Position numbers and translations under genes: made by a program. Under the pieces are notes generated by a model, which saw only the letters and a list, made by a program, of their open reading frames with translations, was not told the origin of the DNA and ran no database searches. DNA of 64,000 nucleotides from Armatimonadota bacterium (lineage in GTDB: Bacteria > Armatimonadota > Fimbriimonadia > Fimbriimonadales > Fimbriimonadaceae), in the NCBI GenBank assembly GCA_016125185.1, contig WGMG01000001.1, positions 434,001-498,000 on the forward strand, read 5' to 3'. Positions 1-64,000 of the stretch are shown piece after piece (position 1 is the stretch's first letter; the number at the start of each line of letters is the position of its first letter).

Positions 1-47
1 TGCGCGGCTGAACGCGTCACATCGGCTAAGTATTCTTGAATCGTCAT
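1..47 (-). CDS. 5' end of an unidentified gene (runs off the window)
   Basis: An ATG at 45-47 on the minus strand opens a frame reading MTIQEYLADVTRSAA up to the window edge. A purine-rich GTGAAGA lies just upstream of the ATG, and a good sigma70-type promoter with an overlapping inverted repeat sits at 63-106. The fragment is too short to name. The start is believable because promoter, ribosome site and ATG are in the right order. Confidence 0.55.
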   Translation of the reverse strand, partial: MTIQEYLADVTRSAA

Positions 48-62
48 TTCTTCACCACTAAA

Positions 63-106
63 ATAGTAGACAAAAATATACTATCATGCGTGGTAGGTAA
101 AGTCAA
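63..106 (-). promoter_or_regulatory. Promoter with overlapping inverted-repeat operator
   Basis: On the minus strand, TTGACT (101-106) and TAGTAT (78-83) are separated by exactly 17 bases, a near-consensus sigma70 promoter for the gene starting at 47. An inverted repeat ATAGTA-N10-TACTAT (63-84) covers the -10 and the expected start point, which is where a dimeric repressor would bind. The repressor is unknown; the gene itself, beyond the edge, could be the regulator. Confidence 0.6.
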
Positions 107-145
107 CGGGTCCCAGGACAAATGTTCAGAGTCTTAACGATCCAC

Positions 146-730
146 TTAGGTTTGTCTGTGGGCAAGAAGCCACTGAATGGCGATGATGGACTTGGCATCG
201 ATGATGGTGCCGTTCTTCACCATTTCGTCCGCTTCTGACGTCGGGACGCGGTGGACTCGCAGGTCTTCGCTTTCATGCGCCAGACCGGCGTGGGCGAGAA
301 CAGTCAGGCCGGTAGGAAACGGGCAATAGAACAAACTCAGCCGCTCCGTGCAAGCACCCGGGGATAGGTAGAAGCTAGCCACTAACTGGATCGACTCGGG
401 TTCGGCTCCGGTCTCTTCTATCGCCTCTCGCTTGGCGCTTGCCTCCGCGGATTCGCCGTCGTCGATGCGTCCAGCCGGGATTTCGAGTAGTCGGCCCGGG
501 CCGTTTTCGAAGGCCGATACACGAAACTGCTCGACCAGCACGATCTCGTCGGTTGCAAGATCATGTAAGAGGATGCCGACGCTGTCGCCTCGGTTCAGGA
601 CCAGGTGTTCGATTGGCTCCGAGAGGGTCCCGTCGAACTTCTTGGCTCGGAAGCGGATCGAAAGCCAGCGGAAGATGCGCTTGTGAAAGACTTCCTTGGT
701 TTCCAAAATCTCGGCGATCGGTTCGGACAT
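146..730 (-). CDS. nudF: Nudix hydrolase, ADP-ribose pyrophosphatase type
   Basis: This 194-residue protein carries a complete Nudix box at about residues 87-109: G, five residues, E, seven residues, then REAIEETG, matching GX5EX7REUXEEXGU. The N-terminal strand-rich part and the length fit the ADP-ribose pyrophosphatase (NudF/YqiG) subgroup, which cleaves ADP-ribose to AMP and ribose 5-phosphate in the cytoplasm. The start at 730 (MSEPIAEI) is chosen because AGAGGA lies directly upstream; an extension to 802 adds an unlikely Trp/His-rich leader. The gene is monocistronic or follows trxA at a distance of 130 bases. Nudix specificity cannot be read from the box alone, so ADP-ribose is a family-based guess. 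Confidence 0.85.
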   Translation of the reverse strand: MSEPIAEILETKEVFHKRIFRWLSIRFRAKKFDGTLSEPIEHLVLNRGDSVGILLHDLATDEIVLVEQFRVSAFENGPGRLLEIPAGRIDDGESAEASAKREAIEETGAEPESIQLVASFYLSPGACTERLSLFYCPFPTGLTVLAHAGLAHESEDLRVHRVPTSEADEMVKNGTIIDAKSIIAIQWLLAHRQT

Positions 731-862
731 TCCTCTAGTATCGCCCGATGGTCCGAAAAAATGGCCCGCCGCGAGGTGGCGGGCCCAAATGAAACTCCTC
801 ACCCGTCACATTGGGCTAGGAGAGTCGTCATTAGTGGGGTTTTCCTTATGAGGGGGCAAGAT

Positions 863-1198
863 CTAAACGGCGTCAACTTTGGCGAGGATTCGGCTCGCTA
901 CTTCGCCTGGTGGCAAGACTCCCGTGAATGAAGTGAGGGCTCGATTACCCTTCATCAGATAGCAGGTCGGAATACTGCTGATGCCGAAGATTGAAGCGAT
1001 TTCAGGTTCATCGTCGACGTTGAGCTGGGCGATGCGAGCTTTGCCGGCGACGGTCTCGGCCACTTCGGCAAGGATCGGCTTCATGGCTCGACACGGACCG
1101 CACCACGGCGCCCAGAAGTCGATGAGAATGGGGGTTTCGTTATCAAGAACTTCGGACTTAAAGTTGGCCGTAGTGAGCTGAATGATGGGATTTGACAT
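863..1198 (-). CDS. trxA: Thioredoxin
   Basis: The 111-residue protein has the thioredoxin fold signature FWAPWCGPCRAMKP with the redox pair C33/C36, and the cis-Pro loop SSIPTCYLMKG. Length is standard for a cytoplasmic thioredoxin that reduces protein disulfides with NADPH via thioredoxin reductase. I chose the ATG at 1198 (MSNPIIQL); an in-frame ATG at 1213 is possible, and neither has a strong Shine-Dalgarno sequence. It is transcribed divergently from the PadR-nitroreductase gene, and the PadR operators at 1291-1320 lie in the shared intergenic space. It might therefore be co-regulated, which would fit a redox theme. Confidence 0.92.
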   Translation of the reverse strand: MSNPIIQLTTANFKSEVLDNETPILIDFWAPWCGPCRAMKPILAEVAETVAGKARIAQLNVDDEPEIASIFGISSIPTCYLMKGNRALTSFTGVLPPGEVASRILAKVDAV

Positions 1199-1282
1199 GA
1201 CGGATTGTTCCATTAGGAAGGAAGAGGCAGGGTTTTCTATAAATGATTCAAAACGGCACAAAGTGGCACGAATTTTTCAAAA

Positions 1283-1320
1283 TTGAAACTATATCTTACG
1301 ATATGTAGTATCTTAAGATA
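1283..1320 (+). promoter_or_regulatory. Promoter and two PadR-type operator palindromes
   Basis: TTGAAA (1283-1288), a 17-base spacer and TAGTAT (1306-1311) form a promoter whose start point would fall at about 1318-1320, on the ATG of the downstream gene. Two related palindromes overlap it: ATATCTTACGATAT (1291-1304) and TATCTTAAGATA (1309-1320), with centres 17 bases apart. PadR-family repressors typically bind such AT-rich dyads at their own promoters, so autoregulation is likely. The site also lies upstream of the divergent trxA. Confidence 0.75.
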
Positions 1321-2546
1321 TGTTTTACGATAGACATGGTCGTGGAGAGATTCCTTTTGAAGCTATTGGGCCCTGGGCGGCTCGTCTACATCGAGGGCGC
1401 GGCCCTCGGGGACCTCACCACCGTTTCGGCATGCACGGGCCCCATGGGCTTCATCGAGGACGCAAATTCTCCTCGGCCGACCTTCAGATTTTGATCCTCA
1501 CTCTGCTGGACAAAGGACCTTCTTACGGCTACGAGATCATCAAGTCGCTAGAGGAATTGTCCGACGGATACTATGCGCCGAGTCCGGGCATGATCTACCC
1601 GGCGCTCACCTATCTGGAAGAGATCGGGTACGCGGATGTCGCGATGGAAGGGACACGCAAGCGGTACCAAATCACCGACGAAGGTCGTGGGCACCTGGAA
1701 GAAAACCGCGAGCGAGCCGACGAAATCTTCAGCATCCTCGAAAAGATCGGGGCACGCATGGAGGAAGCGAGGCAGGCGTTCGAAGGAGAGCTTGGACCCG
1801 ACGAAGACGAACACTCCCGCCAAAGCGAAGACTTGAAGGCAATGCGCCGTCGCCTGCGCGACTTTCTACGCGGCTACCGCCCGCGAGGTCGCGAGGATGA
1901 GATGCGGCTAGTCGGGACGCTTCAACAGATTCTCCATCAAATCGAACATGGTAAGCCCGAGGCCCCCAAGCCTCCGATGCCGCCGCATCATTTGATGGAG
2001 GTCTTCGAGCGTCGGCGAAGTATGGGGCTGTCGCGCCTGAAGCCCGATCCGGTGGATCGCCAGTTGATCGAGCAGATGCTGCAGGCGGCGAACTGGGCTC
2101 CCAGCCACGGGGACACCGAGCCTTGGCGGTTCGTGGTGTTCACGGGCGAAGGGCGAGGCGTTTTGGCGGATCTTTTTGAATTGGCTCAGCGAGAGGCGGG
2201 CCAAGACCCCGAGAGCGGACGAAAGCGGGCATTTGCCTCGCCGGTTTGGATCGCCATCGGCATGTCCCCCAAGCTCGATGAGAACGGCAACTTGGTGATG
2301 TCCGAGCGGGAAGAGATCATGGCCGTGGCGAGCGCAGTGCAGAATCTGCACCTCATGGCGTCCGAGCTTGGCCTGATCGGCATGTGGCACTCGAAGGGCT
2401 TGTCGGTGGACGAAACCGTGGCCAAGGGGCTTGGCTTTACGGCTCCGGCGCGCCTTTTGGGATTCTTTATGTGCGGTTGGCCGGCGGTCGAGATTCCGAA
2501 GGGTGAGCGCAGGCCATGGACAAATAAGGTCACGTGGCACGAATAG
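1320..2546 (+). CDS. PadR-family regulator fused to a nitroreductase domain
   Basis: One uninterrupted 408-residue frame joins two known domains. Residues 1-48 are Gly/Arg/His-rich (seven His). Residues 50-130 are a PadR winged helix (LQILILTLLDKGPSYGYEII, then APSPGMIYPALTYLEE), most like the metal-responsive YqjI type, which also has a His-rich N-terminus. A charged helical linker follows to about 220. Residues 225-395 are a nitroreductase domain of the compact YdjA type, with RRRS at 231-234 and APSHGDTEPWRF at 260-271, an FMN-binding signature. I infer a transcription factor that senses FMN redox state, a nitro/quinone compound or a metal. The ATG coincides with the predicted transcription start and lacks a ribosome site, so the mRNA is probably leaderless. 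Divergent trxA may be a target. Confidence 0.88.
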   Translation: MFYDRHGRGEIPFEAIGPWAARLHRGRGPRGPHHRFGMHGPHGLHRGRKFSSADLQILILTLLDKGPSYGYEIIKSLEELSDGYYAPSPGMIYPALTYLEEIGYADVAMEGTRKRYQITDEGRGHLEENRERADEIFSILEKIGARMEEARQAFEGELGPDEDEHSRQSEDLKAMRRRLRDFLRGYRPRGREDEMRLVGTLQQILHQIEHGKPEAPKPPMPPHHLMEVFERRRSMGLSRLKPDPVDRQLIEQMLQAANWAPSHGDTEPWRFVVFTGEGRGVLADLFELAQREAGQDPESGRKRAFASPVWIAIGMSPKLDENGNLVMSEREEIMAVASAVQNLHLMASELGLIGMWHSKGLSVDETVAKGLGFTAPARLLGFFMCGWPAVEIPKGERRPWTNKVTWHE

Positions 2547-2600
2547 CCACCTGACCTTATTCGCGAATTTTGACGCGAGATCGAAACGGTCTCGCGTCAA
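2523..2600. terminator. Two stem-loops between convergent genes
   Basis: An imperfect 16-bp inverted repeat (2523-2538 with 2546-2561, one mismatch, 7-base loop) spans the stop codon of the PadR-nitroreductase gene. A second, perfect 11-bp stem TTGACGCGAGA with TCTCGCGTCAA (2570-2580, 2590-2600; 9-base loop) follows at once. The neighbouring gene is convergent, so these are probably bidirectional terminators, although neither is followed by a long T run. Confidence 0.6.
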
Positions 2601-2610
2601 TTAGTCGTGA

Positions 2611-3003
2611 TCAGGTCTTCTTCAGAGCCTTGCCATCTTCGAACTTCGCGGGATCGGCTTTGAACTGATCCGGGCAGCCGGGGCAGCAGAAATAATACCG
2701 TTTGCCGTTGTAGTCCTGGTGGCCAACAGCCTTATCCGGCGAAGCGATGGTGTCGCCAGTGACGGGGCAAACGATGTCGCCCTTGTCGTTAGTGAAGGCG
2801 GCCGGGGTTGCGGTCGGAGTCGAGTCGGACTTGGCTTCCGGCTTGGTCTCGGCACTCATCGTCGACTTGGAGTCGGTGCTCATCGCGCTCGATGTGCTGG
2901 ATGAGTTCGCCGCAGGCTCGGACGACGAGCATCCCGCTGCCACGAGGGCAAGCAGGGCGAAAAGCCCGAGAAGGGCGAGCGATTTCGTTTTCATTGGTTT
3001 CAT
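2611..3003 (-). CDS. Lipoprotein with C-terminal YHS metal-binding domain
   Basis: The 130-residue product begins with a lipoprotein signal peptide (MKPMKTKSLALLGLFALLA) whose lipobox is LVAAGC, giving lipidated C25. A low-complexity Ser/Thr/Ala/Lys linker runs to about residue 80. The C-terminus is a YHS domain: CPVTG followed by YNGKRYYFCCPGCPDQF and a trailing DPAKF. YHS domains bind metal, often copper, through their cysteines. I infer an envelope metal-binding protein. The start at 3003 has GGAGAAAG upstream. A 7-bp hairpin (3018-3034) sits just ahead of that ribosome site in the leader, a possible control element. Its convergent neighbour is the PadR-nitroreductase fusion with a His-rich N-terminus. 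Confidence 0.82.
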   Translation of the reverse strand: MKPMKTKSLALLGLFALLALVAAGCSSSEPAANSSSTSSAMSTDSKSTMSAETKPEAKSDSTPTATPAAFTNDKGDIVCPVTGDTIASPDKAVGHQDYNGKRYYFCCPGCPDQFKADPAKFEDGKALKKT

Positions 3004-3564
3004 TGCTTTCTCCGTTTGGCTCGCTTGGCGAGCCGGTACGCGATCATTCGGCGTCAAAAGCGTTCGCTGCGTCGGCGGAGTGGCTTCTGTAAGGTTAATG
3101 TTACCCACGGTGGTTTCGTTCCAATTTTTTGCGGTGGTTTATGGGGCGTTTGGTTCTTGGTCGGTGAAGGGCCTAGCCAGGTGCGGCGCTAAGCACCTTC
3201 CTTCGGACAAGCCTTCGGCAGGGCTTTGCCCAGGTCGTCCCGAGGCTCGGGACTCCTGGGACTTTCGAAGTTGATAGGTCTTTCCTGGGGTGCAGGCACC
3301 CCAGGCTAATCTCCGCGAACCCTCCGGGATCGGTTTGGTCGTCAGCTACACCCGGCTGCAAATCGAAAGTTGGTTTTCCCACTTAGCCGTCGTCACTTCA
3401 GGCTTTCTTGGGTGAGAGGTCCCGATTCACTTCGTTCATTTCCCTCGCAAACTCGGCGAGAATTTCGCGCCGCTCGCCGCTCCCATTAGGCCGACTGGGC
3501 CACCAAGGCCTTTTCTTGGCGGGCGAGACAACTATTCCGGCATCCTGTGTTATGATGGCTGGCG
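3004..3564. other. Long intergenic stretch with a cluster of perfect hairpins
   Basis: I see no convincing gene here. It holds a series of short exact inverted repeats: GGCTCGC/GCGAGCC (3018-3034), AGGTGC/GCACCT (3179-3198), GTCCCGAG/CTCGGGAC (3237-3253) and CCTGGGGTGC/GCACCCCAGG (3284-3305). The first belongs to the leader of the YHS lipoprotein. The others resemble REP-type elements and recur in style, not sequence, at 6628-6670. The promoter of the sigma factor should lie at the right-hand end. Confidence 0.5.
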
Positions 3565-4800
3565 GTGGATGAGCGCGAGGACATTCGGGGCCATATCGAG
3601 GCGTTGCATCGAACTCATGGGATCGTGGTGCGAGCGACGCTCATGCGGTTGTTGGGTGATTTGGATCTAGCGGACGATTGTTGCCAAGACGCGTTTGCCT
3701 CAGCGTTAGCGGTTTGGCCGGAGTCGGGCATTCCAGCCAAACCCCTGGCGTGGCTCGTCAAGGCGGGTCGGTACGCAGGCCTGAACACCTTTCGCAAGAA
3801 TCAGCGGCAGGTGGCATTACCCGCCGAAGAGCTCGTCGCGTTCGGGGATGAACCGGATATCGAGATCATCGATGACGACGCTTTGCGGTTGATATTCATG
3901 TGCTGTCATCCCTCGCTCGGAGTGGAATCACAGATCGCGCTGACTTTGCGGGAGTGTTGCGGACTCTCGACGGAAGAGATCGCCCACGCGTTTCTGTGTC
4001 CGATGCCAACCTTGGCCCAGCGCATCGTGCGAGCGAAAGCTCAGTTGAAGGCGGGCGGGCACAGCCTGGAATTGCTCAACGACGAGGTGATTTCTGAGCG
4101 TCTACCGGGTGTGCTCCATGTGCTGTACCTTACGTTCAACGAGGGCTACTATGCGAGTTCCGGCTACTCGCTGGTTCGGGCCGACCTTGCGCGTGAGGCG
4201 ATTCGACTGACTCGGCTCGTGGTTTCGTTGCTTCGAACGAGCGAAACGGTCGGTCTGCTTGCCTTGATGCTTGTTCAGGAGTCGCGTCGGTCGGCGCGGA
4301 CCAACGCGGAGGGCGACATCATTCTGTTGGACGATCAGGATCGGCGACTTTGGAATCAGGCGATGGCGCGTGAAGGAATTCTGCTCTCGGATGAGGCGGT
4401 GGGATGTTCATCGCTCGGCTCGTATGCTCTTCAGTCGGCAATTGCGGCGGTCCATGCTCGCTCGCCGGAGTCCGATTCGACGGATTGGGGGCAGATTGTC
4501 GGTTACTATGACCAATTGCAGGCGTTGGGGTATTCACCGATCGTCGAGCTGAATCGGGCGGTGGCGGTCGCGTACCATGTGGGTCCCGAGCACGGCATCG
4601 AAATCATCGAGCGGATGTTGGCAGAGGGCGAACTTGCGCATTACGGCCTCGCGTATTCGGCTTTAGGCGGTTTGAAGGAGAAACTTGGCCAGTTGGCCGA
4701 AGCGGTGTTGGCCTACGAAGTGGCTCTGGCGAAGTCGAATCAGGATTCCGAACGGAAGTGGCTTCGGGAGAAAATCGAAAATTTGCAAAAATCCTTGTAG
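3565..4800 (+). CDS. ECF42-type RNA polymerase sigma factor with C-terminal TPR extension
   Basis: This 411-residue protein has sigma region 2 (about residues 10-85, with LADDCCQDAFASAL and WLVKAGRYAGLNTFRK) and region 4 (about 115-170, with LTLRECCGLSTEEIAHAF and MPTLAQRIVRAKAQL). A long C-terminal extension of helical pairs (LNRAVAVAYHVGP, LAYSALGGLKEKLGQLAEAV) looks like TPR units. That arrangement is diagnostic of the ECF42 group, which is encoded beside DGPF/YCII proteins, as it is here (next gene). ECF42 factors are thought to be controlled through the C-terminal extension rather than by an anti-sigma factor. The GTG at 3565 is chosen because the nearby ATG frames close at once. Confidence 0.88.
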   Translation: MDEREDIRGHIEALHRTHGIVVRATLMRLLGDLDLADDCCQDAFASALAVWPESGIPAKPLAWLVKAGRYAGLNTFRKNQRQVALPAEELVAFGDEPDIEIIDDDALRLIFMCCHPSLGVESQIALTLRECCGLSTEEIAHAFLCPMPTLAQRIVRAKAQLKAGGHSLELLNDEVISERLPGVLHVLYLTFNEGYYASSGYSLVRADLAREAIRLTRLVVSLLRTSETVGLLALMLVQESRRSARTNAEGDIILLDDQDRRLWNQAMAREGILLSDEAVGCSSLGSYALQSAIAAVHARSPESDSTDWGQIVGYYDQLQALGYSPIVELNRAVAVAYHVGPEHGIEIIERMLAEGELAHYGLAYSALGGLKEKLGQLAEAVLAYEVALAKSNQDSERKWLREKIENLQKSL

Positions 4801-4878
4801 CGGGTGTCGAAAAGGGCGATGTTCGCGTGTCTAGGCTGTGTTGCTCCGGTGAGTAACGCAAAATGGAGAAAATAGATC

Positions 4879-5235
4879 ATGCAATTTCTTTGCCTCGGAT
4901 ATCTCAACATGGACCAATTTGACAGCCTCGATGAGGACGTCAAAGGCGCGATTTTGGAAAAGTGCTTTGCCCAGTGTCGGCCTTTTCGCGCGACCGGAAA
5001 AGTCGTGACGGAAGAAGGGCTTCAGCATAAGAGCCTAGCCAAGACGATCCGCCCTCGTGGCGGCGCTCCGTTCGTGACGGATGGCCCTTTTTTGGAAGTG
5101 AAGGAGCAGTTGGGGAGCTTCTTCATCGTCGAAGCGGAGAACATCGACGAAGCGGTGAAGGTAGCGAGCCTGCACCCAGCGGCGTTGTTTGGCGAGGAGT
5201 ACGGGTTCGGGATCGAGGTTCGACCAATTCAGTAG
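4879..5235 (+). CDS. YCII-family DGPF-domain protein
   Basis: The 118-residue protein has the family hallmark DGPFLEVKEQLGSFFIVE at about residues 71-88 and the N-terminal strand MQFLCLGYLNMDQF, matching the DGPF branch of the YCII (ferredoxin-like) fold. DGPF proteins are the conserved partners and regulon members of ECF42 sigma factors; their biochemical role is unsettled. It lies 78 bases after the sigma gene with TGGAGA upstream of the ATG. The gap could contain an ECF42-dependent promoter, but no obvious motif was identified. Confidence 0.88.
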   Translation: MQFLCLGYLNMDQFDSLDEDVKGAILEKCFAQCRPFRATGKVVTEEGLQHKSLAKTIRPRGGAPFVTDGPFLEVKEQLGSFFIVEAENIDEAVKVASLHPAALFGEEYGFGIEVRPIQ

Positions 5236-5385
5236 CGTCTTGGGGTGTTTGCTTGGGGAGCCGGGCCATCGATGAAAGCACCCCTCAGTCCGCGACGCGG
5301 CCAGCTCCCCATGAGGGGAGCGACTCCTTCAAATCCATCGTTGCTGGTGGCTGGATATGAAGGTGTGTCGGGGTTTGGAGGGGCG

Positions 5386-5455
5386 CCTTTCCCCTCTCCC
5401 GGCCTGGCGGCCGTACTCTCCCCAATTTTCGCTTCGCGAGAAATTGGAGAAAGAA
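5386..5455 (+). repeat. Dispersed intergenic repeat, copy 1
   Basis: About 70 bases starting CCTTTCCCCTCTCCCGGCC and ending AAATTGGAGAAAGAA. It is almost identical to 6528-6598 in the same orientation, differing by GG versus AT and one extra T. It contains a stem CCAATTT...AAATTGG closed by CGC-TTC-GCG. The rest of the intergenic stretch 5236-5513 shows no gene. Confidence 0.9.
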
Positions 5456-5513
5456 TTCGTCGTCCGTTTGCTCACTTGATCCAGATGGATCGAAATGCGA
5501 GTACATTTCCTTC

Positions 5514-6500
5514 ATGTGTATTGCTGTGGGGTTGCTCGCGACATTGGGAGTGGCGAAGTCTTTTCAGGATGCCAAATCGAACACGCCGTTGGTTGTGTTC
5601 TTTTCCTCGCCAACAGTCAAGATCGACTATTCCGTCGCCTACAAATCTCTCGTGCCAACCTCGAAGGTAGGGGAGATGACAGAGATCAAGAACGGAGATT
5701 GCTTGGTCAGACTCGGATCCAATTTATATGCGTACTTTTCTAAGTCGGTGCCGAGTATACGGGAGGTGCGAGCAAGGCAGTTCTTCTACGGCCTCGTCGA
5801 GAAAAATGGACTTCAGATTCCGATCGGATTTTCGGAAATCCAAAAGTCAGAGTTCGCCGACGTTCTGGAGCCTTTTTGGTGGCAATACGCCGAATTCGGC
5901 CCGACGCAACGGTCCAAATTTTCGATCAATCTCAGTCTTGAAACGACGGTACGAGCTGGCTCGGACGTGAAGGTTGTAAACTTTGGACCCCACCAAACGG
6001 ACTCGGAATCAGCCTCGGCTGAGCTGAAGGGGAACCCGATTGTCGCCAAGCGTACGAAGCAGGAGGCGCAGAAGTACCGCGCGGAGCACTCATTCTCGTA
6101 CTCGGGAAACCCGTACACCGTGTGGGAGAACCAAAAGATTTCGCATGAAGTCGAATTCGGTCTCGTCAAGGACGCGAACGAACTCCTTCGGTCATTCCTG
6201 CGGGAGAAATTAAATGCGCTGGAGGCGGATTTTGACCGTTTCCTTTCGACCGATCCTAAGTTCTCCGACACGGTCGCCCGCCGAAGCGCTCGGTCGATGG
6301 ACGACCTTGCAAAGGTCGCCCCAAGCGCGTTTCAGACAATGCTCTCGATCTTGGGCCAGTCGCCGGGCGTCGTCGGGGGCACAAGCGATAATGTCCGCTC
6401 GGAGCTTGGCAATGGGCAACTTACGCATCGATACGATGTTCATCTCATGTGCTTCGACGATCAGGGCCGAGAGTTGATGTTTTCTCTCACTAACTTGTAG
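5514..6500 (+). CDS. Hypothetical protein between two direct repeats
   Basis: This is a 328-residue protein I do not recognise. A short hydrophobic N-terminus (MCIAVGLLATLGVAKSF) may be a weak signal peptide or anchor. The middle contains strand-rich segments (LVVFFSSPTVKIDYSVAYKS, DCLVRLGSNLYAYFSK) and a charged region near 180-215. The C-terminal third is helical (LRSFLREKLNALEADFDRFL). The gene is alone on its strand, without a clear Shine-Dalgarno sequence, and is bracketed by the ~70 bp repeats at 5386-5455 and 6528-6598. It could have been inserted or duplicated with them. Start and function are uncertain. Confidence 0.6.
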   Translation: MCIAVGLLATLGVAKSFQDAKSNTPLVVFFSSPTVKIDYSVAYKSLVPTSKVGEMTEIKNGDCLVRLGSNLYAYFSKSVPSIREVRARQFFYGLVEKNGLQIPIGFSEIQKSEFADVLEPFWWQYAEFGPTQRSKFSINLSLETTVRAGSDVKVVNFGPHQTDSESASAELKGNPIVAKRTKQEAQKYRAEHSFSYSGNPYTVWENQKISHEVEFGLVKDANELLRSFLREKLNALEADFDRFLSTDPKFSDTVARRSARSMDDLAKVAPSAFQTMLSILGQSPGVVGGTSDNVRSELGNGQLTHRYDVHLMCFDDQGRELMFSLTNL

Positions 6501-6527
6501 CCTGAGCTTAGCCAAGTCGGAGGGTAG

Positions 6528-6598
6528 CCTTTTCCCCTCTCCCGGCCTATCGGCCGTACTCTCCCCAATTTTCGCTTCGCGAGAAATTGGAGAAAGAA
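6528..6598 (+). repeat. Dispersed intergenic repeat, copy 2
   Basis: A second copy of the element at 5386-5455, in direct orientation, 27 bases after the stop of the hypothetical gene. The internal stem CCAATTT...AAATTGG is conserved. It runs into the double hairpin at 6628-6670. Confidence 0.9.
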
Positions 6599-6627
6599 CC
6601 CGCGCTTTGTGGGTCAGAGACTGCTTT

Positions 6628-6670
6628 GGCGAGACAAGTCTCGCCGGTGAAAGCGCGAATAAATTCGCGC
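6628..6670. repeat. Two adjacent perfect hairpins
   Basis: GGCGAGAC-AA-GTCTCGCC (6628-6645) and GCGCGAAT-AA-ATTCGCGC (6653-6670) are exact inverted repeats 7 bases apart, between repeat copy 2 and the tRNA-Arg gene. They may end transcription of the hypothetical gene or be part of a REP-like element. Confidence 0.6.
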
Positions 6671-6722
6671 AGTCCACATGGGAATGTGTAACCTATGTGT
6701 CCGGTATGGACAATCCATAATT

Positions 6723-6798
6723 TGGCGGCCTCGGAGGGACTCGAACCCCCGACGCCCTCCTTAGGACGGAGGCGCTCTATCCTCTGAGCTACGAGGCC
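6723..6798 (-). tRNA. tRNA-Arg (anticodon CCT)
   Basis: The minus strand folds into a full cloverleaf: acceptor GGCCTCG/CGAGGCC, D arm GCTCAGAGGATAGAGC, anticodon stem CCTCC/GGAGG with loop GTCCTAA (anticodon CCT, reading AGG), and T loop GGTTCGAGTCC. The discriminator is G and CCA is encoded (6723-6725). Confidence 0.97.
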
Positions 6799-6811
6799 GG
6801 AAGGGTTCAGT

Positions 6812-7282
6812 TTACTTCAGAAACAGGAGCTTGAGCAGGAGGAAGAAGCCGAGCATCAGCGCCAGCATTCCGACCGGCGCGAGGATGAGAACCGGGAAGA
6901 AATCGCGCAATGGATGGTCGTCGTCCACGTAGAACATATCGCCCGGCTGGTACACACCCAGCGGGTCGTTGCCACGCCAATAGAGGTCCATTTTTCGGAT
7001 CATGCCTTCGACGAACTCGTGCGAGAGGCGGTTCTTGCCGAAGTTCTTGATCAGGAATTCGTTGGTGGCGATCAGCGAGGTGAGGCCGGTGTCTTCCGGT
7101 CGGCGCTCGTTGAGGGTCCTGGCTACGAGCATCGGCATGAAGCCGTGGCCCTCGGAGAACTCGGCTACCGTCTGGGGTCGAGGGTCGTCCAAGGCGTGGA
7201 GGGCAAGGCGCTGGTAGATCCAGTTCACTTCGTCCGAATTCATTCGGACCGCGCCAATCTGGTCGTCGGCAGAGACGAGCAT
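6812..7282 (-). CDS. Hypothetical protein with C-terminal membrane anchor
   Basis: The 156-residue product is not recognised. It is soluble and helical up to about residue 120 (NSDEVNWIYQRLALHALDD, LIATNEFLIKNFGKNRLS) and ends in one strongly hydrophobic segment, FPVLILAPVGMLALMLGFFL, followed by LKLLFLK, so it is probably tail-anchored. The ATG at 7282 is preferred; the frame stays open to 7450 but that would overlap the upstream gene. It lies 43 bases downstream of the membrane protein at 7326-8123 and probably shares its transcript. The tRNA-Arg gene follows. Confidence 0.7.
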   Translation of the reverse strand: MLVSADDQIGAVRMNSDEVNWIYQRLALHALDDPRPQTVAEFSEGHGFMPMLVARTLNERRPEDTGLTSLIATNEFLIKNFGKNRLSHEFVEGMIRKMDLYWRGNDPLGVYQPGDMFYVDDDHPLRDFFPVLILAPVGMLALMLGFFLLLKLLFLK

Positions 7283-7325
7283 GATAACACTATAAACGAA
7301 TTTCGGGACGGAAAAGGTTACAAAC

Positions 7326-8123
7326 CTAATTCCACAGCTTCTGATAGTCTGCTTGGTCAGGTGTGCTGAAATTGGCGTCGCTCGTTTTCCAGCCCTGTCG
7401 CCAAAGAAGAGCGATGAGGAAGGAGAAAGCCAGACCCAGTACGAGACCAATCAAGCCGAATGCGACGGCGTCACCGCCATCGACCGAGACAGTTCGGGGC
7501 GTTTCCAACACGCTGTGGTAACGTTCGACCGACATAAGCGTGTGCCCGGTCAGCACGGTGCTGGCCCCCATGCCAACGCAGGCGGCTGACGCGCAAGTGA
7601 TCAAGAGAGACGCCAGAAACGACTGATGGGCGGTCAGCTTCGGGTCGAGCCGAAGCCGTTGGAGGTAGCTGAGGTCCTTCTTTTGGTCGATTACTCGCAA
7701 GCGCGAAATGTGTTGGCCGATGACCCATAGGTGGCAGGTCATGCCGAGTTCGAGTTCGGGCAACTCCTCGCCGTCGGCGAGGTACGTTTCCTGTTGACCA
7801 TTAGGAAACTGGACGAAGACGACGGCTCCTTCTCCCGGCTTCGGCGCAAAACTGATGATTTCGCAACCCGGCTTCATGGTCTCCAGCCAGTGAGGCTCCC
7901 ACCCGCGCCAGATTCGCCATTCGATGAATGCGAGCACGAGTCCGATGGCGAGGCTGACGGCCATAGCGGCTTCGGCAAACACGATTGTGCCCGGAATATA
8001 GTCTTTGAAAAGCGGCTGGATATTGGTGGCGTGCTTGAGGTCGTTCCAGATGAGGGCGGAGGCGACGAAAAGCCAAACGCAAACGAAATTGAAGTAGAAC
8101 AGAGGCGAGCGCGCCCGGCTCAT
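7326..8123 (-). CDS. Hypothetical four-helix membrane protein
   Basis: A 265-residue protein with two N-terminal membrane helices (about residues 8-27 and 45-66), a soluble strand-rich middle of about 100 residues (APKPGEGAVVFVQFPNGQQE) and two C-terminal helices (about 165-190 and 215-240). This hairpin-domain-hairpin plan resembles proteins that expose a small beta domain at the membrane face, but I do not recognise the family. Its ATG overlaps the stop of the di-haem peroxidase gene by four bases (ATGA), so the two are translationally coupled. Confidence 0.75.
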   Translation of the reverse strand: MSRARSPLFYFNFVCVWLFVASALIWNDLKHATNIQPLFKDYIPGTIVFAEAAMAVSLAIGLVLAFIEWRIWRGWEPHWLETMKPGCEIISFAPKPGEGAVVFVQFPNGQQETYLADGEELPELELGMTCHLWVIGQHISRLRVIDQKKDLSYLQRLRLDPKLTAHQSFLASLLITCASAACVGMGASTVLTGHTLMSVERYHSVLETPRTVSVDGGDAVAFGLIGLVLGLAFSFLIALLWRQGWKTSDANFSTPDQADYQKLWN

Positions 8124-9124
8124 CGCCTCGGGTTCCGGCTAGTGATGCCGTGGCGGAGGAATTCGACCAGTTGCTTCTTCTCTTGGTCAGTGAGGCCGAG
8201 CTTGGGCAGTTTGCCGTCGTCGCCGCCGCGGTCGTAGAAGTCGACGACTTCCTGAAGCGAGGCGAGCGTGCCGTTGTGCATGTAGGGGGCCGACTTTCCG
8301 ATACCGCGCAGCGACGGAATCTTGAACGCCCGCATCATGTCTTTGTCTTTCTTATCCACCTCGCCGCGCCCTGCGTCGGGGTCGAGCACGGGTGATTGGT
8401 ACAGGCCGGTGTTCTTGTAGGGCACGCCGTCGTCGGTCATGGCATTCGAGAAATTCGGTCCGCCGTGGCAGGTGACGCAGTGGCCTTTGGTTTGGAAAAT
8501 CTCAAGTCCGGCGATGGCGTCGGCGGACATCGCCTGCTTATCGCCCTTCAGCCAGCGGTCATAGGGCGTGTCGTTTTCGGTGATGGTGCGCTCGAACGTC
8601 GCCAGAGCTTTGGCGATGCGATCGACGGTGATTTCGGGCGTGCCAAACGCTTTTTCGAACTCGGGTCCGTAACCGGCCTTGGTCAAGCGGCCGGGCAGTT
8701 CCTTCAGGTCCATGCCCATTTCCTTCTTCTGCTGGATAGGGAAAAGGCACTGCTCCTCGAGGGTCGTGGCGCGGCCATCCCAGAAAAGATGGGTGGCGTA
8801 GCCGACGTTGAATAGGCTCGGCGAGTGGCGGTTGAGGGCCTCTTTGGTGTCGCCGATGGAGATGGTGCGGCCGTCGCCCCAGCCCCGGTTGGGGTCGTGG
8901 CACCAGGTGCAGGGCGTGGCTCCGGTCTTGCTGAGCTTGCCTTCGGAGAAGAGCTGGCGACCGAGTTCGGCCTTTTCGGCCGAGTATGGATTGTCCTTGG
9001 GGAACGGAACCTCGCCGGGTGTGCCGAGGGCGAATTCGTCGGCGCGACGATCGGACAAGACGCCGCCCGCGAACGCAAACAGCGCCAGCGAAACCGCAAT
9101 CCATCGAACCCCGTTGATGGCCAT
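8120..9124 (-). CDS. Di-haem cytochrome c peroxidase / MauG-family protein
   Basis: The 334-residue protein has an N-terminal signal peptide and two c-type haem sites, CTWCH (residues 72-76) and CVTCH (216-220). Other family landmarks are the region around LFWDGRA, and SLRGIGKSAPYMHNGTLASL, with a Met available as distal ligand. Bacterial cytochrome c peroxidases of this type reduce H2O2 in the periplasm with electrons from cytochrome c; MauG-like relatives oxidise proteins. Which activity applies cannot be told from motifs. The start at 9124 is supported by GGAAGA upstream; the longer frame to 9427 reads through low-complexity Arg-rich sequence. It heads an operon with two unknown membrane proteins. 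Confidence 0.9.
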   Translation of the reverse strand: MAINGVRWIAVSLALFAFAGGVLSDRRADEFALGTPGEVPFPKDNPYSAEKAELGRQLFSEGKLSKTGATPCTWCHDPNRGWGDGRTISIGDTKEALNRHSPSLFNVGYATHLFWDGRATTLEEQCLFPIQQKKEMGMDLKELPGRLTKAGYGPEFEKAFGTPEITVDRIAKALATFERTITENDTPYDRWLKGDKQAMSADAIAGLEIFQTKGHCVTCHGGPNFSNAMTDDGVPYKNTGLYQSPVLDPDAGRGEVDKKDKDMMRAFKIPSLRGIGKSAPYMHNGTLASLQEVVDFYDRGGDDGKLPKLGLTDQEKKQLVEFLRHGITSRNPRR

Positions 9125-9201
9125 GACTGTCTTCCAGTGTAGCCGAGATCGTTGGCAGGAACAAGAGCCCCTCGCCGTGGCGGGCGAGGGACCATCGTCG
9201 G

Positions 9202-9405
9202 CTAGCGGCTTTCGCCGATGTTCTTTTCCCCCATATTTCGGGTGGTTTCTTCGGACATGTTGCGTGCTTGCTGGTCGGTGACGTTGCCCTTGGCTTTGAC
9301 GGTCGGAGCGTTGAGATGCATAGCCTCGGCGTTGCCTTCGTCGCCCGAGCCGCAACCGACTACGGCGCAGGCCAGCAAACCGAGAAGGACTAGTCGCCTG
9401 ACCAA
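9202..9405 (-). CDS. Small lipoprotein paired with a pseudopilin
   Basis: The 67-residue product has a lipoprotein signal (MVRRLVLLGLLACAVVGC, lipobox AVVGC) and a short hydrophilic tail rich in Asn, Glu and Lys. It overlaps the 3' end of the pseudopilin gene by 16 bases and is surely co-expressed with it. A second pair with the same order and orientation occurs at 36296-37536, where the small lipoprotein is 83 residues. The tails are not alike, but both begin with Cys-Gly-Ser-Gly. No function is known to me; an assembly or anchoring role for the pilin is a guess. Confidence 0.75.
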   Translation of the reverse strand: MVRRLVLLGLLACAVVGCGSGDEGNAEAMHLNAPTVKAKGNVTDQQARNMSEETTRNMGEKNIGESR

Positions 9406-10247
9406 GACTTACCCCAGAACTTGTCAATGTCCTTGTCGATACGCTTTTGGCAGTACTGCGCGGTGGTCGAGGCCTCGGTCAGGGCCGGGTTCGTGGAGGA
9501 GTATCCGACGAACTTTTCGCGACCGAACTTGCCGGCGTGGCCATCGGCGTAGGCACCGCTGAAGCGGGTACCCCATCGTCGTCGGGCATCCCAGTTGAGG
9601 GCATACCAGCTAAAGCCATCGACATACTGATCGATGTACGGCCAACCGGCTTCCCATGAGCGGAAGTACATCCACGAGAACGGGAGGGTTCCGTATTGGG
9701 TCGGAGCGATCATGATTCGGTCGGCGACACCGTCAATCGACGTGAGCGAGCGGATGTATTGGAATTCGCTCGGTGCGGCGCAGGTGCCGGAGCCGCCGTA
9801 CGAGAATCCGCTGGAGTTGAGGCTGAGGTTGGTGACCCACTGCCACGTGTAGTAGTAGGCTCCGCCGCCGGTGCAGGTGTCGTAGTACTTGTCGCAGTAG
9901 TACGGCACGCCGCCGATGTTGGCGTCTTCTTCTGGCTCGCCAGTGGTCGGGTCGAAGAAGATTGGCCGGTTCTTGACGTAGGGCGTCACGCGTCCGACCC
10001 AGGTGTTGGTGTTGTGGTACTGGTTGGGGTCGGTTGGGGTTCCCGAGCCGTAGTGCGGCACAGCCATGTCGTCGAAGTCGGTTGCATACATGAGGACGCC
10101 GAGGGCGGTCTGCTTCATGTTTGAAAGGGACGAGGTCTTCTTGGCGGCAACCTTCGCCTGGGCGAAGACTGGGAAGAGGATTGCGGCTAGGATTGCGATG
10201 ATCGCGATGACCACCAAGAGTTCGATGAGCGTAAAGGCTTTCTTCAT
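9390..10247 (-). CDS. Pseudopilin-like secreted protein (type IV pilin N-terminus)
   Basis: The 285-residue protein starts with a class III prepilin signal: MKKAFTLIELLVVIAIIAIL, with the conserved Glu five residues after the cleavage point, continuing to FPVFAQAKVAAKKTSS. The C-terminal 240 residues are rich in Tyr, Trp and Gly, with paired cysteines near 125-135 (YYCDKYYDTCTGG), and end in the family motif AYADGHAGKF (an H-x-DG-like end). Such proteins are abundant in Armatimonadota, Planctomycetota and Lentisphaerota and are processed by prepilin peptidase, then assembled or anchored at the membrane. It is encoded with a small lipoprotein. Its ligand is unknown. Confidence 0.88.
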   Translation of the reverse strand: MKKAFTLIELLVVIAIIAILAAILFPVFAQAKVAAKKTSSLSNMKQTALGVLMYATDFDDMAVPHYGSGTPTDPNQYHNTNTWVGRVTPYVKNRPIFFDPTTGEPEEDANIGGVPYYCDKYYDTCTGGGAYYYTWQWVTNLSLNSSGFSYGGSGTCAAPSEFQYIRSLTSIDGVADRIMIAPTQYGTLPFSWMYFRSWEAGWPYIDQYVDGFSWYALNWDARRRWGTRFSGAYADGHAGKFGREKFVGYSSTNPALTEASTTAQYCQKRIDKDIDKFWGKSWSGD

Positions 10248-10359
10248 GATGTCGCCCCTATCGTCTCACACGAATGCTATCTGGGGGTTAGGGCGAGGGC
10301 GTGCTTCGCAAACCAAGGGCTCGCTTCGCTAGGGCTAGGATGGGTGATAGAATCACGCT

Positions 10360-10557
10360 ATGTCGCCAACGGGTCGCAGTATCTTGGTCCTTGCTGTGGG
10401 CTCGCCACTTTGTGTAGTGATCCGTGAATTGGTAGAACCTCACCTTCCGCACGGAATCTTGCGAAACTTATTATTTGGGCTCTTAGTGGGAGGCTTAGCT
10501 GGAGGTGCGATTTTGGTTAGGGGACCAAGGCGCAACCGAAAGAAATGGGGCGGATGA
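10360..10557 (+). CDS. Possible small two-helix membrane protein
   Basis: A 65-residue frame with two hydrophobic stretches (SILVLAVGSPLCVVI and LLFGLLVGGLAGGAILV) and a basic C-terminus (RGPRRNRKKW). Against it, there is no clear Shine-Dalgarno sequence and its last 12 bases run into the CCA end of the tRNA-His gene on the other strand. It may be real, since the hydrophobic pattern is orderly, but it could equally be chance. Confidence 0.3.
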   Translation: MSPTGRSILVLAVGSPLCVVIRELVEPHLPHGILRNLLFGLLVGGLAGGAILVRGPRRNRKKWGG

Positions 10558-10622
10558 TGGGTCTCGAACCCACGGCCTTCTGAGCCACAGTCAGACGCTC
10601 TAACCCCTGAGCTACACCCGCC
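10546..10622 (-). tRNA. tRNA-His (anticodon GTG)
   Basis: A minus-strand cloverleaf with acceptor GCGGGTG/CATCCGC, an extra 5' G opposite discriminator C73 (the histidine identity pair), anticodon stem TCTGA/TCAGA with loop CTGTGGC (GTG), T loop GGTTCGAGACC, and encoded CCA (10546-10548). Confidence 0.97.
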
Positions 10623-10655
10623 GCGCGATGCTAAATAATACCCGAATCCGTCTGT

Positions 10656-11291
10656 ATGATCATGCGGTTTTCTGCCTTGGTGGCGGTCGGGGTTGGCGCG
10701 GTGGCGCTTTTCGGATTTCGGGGCGGTGGCGGTGACTCGGAACGGGTGGCCGACGCCAAGGCTCACTTAGCCTCGCTGGGGCGACTTTCAAAGCCCATTT
10801 GGGAGCAGATGCAGGGCAAGCACACGTGGGTTTTCGGCGCGCCATCGAAGGTCAAATTGGTCGGACTTTTGACGCCAAACGCGTCGGCGAACCTCAAGAA
10901 TATGCTGTTCGGTGGTCCGAACAAGGATGCCGATATCCTCTGCAAGACGATCATGGTTCCGGACGACGCCAGCCCGACCTGGAATTTGGCCTCCAAACTG
11001 CGCATCGCCTATGCAATCGTCGATTCGTCTGGTTATCAGACTCCACCGATCGTGCTGAACTCGAAGAAGCAGGTCGCCGAGCCGAAAGTCGGCGATTTCG
11101 ATGCGGCATGGAAGGCGTTGCCCGCCGATATCCAGAAGCAGGCCACAGACGAGTTCGAGTTGTATCGGGAACTGGCGAAGCACGTGAAGACAGACACGTA
11201 TTTTGTGGAACTGCCGGATGGATCGGTGGTGGAAGTTGGGCATCCGTTCAACGTCGAAAAGGTCTGGAACGAGTACCTGATGAGCCGGTAG
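10656..11291 (+). CDS. Hypothetical exported protein
   Basis: The 211-residue protein has a short N-terminal hydrophobic segment (FSALVAVGVGAVALFGF) after MIMR, followed by a Gly-rich stretch, so it is exported or membrane-anchored. The mature part contains WVFGAPSKVKLVGLLTP, a region with ADILCKTIMVPDDASPTW, and a helical tail (FELYRELAKHVKTDTYFVEL). No family is recognised. It is alone on the plus strand between tRNA-His and the convergent ispE operon. The stretch after it (11292-11472) contains only GC-rich imperfect hairpins. Confidence 0.65.
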   Translation: MIMRFSALVAVGVGAVALFGFRGGGGDSERVADAKAHLASLGRLSKPIWEQMQGKHTWVFGAPSKVKLVGLLTPNASANLKNMLFGGPNKDADILCKTIMVPDDASPTWNLASKLRIAYAIVDSSGYQTPPIVLNSKKQVAEPKVGDFDAAWKALPADIQKQATDEFELYRELAKHVKTDTYFVELPDGSVVEVGHPFNVEKVWNEYLMSR

Positions 11292-11472
11292 ATCTTGCTA
11301 TATGCCACGTGATGAATGGCTTCGCCGGGTCGCTTCGCTCCTTGGACTTTTAACTGGGCAGTCCACCCAGGGGTCTTCGCTTCGCTACGACACCCTGGCA
11401 ACCCGATGTGATCCTGGCGGATCGTCGTTTTTATGTTCGTCGTGCCGAAGCGTTGCTCAGGGGCGAGCAGGT

Positions 11473-12255
11473 TTAGAGGGAGTGGACGGCGACGGCGAAC
11501 GGCGCTTCGTCCTTCATTTTCGCTTCGGCTTTCTTGGCTGAATCCTCGTCGGCAAATCGTCCAAAGACGGCTGAGCCGGAGCCGGTGAGACCGGCATCTT
11601 TTGCGCCATGAACTTGCAGGCGCTCGATCAGGTCGAGCGAGCCACAGGGGGCGACCCGTTCGAAGTCGTTGTAGAGAATGTCGTCGTCAGGAAAAGCGCG
11701 CCATTCGTACGGCTTTTCGTCGAGGCGTTGGTAGGCGCTCTTGGTGTTACAGAGGTCGCTGGGCTGGGCAATGACGTACCATTCGGGTGGATTCGGGGAA
11801 GGGAGAGGCGTCAGCTTTTCGCCATAACCTTCACCGCGGGCACGGCCGCCGAGGAGGAAGAACGGAACGTCGGCGCCGATAGACTTCGCGATGGCTTTGC
11901 GCTCATGTTCGGGCATCGGGGCGGACATGAGTTGTTTCGCCGCGCGGATGATTCCGGCCGCGTCACTACTGCCGCCGCCGAGGCCGGCTTCGCTAGGGAT
12001 TCGCTTCACGAGCCGAACGTGGATGGGCGGAAAATCGGCGACTTCCATCATCAGCCGGGCGGCTTTGGTAACGGTGTTTTCGGCAGGGATGCTCGGGTCA
12101 TCGCACTCGAAGCCAAGTTCCTTGGCGGGTTCGATGTGCAGTTCGTCGTACAGACTCACGGCCTGAAAAATCGTCCGAAGCGGATGATAGCCGCGGTGGT
12201 CGATCGGCCCGACGCTCAGGAAGAGGTTGAGTTTGGCAGGACACCGAATTAGCAA
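11473..12255 (-). CDS. ispE: 4-diphosphocytidyl-2-C-methyl-D-erythritol kinase
   Basis: This 260-residue GHMP kinase begins with CPAKLNLFLSVGP, has HPLRTIFQAVSLYDEL, and carries the ATP-binding signature PSEAGLGGGSSDAAG at about residues 87-101, plus the C-terminal GSGSAVFGRF loop. These are the IspE hallmarks: phosphorylation of CDP-methylerythritol in the non-mevalonate isoprenoid pathway. The start is a TTG at 12255, three bases after the stop of the upstream gene. It is the last gene of the gatC-gatA-unknown-ispE cluster. Confidence 0.95.
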   Translation of the reverse strand: MLIRCPAKLNLFLSVGPIDHRGYHPLRTIFQAVSLYDELHIEPAKELGFECDDPSIPAENTVTKAARLMMEVADFPPIHVRLVKRIPSEAGLGGGSSDAAGIIRAAKQLMSAPMPEHERKAIAKSIGADVPFFLLGGRARGEGYGEKLTPLPSPNPPEWYVIAQPSDLCNTKSAYQRLDEKPYEWRAFPDDDILYNDFERVAPCGSLDLIERLQVHGAKDAGLTGSGSAVFGRFADEDSAKKAEAKMKDEAPFAVAVHSL

Positions 12256-12258
12256 GGG

Positions 12259-13179
12259 CTACAGCGTACCTTCCACGTTTCGGTGCTCGCTCTCACCCTC
12301 GGAGTCGGCTGGATTTCCGAAGTTGGTGAGGCTTCCAAAGTTGCGACCATCGTCGCGATAGAGGGCTTCGGAAGGTGGTGGCTCGGGCGGAGTGTTGGGA
12401 TCGTAAGAGTTCGGGAGCGGCGGGATCACGGCGACGGTTTTGGGATAGTGAGAGAGGTCGAGTTCATCGAGTGCCTGGTCGATGGCGCTTAGTTGGGCGC
12501 GAGCCTCGGCCAAGACGGATAGGAACTCTTCGGAACTCATCGCCGGGTCCTTGCCGACAAGCCGGTAGCCAAGCATCTTGACCCGAAGGTTATCGAGGGT
12601 GGTCATGAAGACGGTGGCCTGGGCCTCCGTGCGCTGGATGCCCGCCATCAGTTCGTTGTAGTGGCTCCGGTACTCGCCCAGGTTCTTTTCGGCGATGCGG
12701 TAGAGCTCTTGCGCTTGCGGGTCGGTGGGCTTGAACATCGGCACCCCAGGGCGGATGCGATCGACGCCTTCGGACTGCAGAACCTCTTCGAAAAGAATAT
12801 CGGCGCGGCGAAGCGCATTGTAGATCGTCATCGCGAGGCCCCGGATGGTTTCGGGCAGTTCTTGGAACTGCGCGATGTCGGCCCGACGGAGCTTTTTGGT
12901 GCCTTCTTCGAAGCTCTCGAACCGCTCGCGACAGCCGTTCCAAAGGGTCGAAAAGCGAGAATTGATGAACCGCTTGTTCAGCGCCGACTTCCGGGCCGAA
13001 TTGAGATGGACCGCTAGGCTGATTCCGAAGGCGAGCAAGAGGTAGGCCGGGCTCCCGGCGGCGAGGGCGATCGGCCAGCAGATCAGCAGGAACAGCAGAT
13101 GGAGGACGATCCGGCTGGATCGCAGGAATTCGCGCCAAAAGATTCGCTCATCGGCTTTTCGAATCTCCTCGCTGATCAT
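12259..13179 (-). CDS. Hypothetical membrane-anchored helical protein
   Basis: A 306-residue protein with a two-helix membrane hairpin near the N-terminus (about residues 25-57, RIVLHLLFLLICWPIALA then AYLLLAFGISLAVHL), a long charged helical region (about 75-235), and a Pro/Asn/Glu-rich disordered tail. I do not recognise it; the plan vaguely recalls XpaC/TelA-type proteins, but no motif proves that. It sits between gatA (9 bases upstream) and ispE (3 bases downstream), so it is co-transcribed. Confidence 0.75.
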   Translation of the reverse strand: MISEEIRKADERIFWREFLRSSRIVLHLLFLLICWPIALAAGSPAYLLLAFGISLAVHLNSARKSALNKRFINSRFSTLWNGCRERFESFEEGTKKLRRADIAQFQELPETIRGLAMTIYNALRRADILFEEVLQSEGVDRIRPGVPMFKPTDPQAQELYRIAEKNLGEYRSHYNELMAGIQRTEAQATVFMTTLDNLRVKMLGYRLVGKDPAMSSEEFLSVLAEARAQLSAIDQALDELDLSHYPKTVAVIPPLPNSYDPNTPPEPPPSEALYRDDGRNFGSLTNFGNPADSEGESEHRNVEGTL

Positions 13180-13188
13180 TGTCTAACT

Positions 13189-14640
13189 TTACGGGATCGG
13201 AGGGCGTTTTCGTTGTGTTTCGAAGACTCTTTCTACGGCAAACGCGGCCTGGAGGACCCGTTCGTCGCCCATGTGCGGACCCATGAGCTGAATTCCGACC
13301 GGCATATCGTGGGCGAATCCGGCCTGGAGCGAGATGGCGGGGAAGCCGCCCATGTTTGCGGGGATCGTGCAGTAGTCGAGCAACTTCATCTGCATCGGAT
13401 CCTTGCTGAGCGAGCCGATTTCGAACGCCGTGACCGGGGCCGTTGGGGAGATGACCAGGTCGAACTCGCGGAAGGCTTCGTTGAACTGGTGGGTCATGAC
13501 GGTGCGGACCTGCTGGGCACGCAGATAGAAGGCGTCGTAGTAGCCAGCGCTGAGGGCGTAGGTTCCGATCATGATTCGCGCCTTGACTTCGTGGCCGAAT
13601 CCTTCGGCGCGGGTCTTGGCGACGACGTCGATGTGGCCCTGACCCTGCGACCGCGGTCCGTAGCGGACCCCGTCGAACCGGGCGAGGTTTGAGCTGGCTT
13701 CTGCCGGTGCGATGATGTAATACGTGGTGACGCCGAGGGGGATGGTCGGAATCGAAATCTCGGTGATTTCGGCTCCCTCGCGGCGAAGAGCGTCGAGCGC
13801 TTCTTCGGTCGCCTTGCGAACTTCGGGATCGGTGTCGTCGCCATACATTTCCTTCGGGAAAGCGAGCTTCAGACCTTTCAGCGAGCCGGACTTGAGGTCG
13901 GAGATATCGATGGCGTCGGCGGGAATCGAAGTCGAATCGTAGCCGCAGTGGCCGGTGATGACGTTGGCCAAGAGCGCGGCGTCTTCGACGGACTTTGCCA
14001 GCGGGCCGATCTGGTCGAGGCTGGAGGCAAACGCGACCAAGCCGTATCGGCTACAGCGTCCGTAGGTCGGCTTGAAGCCGACGATGCCGCAGAAAGAAGC
14101 CGGGAGACGGATGGAACCGCCTGTGTCCGAGCCGAGGCTGAGCGGGGCCAAGTCGGCGGCAACCGCAGCAGCGGAGCCGCCCGATGAGCCGCCCGGCGTG
14201 CGAGCGGTATCCCACGGGTTCCGCGCCGGTTTGATGGCCGAGTTCTCGTTCGACGAGCCCATCGCGAACTCGTCGAGGTTGGTTTTGCCGAGCGTGACCA
14301 CACCCGCCGCCTTCAGCTTCTGCACGACGGTGGCGTCATAGGGCGGTATGTAGCCCTTAAGAATCTTGGAGGCGCAGGTTGTCTCGATGCCTTCGGTGGA
14401 AATGTTGTCTTTGACGGCAACGGGAATGCCGGTCAGGGGTGCGGCGTTGCCGGAATCCAGTCGAGCTTGAGCTTCGCTGGCTTGGGCAAGCGCTTTTTCG
14501 GCATCGACGGCCAAAAACGCGCCGTACTTTGAATCTTCCGCGCCGATGCGGTCGAGAAATGCCTGCGTGACTTCGGTTGCGGAGACTTCTTTGGATCGTA
14601 GCTTCGCCGCGATCTCCGTCGCCGTGAGTTGGGTGATCAT
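13189..14640 (-). CDS. gatA: Asp-tRNA(Asn)/Glu-tRNA(Gln) amidotransferase subunit A
   Basis: The 483-residue amidase-signature protein contains the catalytic lysine loop GIPVAVKDNIST, the Gly/Ser core GGSSGGSAAAVAAD, and SLGSDTGGSIRLPASFCG with the second Ser and the nucleophile. GatA releases ammonia from glutamine and, with GatB and GatC, converts misacylated Glu-tRNA(Gln) or Asp-tRNA(Asn). It follows gatC by 6 bases with AGGGG before the ATG. gatB is not in the window and must lie elsewhere. Length is standard. Confidence 0.97.
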   Translation of the reverse strand: MITQLTATEIAAKLRSKEVSATEVTQAFLDRIGAEDSKYGAFLAVDAEKALAQASEAQARLDSGNAAPLTGIPVAVKDNISTEGIETTCASKILKGYIPPYDATVVQKLKAAGVVTLGKTNLDEFAMGSSNENSAIKPARNPWDTARTPGGSSGGSAAAVAADLAPLSLGSDTGGSIRLPASFCGIVGFKPTYGRCSRYGLVAFASSLDQIGPLAKSVEDAALLANVITGHCGYDSTSIPADAIDISDLKSGSLKGLKLAFPKEMYGDDTDPEVRKATEEALDALRREGAEITEISIPTIPLGVTTYYIIAPAEASSNLARFDGVRYGPRSQGQGHIDVVAKTRAEGFGHEVKARIMIGTYALSAGYYDAFYLRAQQVRTVMTHQFNEAFREFDLVISPTAPVTAFEIGSLSKDPMQMKLLDYCTIPANMGGFPAISLQAGFAHDMPVGIQLMGPHMGDERVLQAAFAVERVFETQRKRPPIP

Positions 14641-14646
14641 GAGCCC

Positions 14647-14937
14647 CTAGTCCTCGATAATCATCGGGACCAAGAAGAGTCCCGCTTTGCTAACCGGTGC
14701 ATTCTTCAACGCTGATTCACGCTTCAACGACGGCCCCGCAACGTCTTCCGACCAAACGTTGGTCAGGTTGGACGCGTGGAGAATGGGTTCCATGTCCTTG
14801 ACATCCAGCGATTGGATGTCGGCGAAGTGCCCGAGGAGGGCATTGAGCTCGGTCTGAAGGGACATTACTTCAGATTCATCAAGGTCGAGGCGTGCGAGTT
14901 TTGCGACGTGCCTGACTTCATCGAGCGAAATCGCCAT
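14647..14937 (-). CDS. gatC: Asp-tRNA(Asn)/Glu-tRNA(Gln) amidotransferase subunit C
   Basis: The 96-residue GatC has the expected N-terminus MAISLDEVRHVAKLARLDLD, a helical middle (LQTELNALLGHFADIQSLD) and the C-terminal half that wraps GatA (LKRESALKNAPVSKAGLFLV). The ATG at 14937 gives the usual length; the frame extends upstream but without support. It is the first gene of a four-gene operon. The divergent DUF255-like gene starts 39 bases away, so the two promoters overlap. Confidence 0.95.
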   Translation of the reverse strand: MAISLDEVRHVAKLARLDLDESEVMSLQTELNALLGHFADIQSLDVKDMEPILHASNLTNVWSEDVAGPSLKRESALKNAPVSKAGLFLVPMIIED

Positions 14938-14976
14938 AGAAGAAGAGTTTAGCACAAGCCCATAATGGGCTAAGGG

Positions 14977-17016
14977 ATGAGAAAGCCGACATTCGGGGTC
15001 ACGGCGGGGGCGGTGGTCGCGCTCAGCCTCGTGGGCGTGGCCAAAGTCTTCTATGAGCCGCTTTTGCCGTCGTCGCCGACGGAGTACTTGGTGACGGTTC
15101 CTTCGACTGACTCGGTCCCGGCTCCGATCGTGGAGATCAACTGGAAGCGGACCATCGACGATGGCCAAGCTGAGGCCAAGCGGCGCAAAGTCGGCATCCT
15201 GATCTTCTTTGTGGACCCGTCTAACTTTTACGCTAAGCAGTTGGAGCTCGACGTGTTTCGTGACCCAGAGGTGGCGCGTTTTGTCAACCGAAGCTTTTCG
15301 GCCGTCAAGGTCAATTTAGACCAGTACCCGGAGTGGTCGCAGGTGGTTCTGCCGGTGCAACGCCTGGGGCGCTACATCGAGCCAGGCGTCGAGTTGGTCG
15401 TCACCGATTCCGACGGACGGTTGATCGACCACTATAGCGTGGAGAACCCGTTCCAGTTTTTTGGGCCGGAGACGATGCTGCCGTTCCTCATCAACTCGCA
15501 AAAGCTGTTAGCGCAGGGATCGGTAGAACAGCCACTTCAGCAACAGCAGTCGAATGATCTTCAGGCATTAGCTCTGGCTTCGCCGGATCCGTTGCCAGCG
15601 TTTGACGAATTCAGCGATCGCTTGCAGAATGAGTACAAATTCCAAACGCCCTGGACGTTCATCGGCGGTTCGACGAAGTTTCGACCGGCGGCCATCCGGG
15701 CCCTCGCTAAGCTAGGACACCCGCGGATGTCGGAGGAGATTGTGCAGGCGCTGGCCCTTAGCCCGCTGTATGACGCGCTGGACGGAGGCTTCTTCCGAGA
15801 AGTGAGAACGTCACAATCCTCATCCTACGTGGACAGTAGCAAGTCGTCGTCGCAAAACGCGGCGAGCGCCGAGGTGATCGCCCAGATTGGTTGCCTTCAG
15901 CATAATGACGACCTGATTCGACTCGCCAAAGACATTGGCACCGAAGTCATAACGGAGTTCGCCGATCGAGACAGCATCTGTGCGTCGCGACTGAACGACG
16001 AAGGCGACGACTATCGCAGTCAGCGGTCGTCGATGAACCCCGCTCGATTGAACAGTCTGCTAACCGACGATGAACGGCGTTCCCTGGATCGGTTCGTGAC
16101 CGAGGCGAAGAGCCCGGATCAGTACCTGATGTCGTTCAAAAGTCTTTCTGATCTGACCAACGCGGAGTTCGTCCGATTACGGCAAACGCTCCGCGAGAAG
16201 ATGAATTTCGTTCCTTCTTTGTCCGAGCCGGACCACATCGCCATCGACGGCTACGTGGCGGCGCGGCTCTTCAACCTCTACCGCTATAGCGGCGACGAAA
16301 GGTACCTCAATCGCGCCGAAGTGTTGGCCCAGCAGGTGTATTCGGCGGCTAGCGATAGCGCCATTGCGCGCATCTACGGCAACCGCCACCTTGGCCCTGG
16401 TTGGCTTAGCACTTACTTGTCGGTGGCCGACTGCGGCGTGACGAACTTTGCCGCGACGGGCGAGGTCAACGCCCTCCGTATCGGCGAAGGGGCTCTGACG
16501 ACTGCAATTAGCAAGTTCCGCGACCCTCAAACTGGATTGCTGTTCAACTTGCCCGACGATCCAACAAGCACATTTGGGCTCTCGCCCGCCTTTCCCGACC
16601 TAGCCGATCGCGGCCGGGAGTCGTTAACGGCCCAGGCCGTCCGCTTGTCCTATCAGTATTCTGTGATCGCCGAGGAGGACTCGTCGCGAGCCAAGTTCTT
16701 GGCTTTCTCGCAGAGCCTAATGGTGCGGCTTAACGCGGTGATGCGCCAGGCAAGCTCGGTGGCCGGAGGCTATTACGATGCGGCCTACGACGCCATCCGC
16801 AACCGCGCGTTGCTTGTCAGCGGACCCCAGCGCGTGCAGGATGCCAATGCGATGGCGAAGCGATTCCCGCTTGCCACTGTCTATCCGATCTCGGTAACGA
16901 ACGGCGACCGAGAGACGCGCTATTTCTTGCGTGAAGGCTTGGTGCTGTCGGGGCCGTTTTCCGCCGCCGAGGTGGAGAAAAAACTGGCGGAAACCGGGCT
17001 ACCCTACCCTGTCTAG
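14977..17016 (+). CDS. DUF255/YyaL-like protein with a degenerate thioredoxin domain
   Basis: A 679-residue protein that starts with a signal or anchor helix (FGVTAGAVVALSLVGVA). Residues 55-180 look like the thioredoxin-like domain of YyaL/SPATA20 (DUF255) proteins (VGILIFFVDPSNFYAKQLE), but the usual CHWCHVM is replaced by PSNFYAK, so there is no redox pair. Residues 215-640 fit the (alpha/alpha)6 barrel half, with LYDALDGGFFREV in place of the family's YDQIGGGFHRYS. The cysteine loss and export signal point to a structural or binding role. It is divergent from gatC and ends just before tRNA-Ser. Confidence 0.7.
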   Translation: MRKPTFGVTAGAVVALSLVGVAKVFYEPLLPSSPTEYLVTVPSTDSVPAPIVEINWKRTIDDGQAEAKRRKVGILIFFVDPSNFYAKQLELDVFRDPEVARFVNRSFSAVKVNLDQYPEWSQVVLPVQRLGRYIEPGVELVVTDSDGRLIDHYSVENPFQFFGPETMLPFLINSQKLLAQGSVEQPLQQQQSNDLQALALASPDPLPAFDEFSDRLQNEYKFQTPWTFIGGSTKFRPAAIRALAKLGHPRMSEEIVQALALSPLYDALDGGFFREVRTSQSSSYVDSSKSSSQNAASAEVIAQIGCLQHNDDLIRLAKDIGTEVITEFADRDSICASRLNDEGDDYRSQRSSMNPARLNSLLTDDERRSLDRFVTEAKSPDQYLMSFKSLSDLTNAEFVRLRQTLREKMNFVPSLSEPDHIAIDGYVAARLFNLYRYSGDERYLNRAEVLAQQVYSAASDSAIARIYGNRHLGPGWLSTYLSVADCGVTNFAATGEVNALRIGEGALTTAISKFRDPQTGLLFNLPDDPTSTFGLSPAFPDLADRGRESLTAQAVRLSYQYSVIAEEDSSRAKFLAFSQSLMVRLNAVMRQASSVAGGYYDAAYDAIRNRALLVSGPQRVQDANAMAKRFPLATVYPISVTNGDRETRYFLREGLVLSGPFSAAEVEKKLAETGLPYPV

Positions 17017-17041
17017 GCGTTTTTGCGTCATAATCTCTCCC

Positions 17042-17129
17042 GGACAGGTCGCATAGTGGTCTAGTGCGCCGCACTCGAAATGCGGTGTGGGGCAACTCAC
17101 CGTGGGTTCGAATCCCACCCTGTCCGCCA
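17042..17129 (+). tRNA. tRNA-Ser (anticodon CGA)
   Basis: A class II tRNA of 88 bases: acceptor GGACAGG/CCTGTCC, anticodon stem CCGCA/TGCGG with loop CTCGAAA (CGA, reading TCG), a long variable arm (TGTGGGGCAACTCACC region), T loop GGTTCGAATCC, discriminator G and encoded CCA (17127-17129). Confidence 0.97.
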
Positions 17130-17130
17130 C

Positions 17131-17706
17131 CTAACTTCCCTTCGTTTGGTCCACCAGTTGCGGCCAGAATTCCAAGAAATCCCGCTCGAAACCGGTGTAA
17201 TCGTGCTTGAGGATTTGGAGCGCTCCGACCAAGTCAACGGTTCGATTCGTCCGCCATTCGATCCTCCGCTCCATGCGGCCCAGGTTCTTTTCTAGTCCCT
17301 CGAACTCGCCATATTGTCGCATCCATCCCTGCTCGATCATCCGGCGGGACACAGCCACGCATTCCTCGGGGAGCCCTGGATAGCTTTGTTCGATGTCTTG
17401 GTTGAGTCGGTCGACGTACGTGTTGAGGGGAATCTCTTTGCGCCAATGGAGCGTGAGGAAATGGTCGTAAAAAACGTCAACCAATGGGTTGGCGAATCGT
17501 TTGAATCCGGTTAGGCGATTGTGTGATCGTTGAACGATCGGATGGCTGTCTGTGAATCTGTCGATCCGCTGATGCAGTTCGACACCACGCTTGAGATCGG
17601 GGTCGAGGTGTTCGACCTGGTTGCGAGGGATGAAGTCGGCGACGACGTTGCCCACGCGAACCCTCTCGGAGTCTGGAGAGAGAACGGCGTGAGCGAGTAA
17701 GTTCAC
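17131..17706 (-). CDS. acpH: ACP phosphodiesterase
   Basis: The 191-residue protein matches AcpH: MNLLAHAVLSPDSE, GNVVADFIPR, the signature GVELHQRIDRFTDSHP at about residues 41-56, and FANPLVDVFYDHFL with further metal-ligand His/Asp. AcpH hydrolyses phosphopantetheine from holo-acyl carrier protein; the fold is an HD-like helical one. The start is GTG, overlapping the pheA stop by four bases (GTGA), so the pair is coupled. Confidence 0.88.
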   Translation of the reverse strand: MNLLAHAVLSPDSERVRVGNVVADFIPRNQVEHLDPDLKRGVELHQRIDRFTDSHPIVQRSHNRLTGFKRFANPLVDVFYDHFLTLHWRKEIPLNTYVDRLNQDIEQSYPGLPEECVAVSRRMIEQGWMRQYGEFEGLEKNLGRMERRIEWRTNRTVDLVGALQILKHDYTGFERDFLEFWPQLVDQTKGS

Positions 17707-18812
17707 GAATTGATTTCGACCATCGGGTAACTGCCGAGGACAGTCGTCTCCAGCGCTTGCCCCTTCAGTCGATTGATTGCGGCAACCAGGTTGTCGTCGG
17801 TGCGGTGTCCGGCGCAGTCGGTGTAGAAGATGTATTCAAACGACGCGCGGGGGGCAGGGCGGCTCTCGATCATCATGAGGTTGACGCCGTGCTCGTACAG
17901 GGCTTCCAAGGCGCGGTAGAGTTCGCCTGGACGATTGCGCAAGTTAAACATCACGCTCGTCTTATCGCGACCCGTCTTGACCGGCTCGTTGTAGCCGATC
18001 ACCAGGAACCGTGTTCGATTCTGGGGGTTGTCTGCGATGTGCTCCTGCAAGATCGGGATGCCGACCATTTCGGCACCGAGAACGTTAGCGATGGCGGCAC
18101 CGTGCGGATCGTCGAGGGCGGTTTGGGCGGCCTTGGCCGTCGGCACGATCTCCACGATCTCGGCGGCGGGAATGTTCATCTTCAGCCAGCGTTTGCACTG
18201 CGCGCTCGGCTGGGGTCCGGCGTAGACCTTGCGGATGTCATCGAGACTGGAAGCCACGCTTACCAGATGATGGTCGATGGGGACGTAGGTTTCGGCGCAG
18301 ATTTTGACGTTGGTCTGCGGGAACATGTCGAGGGTCTCGGGCACGACGCCTGCGACGGAGTTCTCGACCGGCACCACGCCGTAGTCGGCTTTGTTGTTTT
18401 CGACGGCCTTGAAGACGTCGGAAATGGAATCCTGAGCCGCCATTTCGGCGCTCCCTCCGAAGGTTTGGAGCGCGGCCATATTGGTAAAGGTTCCCGGCGG
18501 ACCCCAGTAAGCCACGGTCAAGGGCTTCTCGGCGGCGATGGCGGCGGAAATAATCTCTCGGTAGATGGATTTGAGCTGTTTCGGCAACAGCGGTCCGCGA
18601 TTAAGCTCGGCAAGCTTTTCGTAGACGGCTCGCTCTCGCTCGGGGGTAAAGAATGGTTTGCCGTCGCGTCCTTTCACTTTTCCGACCTCGATGGCGAGGT
18701 TGGTGCGTTGAGAAAGCAGTTCGACCAGTTGACGATCCACGGCGTCGATATCCGTTCGAATCTCGTCCAGCGATCTCAGATCTTGGCCGTCGGATTTACC
18801 ATCACGTATCAT
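17703..18812 (-). CDS. pheA: Bifunctional chorismate mutase / prephenate dehydratase
   Basis: The 369-residue enzyme has an AroQ chorismate mutase domain (about residues 10-90, LDEIRTDIDAVDRQLVELLS), then prephenate dehydratase (about 97-280, VAYWGPPGTFTNMAAL, DYGVVPVENSVAG, and the catalytic RTRFLVIG region), and a C-terminal ACT domain (about 290-365, RPGELYRALEALYEHGVNL and ESRPAPRASFEYIFYTDC) for feedback control by phenylalanine. It converts chorismate to phenylpyruvate in the cytoplasm. It is first in a two-gene operon with acpH and divergent from cdaA, 69 bases away. Confidence 0.96.
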   Translation of the reverse strand: MIRDGKSDGQDLRSLDEIRTDIDAVDRQLVELLSQRTNLAIEVGKVKGRDGKPFFTPERERAVYEKLAELNRGPLLPKQLKSIYREIISAAIAAEKPLTVAYWGPPGTFTNMAALQTFGGSAEMAAQDSISDVFKAVENNKADYGVVPVENSVAGVVPETLDMFPQTNVKICAETYVPIDHHLVSVASSLDDIRKVYAGPQPSAQCKRWLKMNIPAAEIVEIVPTAKAAQTALDDPHGAAIANVLGAEMVGIPILQEHIADNPQNRTRFLVIGYNEPVKTGRDKTSVMFNLRNRPGELYRALEALYEHGVNLMMIESRPAPRASFEYIFYTDCAGHRTDDNLVAAINRLKGQALETTVLGSYPMVEINS

Positions 18813-18881
18813 GGGACTACTAGATTATGGAAATGTCCGATGCCTTTTGGATTCAATTACAGATAGAATCCTACTAATCCC

Positions 18882-19742
18882 TTGCAAGATTCGCCCGTAT
18901 TCCACGTATTCAAAGACCTAACCCCTCGGCAGTTAGGCGTTACGGCCGTGGATATCATTCTCGTGGCGTTCATCATCTATCGCCTGTTGATGATGGTGCG
19001 GGGAAGCCGGGGATGGCGCATTCTGCTGGGACTTCTGGTCTTCGGCGCCCTGCTTTTTTTAAGCGACTACCTTCAGCTTTCGACCTTGCACTGGATACTG
19101 GCCCAGGCGACCTTGTTGGGGCCGGTTGCGCTGGTCATTTTGTTCCTGCCCGAGCTTCGACAGGCCCTGGAAGGATTGACCAAGCTGAGCTGGTTCCCGG
19201 AGAGCGTGGTAGAAGCCGGGCACGAGAAGAACCTTGATCGAGGCTCGGTCGAAGAGATTGTCGGCGCCGTTTCCGAGATGGCGCGCGATCGGGTGGGTGC
19301 GATCATCGTCATCGAAACCGGCGGGCACCTGGACGAAATTGCCGCGACTGGCGTGATGCTCAACGCCAAGATTTCTATGTCGCTGTTGGGTTCGATCTTT
19401 TACGGTCAGAACCCGTTGCACGACGGGGCGGTTGTGATTCGAGGCGACCATATTCTCGCGGCGGCCTGCCGTCTGCCGTTGAGCGAATCGCGCATCGACC
19501 GCACGCTGCATATGCGCCACCGAGCGGCCCTCGGCGTCACCGAGCAGACCGACGTTATCGCGTTGGTCGTCAGTGAGGAGAAAGGCAGCATTCGCGTGGC
19601 TCAGGAAGGCAAGCTGCACACCGTCGCGAGTACGTCCGAACTGCGCGAATTTCTGGTCAATAACACAACCCGCACCGAAGAGGAACACACGCCTCGCCGC
19701 TCGCGACGAAAGGACCGTAAGGAAGAAGAGGTCTCCCTGTGA
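18882..19742 (+). CDS. cdaA: Diadenylate cyclase CdaA (c-di-AMP synthase)
   Basis: The 286-residue protein has three N-terminal membrane helices (about residues 17-100) and a DisA_N cyclase domain with the two catalytic motifs: DGA in NPLHDGAVVIRGD and RHR in LHMRHRAALGVTEQTD. CdaA makes c-di-AMP from two ATP at the membrane. A long Arg/Lys/Glu-rich tail follows (TPRRSRRKDRKEEE). The start is TTG at 18882. It overlaps cdaR by four bases (GTGA), the classical cdaA-cdaR order; glmM, which usually follows, is absent here. Confidence 0.96.
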   Translation: MQDSPVFHVFKDLTPRQLGVTAVDIILVAFIIYRLLMMVRGSRGWRILLGLLVFGALLFLSDYLQLSTLHWILAQATLLGPVALVILFLPELRQALEGLTKLSWFPESVVEAGHEKNLDRGSVEEIVGAVSEMARDRVGAIIVIETGGHLDEIAATGVMLNAKISMSLLGSIFYGQNPLHDGAVVIRGDHILAAACRLPLSESRIDRTLHMRHRAALGVTEQTDVIALVVSEEKGSIRVAQEGKLHTVASTSELREFLVNNTTRTEEEHTPRRSRRKDRKEEEVSL

Positions 19743-20455
19743 GCAAGGTTAATGTGCCGATTGCCTTTCTATCGCTGGTGACCTCGGTCTTGCTTTGGGC
19801 CAGCGTGTATAACAACGCGAACCGCAGGCCTGCACCCAAGGACGTTTCGATTGGGCTGGAGACGAGCAACCTCGACCGAACCAAGTACCACATGGTGGAC
19901 TATCCATCGGAGATTACGATTTCGGTGGCGGGAAACACCGACCTGCTGAAGACGGTGACGCCCTATGCCATCGTTGATCTTTCGGGAGCTCAGGACGGCG
20001 TCAAATCCTATCCGGTAGCGATCTTCCCGAACTCGATCCGCGAACTGCTGGTGAAAAGCGCGGTGACGGCGCAGGTAAAGATCGAGAGCTTGGTGACCAA
20101 GGCTATGGAAGTGAAGGCGAACTTCAACGGGATCGTACCGGGCGGGCGAAAGGTTTCTTCAATCGATGCCTATCCGCATCGCGTTTTTGTTACGGGGCCA
20201 GCCGATCTTGTGCAGAAGGTCGCCCAGGTTCGTCTGGATGTGGACTATACGCCGACGGCGGTGACGCCTGAGGGCGTGGAGGTCGAGGCGCAGGCCCTGG
20301 ATGCAACGGGAACGCGAGTGCCGCGCATCGTCGTGCGCACCAGCGACAGCCATCCTGAGTACACCGACGAGACAATCCAGGAACCGGCGATGGTGCGAAT
20401 CCATTTGAAGCTGGAGGATGTCGAAGAGCCGAAGGTACCGATTCGGTTCCCCTAA
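19739..20455 (+). CDS. cdaR: YbbR-domain regulator of diadenylate cyclase
   Basis: The 238-residue protein has one N-terminal membrane helix (VPIAFLSLVTSVLLWASVY) and two YbbR repeats outside the cytoplasm (about residues 35-120 and 120-225, with KVSSIDAYPHRVFVTGPADLV typical of the second). CdaR proteins bind CdaA and adjust its activity. Many CdaR proteins have three or four repeats, so this one is short. The GTG start overlaps the cdaA stop. Confidence 0.9.
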   Translation: MSKVNVPIAFLSLVTSVLLWASVYNNANRRPAPKDVSIGLETSNLDRTKYHMVDYPSEITISVAGNTDLLKTVTPYAIVDLSGAQDGVKSYPVAIFPNSIRELLVKSAVTAQVKIESLVTKAMEVKANFNGIVPGGRKVSSIDAYPHRVFVTGPADLVQKVAQVRLDVDYTPTAVTPEGVEVEAQALDATGTRVPRIVVRTSDSHPEYTDETIQEPAMVRIHLKLEDVEEPKVPIRFP

Positions 20456-20466
20456 CCCCGCGGAAC

Positions 20467-21240
20467 ATGACCGAAATTCGAACGATTCGCCCCGACGAGA
20501 CGGACGCCTTCTTGCGTCTTCTGTGTAACGTCTTCAACCTCGACTTCGCCCGAGCCCAGACTCTCTTTCGCGAGGAGCCGCTGTTCGATCTGAACCGCAA
20601 GTGGGCCCTATTCGAGGGTGGTCAGATGGTCAGCATCCTCACGACGACGCCACTGGAGTTTGGATGGGGACCAGCGATCGGCATCGCTGGGGTGGCAACG
20701 CTCGCCAATCGACAGGGTGAGGGCTTTGCCCGACGCCTGTTGGAGAAGGTTTTGGTCGAATCCGAAAAGCGGGGCGAGGGACCGGCGCTGTTGTTTGCCG
20801 CCGATACACGGCTGTACGAGTCCATCGGCTTCGAGGGTATCGACCGGGTGGTGCGGGGGCCGATCGTGTCGCTTCCTCTGGACATTCAGTTGGAGCCGAT
20901 ACCGGTCGACGACGTGAAGGCAAAGTACACGGCTTGGAGTGGGGAGGACCACAGTCGTCTTCGTCGCGATGCGCGGCGGTGGAAGTACTGGCTGTGGCAG
21001 TTCCGCGAGTCATTTGCCTACCGGGACGGATATCTGTGCCTGGAAAATACGCAGGTGCGCGAATTGGTGCTTCCCGGTCCTGAGAAGAAGCTCCCGGTGC
21101 CGCTGGGAACGGAATGGATTGGACTGGCATCGATGACGGATCAGTTCGAGATTCCACTCGGGTCCATCTCGGTGCCGATGTATCTGATGGGCTACAACTT
21201 CCCCGGCATTCCGCAACTGTTCATGACCGATCAGTTTTAG
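20467..21240 (+). CDS. GNAT-family N-acetyltransferase
   Basis: A 257-residue protein whose N-terminal half is a GNAT domain: TEIRTIRPDETDAFLRLLC, the acetyl-CoA loop in GVATLANRQGEGFARRLLEK (RxxGxA-like), and the terminal strand LYESIGFEGIDRVV. The C-terminal 110 residues form a second, less conserved domain (WKYWLWQFRESFAYRDGYLC, then an SCP2-like tail), as in Eis-type two-domain GNATs. The substrate is unknown. It begins 11 bases after cdaR and probably shares its transcript. Confidence 0.85.
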   Translation: MTEIRTIRPDETDAFLRLLCNVFNLDFARAQTLFREEPLFDLNRKWALFEGGQMVSILTTTPLEFGWGPAIGIAGVATLANRQGEGFARRLLEKVLVESEKRGEGPALLFAADTRLYESIGFEGIDRVVRGPIVSLPLDIQLEPIPVDDVKAKYTAWSGEDHSRLRRDARRWKYWLWQFRESFAYRDGYLCLENTQVRELVLPGPEKKLPVPLGTEWIGLASMTDQFEIPLGSISVPMYLMGYNFPGIPQLFMTDQF

Positions 21241-21353
21241 TCCCAACACCTTCGATTGGTTTGACCGCGCGTCGGTCGGCCTAATCTTTGCCGAATTTCC
21301 TTTCAAAGGCGGGTCACCCGATCGCCGCTCTGATAGCATGTTGGCAATACATC

Positions 21354-21836
21354 ATGGATATCAAAAAAGCGATCAAAGGACAATATCGGGCGGGGCTGGC
21401 TATGCTGCGGCAGTGCATCACGGATTTTCCCGACGAGCTATGGGAGGCGGGCATGGGGCCACGAAAGAATTGGAAGATCGTGTACCACACGCTGTTCTAC
21501 ACCCACCTGTATGCAATGCAACGCGAAGAGGACTTCGAGCCGTGGGGAGTCGGGATGGAGTGCGATATGTGGGAAGACAAGCCGGGCGAAAAGGTGTACT
21601 CGAAGGCGGACTTGCTGGAGTACTGCGACCATGTCGATTCGCGCATCGAGGAATGGGTGGATCGCCTCGATTTGGAAGCCGAGGAGTCGGGCTTCAACTG
21701 GTACCCAAACTTCCCTAAATTGGACCACCAACTTCTGAACATCCGCCATCTGGGTGGGCACATGGGTCAGCTTTCCGAACTGGCGATGAACAACGGTGTT
21801 GACGAGATTAAGTGGTGTAGTCGGATTCCGCGCTGA
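21354..21836 (+). CDS. DinB-like (YfiT/DUF664-type) protein
   Basis: The 160-residue four-helix protein has the DinB-superfamily metal site pattern: a His in KIVYHTLFYTHLY (about residue 43) and HLGGHMGQLSELAMN near the C-terminus. Members bind Ni/Zn/Fe and some act as thiol-dependent transferases, but most lack assigned reactions. I start at ATG 21354 (MDIKKAIKGQ) because it begins the first helix; the frame is open to 21288. Its last 29 bases overlap the convergent hydroxylase gene. Confidence 0.82.
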   Translation: MDIKKAIKGQYRAGLAMLRQCITDFPDELWEAGMGPRKNWKIVYHTLFYTHLYAMQREEDFEPWGVGMECDMWEDKPGEKVYSKADLLEYCDHVDSRIEEWVDRLDLEAEESGFNWYPNFPKLDHQLLNIRHLGGHMGQLSELAMNNGVDEIKWCSRIPR

Positions 21837-22545
21837 CCGCGATGGCCTCGGGTTCGGTTTGCACCTTGGGTGACCGATAGGTTTTGCCCAGCACATCGAG
21901 AAAGCTCAGAATGCCGGCGTAATTTCCTCGGCAGGAGGGATTGTGGTGGAGGGCGTGGAGTTTCGGACTTGCGATGACCTTCGTGAACCAGCCCCAATCG
22001 AGATTGAGGTTGGAGTGGAGCAGAACAGTGTAGAATCGCTCTAGCAAGACGAAAGTGGCAATGGACCGCAGGTCAATGCCGAGGATCAGGGCGGGCAGAT
22101 TTGCGCCGACGATGATCAGCAAGAAGTCCACCGGATGCTGGCGGGAACTGGCGCTCCAACTCATGTCGACGACCGTATGGTGAACGCGGTGAAACTTCCA
22201 CAAGAATTCCGATTTATGGGCTAGTCGGTGAAACGCGTAAACCCATATCTCGGCCAACACTAAAGCGACAGTCGCCTGGAGCCAATAGGGCTGGTGGGCT
22301 ACGAATTGATTCCAGTTCGGGGGTAATCCTTGCCGGATTAGGTAGGCGAATTCGTAAACAATTCCCGCCGAGATCCAGAGTCCATAGGATTGATAGAACC
22401 AGAGGGCGGTTAGGTCTTTGAGTTTTGGTCTCGTCGCGCCGCCCTCGAAGAGTTCTTCGAGGGGGCAGAAGACGAGTGCGCTGATGGCGACAAACACCAC
22501 TCCGGTGACGCAGATTTGAACTGCCGCAGGGAGGATGTTGGCCAT
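21808..22545 (-). CDS. Fatty acid hydroxylase / sterol desaturase superfamily protein
   Basis: The 245-residue membrane protein has about four helices and the di-iron His clusters of the superfamily: HRLAH (about residue 108), HRVHH (about 120) and LHALHHNPS (about 205). These enzymes use O2 to hydroxylate or desaturate lipids at the membrane. The substrate is unknown. The gene for a 43-residue small protein ends 6 bases before its start, so they form a transcript. The 3' end overlaps the DinB gene. Confidence 0.9.
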   Translation of the reverse strand: MANILPAAVQICVTGVVFVAISALVFCPLEELFEGGATRPKLKDLTALWFYQSYGLWISAGIVYEFAYLIRQGLPPNWNQFVAHQPYWLQATVALVLAEIWVYAFHRLAHKSEFLWKFHRVHHTVVDMSWSASSRQHPVDFLLIIVGANLPALILGIDLRSIATFVLLERFYTVLLHSNLNLDWGWFTKVIASPKLHALHHNPSCRGNYAGILSFLDVLGKTYRSPKVQTEPEAIAVSAESDYTT

Positions 22546-22551
22546 CGCTCT

Positions 22552-22683
22552 TTAGTAGCCGCTGACGACGTGGTCGAGCCCGGATCCGGTTGTGGACAAG
22601 CCGTACCCACGGGATATGGCAAAGGCGGCGGCGGCTAATCCGAGGACGAAAAGAAAGACGAGACTAAGACGTCGATTCTTCAT
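22552..22683 (-). CDS. 43-residue small membrane or exported protein
   Basis: A short frame starting MKNRRLSLVFLFVLGLAAAA reads to a TAA at 22552-22554. It has a positively charged start and one hydrophobic segment with an Ala-rich end (AAAAFA), so it is either a cleaved signal plus a 20-residue peptide or a single-pass micropeptide. The tail SRGYGLSTTGSGLDHVVSGY is polar. GGGG lies 7 bases upstream of the ATG, and an inverted repeat (22696-22710) sits in the leader or promoter. It is 6 bases ahead of the fatty-acid hydroxylase gene. Confidence 0.65.
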   Translation of the reverse strand: MKNRRLSLVFLFVLGLAAAAFAISRGYGLSTTGSGLDHVVSGY

Positions 22684-23036
22684 TGTTAAACCCCTGCTAT
22701 CTTGGATAGCTGTTATTAGGGATAAGCGTTAAACGTGGGACGTTCGTTCCGGTTTGGTGGAAATTTTTTTGATGAGAATTTTGAGGAGAGGGACGTCTTG
22801 TTAATCTTGCCATTCCTTTCACGGATAGGAAGCTACGGCGATAATCGCCGGGTCGCCCCGATTCCGCTTTGCTCCATTTCCCTCGCTTTGCTCAGCGGGG
22901 TCTTCGACTTCGCTCCTCGGACTTTTGCTTTGCTGTGTTCTACCCGGCCCTTCGGACCGGGCTAAGATGAAACGGGCTCACAGCCCTACGCTGGTTGCCA
23001 TCTGTAGGCCGGTAGCGGCGACTAACAGAGCCCAGC
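22684..23036. other. Intergenic stretch with operator-like dyad and hairpin
   Basis: No gene is supported. GCTATC-TTG-GATAGC (22696-22710) is an exact inverted repeat 13 bases upstream of the small-protein ATG, either an operator or a leader hairpin. CCCGGCC with GACCGGG (22943-22961, one mismatch) forms a strong stem. The middle (22850-22935) is made of repeated GCTTTGCTC/CTTCGCTCC-like words without an open frame on either strand that looks coding. Confidence 0.45.
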
Positions 23037-23975
23037 TCAGTCTTTGGGTTTGGCCGCCTTCAGTTCTTTGAGGGCTTTTCGAAATTCCCTTTCCGCTTCC
23101 TTGTTACCTTCGGCCTTGAATGTTGCTAAGAGCATTTTAGTCATTTCGACATCGCTTTCCCAACGCTCCAACGGAGTTTGGCCGTCTACATTCTGGAGCT
23201 CCTTTGCGAGTTGACGGTATTGGTTAGCTTCATCCGGCCGTCCTTTTTCGGCGGCAATGAGCGCCAATTTGTCATAGAAGCTACGAATCTGGAATGCCTT
23301 GTCGGCGGCCTTTGCATCCTCGAGACCTTGGCGGACGAGCGGCTCAAGGCTGGCGAGCGGTTCAATTTCCTCGGCGTTCATGAGGGCAATATCGACACAC
23401 CTTGCGGCGTCGGCAGGCATTCCGTGATCGCGATACAGGTTAGCAGCTTCAAGGGCGAAGTCTCGCTTTTCCTCAGCCGTACCATCTGAGATAGACAAGC
23501 TGAACAAAGTCGTTGCTAGGTCATGCCAGTCGCCAAGGCGTCGAAAAACCTCCAGGGCCTTTATGTTCATCTCTTTGGCTCCGGGTCTATTGGACATAGA
23601 GGTGGAGCGGGCTCGTGCCGCCAGGACTCTAGCTGACAATCTTTCGTCGCCAATCCTCGTTGCGATAGCGTCGGCTTCTTCAAGCATTTGCTGCCGAGTT
23701 GCGGGAGGAGAAAAAGGGCTTGCGCTGATCAGGGCTCGGACTTGACCACGTTCATCGTCGGCTCGAACAAACACGTCGTACGCTTCTAATGCGAGTTGAT
23801 GGGCCCGGGGAAACGGTGGCAAATGCGTGTCCGACCGTACCCACTTGACCAGAAATGCGAGAGCGAGTAAGCCGTTGCCTAGTTCGGTCAGGTTTTCGTC
23901 ACGTCGATACTGCTCAATCCGGCGAAGGCATTCTTGCAAGCCCTCTTCCGTCTGCGGCAAATCCCAATCGGCCAC
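23037..23975 (-). CDS. TPR-like helical repeat protein
   Basis: The 312-residue protein is almost wholly helical, with recurring paired helices (EGLQECLRRIEQYRRDE, HQLALEAYDVFVRADDE, ALEVFRRLGDWHDLATTLF, DEANQYRQLAKELQ), so it is a TPR or SEL1-like scaffold in the cytoplasm. No signal peptide is seen. The frame is open far upstream into the GNAT gene, but that part is Arg/Gly-rich and overlaps, so I use the GTG at 23975, which lies 18 bases after the GNAT stop. The start is uncertain by a few codons. Confidence 0.7.
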   Translation of the reverse strand: MADWDLPQTEEGLQECLRRIEQYRRDENLTELGNGLLALAFLVKWVRSDTHLPPFPRAHQLALEAYDVFVRADDERGQVRALISASPFSPPATRQQMLEEADAIATRIGDERLSARVLAARARSTSMSNRPGAKEMNIKALEVFRRLGDWHDLATTLFSLSISDGTAEEKRDFALEAANLYRDHGMPADAARCVDIALMNAEEIEPLASLEPLVRQGLEDAKAADKAFQIRSFYDKLALIAAEKGRPDEANQYRQLAKELQNVDGQTPLERWESDVEMTKMLLATFKAEGNKEAEREFRKALKELKAAKPKD

Positions 23976-23992
23976 GGTGATATTGTATGCCT

Positions 23993-24775
23993 CTAGGGCA
24001 TTCTTGTGGCAATGCGCATCGATGCCACCGTCCGAAAACCAAGCCGCTCGTACACCGGGTATCCGAGCTTGGAGGCCTGGAGCACTCCCACTCGGTAGCC
24101 GAGGTTTCGCGCTAAGCGCAACGGCTCGGCCGTCAGGTGCGCACCCAGGCCCTTGCCGCGATGATCGGGAAGCGTGCCCACACAGTACATGCCCGCCACG
24201 CCGTCGGCGAGCACCAGCGCGGAGACGGCAACGACTTCGTCTTCGCACATCGCCATGAAGAACTGTACGTCGTCGTCCGGTCGGCCCTCACTCTCGCCTT
24301 CAAAAGAACACAGAATCTCGCACACTGCATAGGGGACCTGGAAAGACTCCTCGGCGGCTCGCATCCAGGGCCTCGCGTCTTGATGGGGCATGAGGCGATG
24401 GAACGTGTAGCCGTCGGGCATGGCAGTTTGGTTCAGTTCGGCCAGATCGACCGCCATCGCCGGAGTCTTAGACGGCTCCGAGAACCCGAACCGCGTCACC
24501 TCGGCTTCGAACGCCGTCGCATCGTGCGTGGTAAAGACCAGCATGCTCGGACATCCACTGGCACCAAGCGCCTTGGCGCACGGCTCCAGTTCATCCGCAC
24601 TCGGGTCAATGGCCATATTGGCCAGCGGATGCGGCAAACCGGTTATCACCATCAGCCCTCCACTTGCTAACGGGGTATAGCCGGCAGGGCGCGAACGCTC
24701 AAGAAGGATGCGAAACGCGGTTCCATAATGTGGCGCGGCGAGAGCTGAGCCCGCGTCTTGGTCCTCGATGATCAC
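23993..24775 (-). CDS. GNAT-family N-acetyltransferase
   Basis: The 260-residue protein has a poorly conserved N-terminal half and a C-terminal GNAT domain (about residues 125-255). The acetyl-CoA loop reads YCVGTLPDHRGKGLGAHLTA, followed by LGYRVGVLQASKLGYPVYERL and a final strand. The substrate is unknown. The GTG at 24775 follows the stop of the upstream exported-protein gene by 3 bases, with GGTGG in the overlap, so the two are in one operon with the TPR gene downstream. Confidence 0.87.
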   Translation of the reverse strand: MIIEDQDAGSALAAPHYGTAFRILLERSRPAGYTPLASGGLMVITGLPHPLANMAIDPSADELEPCAKALGASGCPSMLVFTTHDATAFEAEVTRFGFSEPSKTPAMAVDLAELNQTAMPDGYTFHRLMPHQDARPWMRAAEESFQVPYAVCEILCSFEGESEGRPDDDVQFFMAMCEDEVVAVSALVLADGVAGMYCVGTLPDHRGKGLGAHLTAEPLRLARNLGYRVGVLQASKLGYPVYERLGFRTVASMRIATRMP

Positions 24776-24778
24776 GAC

Positions 24779-25570
24779 TTAGCCACCACCATTCTTGTAG
24801 GGGCCGAAGCTGAGGAAGATGTCGTCGTGCTCGCTAGGCTGGAAGTCGGTCAACACAAAGCGGATATGCCCATTGGAGAGGACAGGCTTGCCCGGACCCG
24901 ACCAGAACACCGTTCGGCGGTTTCTCTTCATCACGTCGTTCAGCACCTTTTCGTTGAACTCGCCGTTCTCGGGATGGACCTTCGAATTGAACGCTTCGTC
25001 GGGGATCAACTTAGCAGGGCTCAGAAACTTGGAATCGAAGTCGATATCGACTTCAGCGCGGCCGATGGAGCCCTTCCAAGTGTTGCCAGTGTGCAGGATG
25101 TAACCGGCATAGTGCAGGTAGTAGGCACCGCCCTGAAACCCAGCACCGGTCTCGATGATGTACCGATCGTGTACCGTCCGCTTCTGCTTGGCCCCAAAGG
25201 ACACCATTTTGGTTTGCCAAAAGCCGTCGTCATTTGACCCCTCGAACTTGCAGGGTGTCTTTTTCCCATCGACCCATGACTCGTATTTCTTGAAGACAGT
25301 GCCCTGGCTGGCTTCCTCCCGGTTGGAATCGTAGTCGGGAAAGCCCATCTTCACCGTCGTTGCGTCGCCATCGTTCACGAAGTGGAAGAGGCAATCGACG
25401 GTGGTGCGCTCTCGCCCGACATGGACGGTCACGGTCTCGTCCGCCATGCGAATGGACGGGTGCTTGCCGCCCATAGTCGAAGGCGTGCCGCCGTTACCGA
25501 CCCAACCGTCATCGGCGAGGGCGACGAGCGAGAGACTGAACCCCAAAGCAAGGAAGAAGATGGTTTTCAT
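24779..25570 (-). CDS. Hypothetical secreted protein
   Basis: The 263-residue product has a clear signal peptide (MKTIFFLALGFSLSLVALA, cleavage before DDGW). The mature chain is strand-rich (TVTVHVGRERTTVDCLFHFV, TTVKMGFPDYDSNREE) and lacks catalytic motifs I know. It faintly resembles DUF4424-type proteins that carry a conserved aromatic beta domain, but I cannot confirm this. I start at ATG 25570; the open frame to 25831 is Arg-rich shadow sequence. It heads a three-gene transcript (secreted protein, GNAT, TPR). Confidence 0.7.
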   Translation of the reverse strand: MKTIFFLALGFSLSLVALADDGWVGNGGTPSTMGGKHPSIRMADETVTVHVGRERTTVDCLFHFVNDGDATTVKMGFPDYDSNREEASQGTVFKKYESWVDGKKTPCKFEGSNDDGFWQTKMVSFGAKQKRTVHDRYIIETGAGFQGGAYYLHYAGYILHTGNTWKGSIGRAEVDIDFDSKFLSPAKLIPDEAFNSKVHPENGEFNEKVLNDVMKRNRRTVFWSGPGKPVLSNGHIRFVLTDFQPSEHDDIFLSFGPYKNGGG

Positions 25571-25659
25571 CAGACTTTGATGTTCAGACGACTCGGCGCG
25601 GTCAGATGACCGTCCGATTTTGCAGGAAATCGGGGTGCCGTCGTCGGTAGAATCTGAGC

Positions 25660-26472
25660 GTGGACGCCGATGTCGACTTGAACCTATATGGCGAAAGGAT
25701 CGGAGTTCTCGGTCCCCTCTCGCCCGATCTGTCGACGCTTCGAAAAATCCAGTTCGGGCACTCGACGAACATCCCCTTTGAGAACCTCGACGTCCTTCTC
25801 GGACAGCCCATCTTGCTCGACATCGCCTCACTTCAGGGCAAGCTCATCGAGGGCTCACGAGGCGGCTACTGCTTTGAGCAAAACGGACTGATGCTGGAGA
25901 TGCTCCGCGCCATTGGGTTCGACGCGGTTCCGTTGTCGGGGCGCGTACGAATCGGGGTTGGGCGCGACTTTATGCCCGCCCGAACGCATCTCTTTATCAA
26001 GGTCCGCTTGGATGGCGAAGATTGGCTGGGGGACGGGGGTGTGGGCGGAATGTCGCTAACGGCTCCGATCCGATTTGTGGTGGACGAGGAGCAAGAGACC
26101 CCGCACGATAGGCGGCGCATCGTCCGCGAGAACGGCATCTACTATCACCAAACGCGGATGGGGGAGGAGTGGGTCGACGTTTACGAATTCACCGGCGAAG
26201 AGATGCCGCTCATCGACCGCGAAGTTGGGAATTGGTGGACGAGTACCAATCCCCGCTCCAAGTTCAAACAGGGTTTGTTCTGTGCCTTGGCGCGGCCAGA
26301 TGGCGAGCGCATCGGCTTGCTGGATCGCACGTTTACACATCGTCGCGGGGCCGAGATTCTGCGCAAGATCGAGATCGATAACATATCCACGCTCGAGAAA
26401 ATCCTGTCGGAGGAATTTGGCTTAGATATTCCGCCGGGGCTCGATTTTGGTCTTTGGGAGGGCCGGGGATGA
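25660..26472 (+). CDS. Arylamine N-acetyltransferase
   Basis: The 270-residue protein carries the NAT catalytic triad in its standard contexts: Cys in RGGYCFEQNGLM (about residue 71), His in PARTHLFIKV (about 111) and Asp in WLGDGGVGG (about 127). The N-terminus FGHSTNIPFENLDVLLG is also typical. NATs transfer acetyl groups from acetyl-CoA to arylamines or hydrazines; some relatives work in polyketide release. The start is a GTG at 25660. It overlaps the next gene by four bases (ATGA). Confidence 0.93.
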   Translation: MDADVDLNLYGERIGVLGPLSPDLSTLRKIQFGHSTNIPFENLDVLLGQPILLDIASLQGKLIEGSRGGYCFEQNGLMLEMLRAIGFDAVPLSGRVRIGVGRDFMPARTHLFIKVRLDGEDWLGDGGVGGMSLTAPIRFVVDEEQETPHDRRRIVRENGIYYHQTRMGEEWVDVYEFTGEEMPLIDREVGNWWTSTNPRSKFKQGLFCALARPDGERIGLLDRTFTHRRGAEILRKIEIDNISTLEKILSEEFGLDIPPGLDFGLWEGRG

Positions 26473-26774
26473 GTTGGGCGATGCATGCCAAGAATGCCCT
26501 CCGCGAAGGGAGGACGGTGCAGATTCGCCCTCCCGGTCACTCGATGACGGGCAAAGTGAACGACGGCGACCTCGTCACCGTCGAGCCATGCGATCCGGCA
26601 AATTTGCGGGTGGATGACATTGTGCTGGTCCGCTGTAGAGGATATGATTATTTGCACCTGATCAAAGCGATCGACGGCCAGCGGTTCTTGATTGGCAACA
26701 ACCGAGGCAGAACGAATGGTTGGGTAGGGGCTCAGGCGATCTTCGGCAAGGCGGTGAAGGTCGAGCGGCCTTAG
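26469..26774 (+). CDS. Stand-alone S24/S26-like peptidase domain
   Basis: The 101-residue product matches the Ser-Lys peptidase fold of LexA and signal peptidases: GHSMTGKVNDGDLVTVEP contains the nucleophile S25 of the G-x-S-M box, and YDYLHLIKAIDG offers K66 as the general base, followed by FLIGNNRGRTNG. No membrane segment or DNA-binding domain is present, so it is a minimal domain. It could be catalytic or a chaperone-like remnant. The ATG overlaps the NAT stop (ATGA), and the Gfo/Idh/MocA gene starts 8 bases later. Confidence 0.72.
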   Translation: MSWAMHAKNALREGRTVQIRPPGHSMTGKVNDGDLVTVEPCDPANLRVDDIVLVRCRGYDYLHLIKAIDGQRFLIGNNRGRTNGWVGAQAIFGKAVKVERP

Positions 26775-26782
26775 ACAAGACT

Positions 26783-27910
26783 ATGGCAGAGCGGCTTGGA
26801 GTAGGGATTATCGGCTTGCACGAGGGCAAGAGCTTTCTCAAAGCTCTCACCCACTCCGTACCCGACTCCGTTAGCCATGGCCATCTGCTTTCTAGCGGTG
26901 AGCCGGGGCGAAGCGAAAAGTGCTTCGCCGTCGGCGGTTTCGACATCGATCATAGCAAGCGTCAAGTGGCTGAGGACCTCGCGCCAGGTCTCTTCTATCC
27001 CGAGTCTCTGGACGATTTTCTCGCTCATCCGGAACTGGATATCGTGGCGATTTACACGCCCGATTCGACCCACGCGGACCTGATCGTCCGGGCGTTTCAG
27101 GCGGGCAAACACGTCATCTGCACCAAGCCGTTCGTCAACGACCTCTCCCAAATCGCGGCGGTTCTCGACGCTCAGCGGGGAAGCGGCAAGCGGCTCATGG
27201 TGGGGCAAAGCACTCGCTTCTTCGAACCGTTTGCCCAACAGCGGCGTCGGGCCGAGAACGGCGAGTTTGGCGATATCGAATTTGTGGATGCCCAGTACTG
27301 CCACCGAATGGACTGGTTTTACGACAAGAGTCCGTGGGCGATTACGGACACCGACTGGATTTTCCTTGGCATGAGTCATCCGCTGGATATGCTTCGCTGG
27401 TACCTCGGTCCGATCAAAACTGTGCAGGCGATCGGCACGATCTCGGCGTTGGGCCGCGAGGTCGGATTGAAGACGCCCGACGTCTATTCGGTCCAGGTCC
27501 ACTCCCAAGATGGCCGTATCGGTCGAGCCTTTGGTCACTATGGGCTCATCGAGCTTCCCAGCGCTCGAAATGCCATCGAACTCATGCTGTACGGATCGAA
27601 GGGCACCAGTTTGGCTCAGTACCACGATATGCGGCTCAAGCGCACCGGTGAAGGGGGGCACGAGATCACCGAGGACTGGCTTTACCTGGAACGCGGATAC
27701 TACTTTAATAACGAGGTGCACGGCATGCACTACGGAGAATTCGCTCGACTGGCGGACACGTTTGCCCGTGCGATCCTGAAAGAGGAGCCGGCCTCGCCCG
27801 AACTGCACGAGGGTATCGACGTAGTGCTGCTGATGGAGGCCGCACGGCGATCAGCTCGTGACAATCGCCCCGTCGAGATTGCAGAACTCCGATCCGAAAT
27901 CGGCCTTTAG
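26783..27910 (+). CDS. Gfo/Idh/MocA-family oxidoreductase
   Basis: A 375-residue protein with an N-terminal Rossmann domain (GVGIIGLHEGKSFLKAL; LDIVAIYTPDSTHADLIVRA; the signature GKHVICTKPFVNDL with the conserved Lys-Pro) and a C-terminal alpha/beta domain containing DTDWIFLGMSHPLDMLRW, where the His is the usual catalytic residue. Members oxidise or reduce sugars and cyclitols with NAD(P). The nucleotide loop is atypical (GLHEGK instead of GxGxxG). The substrate is unknown. It is third in a NAT, peptidase-like, oxidoreductase operon. Confidence 0.9.
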   Translation: MAERLGVGIIGLHEGKSFLKALTHSVPDSVSHGHLLSSGEPGRSEKCFAVGGFDIDHSKRQVAEDLAPGLFYPESLDDFLAHPELDIVAIYTPDSTHADLIVRAFQAGKHVICTKPFVNDLSQIAAVLDAQRGSGKRLMVGQSTRFFEPFAQQRRRAENGEFGDIEFVDAQYCHRMDWFYDKSPWAITDTDWIFLGMSHPLDMLRWYLGPIKTVQAIGTISALGREVGLKTPDVYSVQVHSQDGRIGRAFGHYGLIELPSARNAIELMLYGSKGTSLAQYHDMRLKRTGEGGHEITEDWLYLERGYYFNNEVHGMHYGEFARLADTFARAILKEEPASPELHEGIDVVLLMEAARRSARDNRPVEIAELRSEIGL

Positions 27911-28154
27911 CCTTCGGCGTCGCCAACAGTAGACCGAGCGGGCGAGAGCGATAACGCCTCAAGGTAAAGGAGTCTGCCCAGAACGGTCATGACGGTGAGG
28001 ACCTAGGTACCCATTAAGGATTCGTTTGTTCTGTGGGCGATCTTCACCATATGTCGTACCTGCTCACCATCCCCACGATTTCGCCACCTCCTCTCTATTA
28101 GATTGAATGGGTTGCTCGATTTTTACTAATCAGCATCTGTTTTTGGAGATATTC

Positions 28155-28856
28155 ATGAAGCTCAGACTCAAGCTAGCTGTTATTTCGGGGAGTGTTTGGA
28201 TGGCCGCCGCCGCTCACGCGGTGGTGCTCACGCCGATCGCCGATACTCGTATTCTGTCGTACAACGCGAACAACAATTTCGGAAGCGATGTCATCACGTC
28301 CACTTACAACAACGGAACTGACAACAATCAGCGTGCACTGTATCTCTTCGACTACAGTTCGCTGGCTGGCCAAACCGTGATCTCGGCAAAACTGCAACTG
28401 TATGGGTTCCCATTCTTTGGCAGCACGGCTTCGACCTCAACTTACGTCTATCGACCTACCGCACCGTGGAGCGAGCTCCAAACGACCTGGAACCAGTCCG
28501 TCACAGGCACGCCTTGGGCTCATCCGGGCGGAGACTTTGTCGGTACGACCGGCATGCAGGAACTGGACCCGTACTTTACGCTCACAGGAGCCCAGCACGG
28601 AACTGGAGGCAATCCCGATCTCTACGAATTCGATGTGACGTCGCTGGTCGCCGGTCAGGTGGATGGCACGTGGGACAATGACGGCATCCTCCTATCGGGC
28701 GCGGTCGGAAACCAACTCTCCTTCTACACGCTGGATTACAACAACACGAACTGGCTTCCGAGAATGGTGCTCGAGACCTCGACGGTTCCCGAGCCATCCG
28801 TGATTTTGACCGTCGTTGGGCTTTCGGCTTGCCTGTTGAGGCGACGAAAGAAGTAG
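28155..28856 (+). CDS. PEP-CTERM protein with a DNRLRE-type domain
   Basis: The 233-residue protein has a signal peptide (LKLAVISGSVWMAAAAHA), a beta-rich domain of the DNRLRE/CBM96 type (ADTRILSYNANNNFGSD, ALYLFDYSSLAGQTVISAKL, WSELQTTWNQS), and a C-terminal PEP-CTERM sorting signal: VPEPSV, a hydrophobic stretch (ILTVVGLSACLL) and RRRKK. It should be cut and anchored or released by an exosortase, none of which is in the window. The ATG at 28155 follows TTGGAGA. It is monocistronic; 27911-28154 shows no gene. Confidence 0.87.
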   Translation: MKLRLKLAVISGSVWMAAAAHAVVLTPIADTRILSYNANNNFGSDVITSTYNNGTDNNQRALYLFDYSSLAGQTVISAKLQLYGFPFFGSTASTSTYVYRPTAPWSELQTTWNQSVTGTPWAHPGGDFVGTTGMQELDPYFTLTGAQHGTGGNPDLYEFDVTSLVAGQVDGTWDNDGILLSGAVGNQLSFYTLDYNNTNWLPRMVLETSTVPEPSVILTVVGLSACLLRRRKK

Positions 28857-28898
28857 GACGATTTGGCCTGTCGGCGGACGGAAGTTTAGAATAGAGTC

Positions 28899-29702
28899 GT
28901 GAAGCAGTTCTTTATGTACCTGGATGAAGAGCCCACTTTCGGGCCGCTAACTGGGTTTGGACTGACGAAACCAGAGATCGAATGGATTCAAGCTCCAGGT
29001 TGGTATCTGCTCGCCGTCGTCGCGCACGATGGCATTCTGACCGTCGGCGGAGAAACCGTCCCCTTCAAGGCTGGTTCAGCGCTCATTGCCGAGCCGTCGA
29101 GTCGATGTCGAATCGAAAAGACCAGCTATGAAGGCAATTTGACTCACTTTTGGTTGAATTTTCTTCCCCAGAAGTCGGGCGATCACCGTGTGGCCCTCCC
29201 ACGGGTGGCCGACCTTGGCAACCGCCACGACTTCTGGGACGCTTTGATTCGTCAGGGGATGGACTTGATGCCGTTTACAAAGAAGCGTCTCCATTCGGTT
29301 GGCTGGGATCTTCTCTGGTCGATCAGCCGCAATGCGGCCGAGGTGCGCAAAAGCGCGTATGTCGAGGCGGCCGAGCGATTCGTCAACCAGAACATCGCCT
29401 TGCACCTGACGGTCGCTCAAGTGGCCGATTCGATCCAGATTTCCCATAACCACCTCATTCGGCTGTTCCGTGACGAGCTTGGCGTGACGCCCAGCGAATT
29501 CATTCGCTCGCAGCGACTGCGTGAGGCGTGTCAACTGCTGATGTCTACCAGCTTGCCCATCAAAGAGGTGGGCCAAAAGGTCGGCTACCCCGACCCTAAA
29601 CACTTCCACCGTGTCATGACGGCGACGCTGGGATCGGGACCCGCGGAAATCCGTCGCAACCGCAAGGTTGCGCTTATCCACACCGAAGCGCTCGTTAGGT
29701 AG
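28899..29702 (+). CDS. AraC-family transcriptional regulator
   Basis: The 267-residue protein has an N-terminal cupin-like sensing domain (WYLLAVVAHDGILTVGGETV) and a C-terminal double helix-turn-helix of about 100 residues: LTVAQVADSIQISHNHLIRL followed by FRDELGVTPSEFIRSQRLRE, and IKEVGQKVGYPDPKHFHRVM. This is the XylS/AraC signature. The first codon is GTG. It precedes phzF by 9 bases, so it may regulate that operon. Confidence 0.93.
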   Translation: MKQFFMYLDEEPTFGPLTGFGLTKPEIEWIQAPGWYLLAVVAHDGILTVGGETVPFKAGSALIAEPSSRCRIEKTSYEGNLTHFWLNFLPQKSGDHRVALPRVADLGNRHDFWDALIRQGMDLMPFTKKRLHSVGWDLLWSISRNAAEVRKSAYVEAAERFVNQNIALHLTVAQVADSIQISHNHLIRLFRDELGVTPSEFIRSQRLREACQLLMSTSLPIKEVGQKVGYPDPKHFHRVMTATLGSGPAEIRRNRKVALIHTEALVR

Positions 29703-29711
29703 CCTTTCGAT

Positions 29712-30500
29712 GTGGCTTGTCCGATCTATGTCGTCGATGCGTTCGCGAGCGCCCCGTTCAAGGGGAACCCGGCAGCCGTGTGCTTTCTCAACGAGCCAGT
29801 CGACAGCGAATGGATGCAGAACGTCGCCGCCGAAATGAAGCATGCGGAGACGGCTTTTCTTTGGCCGACAGAGGGCGGCTGGAGCCTGCGGTGGTTCACA
29901 CCGACGGTCGAAGTGGCCCTTTGCGGGCATGCGACGCTTGCGTCGGCCCATGCGCTATGGTCAACGGGTCGCCTGGCACTGGATGCCGACGCCGTCTTCC
30001 ATACCGTGTACTCGGGCGAACTCACCTGCCGTCGCCAAGGAGATGCGATCACGATGGATTTCCCCGCCAAGCCGGTCGAGCAGGCGTCCGCGCCGCATGG
30101 CTTGGAAGAGGCGCTTGGTGTTCCGTTCGAATCGGTCGGACTGAATGGCATGGACTACCTTGTGAAGGTCGGGAGTGAGTCGTTGGTGCGGACATCGACC
30201 CCCAACCATGCGATGCTCTCCCAGCTTCCCGTTCGAGGTGTAATCATCACCGCCGAAGGGAAAGATTACGACTTTATTTCTCGCTTCTATGCGCCCGGTA
30301 GTGGCGTACCCGAAGACTCGGTGACTGGCTCGGCGCACTGCGCCCTCGGACCATTTTGGGCGGAGCGGCTGGGCAAGACCGTCTTTCGAGCCTATCAGGC
30401 ATCGCCGCGAGGCGGCGAAATCGGGGTAGAAGTCCACGGCGATCGGGTTCGGCTGTCCGGAACGGCTCTGACCGTGCTGTCCGGCGAACTATTGGTTTAG
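29712..30500 (+). CDS. PhzF-family isomerase
   Basis: This 262-residue protein begins with the family motif YVVDAFASAPFKGNPAAVC and has the conserved catalytic Glu in AAEMKHAETAFLWP (about residue 45). Its two-fold pseudo-symmetry shows as ALCGHATLASAH in the first half and SGVPEDSVTGSAHCALGPFW in the second. PhzF isomerases move a double bond in phenazine synthesis, but most relatives act on other small acids. Translation may begin at GTG 29712. Confidence 0.92.
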   Translation: MACPIYVVDAFASAPFKGNPAAVCFLNEPVDSEWMQNVAAEMKHAETAFLWPTEGGWSLRWFTPTVEVALCGHATLASAHALWSTGRLALDADAVFHTVYSGELTCRRQGDAITMDFPAKPVEQASAPHGLEEALGVPFESVGLNGMDYLVKVGSESLVRTSTPNHAMLSQLPVRGVIITAEGKDYDFISRFYAPGSGVPEDSVTGSAHCALGPFWAERLGKTVFRAYQASPRGGEIGVEVHGDRVRLSGTALTVLSGELLV

Positions 30501-30501
30501 G

Positions 30502-31884
30502 TCAGGGCTGGGCGGCCACGCATCCTTGGAAGTCGGTTTTGGTGAACGTCGTTTGGGCGCACGAGAAGTTGGCCCACGATCTTCCGCCGGCCGATGGGCC
30601 AGTCGCCTGGACCTTGAAGTACCTCGCATAGTCCTTGAAGATCGTCCCTCTGGTCGGACCTTGAGAACGGATGGTCTGTGCGAGCGTCTGCAAGGTCGCC
30701 GCCGTGTAGCCCTTCGTATGGTAAATGGTATTGAAATCGTACTCTGACGTCCAAGTCGGTGCAGTCTGCGTGAGGTCCGCGTAATAGCTCACGATGTCCT
30801 GCACGTCGCCAGAAGTCGGGTCGAACTGCATGATGGAATACCCCGGGTTGTTGCCCTGAATCGGGCTGATCGACGGGGTGTTGCGCATGGCCACAGCAGG
30901 CGATCCATCGGCGGCAGGCAGGACACGAAAGTCATCCATGTGCGTGTGTCCGTAGAACGAGGTTGCGATTGATCCCGCGTACTGCTGGACGAGCGAAACG
31001 AAGTCGTCTTCGAACGATTGATGCCAGTTCAGGTCCTTCCCCCACGGATCCAAACCCGGACCGATGTGCATGACGAAGCTCACTTTGCGGCCCGCAGCCG
31101 CTTCGCTCTTCATCACGCCCTTCAGCCAGGTCATTTGATCCTGACCGGGCTTCTTCGTGTAAGGGTCTGACTTGTCGTCCGGGTCTTGGTACTTGTGCGA
31201 CCAAAGCACGGTGTTGAGGACAGCAAAATCCTGATTGGCAACCACGGGATTCTTGATGAGGTAGTAACCGCCTTCGGCGAAGGTTTTGGTTGCGGTTGGG
31301 TCGGACGACACCGTATCGGTCACGCTGCCAAGCTCGGAGAAGAAGGGACTGTTGGGCACCATCTGGTAGTCCCAAATTGGCGAATCGTTGTTGCCAAGCG
31401 CCAAGATAACCGGCACGCCGAACGCCTTCTGCATCTCCATCACCACGAATTGAGCGGATTTGGCTGCGAAGTCGGGGAATTGGGCATCGGTTCCGCCCGC
31501 CCCCTGAAACTGCGGCTTGAAGGTGTGGCAAAGGATGTCACCGGTGAAGATCACGAGGCTAAACGGCTTGTTCTGCGCCGCCGACTGGAAGGAAGCCGTC
31601 ATCAGTGCGTAGTTGGAATCTGAGCCGTACGATGACCACGGCTGGCTCGCCGTCGGCTGGAGAATGGTTTCCCATTGGTCCACCTTTGCTTTGATCAACT
31701 GCTGAAGGAGGCTTGGGTCAGCGACCGGATTGAAGTGAACATCGGAGATGAGGAGGGCACGCTGCGCCGCCGGTTTGGTTGGCGCTGACGGCATCGAAAC
31801 GAGGCCCCTCGGCTCCTGCTTTGCGCAACCCAACGCCACGCATAAAATGATAAAGGGTGATAGAAGTCTGATCAAACGTGGCAT
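30502..31884 (-). CDS. Lipoprotein metallophosphoesterase (sphingomyelinase-like)
   Basis: The 460-residue protein has a lipoprotein signal (IRLLSPFIILCVALGC) and a calcineurin-like phosphoesterase core: LLISDVHFNP (D-x-H), VIFTGDILCH (GD), ILALGNNDSP (GNND, where most members have GNHD), FVMHIGPG (His) and SFYGHTHMDDF (GHTH). The order and the long C-terminal part resemble acid sphingomyelinase-like phosphodiesterases. It would act outside the cytoplasm on phosphodiesters or nucleotides. It converges with phzF and has its own promoter. Confidence 0.9.
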   Translation of the reverse strand: MPRLIRLLSPFIILCVALGCAKQEPRGLVSMPSAPTKPAAQRALLISDVHFNPVADPSLLQQLIKAKVDQWETILQPTASQPWSSYGSDSNYALMTASFQSAAQNKPFSLVIFTGDILCHTFKPQFQGAGGTDAQFPDFAAKSAQFVVMEMQKAFGVPVILALGNNDSPIWDYQMVPNSPFFSELGSVTDTVSSDPTATKTFAEGGYYLIKNPVVANQDFAVLNTVLWSHKYQDPDDKSDPYTKKPGQDQMTWLKGVMKSEAAAGRKVSFVMHIGPGLDPWGKDLNWHQSFEDDFVSLVQQYAGSIATSFYGHTHMDDFRVLPAADGSPAVAMRNTPSISPIQGNNPGYSIMQFDPTSGDVQDIVSYYADLTQTAPTWTSEYDFNTIYHTKGYTAATLQTLAQTIRSQGPTRGTIFKDYARYFKVQATGPSAGGRSWANFSCAQTTFTKTDFQGCVAAQP

Positions 31885-31967
31885 CGAAGCATTATAACAC
31901 GCTTGCGGATGAGGCGATTTTGAGCGAAGCTAGGCTTAACAAATGGAAGTGAAAGCCGCCTTTTGAT

Positions 31968-31984
31968 AGGGCGCAAAACGCCCT
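31968..31984. promoter_or_regulatory. Hairpin in an otherwise featureless 285-base gap
   Basis: AGGGCG-CAAAA-CGCCCT is an exact 6-bp inverted repeat about 185 bases before the respiratory operon. The gap 31885-32169 shows no coding frame on either strand that I would support. The operon leader ends with GAACGAGG just before the ATG at 32170. The hairpin may be an operator or leader structure. Confidence 0.4.
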
Positions 31985-32169
31985 GTATCCATAGAGAGAC
32001 GTCGTCGATACGAGGTGATTCAAGCCTGTCCTAGGTTTCCACGACGAGCCATTTGATGAGGGCTAAAAGACCGTCATTCGAACCTATTACAAGCTTGATC
32101 GCGAGCTTGATATCGCCTATGGGGAGATTAATAGACTGACGGCATTGGGATTTCTCAAGAACGAGGTTT

Positions 32170-33279
32170 ATGCAATTTCCGAATGTAGACCCTATACCAG
32201 TACCTGCCCCGGTATGGCTGATGAAGGCACTCAGTTTAGTCACGCTTTCCCTGCACTTCGTTGCCGTCATGCTTTTGGTGGGAAGTCTGGGAGCGGCGAT
32301 CTGGTTTAACTTCGTTGGACACCGCAGCAACGATGCCGACCGCCTTACGGCGAGTCAGATTCTTGCGAATCGCTTGCCAACTACGATGACCTTTCTCATC
32401 AATCTTGGCGTGCCGCCACTGCTGTTTGCTCAGGTCTTATACGGGCGAGCCCTTTACACCAGCAGTGTTCTCATCGCAGTGAGTTGGATTTCGGTCATCT
32501 TTCTGCTCATTCTCGCCTACTGGCTGATCTACAAGATGCAGGATGCTATCCGCAATCAGAAGCCGGCGTGGTGGATTGGTCTGCTCTCGCTTTTGGTCGT
32601 GATGGGCATCGGTCGCATCTACTCCCTGAACATGACTCTGATGCTGAAGCCTGAGGTTTGGCCGCAGATGTACGCGGCAAACCCGCAAGGGCTCGGAACA
32701 CCCCCCATCGATCCCACGATTACCCCGCGCTGGATGTTCGTGATGATGGGTGGCTTCATCGTCGGAGGACTCTGGCTAATGCTTCTTGCAAATATGACGC
32801 ACCTTGCCGACGGCGTGCGATCCGCGCTCAAGAAGACGGGTGCCATCATGCCGCTCATCGGCGCGATCCCACAGATATTCTTTGCCTACCGAACCTACTC
32901 GCTTCAAGACCCGGCGGTCCAGAACAGCCTCTCCACCACTCCGATCCATCGAATCAGTACGCTGGTTTACCTCGCGGCGGTCGTCGTGGTTGCCTTGCTC
33001 TGCCTCCGGCAACTCACGGCTGGTCCAAGCCGGGGACTTGCCATCACCGGCATCGTGTTCGCCTTCCTCAGTTCGGTAGCGACCGTTGTCTATCGCGATG
33101 GAATGCGAGATTACATCCTTTCGTCCAAGGGCTTTAACGTTTGGGATCGCCAGGAGGCTTCCAACTGGAGCGTCATCATCCTCTTTCTCCTTCTCTTCGT
33201 CGCAATGCTCGGCATCGTCGGATGGCTTCTTTCCGTCGTGAAGCGAGCAACGCCCCCAGAGGAGCAAATCGCACTATGA
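32170..33279 (+). CDS. CydA-like membrane subunit (CydA' type) of a respiratory complex
   Basis: A 369-residue protein with about eight or nine membrane helices. It parallels the CydA-cytochrome c protein two genes on, point by point: the first helix SLHFVAVMLLVGSL (H29) matches SIFHVLIAWFAVGGG, NMTLMLKPEVW matches GILTFMLTPGQAW, TPRWMFVMMGGFIVGGLWLML matches its NPTYFSGLVMRFLACLSLAGIW, and a late VVYRDGMRDYI matches TEYARETLRKPYV. I infer a divergent CydA paralogue, as in CydAA'-type members of the bd-oxidase superfamily. It heads an operon with overlapping genes for a Rieske protein and cytochrome b. Confidence 0.7.
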   Translation: MQFPNVDPIPVPAPVWLMKALSLVTLSLHFVAVMLLVGSLGAAIWFNFVGHRSNDADRLTASQILANRLPTTMTFLINLGVPPLLFAQVLYGRALYTSSVLIAVSWISVIFLLILAYWLIYKMQDAIRNQKPAWWIGLLSLLVVMGIGRIYSLNMTLMLKPEVWPQMYAANPQGLGTPPIDPTITPRWMFVMMGGFIVGGLWLMLLANMTHLADGVRSALKKTGAIMPLIGAIPQIFFAYRTYSLQDPAVQNSLSTTPIHRISTLVYLAAVVVVALLCLRQLTAGPSRGLAITGIVFAFLSSVATVVYRDGMRDYILSSKGFNVWDRQEASNWSVIILFLLLFVAMLGIVGWLLSVVKRATPPEEQIAL

Positions 33280-33770
33280 ACGAAGAAATCAATCAACCTC
33301 ATTCCGAACCCCTAGACGAGGAAAACGAGGGGTTCACGCGCCGCGGATTCGTCAAAGTCGCGATCGGCGGAGTCTGCGCGGCCTACGGCGTTGCCGTTGG
33401 CTACCCGATCTACCGCTACCTAAACTCACCGGTCGAAAAAGCCGAAGCAGCTGCAGCGGTGAAGGAAGTCAACCTGAAGGACGCCGACAAGCTCCCCAAA
33501 GGGACGGCTCTGGTCTTTAAGTTCGGCACGCATCCGTCGCTCCTCATCCACCACGACGACGACACATGGGTCGCGCTCGATGCCGTCTGCACGCACTTGG
33601 GTTGTACGGTGCAGTACAACCCGCAACAAAAGCAGATCGTCTGCGCATGTCATGGCGGCGTCTATGATGCGAAGACGGGTGAGAACATCAGTGGGCCTCC
33701 GCCTAAGCCTCTCACCAAGTACGTCGTCAATGTCCAGGCCGGTAGCGTTACCGTGTCGAGGAGCGCATGA
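33276..33770 (+). CDS. Rieske iron-sulfur protein
   Basis: The 164-residue protein starts with a twin-arginine type anchor (FTRRGFVKVAIGGVCAAYG) and carries both Rieske boxes: CTHLGC (105-110) and CACHGG (123-128), which provide the two Cys/two His ligands of the 2Fe-2S cluster and the disulfide pair. It is the high-potential electron acceptor from quinol in bc1/b6f complexes. The ATG overlaps the stop of the CydA'-like gene (ATGA), and its own stop overlaps the cytochrome b start in the same way. Confidence 0.96.
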   Translation: MNEEINQPHSEPLDEENEGFTRRGFVKVAIGGVCAAYGVAVGYPIYRYLNSPVEKAEAAAAVKEVNLKDADKLPKGTALVFKFGTHPSLLIHHDDDTWVALDAVCTHLGCTVQYNPQQKQIVCACHGGVYDAKTGENISGPPPKPLTKYVVNVQAGSVTVSRSA

Positions 33771-34846
33771 AGATTCCCGCTAAGCTGACCGACTTCATGG
33801 TCGACCGGCTCGGCCTGGATGAAATCTTCGCCTTCGCAAAAAAGAAGACGGTTCCGGTCCACAAGCACACCTTTTGGTACTACTGGGGTGGCATCACCCT
33901 ATTCGCCTTCATCATCCAGGTCTTGACTGGCGTCCTCCTTCTTATCTATTACCGGCCTGGGCCGGACGCCTACGAGTCGGTTCGGCAGATCACTTACGAC
34001 ATCCATTTCGGGTGGCTGATTCGATCCACCCACAACTGGGCGGCCAACATCTTCCTGCTCTCCGCGTTCATTCACATGTTCTCGGTCTACTTCATGAAGG
34101 CGTACCGACAGCCCCGCGAGTTTGGATGGTGGAGCGGGGTTCTGCTCCTGATCGTCGGATTAGTCTTCGGGTTCAGCGGCTATCTGTTGCCGATGGACGA
34201 CCTGTCCTATTTCGCCACCAAGATCGGTCTCGAGATTCCGAACTCGATTCCCGTCATCGGTCCGACCATCGCCAACCTCTTCCGAGGCGGCGTCGAGGTC
34301 ACCGAGTACACCGTCCAACGGTTCTTCGCCCTTCACGCGGTCATCCTTCCGCTGGTATTCCTACCCCTGCTGATGTTCCACTTGTATCTGGTTCAAAAGC
34401 ACGGAATGGCCGTACCGGAAGCCGAAGAAGAAGTCCCGGTCGAAAAGCGAAAGACGATGCCGTTCTTCCCCAACTTCATGGCGAAGGATTTGGCGATGTG
34501 GCTGATCACCCTCAACGTCATTGCGATTCTCGCTGCGCTCTTTCCGTGGCAGCTCGGACCGCAGGCCGATGCTCTCAAGCCTGCGCCGGCCGGCATCCAT
34601 CCCGAGTGGTACTTCATGGCTCAATTCCAGATCATGAAGGTCATGGGCAATGTGGTTCGGGGCTTTGCCGGAGAGGCTCTGGGTATGACTCTCTTCACGC
34701 TTGGAATCCTCCTTTGGTTCATCGTCCCCCTGTTCGATATGAACAAGCAGAGCGGACGCCGGGCCAAGATTGCCACCTACTTTGGCCTGCTCGCCCTCGG
34801 CGTGGTCCTGATTTTCACCATCTGGGGGTATGCCGCCGTCGCATAG
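33767..34846 (+). CDS. Cytochrome b of a Rieske/cytochrome b complex
   Basis: The 359-residue protein has about eight membrane helices. Haem-ligating His pairs are H89/H103 and H191/H206, so 13 residues separate the first pair and 14 the second; the 13/14 spacing is the cytochrome b6 pattern. The quinol-site motif PEWY is present (HPEWYFMAQFQIMK, about residue 278). The N-terminal b6-like and C-terminal subunit IV-like halves are fused. It should form the membrane core with the Rieske protein. It is coupled by ATGA overlap upstream and followed 12 bases later by the CydA-cytochrome c gene. Confidence 0.95.
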   Translation: MKIPAKLTDFMVDRLGLDEIFAFAKKKTVPVHKHTFWYYWGGITLFAFIIQVLTGVLLLIYYRPGPDAYESVRQITYDIHFGWLIRSTHNWAANIFLLSAFIHMFSVYFMKAYRQPREFGWWSGVLLLIVGLVFGFSGYLLPMDDLSYFATKIGLEIPNSIPVIGPTIANLFRGGVEVTEYTVQRFFALHAVILPLVFLPLLMFHLYLVQKHGMAVPEAEEEVPVEKRKTMPFFPNFMAKDLAMWLITLNVIAILAALFPWQLGPQADALKPAPAGIHPEWYFMAQFQIMKVMGNVVRGFAGEALGMTLFTLGILLWFIVPLFDMNKQSGRRAKIATYFGLLALGVVLIFTIWGYAAVA

Positions 34847-34858
34847 CGGAGCAACACT

Positions 34859-36256
34859 ATGAACTATCCAGTCTGGCAAGTAAATGGAATCGGCAGTGCG
34901 TGGGTGATCGGAGCGATCTCGATCTTTCACGTGCTCATCGCCTGGTTCGCGGTCGGAGGCGGGCTCTACCTGCCCTTGGCCGAAAGCAAAGCTCTGAGAA
35001 AGGGTCGGCGCGACTGGCTGCCGATCATCGAAGAGCATTCGAAGTTCTTCCTGCGCATCACCAGCGTGTTCGGTGCCATCACCGGCGTCGGCATCTGGTT
35101 CGCCATCGGTTTGGTTCACCCCGAAGGAACCAGCACGCTCATCCACAATTTTGTGTTTGGGTGGGCGATCGAGTGGGTCTTCTTCGTGGTCGAGCTCGCG
35201 GCGGCGGCAGTGTACTACTACACCTGGCACCGAATTTCGGACGAGCTGCACATCAAGGTTGGCTACCTCTATGCCGCCTCGTCCTTCCTCACGCTTGTAA
35301 TCATCAACGGCATCCTCACGTTCATGCTGACGCCGGGCCAAGCTTGGCTCAGTGTGGCCGGTACCGGGCAAGAAGCCTCCAAGTTCTGGTTCGCGTTCTT
35401 TAACCCGACCTACTTCTCGGGCCTGGTCATGCGTTTCCTCGCGTGCCTATCTCTGGCCGGTATCTGGGCCTTGGTAACTGCTTCGCGTAATCAGGTGCCT
35501 GAACTGCAGGAAGCCAAGGAGCAGATCGTTAAGTGGAGTTCGCGCTGGCTCCTGCCGATGTTCGTGCTGATGCCGCTTGTCATGATCTGGTTCCTTTATG
35601 AGGTTCCGGCCGAGAACAAGGCCCTCATTCAGCTTGGAATGAACACCATCAGCACCGGCATGTTCACCCAGGTTACGCGCATCGCGATGCTGACGATTAT
35701 CACGACGCTGACTATCGCCGGGGTGGTGTACTTCTTCGCCTACAATGGGGCGAAGGAGTTCAGCTTTGGCCACGCGGTCGCGGTATTGGCGCTAGCGGCG
35801 GTCGCCACCGCTTCTACCGAATACGCCCGCGAAACCCTGCGCAAACCGTATGTGATCGGCGACTTTATGTACTCCAACGGGGTGCGCAAGAGCCAGGTCG
35901 AAGGCTTCAACCAAAACGGATACTTGACATCGTCGATGTGGAAGCCTGCTGAGGGTGACCACCTCGCCACGGGGAAGGCGATGTTCGCCGGGCAGTGCAT
36001 GAGTTGCCACACCGAGAACGGCTATCGGTCGATCCGGCGACTGCTCGGTGAACGGGACAACAAGGCGATCTCTTCGCTCCTGAAGGTTCTGCACGACCAT
36101 AAGCCAGACAGCCCGTATATCAAGTTCATGCCGCCGTTGGTTGGCCACTCGGGCGAGATCGATGACCTGGGACTCTACCTCGGGTCGATATCCAAGAACC
36201 CAGCTACGGTCGCGACCGCGAAGCGCATTGCGCTTCAACTATCGGCGAGCCGATAG
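34859..36256 (+). CDS. CydA-like subunit fused to a cytochrome c domain
   Basis: A 465-residue protein. Residues 1-340 have about nine helices with bd-oxidase subunit I features: an N-terminal helix with H24 followed by Gly-rich AVGGG, FLRITSVFGAITGVGIWFAI, and a helix with two glutamates (EWVFFVVE, 105 and 112) like the proton/haem-site Glu pair of CydA. Residues 360-460 are a c-type domain with CMSCH (380-384) and a downstream Met in KFMPPLVGH as sixth ligand. No cydB is nearby. I infer that electrons pass from the Rieske/cytochrome b part to this cytochrome c and on to the CydA-like core. GGAG precedes the ATG. Confidence 0.82.
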   Translation: MNYPVWQVNGIGSAWVIGAISIFHVLIAWFAVGGGLYLPLAESKALRKGRRDWLPIIEEHSKFFLRITSVFGAITGVGIWFAIGLVHPEGTSTLIHNFVFGWAIEWVFFVVELAAAAVYYYTWHRISDELHIKVGYLYAASSFLTLVIINGILTFMLTPGQAWLSVAGTGQEASKFWFAFFNPTYFSGLVMRFLACLSLAGIWALVTASRNQVPELQEAKEQIVKWSSRWLLPMFVLMPLVMIWFLYEVPAENKALIQLGMNTISTGMFTQVTRIAMLTIITTLTIAGVVYFFAYNGAKEFSFGHAVAVLALAAVATASTEYARETLRKPYVIGDFMYSNGVRKSQVEGFNQNGYLTSSMWKPAEGDHLATGKAMFAGQCMSCHTENGYRSIRRLLGERDNKAISSLLKVLHDHKPDSPYIKFMPPLVGHSGEIDDLGLYLGSISKNPATVATAKRIALQLSASR

Positions 36257-36295
36257 ACGAAGGCGGTAGCCCCCAGGGGGATGGGGGCACCGTCG

Positions 36296-36547
36296 CTAGT
36301 GGGTCGCGGGCTGGCTCGGCGGTTGGCCGGTATTCAGTCCGTGTTTCATTTGACCGGCGCCTTTGGGGGGACCGCCAGCCGGGGCGCCGCCGGACGGGCT
36401 ACTGCCCGGAGCGCCAAGTCCTTTGCTCATCACCTGGCCGATCTCCTTTTCCTCCTTGGGAGAGACCTGGCCTGATCCACATCCGACCAGGACCAGTGAG
36501 CCTACAATCGCAAGCGCAGTCAGCCAGCGCGCTGCGGCAGTTGGCAT
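36296..36547 (-). CDS. Small lipoprotein paired with a pseudopilin (second copy of the module)
   Basis: The 83-residue product has a lipoprotein signal (WLTALAIVGSLVLVGC) and a Gly/Pro/Ser-rich tail, probably disordered. It starts 8 bases after the pseudopilin stop. Order, strand and size class repeat the pair at 9202-10247, and both mature proteins begin CGSG, although the rest differs. Function unknown. Confidence 0.75.
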   Translation of the reverse strand: MPTAAARWLTALAIVGSLVLVGCGSGQVSPKEEKEIGQVMSKGLGAPGSSPSGGAPAGGPPKGAGQMKHGLNTGQPPSQPATH

Positions 36548-36555
36548 CGGGGCGA

Positions 36556-37536
36556 TTACGCGCCTCCCTGTGGCCAGAAGGCCTTGATGGCTCGCTTACC
36601 GCTGCCGATGTCGATGGTGGTTCCCATCAACTGTCGCCAAGGCGTCGCCTTCACGTGACCGTCGGTTCCCGCCCAGATCGTCATGCCAGTCGGCAACTGC
36701 GTGGCCGCGCCGCTGGGGAACGGGAAGTAGCCAACCGAAGGACCGTCGTTTGCCGTCTTGCGGGCCATGGGGCCGCAGATCATGTAGCTGGAGCCGTAGG
36801 TGTTGTAGCTGGGATCGCCCCAATACAGGTCGAAGTTATCTGGATTGTCGTTGGCATCCAGATAGTCGCCGTAGCCAGGGTTCATCTGCCACATGAAGTC
36901 GTAGGTTCCCGATTGAGCGATCATGACCTGTGCGGATGGATCGGCGACGGCGGTGGTGGACATCGAAGGTTGTCCGCCGTCCTTATAACCCTGGGCGGCC
37001 CAGTTCCAGTTTTCGGCACCGGGGTTCGGGTTGCCGACGCCGCCGATTCCGTCGTAGTACCATCGTGCGCCGCCCGTCATGGCCGCGCCAAGCGGGTGGG
37101 TGCCGAAAGTCCAGTCGTCGGGCGACGTGCTCCAAGAGGTCGCAATGCGTTGCGGCGGCATGCCCCAAAGGCCGTAGAGCGCCCACGCCACACCAGCGTT
37201 ATCGTTGGTGAGGCTGTCGGTTGTGATCGGTCCGGTCGGGTCGATCAGCAGACCCCAGCTCTTCATGTACGGCTGACATAGGTAGGTGAAGGGATAGCCG
37301 CGCCAACCGGTGTCGAAACTGACGGTTGGAGAGAAGTAGTCGTCGTTGTCGCCAGCGTACATGATCTGGCCGAGAGAGAGTTGCTTGGCCCCACTAATTG
37401 CGACCGCTCCCTTTGCTGCCCGCTTAGCTTGGGCAAAAACTGGGAAGAGGATCGCGGCCAAAATGGCGATGATGGCGATCACCACGAGTAGTTCGATGAG
37501 TGTGAAAGCCGATTGATTCTTTCGATGAGTATTCAT
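36556..37536 (-). CDS. Pseudopilin-like secreted protein (second copy)
   Basis: The 326-residue protein starts with a type IV pilin N-terminus (AFTLIELLVVIAIIAIL then FPVFAQAKRAAKG), nearly the same as the one at 9390-10247 through residue 40. The rest is rich in Trp, Tyr, Gly and Asn, and ends with a DGHVKATPWR stretch analogous to the ADGHAGKF end of the other. I prefer the ATG at 37536, which has AAAGGTG upstream, over the GTG at 37545. It lies 15 bases downstream of a GntR-LacI regulator gene, so the regulator, pilin and lipoprotein form one operon. Confidence 0.87.
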   Translation of the reverse strand: MNTHRKNQSAFTLIELLVVIAIIAILAAILFPVFAQAKRAAKGAVAISGAKQLSLGQIMYAGDNDDYFSPTVSFDTGWRGYPFTYLCQPYMKSWGLLIDPTGPITTDSLTNDNAGVAWALYGLWGMPPQRIATSWSTSPDDWTFGTHPLGAAMTGGARWYYDGIGGVGNPNPGAENWNWAAQGYKDGGQPSMSTTAVADPSAQVMIAQSGTYDFMWQMNPGYGDYLDANDNPDNFDLYWGDPSYNTYGSSYMICGPMARKTANDGPSVGYFPFPSGAATQLPTGMTIWAGTDGHVKATPWRQLMGTTIDIGSGKRAIKAFWPQGGA

Positions 37537-37551
37537 TTGGGTCACCTTTGA

Positions 37552-38724
37552 CTAAGTCGTGGAGTCGAGCTTCTGGGAGCCTCCTTCCACGGATGGACGA
37601 TTCTGCTTGGGGGCACCGGTCGATGATCCAAGCGAGATAGGTGCGTCGAGTAAATAGTGTCGATGGAGGAGGCCAGCCTTGCCGGTCGCACGTTCGTGAA
37701 CCAGGGTCGCGGCGATGCGTCCCATGCGCTCGAAGTCTTGCCGCATGGTCGTGAGGTAGCCGCCGCCGGGAACCCAGCGCAAGAGGCCGTCGAATCCTAC
37801 GACCGAAATGTCGTCGGGAACTTGGTACCCCTTGCGACCCAAAATGTCGTGGACCAAAAGACCAAGGGTGTCGTTGATGCAGAAGATCGCCGTGGGGGGA
37901 TCGGGCAGGCCAAGGAGGGCGTCGAGGGTCGCCGAACAGCTTTCGTCGGCGTCGTAGGTCGCACGCTGGATATAGTCGTCGCGAACCTCAATGCCGTTAT
38001 CGAGAAGGCCGCGGCAGTAGCCCTCTTCGCGCTCGGCCACGCTGGAGGCGGGGTCGATGTTGCTGATCATGCCGATCTTGCGGTGGCCGAGGTTGACCAA
38101 GTGCTGAACCGCCTGGGTGGCGGAATAAGCGTTGTTCGTCGCCACATAATCCATGTCGAACCCGACCGGCGGCATGCGATCGACGAAGACGATCGGCACT
38201 CGTTTGGCCTGAAGCTTTTCCAGTGAGGGCAGATTTCGCTCGCCGCCCAAGTACCAAACGATCACGCCAAGCGTGGCAGGGTCATCGGCCATCGATTCAA
38301 GAAAGTCGCGCTCCGAGTCGAGGATCGAGTTCCAGTCTTCGCCCGCCCCGCTGGCGACGATGACTTGGGTGAGTGGGCCGAGGTTGGTGGCTTGGATGCC
38401 TTTGAGGATCGAGGCTGCGGCAAAGTGCCCCGAGTAGGGCCAGAGCCAGACGCCGAGGTTACGCGCTCCCGAAGCAGGAAGGCGGCTGAGGTGTTGAACC
38501 ACGGGGCGGTGCCCCTTTCGCTGGAGGACTAAGCCGAGGTTGCCAAGCTCCTGCATGGCGCTTCGGATGATGCCGCGGCTCACTTGGAATTCGGCCGAAA
38601 GCTCGCGCTCGGAGGGCAACGCGCGCCCGGCGGCGAGTTCGCCGCATCGGATTCGGGCCTCTAAAGTCTTGACGACTCCAGTAGCCAAGGTTCCGACTTC
38701 CGCTTTGTTTGTGTCCTCGTTCAT
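37552..38724 (-). CDS. GntR-type HTH / LacI-type sensor regulator (AraR architecture)
   Basis: The 390-residue protein has a GntR winged helix at about residues 10-80 (LPSERELSAEFQVSRGIIRS, AMQELGNLGLVLQRKG) and a periplasmic-binding-protein-like sensor at 90-370 (LGVWLWPYSG, IVFVDRMPPVGFDMDYVATN, AVQHLVNLGHRKIGMISN, AIFCINDTLGLLVHDIL, VVGFDG). This is the AraR-like combination used for sugar-responsive repression. It is the first gene of an operon with a pseudopilin and small lipoprotein and is divergent from a GH99-like enzyme. The shared intergenic space holds repeated TTTGGTCC-type words (38759-38989). Confidence 0.9.
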   Translation of the reverse strand: MNEDTNKAEVGTLATGVVKTLEARIRCGELAAGRALPSERELSAEFQVSRGIIRSAMQELGNLGLVLQRKGHRPVVQHLSRLPASGARNLGVWLWPYSGHFAAASILKGIQATNLGPLTQVIVASGAGEDWNSILDSERDFLESMADDPATLGVIVWYLGGERNLPSLEKLQAKRVPIVFVDRMPPVGFDMDYVATNNAYSATQAVQHLVNLGHRKIGMISNIDPASSVAEREEGYCRGLLDNGIEVRDDYIQRATYDADESCSATLDALLGLPDPPTAIFCINDTLGLLVHDILGRKGYQVPDDISVVGFDGLLRWVPGGGYLTTMRQDFERMGRIAATLVHERATGKAGLLHRHYLLDAPISLGSSTGAPKQNRPSVEGGSQKLDSTT

Positions 38725-39050
38725 CGTCCTCGCCAACTGAATCACAGTTGTCCAAATCGGACCAAGTAGTACCAAACATCCTATCACAGTTACTGGGTAC
38801 TTCGATAATGAAAAATTGTCAATTCTTAGTAATTTCTCACATCAGATACCCGCGAACGGGTGACTATTTTGGTCCTCGTGTTGAACCGAAGGTTTCTTTG
38901 GTTATAGATTTGGTCAAAAACCTATAATTCAATTCGGTCTTTTGGTCCGTTTTGGAAAACTTGCGGTCTGACCGATCGTTCTTTGGTCCGGCAGGACTTG
39001 GTACTTGGGAGAAAATCTTTTGGGCGAGCAGAAGCTTGCGCGATCCACGT
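38725..39050. promoter_or_regulatory. Divergent regulatory region with repeated TTTGGTCC motifs
   Basis: No gene is present. TTTGGTCC or one-off variants occur on the plus strand at 38868, 38897 (TTTGGTTA), 38909 (TTTGGTCA), 38941 and 38982. On the minus strand, GTTTGGTAC and CTTGGTCC lie close together (38759-38777). A TTGGTACTTGG follows at 38998. The words lie between the regulator gene and the GH99-like gene, and the regulator is of a sugar-sensing class, so they are candidate operator half-sites. Confidence 0.5.
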
Positions 39051-40253
39051 ATGATGCTCATAAGGCTCATGATCACCGGACTGATTTTCTGCCTCGCCAC
39101 CAGGCCCCAACCGCAAATCGACGCCACAAGCTTGGTCGGCAAAGTGCTGTGCGGGTACCAAGGCTGGTTTCGCACGCCGGGTGATCCAACCGGATCGGGC
39201 TGGTTCCATTGGAGCAAAAGCCGCAAGGACCTGGACCCTTCGACCCTGAACGTCGAGCTTTGGCCCGACATGAGCGAGTATCCCGACAAAACGCTCTTTC
39301 CGGCGGGTTCGCTCAAGTACAAGGACGGCACCCAGGCCAAGCTTTTCAGTTCGGCGTACCCGGAGGTGGTCGACCTGCACTTTCGATGGATGCGGCAGTA
39401 CGGCATCGACGGCGTCATGGTCCAGCGCTTCCTCGGCGGGCTCGATGGCGGTGAAGGCTCGGAACGAGAGGCGCGGGTCCTCCGCTACGCCCGGGATGCG
39501 GCAAACCGCACGGGACGGACGTTCGCCGTCGAGTACGACATGAGCGGGACGCCGCCGGACAAAGCCATCGACCAGATGAAGAAGGATTGGCGCTACCTCG
39601 TCGATACGATGCACATCACCGACGACCCGCGCTACCTGCACCACAAGGGCAAGCCGGTGCTGGAAATCTTTGGCTTCTTCACCGACCGCTTATCGGGCAA
39701 GGACGCCAACGCCATCATCGACGCCTTCGACACCCACGACAAGTACGCCGTCTCGCTCGTCGGTGCAGGGCAGTGGTGGTGGCGCAAAGAGACCGACCCC
39801 GAGTGGAGCCGGGCTTTTCGGCGATTCGTGGCCTATAGTCCGTGGGATGTGGGCAACACTGGCCGCAAAGATGGCCACATGATTGCGCCGTTCGCTCGTT
39901 GGCCCGAAGATATGGTGGAGGCCAAGAAGACGGGGATGCTGCTCTTTCCCGTCATCTACCCCGGCTTTTCTTGGGATAACCTCACGCGTAAACCGGCGGG
40001 TTCGACCATCATCCCTCGCCGGGACGGCGCGTTCTTCAACGAACAGTTTCGGGCCGCCGCCGATCTTGGTGTCGGTCAGGCCTTCATTGCCATGTTCGAC
40101 GAGGTTGACGAAGGCACGGCCATCTTCAAAGTGTCCAACGATCCGCCGCCGAACGCCCACTTTGTTACCCTCGACGGTTTGCCGTCAGACACTTATCTCA
40201 AGCTCGCGGGGGAAGGCACGAAGTTGATCCACGAAGTCGCAGACCGGCATTGA
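39051..40253 (+). CDS. Secreted GH99-like (GH71/99-type) glycoside hydrolase
   Basis: The 400-residue protein has a short N-terminal hydrophobic leader (LIRLMITGLIFCLA) and the conserved features of bacterial GH99/GH71-like proteins: VLCGYQGWFRTPGDP, LHFRWMRQYGIDGVMVQRF, TFAVEYDMSGT, FPVIYPGFSWDNL, and a terminal AMFDEVDEGTAIFK with acidic residues that may be catalytic. Family members act on alpha-mannans or glucans, but many in this subgroup are uncharacterised. It is divergent from a sugar-type regulator plus pseudopilin operon. The ATG at 39051 is preferred; a run of non-conserved residues would precede it otherwise. Confidence 0.82.
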   Translation: MMLIRLMITGLIFCLATRPQPQIDATSLVGKVLCGYQGWFRTPGDPTGSGWFHWSKSRKDLDPSTLNVELWPDMSEYPDKTLFPAGSLKYKDGTQAKLFSSAYPEVVDLHFRWMRQYGIDGVMVQRFLGGLDGGEGSEREARVLRYARDAANRTGRTFAVEYDMSGTPPDKAIDQMKKDWRYLVDTMHITDDPRYLHHKGKPVLEIFGFFTDRLSGKDANAIIDAFDTHDKYAVSLVGAGQWWWRKETDPEWSRAFRRFVAYSPWDVGNTGRKDGHMIAPFARWPEDMVEAKKTGMLLFPVIYPGFSWDNLTRKPAGSTIIPRRDGAFFNEQFRAAADLGVGQAFIAMFDEVDEGTAIFKVSNDPPPNAHFVTLDGLPSDTYLKLAGEGTKLIHEVADRH

Positions 40254-40258
40254 CCAGA

Positions 40259-40747
40259 CTAATATCCAGCTTCGAGGAGATCCCAGTATTCGTCGGCATG
40301 GTCACGGATATGCTTGGCGCACGCAACCTCGACGAGGGTGGGACCTTTTGAATTGGTGCCATTGACTTCAAAGTAGTCTATGTTGAGGTTGTCCAGGCAA
40401 GACTTATCTCCCAGCAGTTGTAGGATGCGGTCATCAATGGGTACAAGATCACTTTCCAGCCTTACCGGCTGAACACTATCTGGAAACAAATTGAGAGTTT
40501 GCTGAACGACGTCGGCTAACTGGTTCAAGCCTAGCTGTTGGAGGTGATGGATGTGTTCCCTTGCGCTGAAAATACCGTTCGAATAGTATTGGAAAAAGCC
40601 GCCGTTGCAAATCTCCCCATCGGCGTAGAGGACGAACCCAATCATGTTATCTTCGGGAATCTCACTGAAGACCCCAATCAGGTCCACATCGGATCCCGAT
40701 TCAAGGAGGCGATCCCATTCAGCTCGGCTAAGCATGGAGGAAATCAT
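40259..40747 (-). CDS. DUF4375 (DMP19-like) protein
   Basis: The 162-residue acidic protein contains the DUF4375 core: EICNGGFFQYYSNGIF at about residue 45, then LQQLGLNQLADVVQ and a Pro-rich segment. Members are cytoplasmic and often found near toxin or immunity genes, but their function is not established. I start at ATG 40747; a TTG at 40783 would add 12 residues. Composition is slightly more AT-rich than its neighbours. It converges with the GH99-like gene. Confidence 0.7.
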   Translation of the reverse strand: MISSMLSRAEWDRLLESGSDVDLIGVFSEIPEDNMIGFVLYADGEICNGGFFQYYSNGIFSAREHIHHLQQLGLNQLADVVQQTLNLFPDSVQPVRLESDLVPIDDRILQLLGDKSCLDNLNIDYFEVNGTNSKGPTLVEVACAKHIRDHADEYWDLLEAGY

Positions 40748-40800
40748 ATCCCAGCCTAACTGATCGAATTGTGAAAAAGACAAAAAGAATCGCTGGACAA

Positions 40801-42057
40801 CTAGATGGAAGATTCGGCGAGAGTCTTCAGTGCCGATGTCAATCGGTCGACTTCGCTGAGGCTGGTGAAGAGATTTGGCGAAATGCGAATGCCATCGACG
40901 CCAGCGCGAACCGCCGTCGTGACGTGAATCTTATGGTCTCGCATGAGTCGACCCGCAAGATCGGCGCTGTCCTTGCCCTCGATACGAAGCGTCAGAAATG
41001 GCATACACACCGCCGGGTCGAGACTGTTGAGGATCTGAATCTTCTTCGATCCTTCGAACCCGGCCGCGATTTTCTTGCGCAAGTATTGCAAGCGCCCTGC
41101 CTTCGCTTTCCGGCCAATTCGGTGGTGCAAGTCGATGGACTCGCGAAGCGCCAAGAACGGCGCCGTCGGATGGGTGCCGATCTGCCGAAACTTGTCCATG
41201 TTGCCCTGCAGGTCTTCGGTAGCCGGATGCAACGGCCATACGAGGGGAATCCATGGTTCTTTGATCACAAGGATGCCGGTGCCAACCGGCCCCATCATCC
41301 ATTTGTGTAGGCACGCGGCAAACATCGACGACGGAGCGTGCTTTTCGACCAGACCGATGGACTGAGATCCATCGAGGAGGATGGGAACGCCTCGCTTGGC
41401 AAGCTCGGCTTCGATGGCGGCGACGGGCAATCGCTGTCCGAGCAGATAGGTGACTTCGGAGAGGACGACGAGCTTGGTTTTCGACGTCACCTGCCCCAAG
41501 ACCCGCTTGACCACCTCGTCATCCGACAGAACTTTGCCTTCGAAGTCCGCCGTTCGCACCACCGTCTTCTCTCGGCGGGCGCGTTGCTCGGCGGCCGTAA
41601 ACGACCGTGGGTACTCCTCGCTGGGCAGGACGATGTCGTCTCCAGCGGTCATCGGAACCCCGGAAATGACCGTGTGCAGACCGTAGGTTGCGTTCGGCAC
41701 GAGCGCAATTTCCGTGTTCTTACAGCCGACGATCTCGGCGAGGTCGTGGCGGATCGGCTCTAGTTCATGGTCCTGCTGTCGCCAAATCACATAGCTGGGA
41801 TCGGAGGCCGTGCGCCGACTCTCGCGGACCATCGCTTCTTCCACCGCCATTGGCGGGGGATTGATGCCGACGTGATTGAACACCGTCAGTGTGGGGTGAA
41901 TGTAAAAGGCCGAGCGCAGAGCCGACCAATACGCCTCGTCTTCTGGGTCGGGGTCGCTTTCGCGGGTCAGGCTTGCCAAAATGCGAAGGGTATCGTCGCG
42001 AAAGGCGACGATACCCGCAAGGCTTCCCATCAAATCCCGACGCGAAAGCCCGCCCAT
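40801..42057 (-). CDS. Class V aminotransferase (isopenicillin N epimerase-like)
   Basis: The 418-residue PLP enzyme has the class V fold: VFNHVGINPPPMAVEEA, TEIALVPNATYGLHTVI, LVVLSEVTYLLGQRLPV, VPILLDGSQSIGLVEKHAP (Asp of the PLP ring) and CLHKWMMGPVGTGILV, where the Lys forms the Schiff base. Relatives include isopenicillin N epimerase and cysteine desulfurases; no desulfurase Cys loop is seen. The N-terminus LSRRDLMGSLAGIVA resembles a Tat signal, unusual for a PLP enzyme, so it may be exported. It is 4 bases from the next gene on the same strand. Confidence 0.88.
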   Translation of the reverse strand: MGGLSRRDLMGSLAGIVAFRDDTLRILASLTRESDPDPEDEAYWSALRSAFYIHPTLTVFNHVGINPPPMAVEEAMVRESRRTASDPSYVIWRQQDHELEPIRHDLAEIVGCKNTEIALVPNATYGLHTVISGVPMTAGDDIVLPSEEYPRSFTAAEQRARREKTVVRTADFEGKVLSDDEVVKRVLGQVTSKTKLVVLSEVTYLLGQRLPVAAIEAELAKRGVPILLDGSQSIGLVEKHAPSSMFAACLHKWMMGPVGTGILVIKEPWIPLVWPLHPATEDLQGNMDKFRQIGTHPTAPFLALRESIDLHHRIGRKAKAGRLQYLRKKIAAGFEGSKKIQILNSLDPAVCMPFLTLRIEGKDSADLAGRLMRDHKIHVTTAVRAGVDGIRISPNLFTSLSEVDRLTSALKTLAESSI

Positions 42058-42061
42058 GAAC

Positions 42062-44233
42062 CTATTTTGGCTTGTCCACTTTATTCTGAATCGCGATGCT
42101 GATCGTTATTTTTCCTGAGAATTGGTCTTGCTCTCCAAATTTGAAAGGAATGGTTGTTACGCCATAAAAACCGGTTCCTTCTTCGCCAGGTAATTGTGCG
42201 CCTGGTTTCAGAGTGATCTTAAGACCAGAATCCATGTAGCTCTTGTCAATATGACAGTTGTCCAATAGCTCTACTGGAATCTGACCTGGCTTCGAGGGCT
42301 TGCCCTTCGTCCTTTGCTCGGTGTGAGTGGCATTCAGGATTGCGTTGACAACAAAAATTCCGTTCTCATTTTCACCCTTGAGCTTTTTGATGACCATGTT
42401 GAAGTACTTGCCCTCCGGCGTACTGCTTGGGAAATCGAATTCATTGTTACCTGCATCGGTTTCATGAATCTGGAATCGATCGACAAGACAGTCAGAGTTG
42501 TCAATATAGCTCGTGCCACTATCCCGAACTGTATAACGAACGTGGCCCGGTCCCTTCAACTGGAAGTACCGATCACCACCGAGCGCCTGCTGCTGCTTGA
42601 GAAGCGCCTCCATTTGCTTGCGCTGGGCCTCAGGCAGGTTTTTGATGCCGTCAAGAACCTGCTGCGGAACCTCACCCACCGGATCATTGATGTCCATCAC
42701 CATGTCCGTAACGTCGAGGACCCGGTCGATATGCTGAGCGAGGTTTCGATCGCGACTAAAGAAGTTGCCATCGCCCTTAACGGTCACCGTGATGTGGCCA
42801 ATCGACTGAGCTTGCTTCCAATCTCGGACTCGCACATTGACGGTTTCGCTTCCAAACCACTTCATCCGGTAAAGGGTTTCCATAACCGGCGAAATCCAAC
42901 CAGACGTTCCGCCGCTAATGCCGATTGCGCCCGTCACCGCGTCGATAACGTCTTGCTTCATGTCGGTTGCTTTCGCCTGAGGGGTGACCTTGACTGAGAT
43001 AGATTTCTCATAAGCCTTCACCGTCTTGGGATCGAGGGCTTTCTGCTGGGCCGTGCCTTCCAAAATGCCCTTAGCGACACCGTTCGAGTCGGTCTTGACC
43101 TTGCTCATGTCTCCCTGTCCCGAAGCCCACTGGACCTTGTGATTGTTAAAGTCGTAATACTTACCGTCGCCGCTAATCTCCCAGGATGTTTCGATTCCAG
43201 CAAGTCCGCCGGATTTCGGCATATCCACGTCCAACCCCGCCATCGCAACCGTCGCCCGGTTCTCCTTCATCCAATCGGTGACCTTTGAACCATCAATGAA
43301 GATTCTCGCAGTCAAGGTCTTTTTCTCGCCGGCCGAGGTGTCTTTGGTCCGGACCAAAAGATTGTTCTCGCCTTCGACTTTCAACTCAGTTTTGAGGAAG
43401 GTATACGTGAGAATAAACTTGGAGATGGACGAGATCGAGTTGGCCTTGTCCATCGGCTTGGCTAGCTTTTCGCCAATCTTGGATTCCACCAGCTTGTTGA
43501 TGAGACCGGTGATGCCTCCCACCCAACCGTCTTCCGCCCAACCGGCATCGTCAGCATAAGGAGAATAATTCGAGGCGAATAGATTCAGACCCGCAGGAGA
43601 GCTCTTTTTGATCGCCGTCGCAATCTCTTGTGTGACAATGCGAGTAAGGATAAGCGACTGAATCGGGTCTAACTTGGCGCTGTCGCCAAAATTCATATCG
43701 TCGAAGTTCTCGTGGTTTTGGGCGAGATCGGTCAAAAATCCCGAGACCGCCTGATTCATATAGCGGTTGGGGTTCGGGTCGCCCGGCTTCAATACTTCTT
43801 GACGAGCTACAGGGTCATAAATCAAGAAGGACTTTATGTCCGTACCACAGCTGTCATTGTAGCCACCCTGTTTCAACTGGTAGTCCATGGACGCAACGAA
43901 GTTGCCCAGGGTCATTCCCTGACCTCGATTATATAAATCGATGAATCCGCGAATCTCGTAATCCGTGACCGCCAGATGCAGATCATTGTCGGTCCCGATC
44001 GGCTTGGCGACCAGCGTATGGTCTTCTTTTCGGATGGTGAAACCGCAAATCTGAAGGGCCTCGGTGAGGAGAGCCGGAGTGCCTTGCTTTGCCGCCAGAA
44101 GCTGAGCGATTTCCTGGAGCCGAGCGGCCGAAGCGATATCCGAAAAGAGGGCCGGAGCCGCCATCGACGATCCTGCAAGGAGTAGCAAGCCGAGGCCAAA
44201 CCCCACGCGCGAAAAAACCCGTGAAAGAATCAT
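42062..44233 (-). CDS. Large exported protein of unknown function
   Basis: A 723-residue protein with a signal peptide (FSRVGFGLGLLLLAGSSMAA). The mature protein has mixed alpha/beta regions, including a strand-rich central part (ETSWEISGDGKYYDFNNHKV, ARIFIDGSKVTDWMK) that could be Ig-like, an N-terminal helical part (LQEIAQLLAAKQGTPALLTE) and a beta-rich C-terminal domain (DSGLKITLKPGAQLPGEE). I recognise no family. The start at 44233 is preferred over a GTG at 44254. It probably shares a transcript with the aminotransferase gene 4 bases downstream. Confidence 0.7.
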   Translation of the reverse strand: MILSRVFSRVGFGLGLLLLAGSSMAAPALFSDIASAARLQEIAQLLAAKQGTPALLTEALQICGFTIRKEDHTLVAKPIGTDNDLHLAVTDYEIRGFIDLYNRGQGMTLGNFVASMDYQLKQGGYNDSCGTDIKSFLIYDPVARQEVLKPGDPNPNRYMNQAVSGFLTDLAQNHENFDDMNFGDSAKLDPIQSLILTRIVTQEIATAIKKSSPAGLNLFASNYSPYADDAGWAEDGWVGGITGLINKLVESKIGEKLAKPMDKANSISSISKFILTYTFLKTELKVEGENNLLVRTKDTSAGEKKTLTARIFIDGSKVTDWMKENRATVAMAGLDVDMPKSGGLAGIETSWEISGDGKYYDFNNHKVQWASGQGDMSKVKTDSNGVAKGILEGTAQQKALDPKTVKAYEKSISVKVTPQAKATDMKQDVIDAVTGAIGISGGTSGWISPVMETLYRMKWFGSETVNVRVRDWKQAQSIGHITVTVKGDGNFFSRDRNLAQHIDRVLDVTDMVMDINDPVGEVPQQVLDGIKNLPEAQRKQMEALLKQQQALGGDRYFQLKGPGHVRYTVRDSGTSYIDNSDCLVDRFQIHETDAGNNEFDFPSSTPEGKYFNMVIKKLKGENENGIFVVNAILNATHTEQRTKGKPSKPGQIPVELLDNCHIDKSYMDSGLKITLKPGAQLPGEEGTGFYGVTTIPFKFGEQDQFSGKITISIAIQNKVDKPK

Positions 44234-44627
44234 GAGAACTTCGGATGCTAGCACAGCGATTTTGAAAATATCAACGGAGTCCTAGGTTCTTAATGGTGGA
44301 TATTTGGGAATATTCGTTGTCGAATGAAGCGATAAGAAAGGTCTTCAGGTCAGTTAGTGCCGTCCGCATGGTCAAAAATAGCCATGCATTCCCTTCTGCA
44401 ACTGGAATGCCACAAAACGTCTTAGCAGAAGGAAAACTGAACGCAGCGGCAGGAGCAAATGGCCAGGTAAAACGCCCTGGATCAACGTATTATCTGTCTA
44501 AATCGCCAACGAAGCTAAAGGACTACCATCGAAGCCAAACTCTCGACCTACCTCTGGACCGAGTCTCAAAGAAAAGGGAAGCTCAAGATATGATGGCAAA
44601 GCGCACACATGTTTGCTGAGCATCGCG
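44234..44627. other. Noncoding gap at the left edge of an AT-rich segment
   Basis: Composition shifts from GC-rich to AT-rich here. A 108-codon open frame (44293-44619, plus) is not supported: no ribosome site, no hydrophobic or domain pattern. No terminator with a T run was found. This is a candidate boundary of the segment carrying the kinase-HD gene. No direct repeat or tRNA end was found to mark an insertion. Confidence 0.45.
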
Positions 44628-47024
44628 TCACTTAACTTGCGTGTTCAAATCGGTGCCCTTTAAAATCTGCAAAATGCCGTCACCAATATCATTTCGATGC
44701 TCAATTCTAAACGACGGCCCAAGTGCCTTTCCTACTCTCGGGCTAACGAAAAAGCGAACGCGCTTTGACAGCAACTCATAGCCTTCTTGTAAGTGACGGA
44801 TCGTTTCCGAGAGATACTCTACCTCAACCGCCTCGCCACGATCTACCCGAATATATGCCTTTCCCCCAAAATCGTTTTCCCTCCTCGGGACATCCAATAA
44901 AATGTCATCAACTCCAAAACTTTCATGTTCCTTAATATTAGCAATACAAAGTATTAAGTGCAAAAGTTTCTCTCGTACCTCCTTCTCACCTGAGTCGCTT
45001 AAGTTTCGACATTTTTCGTAAATTTCAAAATCTCTCTCCTCTCCCGCAGAAGGATGTATTGTATAAAGTCTTTGGTAAAGGTGGTTTCGATCTTCGATCA
45101 ATCCTGAAAGTACTGACGGTTTTCCAAAATGTGTCATATATTTTTGGTCTAGATATCGAATAGCTTCGTAGTCACTTCTCCACATCGTATCAGTTAAGTA
45201 TTCGTGGAAAGAGCGCCTGCCATCCGAGTAAAGGTCCTTTACTACGCTGAGAACCATGGCCATAAGTGCCCGGTTTGTATGATGCCAATACACGGAACGG
45301 AAAAGCCAATATCTCGTAAATATCACACTTTCCACGGCTTGTAACGCTCTTTCATCAAAAGCGAGATGCAGTCGACCTTGGTTGATTCGCTCGATTGACG
45401 CAGCTTTTAGAAGTGCAACAACATCAATGCCATTTCCATAGGCAACACCCGTAAACAATGAGTCCAATTTAAGATAGGACAATTTATCGATATCGACTCC
45501 TGAATTGACAATTGAATTAATAATCTGATCCACCGCATCGTGCTCGGCGCATTGTTCGTAATGCTTTCCGAAAACGATCTGCTCGAACCTCTTTGAATCC
45601 AATCCTAGATCGTCAAGGATCATATTCACCGACGCCGACTTTGCTGCCATCTCTCCAGTCGCCTGCCCATCGCAGAAAAGCTCCAAGACGTCTAGACCCT
45701 TAAGTTGTTGAATCCCACTTTCCTGAAAAATATGAAGAAACGGAAAATGATTGATATCGTGAAACAAAATACACGCTAGTAGCTGCTCTGTTGATCTGCC
45801 ATCGAAATGTAGACGAAATGTCGGACAAGAGTAGAGCTGCTCTACAAGCTGCCTTCCAAGCTCATATGCGTACAGGACATGAACTGACCGTTTATAGTCC
45901 GCCCCTGGATAAATATACGGAAGCAAGCAGAGTTGATTAACGTAATTTAGACGTCGAAAACTCCTGCATTCAATGCCCCGTTTGAGATTTTCGGTAACTG
46001 GCACCGCAATGCCGGTAGGTAGCATTATAGTCTTCTCGGCTGCAGAGGGGCTTATGAGTTCTTGAATGCCAAATGTTGTAAAGTGATTTGGCCTGAGCCT
46101 CTCAATCCTCGGCAGAAGGGAAGTGGTCGATAATTTGCTGACCAACTTCCAATCTGTTAATGTATGTATTAGCTCACCAATGTAATTGTTTTCGCGTATA
46201 CGAAATGTCTTCTTTAGCGTGGGGGCAAGTTCGGCTAATAATTTTCCAAATTGGTAAAGATCGAGACCAGGGAAGATGGCCTGAAAAAGCTCTTCACGGG
46301 TCCCGCCTACTTCTTTGATGTGCTTGAGTCTATGATTTGTGGATATGGACTTTGGAAATAAATCCCAATCGCCAAGCAATCTTGTCATTTCGTTTTTATC
46401 AACTTCTTCAAAGTCGAAATTCTTGCTAAGGCCGAAGTCCACAAGAATGGGCTGACTGTCAGATGATCTTATTAGTAGGTTGGCTGCTTTGATATCTAGG
46501 TGCATCCGTTTGCGCACGTTATGCATATATTGAAGCGCCTCAGCGATAGAGACTAGAATATTTGCGCAGTCTTCGTCGCCCAGCTTATTTTGTGCGAAAT
46601 ATTCATTGATTGGCAGTCCTTCAACGAAATCAGTAACCAGTGCGGGCAACTTCGATATAGCTGAAGCTTGAATTTTCTTCTTCTGCTTTTGGGTGAGATC
46701 GATTTCTCCCTTTTCTCGAACTGCGACGATGTTTTTATGATGCAGGCTTGATAGAATTTCAAATTCTCGAAGTTGAAAAGGTATAGTTTCGTTTACCGCT
46801 TCGTCGGCTATCGTTGTAAACAATTTTGCCTGGTAGAAGGGAAAGAATATTTTCAAGGCATAACTCTGCTCGTTATGCGTGACTTTGTAGACTTCTCCTG
46901 ACCCACCTCGGTTTATATATTCAATGACTTTATATGAAATATTGTTCAGGCGTACGGAATCGCCCTGATTGAATATTTGTCCTTCTTGAACTGTGGAATT
47001 AAGTTGCACGATACTATTATGCAC
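44628..47024 (-). CDS. Ser/Thr protein kinase fused to a SAMHD1-like HD phosphohydrolase
   Basis: A 798-residue frame. The N-terminal kinase domain (about 30-310) is complete: Gly loop GGSGEVYKV (40-48), K58, catalytic loop HLDIKAANLL (H175, D177, K179), DFG 196-198, and a DLYQFG helix (255-260). Residues 330-540 resemble SAMHD1/dGTPase HD domains: RRLNYVNQLCLLPYIYPGAD, H382, FHDINHFPFLH (H422, D423), and VDIDKLSYLKLDSLFTG with D521, matching the four metal ligands H...HD...D. The last 230 residues are helical and unassigned. I infer a phosphorylation-controlled dNTPase or related phosphohydrolase. Composition is clearly AT-richer than its neighbours. The start is a GTG with no visible Shine-Dalgarno sequence. 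Confidence 0.85.
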   Translation of the reverse strand: MHNSIVQLNSTVQEGQIFNQGDSVRLNNISYKVIEYINRGGSGEVYKVTHNEQSYALKIFFPFYQAKLFTTIADEAVNETIPFQLREFEILSSLHHKNIVAVREKGEIDLTQKQKKKIQASAISKLPALVTDFVEGLPINEYFAQNKLGDEDCANILVSIAEALQYMHNVRKRMHLDIKAANLLIRSSDSQPILVDFGLSKNFDFEEVDKNEMTRLLGDWDLFPKSISTNHRLKHIKEVGGTREELFQAIFPGLDLYQFGKLLAELAPTLKKTFRIRENNYIGELIHTLTDWKLVSKLSTTSLLPRIERLRPNHFTTFGIQELISPSAAEKTIMLPTGIAVPVTENLKRGIECRSFRRLNYVNQLCLLPYIYPGADYKRSVHVLYAYELGRQLVEQLYSCPTFRLHFDGRSTEQLLACILFHDINHFPFLHIFQESGIQQLKGLDVLELFCDGQATGEMAAKSASVNMILDDLGLDSKRFEQIVFGKHYEQCAEHDAVDQIINSIVNSGVDIDKLSYLKLDSLFTGVAYGNGIDVVALLKAASIERINQGRLHLAFDERALQAVESVIFTRYWLFRSVYWHHTNRALMAMVLSVVKDLYSDGRRSFHEYLTDTMWRSDYEAIRYLDQKYMTHFGKPSVLSGLIEDRNHLYQRLYTIHPSAGEERDFEIYEKCRNLSDSGEKEVREKLLHLILCIANIKEHESFGVDDILLDVPRRENDFGGKAYIRVDRGEAVEVEYLSETIRHLQEGYELLSKRVRFFVSPRVGKALGPSFRIEHRNDIGDGILQILKGTDLNTQVK

Positions 47025-47528
47025 TTAATGCAGCGAATTTGCGACGACTCGAAATTTGGTTTTTACCGTTGATAGGTGTCGCGACGCAGGCTATGGTCGC
47101 GTTATTGCCTTAATATTTGTTCGGGTCTATTGAAGTGGTCTATGTTAAGGTAAAGCATCTAAGGTTGGCTCTAGTGGCATTCTCTGTATTTCGCCGAGTC
47201 TGGGTAGTCACCGGAGCGCTTAGGTTTGTATGTCGTTGGGCGATTTGCTGCTTGTATTTGGTATCTCTGTTCGGTGTTGGAGTTCGTTGCCTTTTTTTTT
47301 GTTGCTCCTACCTGAGTATGTTGTTTGTAGGTTGGGCAGGTGCTGAGCTTTGAATTACAGGGTCTTTGGCATGATCTCCCTAGAGTGTGTATGCAGGAAG
47401 GAAGATTTCATCGTGAGACCGTTGCCTTACAGATTCTGGACGTTGTTTGGTAACTGTTGGCTTGGCGCGGATAGTGGTCTTCCGAAGAATGACAAACTGT
47501 ACGAACTAGGTAAGGTGAAAACAGTGCA
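47025..47528. other. Noncoding G+T-skewed stretch at the right edge of the AT-rich segment
   Basis: Between about 47100 and 47480 the plus strand is strikingly rich in T and G with very few A or C, including a run of nine T (47292-47300). Two open frames (47117-47353 and 47350-47532) encode Cys/Val/Phe-rich strings that follow from this skew and are not believable proteins. It may hold the promoter of the kinase-HD gene (left end), a structured RNA, or decayed mobile DNA. The esterase promoter should lie near 47490-47520. Confidence 0.4.
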
Positions 47529-48539
47529 ATGAAGCGTTTTCTTCCCTACATCGTCACGGGGGCGCTGTCGGCCACGGCGGCTCTTTCGATTTCCTACTAT
47601 CAGCAGAAACCCAACCCGGATTCGCAGTATCGACCTAATCCCGACGCGCTGGTTCACGATGGGGTTCCGAAAGGCGAAGTACGTGGCCCATTCGTGGTCC
47701 AGAGCCTCGGCTACCCGGGAACGCAGAAGACGTATTGGGTGTACGTGCCCGCACAATACGACCCCAAGGTTCCGACCGCGCTGATGGTGCTTCAGGATGG
47801 TCAAGCAATGAAGCAGGAAAACGGACAGATTCGAGCCCAAACGGTGTTCGACAACCTCATCTATCGACGTGAAATTCCCGTCATGATCGGCGTGTTCATC
47901 AACCCTGGACGAACGCCTGAGCAAAAGGAACCATCACCCGAAAACGGCTGGGGAGACGGATTCACCAACCGGGGTGTCGAGTACAACGCGCTCGACGACA
48001 AGTACGCGCGCGACATCGTCGATGGGCTGATTCCTCAGCTAAAGAAGGATTACAACATCTCCGACGACCCGAATATGCGCGGAATCGGCGGCTCAAGCTC
48101 GGGCGCGATTGCCGCCTTCACGGTGGCGTGGGAACGACCGAACGCCTTCCGCAAAGTCCTTAGCATTGTGGGAAGCTTCACCAACATTCGCGGTGGCGAC
48201 GCCTATCCCGATATCATCCGCAAGAGCAAGAAGAAGCCGATTCGCGTGTTCCTCTGCGACGGTCGGAACGACCTCCGCGGGGTCCGCAACGGCAAATACG
48301 ATCCTCGCTGGGATTGGTTCTTGCAGAACAACCGCATGAAGGACGCGCTGACGGAGAAGGGGTACGACCTGAACTATACGTGGGGCATGAACAACCATGG
48401 CCAAGCGTTCGGCGGGCAAATCTTCCCCGACATGATGCGTTGGCTATGGCGCGACGGACCGGTCTCCACCGACCCGAACGACATGGTCGAGCGGAGCTTC
48501 CGAGGGGCCGCTGCTGGATTGGATAAGGAAGGTAACTAG
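47529..48539 (+). CDS. Secreted alpha/beta-hydrolase esterase (Fes/esterase D type)
   Basis: The 336-residue protein has a short signal or anchor ([20 protein letters not shown]). The alpha/beta hydrolase core has [21 protein letters not shown], the nucleophile elbow [13 protein letters not shown] (first Ser of SSS in G-x-S-x-G), an Asp in [12 protein letters not shown], and a catalytic His in [11 protein letters not shown]. This is the putative-esterase/enterochelin-esterase group. The substrate is unknown. A gene for a small unknown protein follows within 20 bases. Confidence 0.88.
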
Positions 48540-48555
48540 GATCGTTTCAACGTTT

Positions 48556-49155
48556 TTGGCCCTCATCTGCACGGTAGCCCAGCTTAAGCCTGGTGTATTC
48601 GAACACACGACTTCGCCGTCCAAAAGGTGGGCCATTGGATACGCCCATGACCCCCATCAAAAGGATGACGAGTACGCCGCAATTAACACCCTAGTGGACT
48701 TGAAAACCCACAAGCCGGTCTTGACGCTGAACTCGTTCAACGGATTCCCGGGCCAAAATCACGGCGGAATATTCGTTGCTTATTCCCAGAAGGAATCCAT
48801 GGGTGTGGCGATGCAAGCGGGAAAATGGGAGCCGAGAGCCTTGGCGATTTTCTCTCCGTCCAAGCGCCTTCAATTCAACCTCCTGCCGACGATCAACAAG
48901 GACATGGCGGCCTACGCCAAGAAGCATGTGAAGAACGCCGACAAGTTCGCGTTCGATGTTTTAGGGGCCAAGTTTAGTGGGGGAAAATTACTAGTCTCGG
49001 CAATTGGCCAAATTCCGAAAGACGAGGACGCGCCGGTTATCTATGCCGAATTGAAGTATCCCACTCACTTGAGTGGGGGCAAGATTCGATTGAAAAATCC
49101 GACGATGAAGCCGCTCAGTGAATCGACCGCCTGGTCTTGGCCCGAAATCAAATAG
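48556..49155 (+). CDS. Hypothetical protein downstream of the esterase
   Basis: A 199-residue protein beginning MALICTVAQLKPGVFEHTTS from TTG 48556. The first residues look like the end of a signal peptide whose usual start codon is missing (upstream in-frame codons read Ile-Val-Ser-Thr-Phe and include no ATG/GTG). The rest is a beta-rich domain (NTLVDLKTHKPVLTLNSFNG, GGIFVAYSQKESMG, KFSGGKLLVSAIGQ). No family is recognised. It lies 16 bases after the esterase stop and is likely in its operon. Confidence 0.6.
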   Translation: MALICTVAQLKPGVFEHTTSPSKRWAIGYAHDPHQKDDEYAAINTLVDLKTHKPVLTLNSFNGFPGQNHGGIFVAYSQKESMGVAMQAGKWEPRALAIFSPSKRLQFNLLPTINKDMAAYAKKHVKNADKFAFDVLGAKFSGGKLLVSAIGQIPKDEDAPVIYAELKYPTHLSGGKIRLKNPTMKPLSESTAWSWPEIK

Positions 49156-49158
49156 CGG

Positions 49159-49662
49159 CTAGGCGTCGTGGTCTTCGTCCGCCTCTGGAGCAGGATATGT
49201 CCGAACCGGAATCCATGGGCGAGGATAAGGCGGCAATTCGCTCGGCGGCATAGGGTCATCAGGGAAATCCGCCAAGTGTCTCGCGCGAGATTCATCGTCA
49301 GCGTAGTATCGGAGCCATATTTGGATATCATCCTCCGAAAACGCGCCAATTGCAGACCAATGCGTCCCGGCATTCACATCACCGGCAAAGCAAACGGTCG
49401 GCTCGCCGCAATACTCTAGCAGAGCGTCGTATAACTCGCGATCCGTCAAATGGTCGACGTCCTCAACGAAGACTCGCAGCTCCTCCAAGGACCAAATCAA
49501 GTCGGTCAGAGCGCGATGGAGATCGGCATCGGCAACCTCGGACGATGGCTTTGGCGCAAGTCCGCGCAAGCTTAGCTCGCGACCTAACGTCGTCTCCTCC
49601 TCGCCGCTGAAAAAGCGATCCAACTTTCGGAGATACTCCAAGTCTGGGTCGTCTGGCTCCAT
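49159..49662 (-). CDS. Hypothetical acidic protein
   Basis: The 167-residue protein is very acidic (Asp/Glu-rich at both ends) without a signal or membrane segment. It has a helical middle (LHRALTDLIWSLEELRVFVE) and an aromatic stretch, HWSAIGAFSEDDIQIWLRYY, then a Pro-rich tail. I do not recognise the family; a protein of this kind could be an immunity or regulatory protein, but that is only a guess. It converges with the preceding gene. The 139 bases to the histidine kinase end show no gene. Confidence 0.65.
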   Translation of the reverse strand: MEPDDPDLEYLRKLDRFFSGEEETTLGRELSLRGLAPKPSSEVADADLHRALTDLIWSLEELRVFVEDVDHLTDRELYDALLEYCGEPTVCFAGDVNAGTHWSAIGAFSEDDIQIWLRYYADDESRARHLADFPDDPMPPSELPPYPRPWIPVRTYPAPEADEDHDA

Positions 49663-49801
49663 GACAAAATCCTAACCATTCCACTTTGCGATTGTCAGGA
49701 GAATCTTGATTTTCCTAGCACGGACCGAGCAAATGGTGTCTCGCGAACTTTGGCGAAAGCCCGAGTAGTCACGCCACCCTTACGGCGAAGTTAAACCTAG
49801 C

Positions 49802-51205
49802 CTACTTGGTGGGAATGACGACTCGGAACGTGGTCCATTCTTCGTCCGAAGCCGCCGTGATGGTGCCGTGATGTTGCTCAACGATTGCTTTGGCGATCGC
49901 CAAGCCAAGACCCGACCCGCCGGTATGGCGGGCTCGCGCCGAATCGAGGCGCCGAAACCGCTCAAAGATGGCCTCGGCTTCGGTCGGTGAGAGCGGAGGC
50001 CCATCATTCGCAATTTCCAGGATGGCCGAATCGGATTCTTGCCATACCTTCACGGTGATCCGGGAGTTTGCGTGGCTGAGCGAGTTTTGCAAGAGGTTGT
50101 CGACGACCTGGCGAATGCGCAGAGGGTCCAGATTGATCACAAGCTGCTCGGCGAGAGAGGTTTGTACCTGAAGGGCTCCAATTTGCGAGGCGGGAATGGC
50201 ATGGATGGCGTCGCAAACGATAGCTCCAATATCAACGGGCTTTTTGTCCATGGTCAGCACGCTCAAGTCGGAACGAGCCAGTAGCAACAAGTCATCGACG
50301 AGAGATCCCATTCGTTTGACTTCGCCTCGCGAAACCTCCAGGGCATTTACATAGTCTTTAGCCTCGCGCTCGTATCGAAGGGTGACATCGATCGTTCCCA
50401 GGGTATTCGAGATCGGAGTTCGCAACTCGTGAGAGGCGTCGGCCAGGAATTGCCGCTGTCCATCGATGATCGTCTGACGCTCGGCCAGTAGCTCTGATGT
50501 TTTTTTCAGCAGCGAGTTGAAGGACTTAGCGACTCCTTTGACTTCGCGATAGGGAGCCCTAAGCTCTTCTTCGTGGTCGTATTTCGTCGGATCGGCTAAC
50601 TCCGCTTGTTCGGCGAGCCGAACGAGGGGCTGCGCGATCGAACGTCCGACCGCCGATGCTACACCGATCGCGACCATGGTTCCCAGAATAGTCATCGAAA
50701 AGATGATCAAACCGATTCGAGAGAGCCCTTCGGCCAAGATGTTGGACGGTACGCCGACCACGCCGACAGCCGCGACCCCTCCTGGACCGTGAAAAGGATA
50801 GAACACAGCCCGTATCGGACGCCCATCTAACTGAATGTCCCTCATGAGCGGTGCGCCCTTCCAGGCATCGTCTTCATAAACTTTTGCGAGCGAAGGAATC
50901 TGGTCGATACGAACATTGGAGGTCTTAGCGACAATCCGATCTTGTTGGTCAACGATCCAGACAAACTTTTCGTATCCAGGTACGCCCTTGATCGAAAGAG
51001 CTTGCGGCACCGGCTCGTGGACGTGAATACGGTCGGTATCCGTGGCAGATCCAATTTCGGTGCGTGCAAGCTGAAGGAGCGAATTGTCTAGTCTGGCCGA
51101 CTCCGTGGCTTTGAAAACGGCGAAAACGGCGATCCCGGAGACCACCATAATTCCGGCGGTTACAGCACCAAACGTGATCGTGATTCGACGGTGCAGGTTA
51201 GCCAA
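49802..51205 (-). CDS. Sensor histidine kinase
   Basis: The 467-residue membrane kinase has two N-terminal helices (about 10-30 and 165-190) flanking a periplasmic sensor of about 130 residues, a HAMP-like linker (RSIAQPLVRLAEQAELAD), a HisKA domain with the phospho-His in LADASHELRTPISNTLG, and a HATPase domain with N, G1 and G2 boxes (VVDNLLQNSLSHA, EIANDGPPLS, TGGSGLGLAIAKAIVEQHHG). The start is TTG, just after the response regulator gene. It is paired with the regulator at 51212-51877. Confidence 0.95.
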   Translation of the reverse strand: MANLHRRITITFGAVTAGIMVVSGIAVFAVFKATESARLDNSLLQLARTEIGSATDTDRIHVHEPVPQALSIKGVPGYEKFVWIVDQQDRIVAKTSNVRIDQIPSLAKVYEDDAWKGAPLMRDIQLDGRPIRAVFYPFHGPGGVAAVGVVGVPSNILAEGLSRIGLIIFSMTILGTMVAIGVASAVGRSIAQPLVRLAEQAELADPTKYDHEEELRAPYREVKGVAKSFNSLLKKTSELLAERQTIIDGQRQFLADASHELRTPISNTLGTIDVTLRYEREAKDYVNALEVSRGEVKRMGSLVDDLLLLARSDLSVLTMDKKPVDIGAIVCDAIHAIPASQIGALQVQTSLAEQLVINLDPLRIRQVVDNLLQNSLSHANSRITVKVWQESDSAILEIANDGPPLSPTEAEAIFERFRRLDSARARHTGGSGLGLAIAKAIVEQHHGTITAASDEEWTTFRVVIPTK

Positions 51206-51211
51206 TATTCA

Positions 51212-51877
51212 TCACGCTCCAAAGATGTAGCCCGATCCGCGGATGGTTCGCAGATAGTCTGGATTGCGGCCCAGCTTGTCACGGAGGTAGCGAACGTAAA
51301 CTTCGATCACGTTGGAATCAGGCTCTTGTCCCGACTCCCAGACGTGATCCCAAAGCCGAGAGCGTGTGATGAGTTCGCCTGAATGGAGGGCAAAGTATTC
51401 GAGGAGTTGATACTCTCGCGCAGTCAACACGACTTCTTGCCCTTCCCGATAGACTCGATGCGAGCGCAGGTCGATTTCTAGATCGCCGAAACGAAGGAGA
51501 GAATTCCCGGTCTGAGTGAGGCTCCGGCGCAGAATGGCTCGAATACGGGCGAGGAGTTCCTCAAAATCGTAGGGTTTGGTCAGGTAGTCGTCCCCGCCGA
51601 GGTTGAGCCCGTTGATCCGGTCGGCCGTATCGTCCCGCGCGGTCAGAAAGATGATGGGTGTAGCGTTCCCGCTTGTTCTCCACTGGCGACATAACTCGAA
51701 CCCGTCGATGCCAGGCACCATCACGTCCAGGAGGACGAGATCATAGTCGTAGGCGTGGATGAGGCCGTCAGCCTCGTGACCGCTACGGGCGACATCGACC
51801 GCATAGCCTTCTTCGCGCAGACCACGTTGAAGAAACGCGATGGCTGGCGCCTCATCTTCGACGACGAGAATCTTCAT
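51212..51877 (-). CDS. OmpR/PhoB-family response regulator
   Basis: The 221-residue regulator has a receiver domain (MKILVVEDEAPAIAFL; phospho-acceptor D51 in DLVLLDVMVPGIDG; switch Thr in IFLTARDD; Lys in YLTKPYDF) and a winged-helix C-terminus (LTAREYQLLEYFALHSGELI, VEVYVRYLRDKLG-type recognition). It is partnered with the downstream kinase. Candidate DNA boxes, TCTCAT repeated at 11-base spacing, occur on each strand just upstream (51901-51979), one pair pointing at this gene and one at the PEP-CTERM gene. The ATG at 51877 begins the standard receiver; a GTG at 51898 is possible. Confidence 0.95.
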   Translation of the reverse strand: MKILVVEDEAPAIAFLQRGLREEGYAVDVARSGHEADGLIHAYDYDLVLLDVMVPGIDGFELCRQWRTSGNATPIIFLTARDDTADRINGLNLGGDDYLTKPYDFEELLARIRAILRRSLTQTGNSLLRFGDLEIDLRSHRVYREGQEVVLTAREYQLLEYFALHSGELITRSRLWDHVWESGQEPDSNVIEVYVRYLRDKLGRNPDYLRTIRGSGYIFGA

Positions 51878-51900
51878 CTTCCATAGTTTATGAGGCACCG

Positions 51901-51979
51901 ATGAGAGCCAAATGAGAAGTCGCTGAACCAGTGTAGAGAGATTCTATGACACTAAAGTGGCGTCTCATTTTCCTCTCAT
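51901..51979. promoter_or_regulatory. Paired 11-bp-spaced TCTCAT direct repeats
   Basis: On the plus strand TCTCAT occurs at 51963-51968 and 51974-51979; on the minus strand the same word occurs at 51912-51917 and 51901-51906. Each pair has 11 bases from start to start, one helical turn, as in sites of OmpR/PhoB-type regulators. One pair points to the response regulator gene and the other to the PEP-CTERM gene. The plus-strand copies are followed by TTTGATAACG, a possible -10. Confidence 0.7.
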
Positions 51980-52033
51980 CTTGGCTTTGATAACGTGAGG
52001 TCGTTCGAACCAACGAACGCAATTGAGGACAAA

Positions 52034-52942
52034 ATGAAACTGCTTTATCGAGCGCTGGCCACCGTCCCGCTTCTCTCGTTTTCGGCATATGCGCTCGCCA
52101 TCGACATCACGACCACTAACTCACCGAGCGACCTTGCCGACAAGTTATTTTCCAACGTCGCAGGCGGGGTGACGATTATGGGGTCGGCCTATACGGGTTC
52201 CGATGTGGCAGCGGGAACCTACCGAAATCTGTCGTTTGCACCCCTCTCCTATATATCGTCGGGAATCCTCTTAACCACGGGCGATGCTCAGATTGCCAAA
52301 GGTCCGAATGATCAAGACTTTGCCGGAATCGACAACGGTGGTGGCAGCGAAACGTTCGTCAACTACGACGGAAACGGGACCAACGCCGTCCTGAACGATG
52401 TCGCCAAATTGAGCATCACATTCTCAAGCGATTCGCGTCAGAGTCTTTCCTTCGATTTCTCGTTTGGATCGGAAGAGTACTTCGAGTGGGTGAATTCGGA
52501 TTACAACGACACCTTCCTTACGTTCATCGACTCGAATCCAATCACCCTATCTCGAGATCTTAACAACAATCCGATCACCGTCAACAACCAATTCTTTCGT
52601 GTTGACAATCGCCCGCAAGGGTGGGGTGAATTCGACGTGTTGGGCAACTACAGTCATTGCAACGGCACGGCATCAGGCATTAGCGAGCTTCAATACGACG
52701 GCTTTACTCCTGTTCTGAAGACCACATTCACTGTCGATCCGGGAGTTCACACGCTAACATTCGTGATTGGCGACGCTGGCGACAACATCTACGACAGCGG
52801 AGTGTTCATTTCCCGAGCCCTCTCGTCGAGTGGTGATGACGACGGAACGGGCGAAGATCCGGCGCCAGAGCCTTCATCGTTCCTGGGCCTCGGTGTCGCG
52901 CTTTGGGGATTTCAGCGTCTTCGCCGACGCCCTACCACGTAG
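52034..52942 (+). CDS. Choice-of-anchor L domain PEP-CTERM protein
   Basis: The 302-residue protein has a signal peptide (ATVPLLSFSAYALA), the choice-of-anchor L domain (GSAYTGSDVAAGTYRNLSFA, GILLTTGDAQIAKGPN, SLSFDFSFGSEEYFEWVNSD), a Gly/Asp-rich linker and a PEP-CTERM end (PEPSSFLGLGVALWGFQ, RLRRRP). It is probably delivered to the cell surface by an exosortase. GAGG precedes the ATG at 52034. Candidate OmpR-type boxes in its promoter suggest control by the divergent two-component system. Confidence 0.9.
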   Translation: MKLLYRALATVPLLSFSAYALAIDITTTNSPSDLADKLFSNVAGGVTIMGSAYTGSDVAAGTYRNLSFAPLSYISSGILLTTGDAQIAKGPNDQDFAGIDNGGGSETFVNYDGNGTNAVLNDVAKLSITFSSDSRQSLSFDFSFGSEEYFEWVNSDYNDTFLTFIDSNPITLSRDLNNNPITVNNQFFRVDNRPQGWGEFDVLGNYSHCNGTASGISELQYDGFTPVLKTTFTVDPGVHTLTFVIGDAGDNIYDSGVFISRALSSSGDDDGTGEDPAPEPSSFLGLGVALWGFQRLRRRPTT

Positions 52943-53011
52943 TTTCAAAACGCAAAAATAGTATCCCAAACCCTATTTTGGCCCCGGTTCGCCGGGGCAA
53001 TTTTTGGGGTT

Positions 53012-54853
53012 TCAAGCCAACTGATAGTCGATCGATTGGAGCTTTCGGTACTCGTTCCAGTTGAGGATCACCCGTCCGCCCTGTCGCGGGTCGATCGACT
53101 GGAGGCCGACCCCCTGCTGGATCCATCCCATATGGACAAATTGCTCGGGGTAGGTCGAAGCCATGCCGAGGAAACGGCCCTCCGGCTTCACTTCGCCGAC
53201 CACCCAGCCTTCGCCGAGCATGGCTTCCAGCACTTCGATCCCTCGCCGGACCGTCCCTTCAGGGTCGAGCCGCAGACCTCGCTTGACCGCCTCAAAGGCG
53301 TAGCGCTCAAGCAGAAGCTCAAGATCGGACTCGACCTGGAGAGCCGCATACATGGCACCGTAGGAGAGCATATCGGGCAAGACCAGCGAGCCGCGCTTGA
53401 GACACGGAATCTTATAAACACGTCCCTCTTGGTAGGTCGCGAGAATAATCTTCTCGGCTCCCTCGGTGTTCAGTCGGAACGAGTTATACTTCTCGACTTC
53501 CCACTTGGGGTAGCTTCCCGTCATCGAGCGAATGTTGTACTTGACGGCCGAGATGGTGAAGGTCCCGGTCCCCGGCACGCCGAGGCTATCGCCCGCAAAA
53601 CCGCCTGAGCCCATCCACACGAAGGCGTCTTCCGGCCGAAGCTGAATTCCGGCCGAGTCGGCAATTACGGCGCAGTACTCCTTCAACTCAGTGAAGTGGC
53701 CGTTCATCGAGTACCAATAATCGGCAAAGCGGATATGATCGCGGATTCGTCGCGACTGGACGTCGCTGTAGGATTGCTTGAGCCAATTCGCGTCAAGTTC
53801 GCCGCGCTCGATCTCCAAAATAGTGTAGGCGAGGTTTCGGGCTCCGGTCTGCGCGAGGGTCAATCCCGCCGAGAGGATCGGGTCGGCAAAGCCAGCCGCA
53901 TCGCCGGCTAGGAACCAGTTTTCGCCGTACAAACGCTCAGAAACAAAGCTCCAGTCCTTGGTGGTTTCAAACTTGCCCTCGCGAGACGCGTTGGCCACCA
54001 GTTTCGATACCGTTGGTTCGGAGGTCAGGGCCTCCATGTACAGCTCTTCCGGGGTCTTGCCGCTCTTCTTCTGATATTCGGCTGGCATGACCAAGCCGAT
54101 CGAAGTCCGCGTCGGACCGAGAGGAATGAACCAAATCCAACCCCAATCTAGGCTGAGGACCAAAATCTGCGTACCGCCGATTCCAATGCGTGTGGCCCAT
54201 TCAGTGTTCTGCCAGTAGTCCCACGCGGCGATATTGCGGAGCTCGGTCGGTGCGTCGATTTCGACTCCCATTTTTCGGCGCAGAAGTCCCGAATTCCCCG
54301 AGGCATCCACATACCACTTGGCTTGCACGAGGCTCTCGCCGTTTAGTGGTGTCCGCCGGTCATCCGACCCTTCCACCAATTCGAGCCCGTTGATCCGATC
54401 GCCTTCGTGGAGAATATTGACGACGCGGACTCCTTCGTAAACCTGACATCCGGCCTCCCGGGCGTGATCGAGCAGGATTTTGTCGTACTTGGACCGATCA
54501 ACCTGGAAAGCGGTTTGGGCGCGTTGGCCGGTGTATTGAGCCGGGCGGGGAATGTCTTGGAAGCTATCGACCTTCAAGAAGTCGAGCGCCCAAAGGTCCT
54601 TGGAACTTCCCCAGCGGTACAACCCACCGATCTTCACCGGAAAATCCGCGGCTTCGACCTTGTCCCAAACACCCATTTCGTCCAGAACAGGCATTAGGTG
54701 AGGGAGTTGGCTTTCGCCGATGTGGTCGCGCGGAAACACCTCACGCTCAAACAGCGCTATCGAGAGATTAGGATCATACTTCCGAAGAAGTGTGCCGAGG
54801 GTACTTGCCGCTGGACCCCCACCAATAATCGCCACGTCGCACGAGATGGCCAT
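53012..54853 (-). CDS. Flavin-dependent halogenase-like FAD oxidoreductase
   Basis: The 613-residue protein has an N-terminal FAD fold (GGGPAAS, residues 11-17), catalytic-type Lys in DFPVKIGGLYRWG (K74), the halogenase signature W-x-W-x-I-P as WIWFIP (239-244), and F-x-x-P-x-x-S-x-G as FADPILSAG (322-330) after GDAAG. These are the motifs that separate FAD halogenases from ordinary monooxygenases. A C-terminal region of about 240 residues is longer than in tryptophan halogenases and may bind a carrier protein or another substrate. No biosynthetic cluster surrounds it, and a geranylgeranyl-reductase-like role cannot be excluded. Confidence 0.8.
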   Translation of the reverse strand: MAISCDVAIIGGGPAASTLGTLLRKYDPNLSIALFEREVFPRDHIGESQLPHLMPVLDEMGVWDKVEAADFPVKIGGLYRWGSSKDLWALDFLKVDSFQDIPRPAQYTGQRAQTAFQVDRSKYDKILLDHAREAGCQVYEGVRVVNILHEGDRINGLELVEGSDDRRTPLNGESLVQAKWYVDASGNSGLLRRKMGVEIDAPTELRNIAAWDYWQNTEWATRIGIGGTQILVLSLDWGWIWFIPLGPTRTSIGLVMPAEYQKKSGKTPEELYMEALTSEPTVSKLVANASREGKFETTKDWSFVSERLYGENWFLAGDAAGFADPILSAGLTLAQTGARNLAYTILEIERGELDANWLKQSYSDVQSRRIRDHIRFADYWYSMNGHFTELKEYCAVIADSAGIQLRPEDAFVWMGSGGFAGDSLGVPGTGTFTISAVKYNIRSMTGSYPKWEVEKYNSFRLNTEGAEKIILATYQEGRVYKIPCLKRGSLVLPDMLSYGAMYAALQVESDLELLLERYAFEAVKRGLRLDPEGTVRRGIEVLEAMLGEGWVVGEVKPEGRFLGMASTYPEQFVHMGWIQQGVGLQSIDPRQGGRVILNWNEYRKLQSIDYQLA

Positions 54854-54947
54854 TGCGCATCATTGTAACAAATATCTCCCTATTAGAAAAGGGTCGGATT
54901 CTTATACAATTCTTCTCTCGCCAAACGGGACCGTCTACCTTCGATCA

Positions 54948-56840
54948 TTAGGCGATCTGACGAGCCTTAGGTTGAGAGAGGAAAGTCGTCATCGCTTCCG
55001 ACGTCATCGGTCGGCCGAAGTAGTAACCCTGTGCAAATTCGCACCCTGCCTTCCGCAAGGATTCGAACTGGCTGGCCGACTCGACCCCTTCGGCGATGGT
55101 TCTCAGGTTCAACTTGTGGGCCAACCCAACAATCATCTCCAAAACCGGGCTGTCCCCTTCGGGTGCGACACCCTGGATGAATGACTTGTCGATCTTGAGA
55201 ATATCGACCGGCAGGTCCTGCAGGTAGCCGAGGGAAGAGTAGCCGGTTCCAAAATCGTCGATTGCAAGCTGAACGCCGAGTCCACGAAGACCTTCGAGGC
55301 GGCTAGCCAAAATCTTTCCGCCGGTCAGCATCATGGTTTCCGTGATCTCCAGCACAAGAGAGTCTGCCGGGAAACCGGTCTTGATCAACACCGTCGCCAC
55401 CTCCTCAATGAAGGTATTGCTCCGAAGCTGAAGCGCCGATAGGTTTACGCACGTCTTGAGGTCTTGGGCACCCGGAATGTTGTCCTGCCACCAGCGACCC
55501 TGACGACACGCCTGATGAAGCACCCAGAGACCGATAGGGAAGATCAACCCTGACTCTTCGGCCAAAGGAATGAATTCCAGCGGCGGAATAAGGCCGAGTT
55601 GCGGGTGATTCCATCGCAAAAGTGCCTCGATGCCATGCACCGACCCATCCTGTGCCGAGATAGTTGGGTGGTAATGCAGAATAAGCTGACCCGCCCCGAG
55701 AGCACGCGCCAAATCCGCTTCCAATTCCATCCGAGCGTGCGTGTCGGAACCCATATCCGAGTCATAGAGTTCGACGCATCCTTTGCCCTGGCTCTTGGCC
55801 GCATACATGGCTGCGTCGGCATTTCGCACGAGGTCGTCAAATGAGGTGATGGTTGCGTCTGAGATCGCGACGCCGATGCTTGCCCCGACGAACGCGCCGT
55901 TCTTACCAATTGGCACCTTGGCCAACAGTCGATCCAGCATGGTTTCGCCCAGAACCATGACTTCCTCGGTACTCGGGCAGTTCTCGATCAAAATGGCAAA
56001 TTCGTCACCACCGAGGCGCGCCACCGTATCAACTTTCCGTACCGAGGCGGTCAGCCTCTCGGCCACCGTCTTTAGCAACGTGTCGCCCGCCTCGTGGCCT
56101 AGGCTATCGTTGATATTCTTAAAGTTGTCGAGGTCGATGAAAAGAATCGCGATCGGCTTCTTTTCGCGATCAGATCGAGCAAGGGCGTGGCAAACGCGAT
56201 CGTGGAACAGCGCGCGGTTGGCAAGGCCGGTGAGAGGGTCGTGGAAGGCTTGGTGCCGAAGCTGCTCTTCCAGCTTCCGCCGCTCAGAAATATCACGAAA
56301 AACCACCACTGCGCCGTGAGGAATGCCGTCCCAAATGACCGGATTGACTACGTAGGAAACAGGAAGCATCCGCCCGTCCCGGCAATGGAAGCATCCATCC
56401 TCCTCGCGAACCGTCTGCCCGGTGCGAATGATCTCTTGGAACGACACAATGTCACGACCGGTCTGAAGCTTCTTCAGCACTTCGCCATCGGCGAGTTCCT
56501 CGCTGGTCCAGCCCAGCAGCCGTTCTGCCGCCGGGTTCATGAGCAAAAGTCGCCCCTGATCGTCGAGCACGCACAGACCGTCGCCCAACGACTGAAGAAT
56601 GACGTGAAGCTGGTCCCGCTCGCGAGTTCGCGTGTTGTGCAGGTCTTGCATCTCCGTCGAAGAAACGGTGAGCGATCGTTCCAGCAAATAGCGGTCCTGG
56701 TCGGCCTGAAAATAGGCGCCGTTAACCGCTTTCAGAAACGACTTCCAGCGGTCCTCCAGGTTCTCAGCCTGGTTTTCCAGCCCGAATCGTCGAATCTGAC
56801 GGGTCAGAATTGGATGGATGTCGGCGTCAATAAAGTTCAA
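54948..56840 (-). CDS. PAS-GGDEF-EAL cyclic-di-GMP signalling protein
   Basis: The 630-residue protein has an N-terminal helical part, a PAS domain (about 75-190, [20 protein letters not shown]), a GGDEF domain with intact active site (LGGDEFAIL, about 285) and an EAL domain ([12 protein letters not shown], and [13 protein letters not shown] with TIAEGVES). The usual YQP of the EAL domain is YHP. Both cyclase and phosphodiesterase signatures look complete. The TTG at 56840 overlaps the FIST stop by four bases (TTGA) with GGGAGG 8 bases upstream, so translation is coupled. It should turn FIST input into c-di-GMP output. Confidence 0.92.
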
Positions 56841-57982
56841 GCCGCGTCCTCCCAAACGTGGGTGACGGTAAAGGTCTGGTTGTGTAGCACGTTGGCCGAA
56901 CCGCCCGGGCTTGCGCCAATTTCGCCGTACGAGTAGAAGCCGACCTGTGCCGATCCTTCGGGTAGCTCAAGAAAGGATGCCTCCACCTCTTCCTCGGTTC
57001 GTTCGGCAAGTACGAGTCGGCGTCCGACGCAACTGACTGCAATGGAAAGCACCGGCCCTTCCGGTTGGTCGGGCAAAGCTGCTTGGCTGGCCAGTCCAGC
57101 GCCATCGATGAGTCGCTCAGGGTTGGCCCGCATCAACTGAGCAAACGCGCCCTCTGGCACATCGCCCGCAAAGGTCAGCGACATTTCGTCTTCGTCGATG
57201 GCGAGGATCGTACGCACCAGGCCGTCTTCGTATCCGTTGCCCGAACGAATCGAGAGCGGAAACAGCAGGCCTGCGGCTGGGAGATTCTTGGCAAACTCGC
57301 CGAGGTACTCCCTGTACAACGTCAACGCCGGCTTGCCATCTAGTTCGAAGAGGACGTTGTCCTTGGATCGGGTGATCTGCCGCTCGATCCCAAAAATGTC
57401 CCATCCGCCCCGCGACGACCGTCCGATATGCACCGCATCGCCGTAAAGTCCGACCGCGACCACGCCGTTCTCGACCGGCTTTCCGTCGATCATCGACCAG
57501 GTCTTCTGGAACCGGTCGCCATCTCCGGCTAATCCGCCGGTGACGGATGTTCCTACCGGTAACCCACTCGTCAGTCCCTGAACCAAAGCGCTGCCGTTAA
57601 CGTGGAGCCCATCGGAGAACACGAGAACCCCCCTAATGTCAGGAGCGTTGAGGGTAGCCGACAACCGTTCGCCACACAGAAGCGAATCCTTGGCGTCGGA
57701 AATCGAGGCGAAGGCCGTGCGAACCTGAGTTTGATCGAAGCGAATAGCGGCAACCGAAAGACTTTGATCCGTCAGGCGTTCATTGTGGATTTCGCCCGAC
57801 GTCGAACAGCCGACGATCTGAGAAGTAGGGTAGGCGTGACGTAGCTCGGCAAAGATGTTTTCCGAGTTGGCCAATTCAGGCGAAAAGAAGACGAAAACGA
57901 CCGTCTGATCTGAGTCGATCGCCGGAAATTCGGCGACTGACCAGCCGTCGTTACTCGAATACCAAAACCTCTCTAGCCTCAT
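56837..57982 (-). CDS. FIST-domain sensory protein
   Basis: The 381-residue soluble protein has FIST_N (about 20-210, [49 protein letters not shown]) and FIST_C (about 220-360, [20 protein letters not shown], then [13 protein letters not shown] and [10 protein letters not shown]). FIST proteins bind small molecules such as amino acids and are usually linked to signalling domains. Here the output domain is separate: the PAS-GGDEF-EAL gene overlaps its stop codon. I start at ATG 57982; a TTG at 57988 is possible. Confidence 0.93.
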
Positions 57983-58142
57983 TGCCAATCACTCATCGAT
58001 TTGTCGAAGTATTTTCCCTTTTCCATATCCCGAGGGAAACTCGCAGTCGAATCTACTAGCTGTCCCCCAAAGAAGCCTCTGCCCGGCAAAATCAGGCTCG
58101 AAAAACGCGTTCACGACTTTTTCATTTCGAAAACCTACTCTG

Positions 58143-58514
58143 ATGGCTATGCAAAGCATCTTGCATCGTCGTCGGTCAGCTCTCGCCCTGTTCCTCGTCC
58201 TCGTGGGATGCGGCGGCGGAGCGGCAGCCCTCGGCCCCACCATCACAACCCAGCCCTCTTCGACGACCGTGGTCGAAGGCAGTACGGCGACCTTCACCGT
58301 CGTTGCATCGGGCTCTAGCCTCACTTACCAGTGGTACAAGGGCAGCGCGCTCGTCTCGGGCGCCACCGCGTCCTCGTACTCGATCTCGAACGCGTCGTCT
58401 TCCGACGAAGGGAGCTACTACGTCGTCGTCTCGAACGCGGCGGGATCAACCACCAGCCAGACCGTTACCCTCACGGTCACGACCTCCGGTGATGCCTCCA
58501 TCACCGTCAAATGA
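58143..58514 (+). CDS. Small lipoprotein with one Ig-like domain
   Basis: The 123-residue protein has a lipoprotein signal (SALALFLVLVGC) and a single immunoglobulin-like domain (PTITTQPSSTTVVEGSTATF, LTYQWYKGSALVSG, GSYYVVVSNAAGS). It ends SITVK, like the C-terminus of the next gene product. The stop overlaps the following ATG by four bases (ATGA). It is the first gene of a four-gene surface/metal operon ending with hupE. Confidence 0.82.
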   Translation: MAMQSILHRRRSALALFLVLVGCGGGAAALGPTITTQPSSTTVVEGSTATFTVVASGSSLTYQWYKGSALVSGATASSYSISNASSSDEGSYYVVVSNAAGSTTSQTVTLTVTTSGDASITVK

Positions 58515-59203
58515 ACCCCATGAAATCCCCCATCAAACTCTCCTATCTGCTTGCCGTTGCCTCCTTCGTGGCGGGTTGCGGTGGAACGTCGTCGCAGGCC
58601 TCGGCCATTGGTGCGGCGACGCTTTCGATTACCTGGCCCGACCAAAGCCGTTTGATTCCGGTCGCCGCCAATAGCATCACCGTAGCGTTTCTTAACGGAT
58701 CGACGACGGTCGCCAGCCAAACTGTGGCTCGGCCTTCGAGCGGAAACCAATCCACATTGAGTTTCACCGGCTTACCCGCGACTTCCTTGACGTTAACTGC
58801 CAAGGCCTATCCCACAACAGATGGCACGGGCACGGCTCAGGCCAGCGCGAGCCAGGCTATCACCATCGTATCCGGTTCGACGACGTCGGCCACCCTGACG
58901 ATGGCGTCGACGATCTCGACCCTATCGGTTTCACCGACATCACTCTCGCTTTCTGCTGGCAACACCGGAACTCTGACTCTCTCGGCCAAGGACTCTTCGG
59001 GCGCTACGGTCATCACTTCGGATTCGACCATGACGTGGACCTCGTCCGACACGTCGGTCGCTACCGTCTCTTCGTCCGGCGTCGTGACTGCGGTGGCCGG
59101 AGGCTCGGCGACCATCTCCGTGACGGATTCCGAGTCTGGCAAGTCGGCTTCGGCTTCGGTCGCGGTCACCTCGACTGGGGGCGCGACGGTCACCGTTAAG
59201 TAA
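58511..59203 (+). CDS. Lipoprotein with BIG2-like domains (left copy of a tandem duplication)
   Basis: The 230-residue protein has a lipoprotein signal (SYLLAVASFVAGC) and two Ser/Thr-rich beta domains, a first one at about 35-130 and a BIG2-like one at about 135-215 (LSLSAGNTGTLTLSAKDSSG, DTSVATVSSSGVVTAVAGGS). Residues 35-220 align without gaps with the N-terminal part of the next protein, so the coding DNA was tandemly duplicated. Probably an adhesin-like or spacer surface protein. It ends in TVTVK. ATG overlaps the upstream stop; the next gene starts 9 bases after its stop. Confidence 0.8.
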   Translation: MNPMKSPIKLSYLLAVASFVAGCGGTSSQASAIGAATLSITWPDQSRLIPVAANSITVAFLNGSTTVASQTVARPSSGNQSTLSFTGLPATSLTLTAKAYPTTDGTGTAQASASQAITIVSGSTTSATLTMASTISTLSVSPTSLSLSAGNTGTLTLSAKDSSGATVITSDSTMTWTSSDTSVATVSSSGVVTAVAGGSATISVTDSESGKSASASVAVTSTGGATVTVK

Positions 59204-59890
59204 GGAACCACCATGAAACACAATCCCCTCGTTCGAATCTTGTTTGGCGTATTCGTGGCCCTGCTCCTCACCCTACAGCTCTGCTCCTGCGGAGGGGGCT
59301 CGAAGGCATCGGGAGCAGCGAGCCTCTCGATCACTTGGCCCGACCAAAGCCGGTTGATTCCGGTTGCAGCCAATAGCATCACGGTGGCGTTCCTCAACGG
59401 CTCGACGACCGTCGCCAGCCAAACCGTGGCACGCCCGTCGAGCGGCAACCAAAGCACGGTCAGCTTTTCGAGCCTTCCGGCAACGTCCCTGACCCTAACG
59501 GCCAAAGCGTTTCCATCTACCGACGGTTCTGGAACGGCCCAGGCGAGTGCGAGCCAATCGGTGACGATCACGGCCGACTCGACGACCTCTGTCACCCTCA
59601 CGATGGCGTCCACGATTTCGACTTTGTCGCTCAGCCCAACCTCGCCAAGCGTGGCTGCCGGCAGTTCGGCGACTCTGACTCTGAGCGCGAAGGATTCTTC
59701 CGGCGCGACGGTCATCACGTCGGATTCGACGATGACTTGGACTTCATCCAATACGTCGGTGGCAACCGTAGCCGCTGGCGGCGTCGTGACCGGCGTCGCA
59801 GCAGGCACATCGACCATCACCGTAACCGACTCTGAATCGGGCAAGTCTGCGTCGGTGACCGCCACGGTCACGTCAAGTGGAACGACCATC
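58613..59890 (+). repeat. In-frame tandem gene duplication (period 702 bp)
   Basis: Codons 35 to about 220 of the BIG2 lipoprotein gene (58613-59190) match codons 35 to about 220 of the DUF3500 gene (59315-59890) at a constant offset of 702 bases with no length change. Words such as CCCGACCAAAGCC and CCGTCGCCAGCCAAAC are shared. The differences are mostly synonymous third-position changes, suggesting an old duplication under selection. Confidence 0.92.
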
Positions 59891-60826
59891 GTTGACCTCG
59901 CCAATGCCTACATCAGTTCGCTGAGTTCGACCCAGCAAGCGGCGGTTGTCGTGTCTGCCTCGGCCACGAACGCGGCTAAGTGGTCAAACCTTCCGGCCAC
60001 CCCTGCCTCCGACGGCACCAATACCTTACGGAACGGCGTTTCGTATTCGTCGCTGACTACCGCGCAAAAGACGGCGTTCATCAACCTCGTCCAGGCGGCT
60101 ATCGGCACGAACGGCTACGATCAGTGGACGCAAATCCGAGCTTCGGACAACTACCTCGGTGCTTCGCGAAGTGGCTACAGCGGCGACTACCAGTACGTGG
60201 CATTTGTCGGGACCCCTTCGACGAGTGGGAACTGGCTGCTGCAGATTGGTGGTCACCACAACGCCCATAACTACTACTACACCGGCAACACACTAGATAC
60301 CACGACCCCGTACTTCCTTGGTGTCGAGCCTCAGACCTTCACCTACAACTCAACGTCCTACACTCCTCTTCTCGCCCAGCGAAATGGAATGTATAACCTC
60401 GTCAATTCGCTGACATCCACGCAGTTGACCTCGGCGAAGCTCACCAGCAGTTTCTCGGACGTCTACCTCGGCCCCGGAAAAGACGCTCGCTCGAACTTCC
60501 CGACCGGCACCAGCGGACGTGGCATTCTCGCCTCGAGCCTGACGAGCACTCAGCAGACTCTGCTTAAGACGGCCATCGCGGCGTGGGTCGATACCAGCGC
60601 CGAGGCCTCGACGTACCAGTCGCTGTATGAGTCGGAGTTGGCATCCACCTACGTAGCCTATTCGGGCACGACGACCTTCAACAGCCAGGGAGACTATGTT
60701 CGGATCGACGGACCTCATGTCTGGATCGAGTTCGTCTGCCAAAACGGCGTCGTGTTCTCGGGCATTCACTTCCACACCGTGTGGAGAGATCGGGTGACGG
60801 ATTACAATGCGGACTTCGGGTTCTAA
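59213..60826 (+). CDS. BIG2-DUF3500 fusion lipoprotein
   Basis: The 537-residue protein has a lipoprotein signal (LLLTLQLCSC), duplicated BIG2-like modules to about residue 225, then a DUF3500 domain (about 240-537): VDLANAYISSLSSTQQAAVV, WLLQIGGHHNAHNYYYTGN, FLGVEPQTFTYN, GPHVWIEFVCQNGVVF and GIHFHTVWRDRV. The many His residues in these motifs look like a metal site. DUF3500 has no established function. It precedes hupE, a metal-transporter-family gene, with 20 bases overlap, so a periplasmic metal-handling role is plausible. Confidence 0.82.
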   Translation: MKHNPLVRILFGVFVALLLTLQLCSCGGGSKASGAASLSITWPDQSRLIPVAANSITVAFLNGSTTVASQTVARPSSGNQSTVSFSSLPATSLTLTAKAFPSTDGSGTAQASASQSVTITADSTTSVTLTMASTISTLSLSPTSPSVAAGSSATLTLSAKDSSGATVITSDSTMTWTSSNTSVATVAAGGVVTGVAAGTSTITVTDSESGKSASVTATVTSSGTTIVDLANAYISSLSSTQQAAVVVSASATNAAKWSNLPATPASDGTNTLRNGVSYSSLTTAQKTAFINLVQAAIGTNGYDQWTQIRASDNYLGASRSGYSGDYQYVAFVGTPSTSGNWLLQIGGHHNAHNYYYTGNTLDTTTPYFLGVEPQTFTYNSTSYTPLLAQRNGMYNLVNSLTSTQLTSAKLTSSFSDVYLGPGKDARSNFPTGTSGRGILASSLTSTQQTLLKTAIAAWVDTSAEASTYQSLYESELASTYVAYSGTTTFNSQGDYVRIDGPHVWIEFVCQNGVVFSGIHFHTVWRDRVTDYNADFGF

Positions 60827-62087
60827 ACCGCTGGGACGGCTCCTCGCCGTCCTTGGCTTCATGCTGGCGGCAACGCTGGCATGGAGCCACCCCATGCCGA
60901 AGACGGCCGTCATGCTGAAGTTTCGCAACGACCGCATTGACGCCGAACTTCTGCTTCCGGTTGTCGAACTGAAGTTGGGATGGGATAAACCCCTTCCCGA
61001 CGACGCCGAGCACACGGTCAGCGAATATGGTCTGGAACTCAAGAGCTATGTCGCTGACCATATTTGCCCGGTCGCACCGGACGGCGAGCCGTGGTCGGTG
61101 GTCGTGCATTCTGTGACTCCGGTCCCCGACACTTTCCCCGACGTGCGAGTCGATCTGTCGATGATCCCGCCTAAGGGGCAACCCGTCGATCGATTGACGT
61201 TCAACTACGACGTCATCTTCCACCACCTCATCACTCATGAGGCGATCATATCGGTTGTCGGCGATTGGCGCAATGGGCTAATTTCCGACAAACCGGTTGT
61301 GCTGGCCACCATGTGGGACCGAACGAGGTCAATCGAAATCGACCGCTCTGGTGGGAGTTGGTTTCGGGGCTTTGCGGCGACGTTCCGACTCGGCATGAGG
61401 CATATCGCCGAAGGCACCGATCACTTACTCTTTCTACTTGCGCTTCTGCTTCCTGCGCCGCTGGCCCTGGGAACAAAGAAATGGGGTGAGTTCGTGGGTG
61501 CCAAAGTCGCGATTCGAAAGATCGTCAAAGTCGTTTCTGCGTTCACCGTCGGCCACTCGATCACGCTTCTTTTTGGCGCGCTGCAGTGGGTCCGCGTGCC
61601 CGAAGCTCCGATTGAGGCCGCCATTGCGTTGTCCATCTTTGTTTCGGCGATCCACGCGTTCGTGCCCGTTTTTCGAGGGCGAGAAATGTTCGTTGCCGGC
61701 GGTTTCGGCCTTGTGCATGGGCTAGCGTTTGCGGCCACGTTGAACGGGTTTGGATTCGACGCCCTGACGCTCGTAACGAGCATCTTCAGCTTCAACTTGG
61801 GGATCGAGACGTTCCAGCTCTTCGTGATTGGCCTTGCGATGCCGATTGTCATTCTCTTGGCTCGGACCCGGTTCTACCGTTTCTTCCGCGGCGTTGGTGC
61901 GACGGCAACGGCGATTGCATCCGCGACGTGGTTCGGAGAGAGAGCCTTTGGTTGGTCGAATCCGGTGAGTCCGGTTGTCGAGCGCGCTGCGGCTCATGCG
62001 ACGTGGGTTCTAGTTTCACTCCTGGTCGTCGCGGTGGCCGCCAATCTTTTTGAGCGGTCGCACCGCAGCGCCCTCGAACCGGCCTAA
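60807..62087 (+). CDS. HupE/UreJ_2-family membrane protein
   Basis: The 426-residue protein has a signal peptide (LLAVLGFMLAATLAWS), an extracytoplasmic N-terminal domain of about 170 residues, and about seven membrane helices. The hallmark LGMRHIAEGTDHLLFLLALL carries the His/Asp metal motif, followed by AFTVGHSITLL and GFGLVHGLAFAATL. HupE/UreJ proteins transport nickel or cobalt, and some are needed for copper enzymes. It overlaps the DUF3500 gene (20 bases), and its stop overlaps the convergent kinase stop (62084-62087). Confidence 0.9.
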   Translation: MRTSGSKPLGRLLAVLGFMLAATLAWSHPMPKTAVMLKFRNDRIDAELLLPVVELKLGWDKPLPDDAEHTVSEYGLELKSYVADHICPVAPDGEPWSVVVHSVTPVPDTFPDVRVDLSMIPPKGQPVDRLTFNYDVIFHHLITHEAIISVVGDWRNGLISDKPVVLATMWDRTRSIEIDRSGGSWFRGFAATFRLGMRHIAEGTDHLLFLLALLLPAPLALGTKKWGEFVGAKVAIRKIVKVVSAFTVGHSITLLFGALQWVRVPEAPIEAAIALSIFVSAIHAFVPVFRGREMFVAGGFGLVHGLAFAATLNGFGFDALTLVTSIFSFNLGIETFQLFVIGLAMPIVILLARTRFYRFFRGVGATATAIASATWFGERAFGWSNPVSPVVERAAAHATWVLVSLLVVAVAANLFERSHRSALEPA

Positions 62088-63649
62088 CCCTTGGGTAGAG
62101 TGACCTTGATCCGGGTTCCTCTGCCCACTTCGCTTTCGACTCCGATTGCGCCGTGGTGAGCACGGACGATTGCCTCGCAAATCGCCAGTCCCAGTCCGCT
62201 GCCGCCGGTCTCCGAGCTTCTCGATTCATCGATGCGATAGAACCGTTCGAACAAGTGGGGCAGATGGCTTGCGGCGATGCCCTTCCCTCGATCAACGACT
62301 TCGATCACGACAGTTTCGCGATCTTCTCGAACGAAAACTTCAACGGGCGTTTTGCTCTCCGAATGCACGAGGGCGTTACCAACAAGATTGATCACAACGC
62401 GCCCAATCTGCTCGGCTTGTCCGTTGGCGAAAATGGGAGATTGGGGCACGTTCAGTTCCACTCGATCCTTTGCGTTCGGGACCGACCGGATCGCTTCGGT
62501 CACCGCCTCGCACAGATCAAAAGATGCGGGCGCTTCATTGAGTTTTCCGGCATCGGCCCGCGCAAGAAGCAGCAGATCGCGAACGATGGAGGTCATTTGA
62601 TCGGCGGCAAAGTCGATATCGCTCACTAGGGTTCGGTGGTCGTCGGAGAGGTTATCGCCGAGCATAATTCCCGTGTTGGCCTTCACGATCGTCAGTGGGG
62701 TCTTCAGTTCGTGCGAGGCGTCGGCGGTAAAGCGGCGCTGCTGCTCCACGGTGCGCCGTAGCGCGTCGGCCGTGTCGGTCTGCTGGCGATAAAGCGACTC
62801 CAATCGTCCCAGCATCCGGTTCAATGTCTCCGCCAACGAGGCAAATTCGTCTCGACCCAAGACCGCCAGACGCTCGCCAAAGCCCATCCCTTCGATGCGA
62901 ACCGCGTCTTGGTTAAGTTGACCAAGCGGCTGAAGGAATTTCGAGACTAACACCAGGGTCGCAAGCCCACCAAGGAGGATGCCAACCGGAATGCCCACCA
63001 CGATCAAGAGCCATCGGAGGTTCTGCAAGGCCGCCAGAGCCGAGCCGATGGGCGCGGCAACCTGCACAACCTCGTTGATCTTCCCCTGCCTGTAGGTCGG
63101 TGCGCTATAGACTCGGACGGGCTCGCCGTTGCGCAAGACGGTTGTGAATCCCGGTTTCCCTTTGGCCGCCATCTCAAAGCCGATGGGATCGTAAACGTCA
63201 TTCTTGTGCTCTTCGAACGAGGCAACGGCGAAGTTGATCGGTGCGGCCCACTCCTCGTTGGACTTCGAGTGGGAGGTCAGCATCTGATCGGGAGGCCCGC
63301 TGTTGCCTGAAGAACCGTTCTTGCCTGGTGGCCCTCCATTGGGCGGACCATCGCTAGCGAATGGTCCACCGTCATCGGGTGGCGGGCCGTCGAAAGAGGG
63401 TCCCTTATCGTTGGATTGTCTTGGTGATGAGGAATTGCCCGGCCCGCGACCATCGGGCGGCAGAACCGACGAAGCAAAATGGGCTCCGCGCCGCTTCAGG
63501 TCATTCTCGATATTACTGAGCAGGGCGTGACGGAAGAGTTGGTCGGCGACGATCCCGAACGCTAGCAGAAGCGCCATGATGACGAGCATCGATGTCGCCA
63601 AAAGGCGAACCCGCACCGAATGCAGGCGGCTTCGGTCAGAGGTCATCAT
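62084..63649 (-). CDS. Sensor histidine kinase with a Pro/Gly-rich periplasmic region
   Basis: The 521-residue kinase has two membrane helices (about 15-37 and 213-237) enclosing a sensor domain that contains a low-complexity Gly/Pro/Ser/Asp segment (about 63-120). A HAMP domain (SKFLQPLGQLNQDAVRIEGM), HisKA with FTADASHELKTPLTIVK and HATPase with VVINLVGNALVHS, DRGKGIAASH and TGGSGLGLAICEAIVRAHHG follow. It starts with two ATG codons that overlap the response regulator stop by 14 bases. The convergent end with hupE suggests, but does not prove, a metal or envelope stimulus. Confidence 0.94.
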   Translation of the reverse strand: MMTSDRSRLHSVRVRLLATSMLVIMALLLAFGIVADQLFRHALLSNIENDLKRRGAHFASSVLPPDGRGPGNSSSPRQSNDKGPSFDGPPPDDGGPFASDGPPNGGPPGKNGSSGNSGPPDQMLTSHSKSNEEWAAPINFAVASFEEHKNDVYDPIGFEMAAKGKPGFTTVLRNGEPVRVYSAPTYRQGKINEVVQVAAPIGSALAALQNLRWLLIVVGIPVGILLGGLATLVLVSKFLQPLGQLNQDAVRIEGMGFGERLAVLGRDEFASLAETLNRMLGRLESLYRQQTDTADALRRTVEQQRRFTADASHELKTPLTIVKANTGIMLGDNLSDDHRTLVSDIDFAADQMTSIVRDLLLLARADAGKLNEAPASFDLCEAVTEAIRSVPNAKDRVELNVPQSPIFANGQAEQIGRVVINLVGNALVHSESKTPVEVFVREDRETVVIEVVDRGKGIAASHLPHLFERFYRIDESRSSETGGSGLGLAICEAIVRAHHGAIGVESEVGRGTRIKVTLPKG

Positions 63650-64000
63650 CCACTCGCATCACGTAACCATAGCCCACGACCGTATGGATGAGAGGCTTCT
63701 CGAACCCTGCGTCAACCTTCTGCCTCAGCTTTCGGATGAAGGCGTCGACAATGTTCGACGAACCCAGGTCATTTCCCCAAATCCGCGAAGTGATCACATC
63801 TCGCGTCAGTGTGCGACCTTCGTTGACTGCTAACGCTTCGAGCAAGTCGTACTCGCGCGGCGTTAAAGCGATGACCTGCCCAGCTCGATCCACAGTGCGC
63901 GTTGTCCGGTCTATCGAGAGATCACCGACGGTCAGTAACGATCCCTTTTGAATTTTGTCGCGCCGGTACAAAGCCTCGATTCGGGCCAAAAGCTCTGCGT
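63636..64000 (-). CDS. OmpR-family response regulator (C-terminal part)
   Basis: The frame runs off the right edge. Visible are the end of the receiver (ELLARIEALYRR) and the winged helix (LTVGDLSIDRTTRTVDRAG, LTPREYDLLEALAVNEGRTL, IVDAFIRKLRQKVD, IHTVVGYGYVMRV). It is co-transcribed with the kinase at 62084-63649. The phospho-acceptor Asp lies beyond the window. Confidence 0.93.
   Translation of the reverse strand, partial: AELLARIEALYRRDKIQKGSLLTVGDLSIDRTTRTVDRAGQVIALTPREYDLLEALAVNEGRTLTRDVITSRIWGNDLGSSNIVDAFIRKLRQKVDAGFEKPLIHTVVGYGYVMRVDDDL

Follow-up and report, generated by a model that had tools for sequence, protein, structure and literature searches.

A Hanks-type kinase joined in one chain to a SAMHD1-like HD domain: a patchily distributed bacterial gene family with a possible role in phage defence

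Human SAMHD1 and bacterial dGTPases have an antiviral strategy in common, the depletion of dNTPs, and the former is controlled through phosphorylation by separate kinases. The protein described here shares with SAMHD1 and with the EF1143-type dNTPases (2o6i, 3irh, 4lrl) an HD core and C-terminal fold, the metal ligands, the general acid histidine and the substrate contacts, but unlike either it has an N-terminal kinase, and no SAM domain is present among its Pfam matches. Clover provides an example of a bacterial HD dGTPase that can act as an anti-phage effector (PMC12265719). Compared by description, its CloA resembles the fusion in that a dNTP-hydrolysing protein of the HD superfamily is the proposed effector, but the regulators of CloA are dTTP and p3diT, a product of CloB, and no kinase appears in the text of that paper (PMC12265719). 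Hanks-type kinase domains are found in MAD6 of the MADS system, in PD-T4-6 and in PglW of BREX, as in the fusion, although the similarity of the fusion to these three stops at the kinase domain. Nucleotide-depleting HD enzymes and defence kinases are each known, and the new element is their union in one chain. An earlier note on this DNA knew of no described system with this order, and we likewise found no published description of the fusion or its relatives in the open-licence literature, which is weak evidence; the terms SAMHD1, dNTP and phosphohydrolase do not occur in the text of a 2026 survey of BREX components (PMC12839542).

The window analysed is a 64,000-nucleotide stretch of an Armatimonadota contig (WGMG01000001.1), and it carries the only copy of the fusion in its genome (Table 1). 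The gene is a single open reading frame, with an alternative GTG start at codon 6, and the proposal that one protein joins a Ser/Thr kinase to a SAMHD1-like HD domain is borne out by Pfam matches and by sequence and fold matches in the PDB.

Table 1. Coordinates of the fusion gene, its domains and the surrounding tract in the window.
Feature	Position	Strand	Basis
Kinase-HD fusion gene	44628..47024	-	798-aa ORF, start GTG; six further genomes with a homologous fusion
Ser/Thr kinase domain, residues 31 to ~310	46095..46934	-	Pfam, conservation, predicted fold; K58, E87, H175-x-D177-x-K179, N182, DFG 196-198
SAMHD1-like HD catalytic core, residues ~327-600	45225..46046	-	PDB sequence and fold matches, residue table
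C-terminal SAMHD1/EF1143-type region, residues ~601-798	44631..45224	-	Pfam HD_assoc_2; VIA-align coverage to residue 798
AT-rich tract around the fusion gene, approximate edges	44200..47500	.	sliding GC, GC and GC3

The kinase half matches Pfam Pkinase over residues 31-207 (9.6e-18, above the Pfam cut-off), and K58, E87, H175, D177, K179, N182, D196 and G198 are all present in the window copy and invariant across the seven fusion homologues. When its residues are folded separately a complete Hanks-type fold is predicted (pLDDT 81.7, pTM 0.81), which matches Hanks-type kinases such as GAK and PknB along its length. The complete Ser/Thr kinase that had been read from K58, H175, D177 and the DFG at 196-198 is thus confirmed by domain match, invariance and predicted bilobal fold, and we place this half among the Hanks-type Ser/Thr kinases. 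The best PADLOC matches are the defence kinases mad6 and PD-T4-6. The protein is not a MAD6, scoring 46.4 bits against a curated cut-off of 460 bits (NCBIfam NF047741), and the similarity to PD-T4-6 (best 7.5e-21) is confined to the kinase part, at residues 28-220.

Among PDB sequences the second half matches BT4208 (2q14; 1.6e-16), EF1143 (2o6i; 2.5e-13), 2hek and SAMHD1 (4.3e-7). It also matches Pfam HD_assoc_2 at residues 553-747 (6.1e-7, above the cut-off), and the match to the Pfam HD model itself lies below the cut-off of that model. With the predicted structure of the fusion as query (62 alignment rows, mean pLDDT 82.8), the top Foldseek ranks are EF1143 with dGTP/dTTP and SAMHD1, and VIA-align of residues 326-798 gives Z scores of 33.2 to EF1143 (3irh) and 29.5 to SAMHD1 (4bzc). 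The comparison with SAMHD1 that the earlier note had called for therefore places residues 330-560 in the SAMHD1/EF1143 family and not in an unrelated one, and the HD-core fold, the H..HD..D tetrad and the general acid histidine of that family are all present.

Active-site residues were assigned by profile alignment to SAMHD1 (5ao1) and EF1143 (2o6i). H431, the counterpart of the SAMHD1 general acid H215, is invariant in the seven fusions, and the counterparts of Q149, L150, R164, K312, Y315, D319, R366 and Y374, which contact the deoxynucleotide substrate in SAMHD1, do not vary in any fusion that extends over them. The metal ligands of the window copy are H382, H422, D423 and D513, the last within the motif VDIDK and with an EF1143 counterpart that we take to be D183. 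The tetrad is conserved throughout the seven fusions. All four ligands had been predicted and three of them named correctly, but the fourth had been put at D521, which aligns with SAMHD1 D319 and not with D311. In SAMHD1 the corresponding HD metal motif is H167, H206, D207 and D311 (PMC7045340).

There are departures from SAMHD1 at two further places. At the position of D218, which is D or E in the six relatives, the window copy has Q434, and at that of H233, which is H in all six, it has G443. SAMHD1 H233 binds an active-site magnesium and a D218A change lowers kcat about 40-fold (PMC7311409). There is no histidine near G443 in the window copy, and a local frameshift was rejected as the source of the missing residue, as the two other frames over residues 415-475 carry stops and restore no histidine. 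Judged from sequence, the loss of these counterparts lowers the claim of activity for the window copy and not that of its descent. With two catalytic residues gone, it is doubtful that this copy depletes dNTPs; it probably hydrolyses them less well than its relatives do, and we predict a protein that hydrolyses weakly, binds nucleotides or is in decay. The six relatives, by the same residues, look fully equipped for catalysis. The second departure concerns D137 and R145, the GTP allosteric site of SAMHD1, which are replaced by E352 and N360 in the window copy and are unconserved in most fusions, so that SAMHD1-style GTP activation is not expected in general. With neither this site nor a Pfam match to a SAM domain the window copy is not SAMHD1 proper, and the missing GTP site would leave room for other control, conceivably by the kinase.

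The composition of the gene is foreign to its genome. Its GC content is 0.428, compared with a mean of 0.577 (sd 0.019, minimum 0.511) in non-overlapping windows of equal length elsewhere, and its GC3 is 0.42, compared with a median of 0.70 for the window ORFs of at least 250 aa. The G+C counts from which AT-richness had been suspected (26 in the line at 46861, 40 in that at 48061) are exact, and the departure is far beyond chance. The AT-rich tract is consistent with an acquired segment, and the gene looks horizontally acquired. It is absent from all 19 congeners, and vertical inheritance with normal composition, an outcome that the earlier note had set against its own proposal, is not what we observe. 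Similar differences between the fusion gene and its surrounding locus are seen in genome G023 (0.48 vs 0.60), at locus L032 of genome G291 (0.53 vs 0.60) and in G749 (0.58 vs 0.66); the gene is slightly below its locus in G1642 and G1273 and equal to it in G235. No tRNA and no convincing flanking repeats were found at the window gene, and promoter and terminator matches around it are no better than chance. Close relatives of the esterase next to the gene (47529) occur in most congeners; no clean empty site was found at their esterase loci, where the gene order is shuffled.

Several other genes of the window are recorded here in their own right. A 730-aa protein (42062-44254, reverse strand) begins with a signal-like segment, reaches the cut-off of no Pfam family and has a lower GC3 (0.62), and diverged relatives of it are present in three of the 19 congeners, with several copies in one. 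A DMP19-like protein (Pfam PF14300, 5.2e-10) is encoded at 40259-40783 and an FAD-dependent tryptophan-halogenase-like enzyme (Pfam, 1.2e-29) at 53015-54853, both on the reverse strand; a homologue of the latter is found near the esterase orthologue in G009, the closest congener examined.

A search for the same fusion in about 1,850 genomes, drawn as five phylum-level samples, identified six besides the window copy, in G023, G235, G291 (L032), G749, G1273 and G1642. G023 is the one other member of the taxonomic family with a fusion, at 31% identity, and together with the window copy and G235 it accounts for the three found among 291 genomes scanned in this phylum (an Armatimonadetes record, L043, is the same contig as G235). 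The fusions of G749, G1273 and G1642 are in single genomes of three other draws, which were centred on loci titled Sandaracinaceae, Proteobacteria and Acidobacteria; these phylum names are uncertain, and the HD proteins of the Proteobacteria-titled draw fall with Thermomicrobium ones in the HD tree. In the draw around G291 two candidates were scored per genome and the list was crowded by kinases, such that fusions may be undercounted there. Collections of phages, plasmids and IMG/VR contigs yielded no fusion; IMG/VR has HD-only or kinase-only relatives, and the phage and plasmid records give partial matches only, the best of them to the HD part. Three IMG/VR viral contigs (L112, L113, L114) carry HD-only relatives of the SAMHD1-like part, and in G900 two SAMHD1-like HD genes lie in same-strand tandem (L219:1607-2992 and 3080-4375).

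A maximum-likelihood tree built on 70 HD domains places the seven fusions in a single supported clade (96/90), which they share with a kinase-less subfamily, and the fusion label requires two changes on the tree compared with 6.8 in shuffles (0/500). The window copy has the longest fusion branch (2.03), and the joining of the long branches of the window and G023 copies was flagged by the program as possibly unsafe. The fusions of G235, G1642 and G749, from different phylum draws, group together, which points to horizontal transfer. Kinase-less HD relatives are common and the fusion itself is patchy over distant bacteria.

The neighbourhoods of the fusion genes differ. In G235 the fusion is in line between pglZ (upstream, with a gap of about 50 bp) and a PglXI/N6_N4 methyltransferase gene (downstream, gap about 10 bp), followed in the same gene run by AbiEi-like and AbiEii-like genes and by BrxL with a Lon domain. 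PADLOC matches are strong for BrxL (1.5e-167) and PglX (1.3e-79) and weak for PglZ, which is above the cut-off in Pfam, and the locus (L030:9729-20000 and L031, contig 160), which lies at the end of its contig, is BREX-like but of atypical make-up. Upstream of pglZ, a 276-aa fragment truncated where the contig stops has no family match. Departing from BREX, the genomes of the window, G023, G291, G749 and G1273 have no detectable PglZ; with PglZ detected in only one of six fusion genomes, BREX was rejected as an obligate partner, and the position inside a BREX locus holds for the G235 homologue only and not for the window copy. In G1273 a SIR2 protein (PADLOC PDC-S25, 3.4e-138) is encoded about 4.4 kb upstream of the fusion, and in G749 there is an HNH endonuclease upstream with PDC-S11 (4e-12) and PDC-S27 (7.5e-217) genes downstream, the PADLOC-type genes of both genomes being within 10 kb. 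We note that the G1273 homologue (L221:8265-10964), at the same locus as the SIR2 gene, contains one in-frame stop. Setting aside G1642, whose contig is too short to be read, defence-type neighbours accompany three of the five remaining fusions outside the window, a small sample that is suggestive of a link to defence.

The window and G023 copies are isolated, with ordinary genes around them. None of the three flanking genes tested at the window copy has a PADLOC match, and the G023 fusion presumably lies between topA and recG with a short rhodanese-like gene. At L032 the gene after the fusion (3416-4864) encodes a 483-aa protein with a marginal match (0.03) to nucleoside 2-deoxyribosyltransferases, and it is possible that this is a second nucleotide-acting partner. 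As a control, the only PADLOC matches among 36 neighbouring ORFs at four kinase-less HD sister loci were RtcR-like and cyclase-type, and in this small set the neighbours look ordinary. The anti-phage role suggested in the earlier note gains indirect support from the BREX-like locus of G235 and the PADLOC-type genes near two more fusions, but none from the three window flanks or from a window genome without detectable PglZ.

The account that we prefer, with slightly more doubt than belief, is that the gene encodes a mobile, accessory, single-chain dNTPase regulated by its own kinase and having an anti-phage role. Phage infection, or a partner complex such as BREX that senses foreign DNA, would switch the kinase on; the kinase would then switch the HD domain, by autophosphorylation or by a conformational change, and the switched domain would destroy dNTPs and so stop phage DNA replication. 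In favour of this account are the fold match, the invariant kinase set, metal site and substrate contacts, the single clade spread over five draws, the foreign composition, the defence neighbours of three members and the precedent of Clover; the hydrolysis, its control by the kinase, the trigger and the protection from phage are inferred. Against it are the isolation of the window and G023 copies from defence genes, Q434 and G443, the scarcity of PglZ and the small sample. The stronger proposal, that these proteins constitute a new mobile anti-phage family with a kinase and a gated dNTPase effector in one chain, acting alone or as a BREX plug-in and forming a bacterial counterpart of the phosphorylation-regulated SAMHD1, is distinctly more doubtful. 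In the main rival the kinase is the effector, and the SAMHD1-like HD domain senses dNTPs, whose pools shift on infection, and releases the kinase to phosphorylate host or phage proteins. The changes at the active site of the window copy speak for it, since the ligand contacts are kept where two catalytic residues are not. In addition, none of the seven members has lost a kinase residue, the best PADLOC matches of the kinase half are defence kinases, and a kinase-kinase-phosphatase module (KKP) is described as a phage defence (PMC11341870). Sensing alone would not require the catalytic residues that six relatives keep together with the binding ones, and we consider this explanation unlikely.

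Another reading, which we find improbable, makes the window copy what is left of a mobile defence gene, now decaying or inactive. The two substitutions of the copy, its long branch and its isolation would all be accommodated, as would the in-frame stop of the G1273 relative, but the window frame runs through 798 codons without a stop and every kinase and metal-site residue is retained. A horizontally transferred enzyme of dNTP homeostasis or signalling, with no part in defence, would fit the abundance of kinase-less HD relatives, the ordinary-looking neighbours at four of them and the settings of the window and G023 copies, and one bacterial dNTP triphosphohydrolase is known to act in the cell cycle (PMC12186491). 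The very patchy distribution, the foreign composition and the in-line position in a BREX-like operon argue against such an enzyme, which seems quite improbable.

If the kinase-regulated dNTPase that we prefer is correct, the fusion would be an example of a module for nucleotide depletion that can be part of a BREX-like system. With seven members, of which all but the window copy have the fuller catalytic set, the family is a compact one for bench tests, and a natural single chain of this kind would make it directly testable whether phosphorylation control of dNTPases arose more than once.
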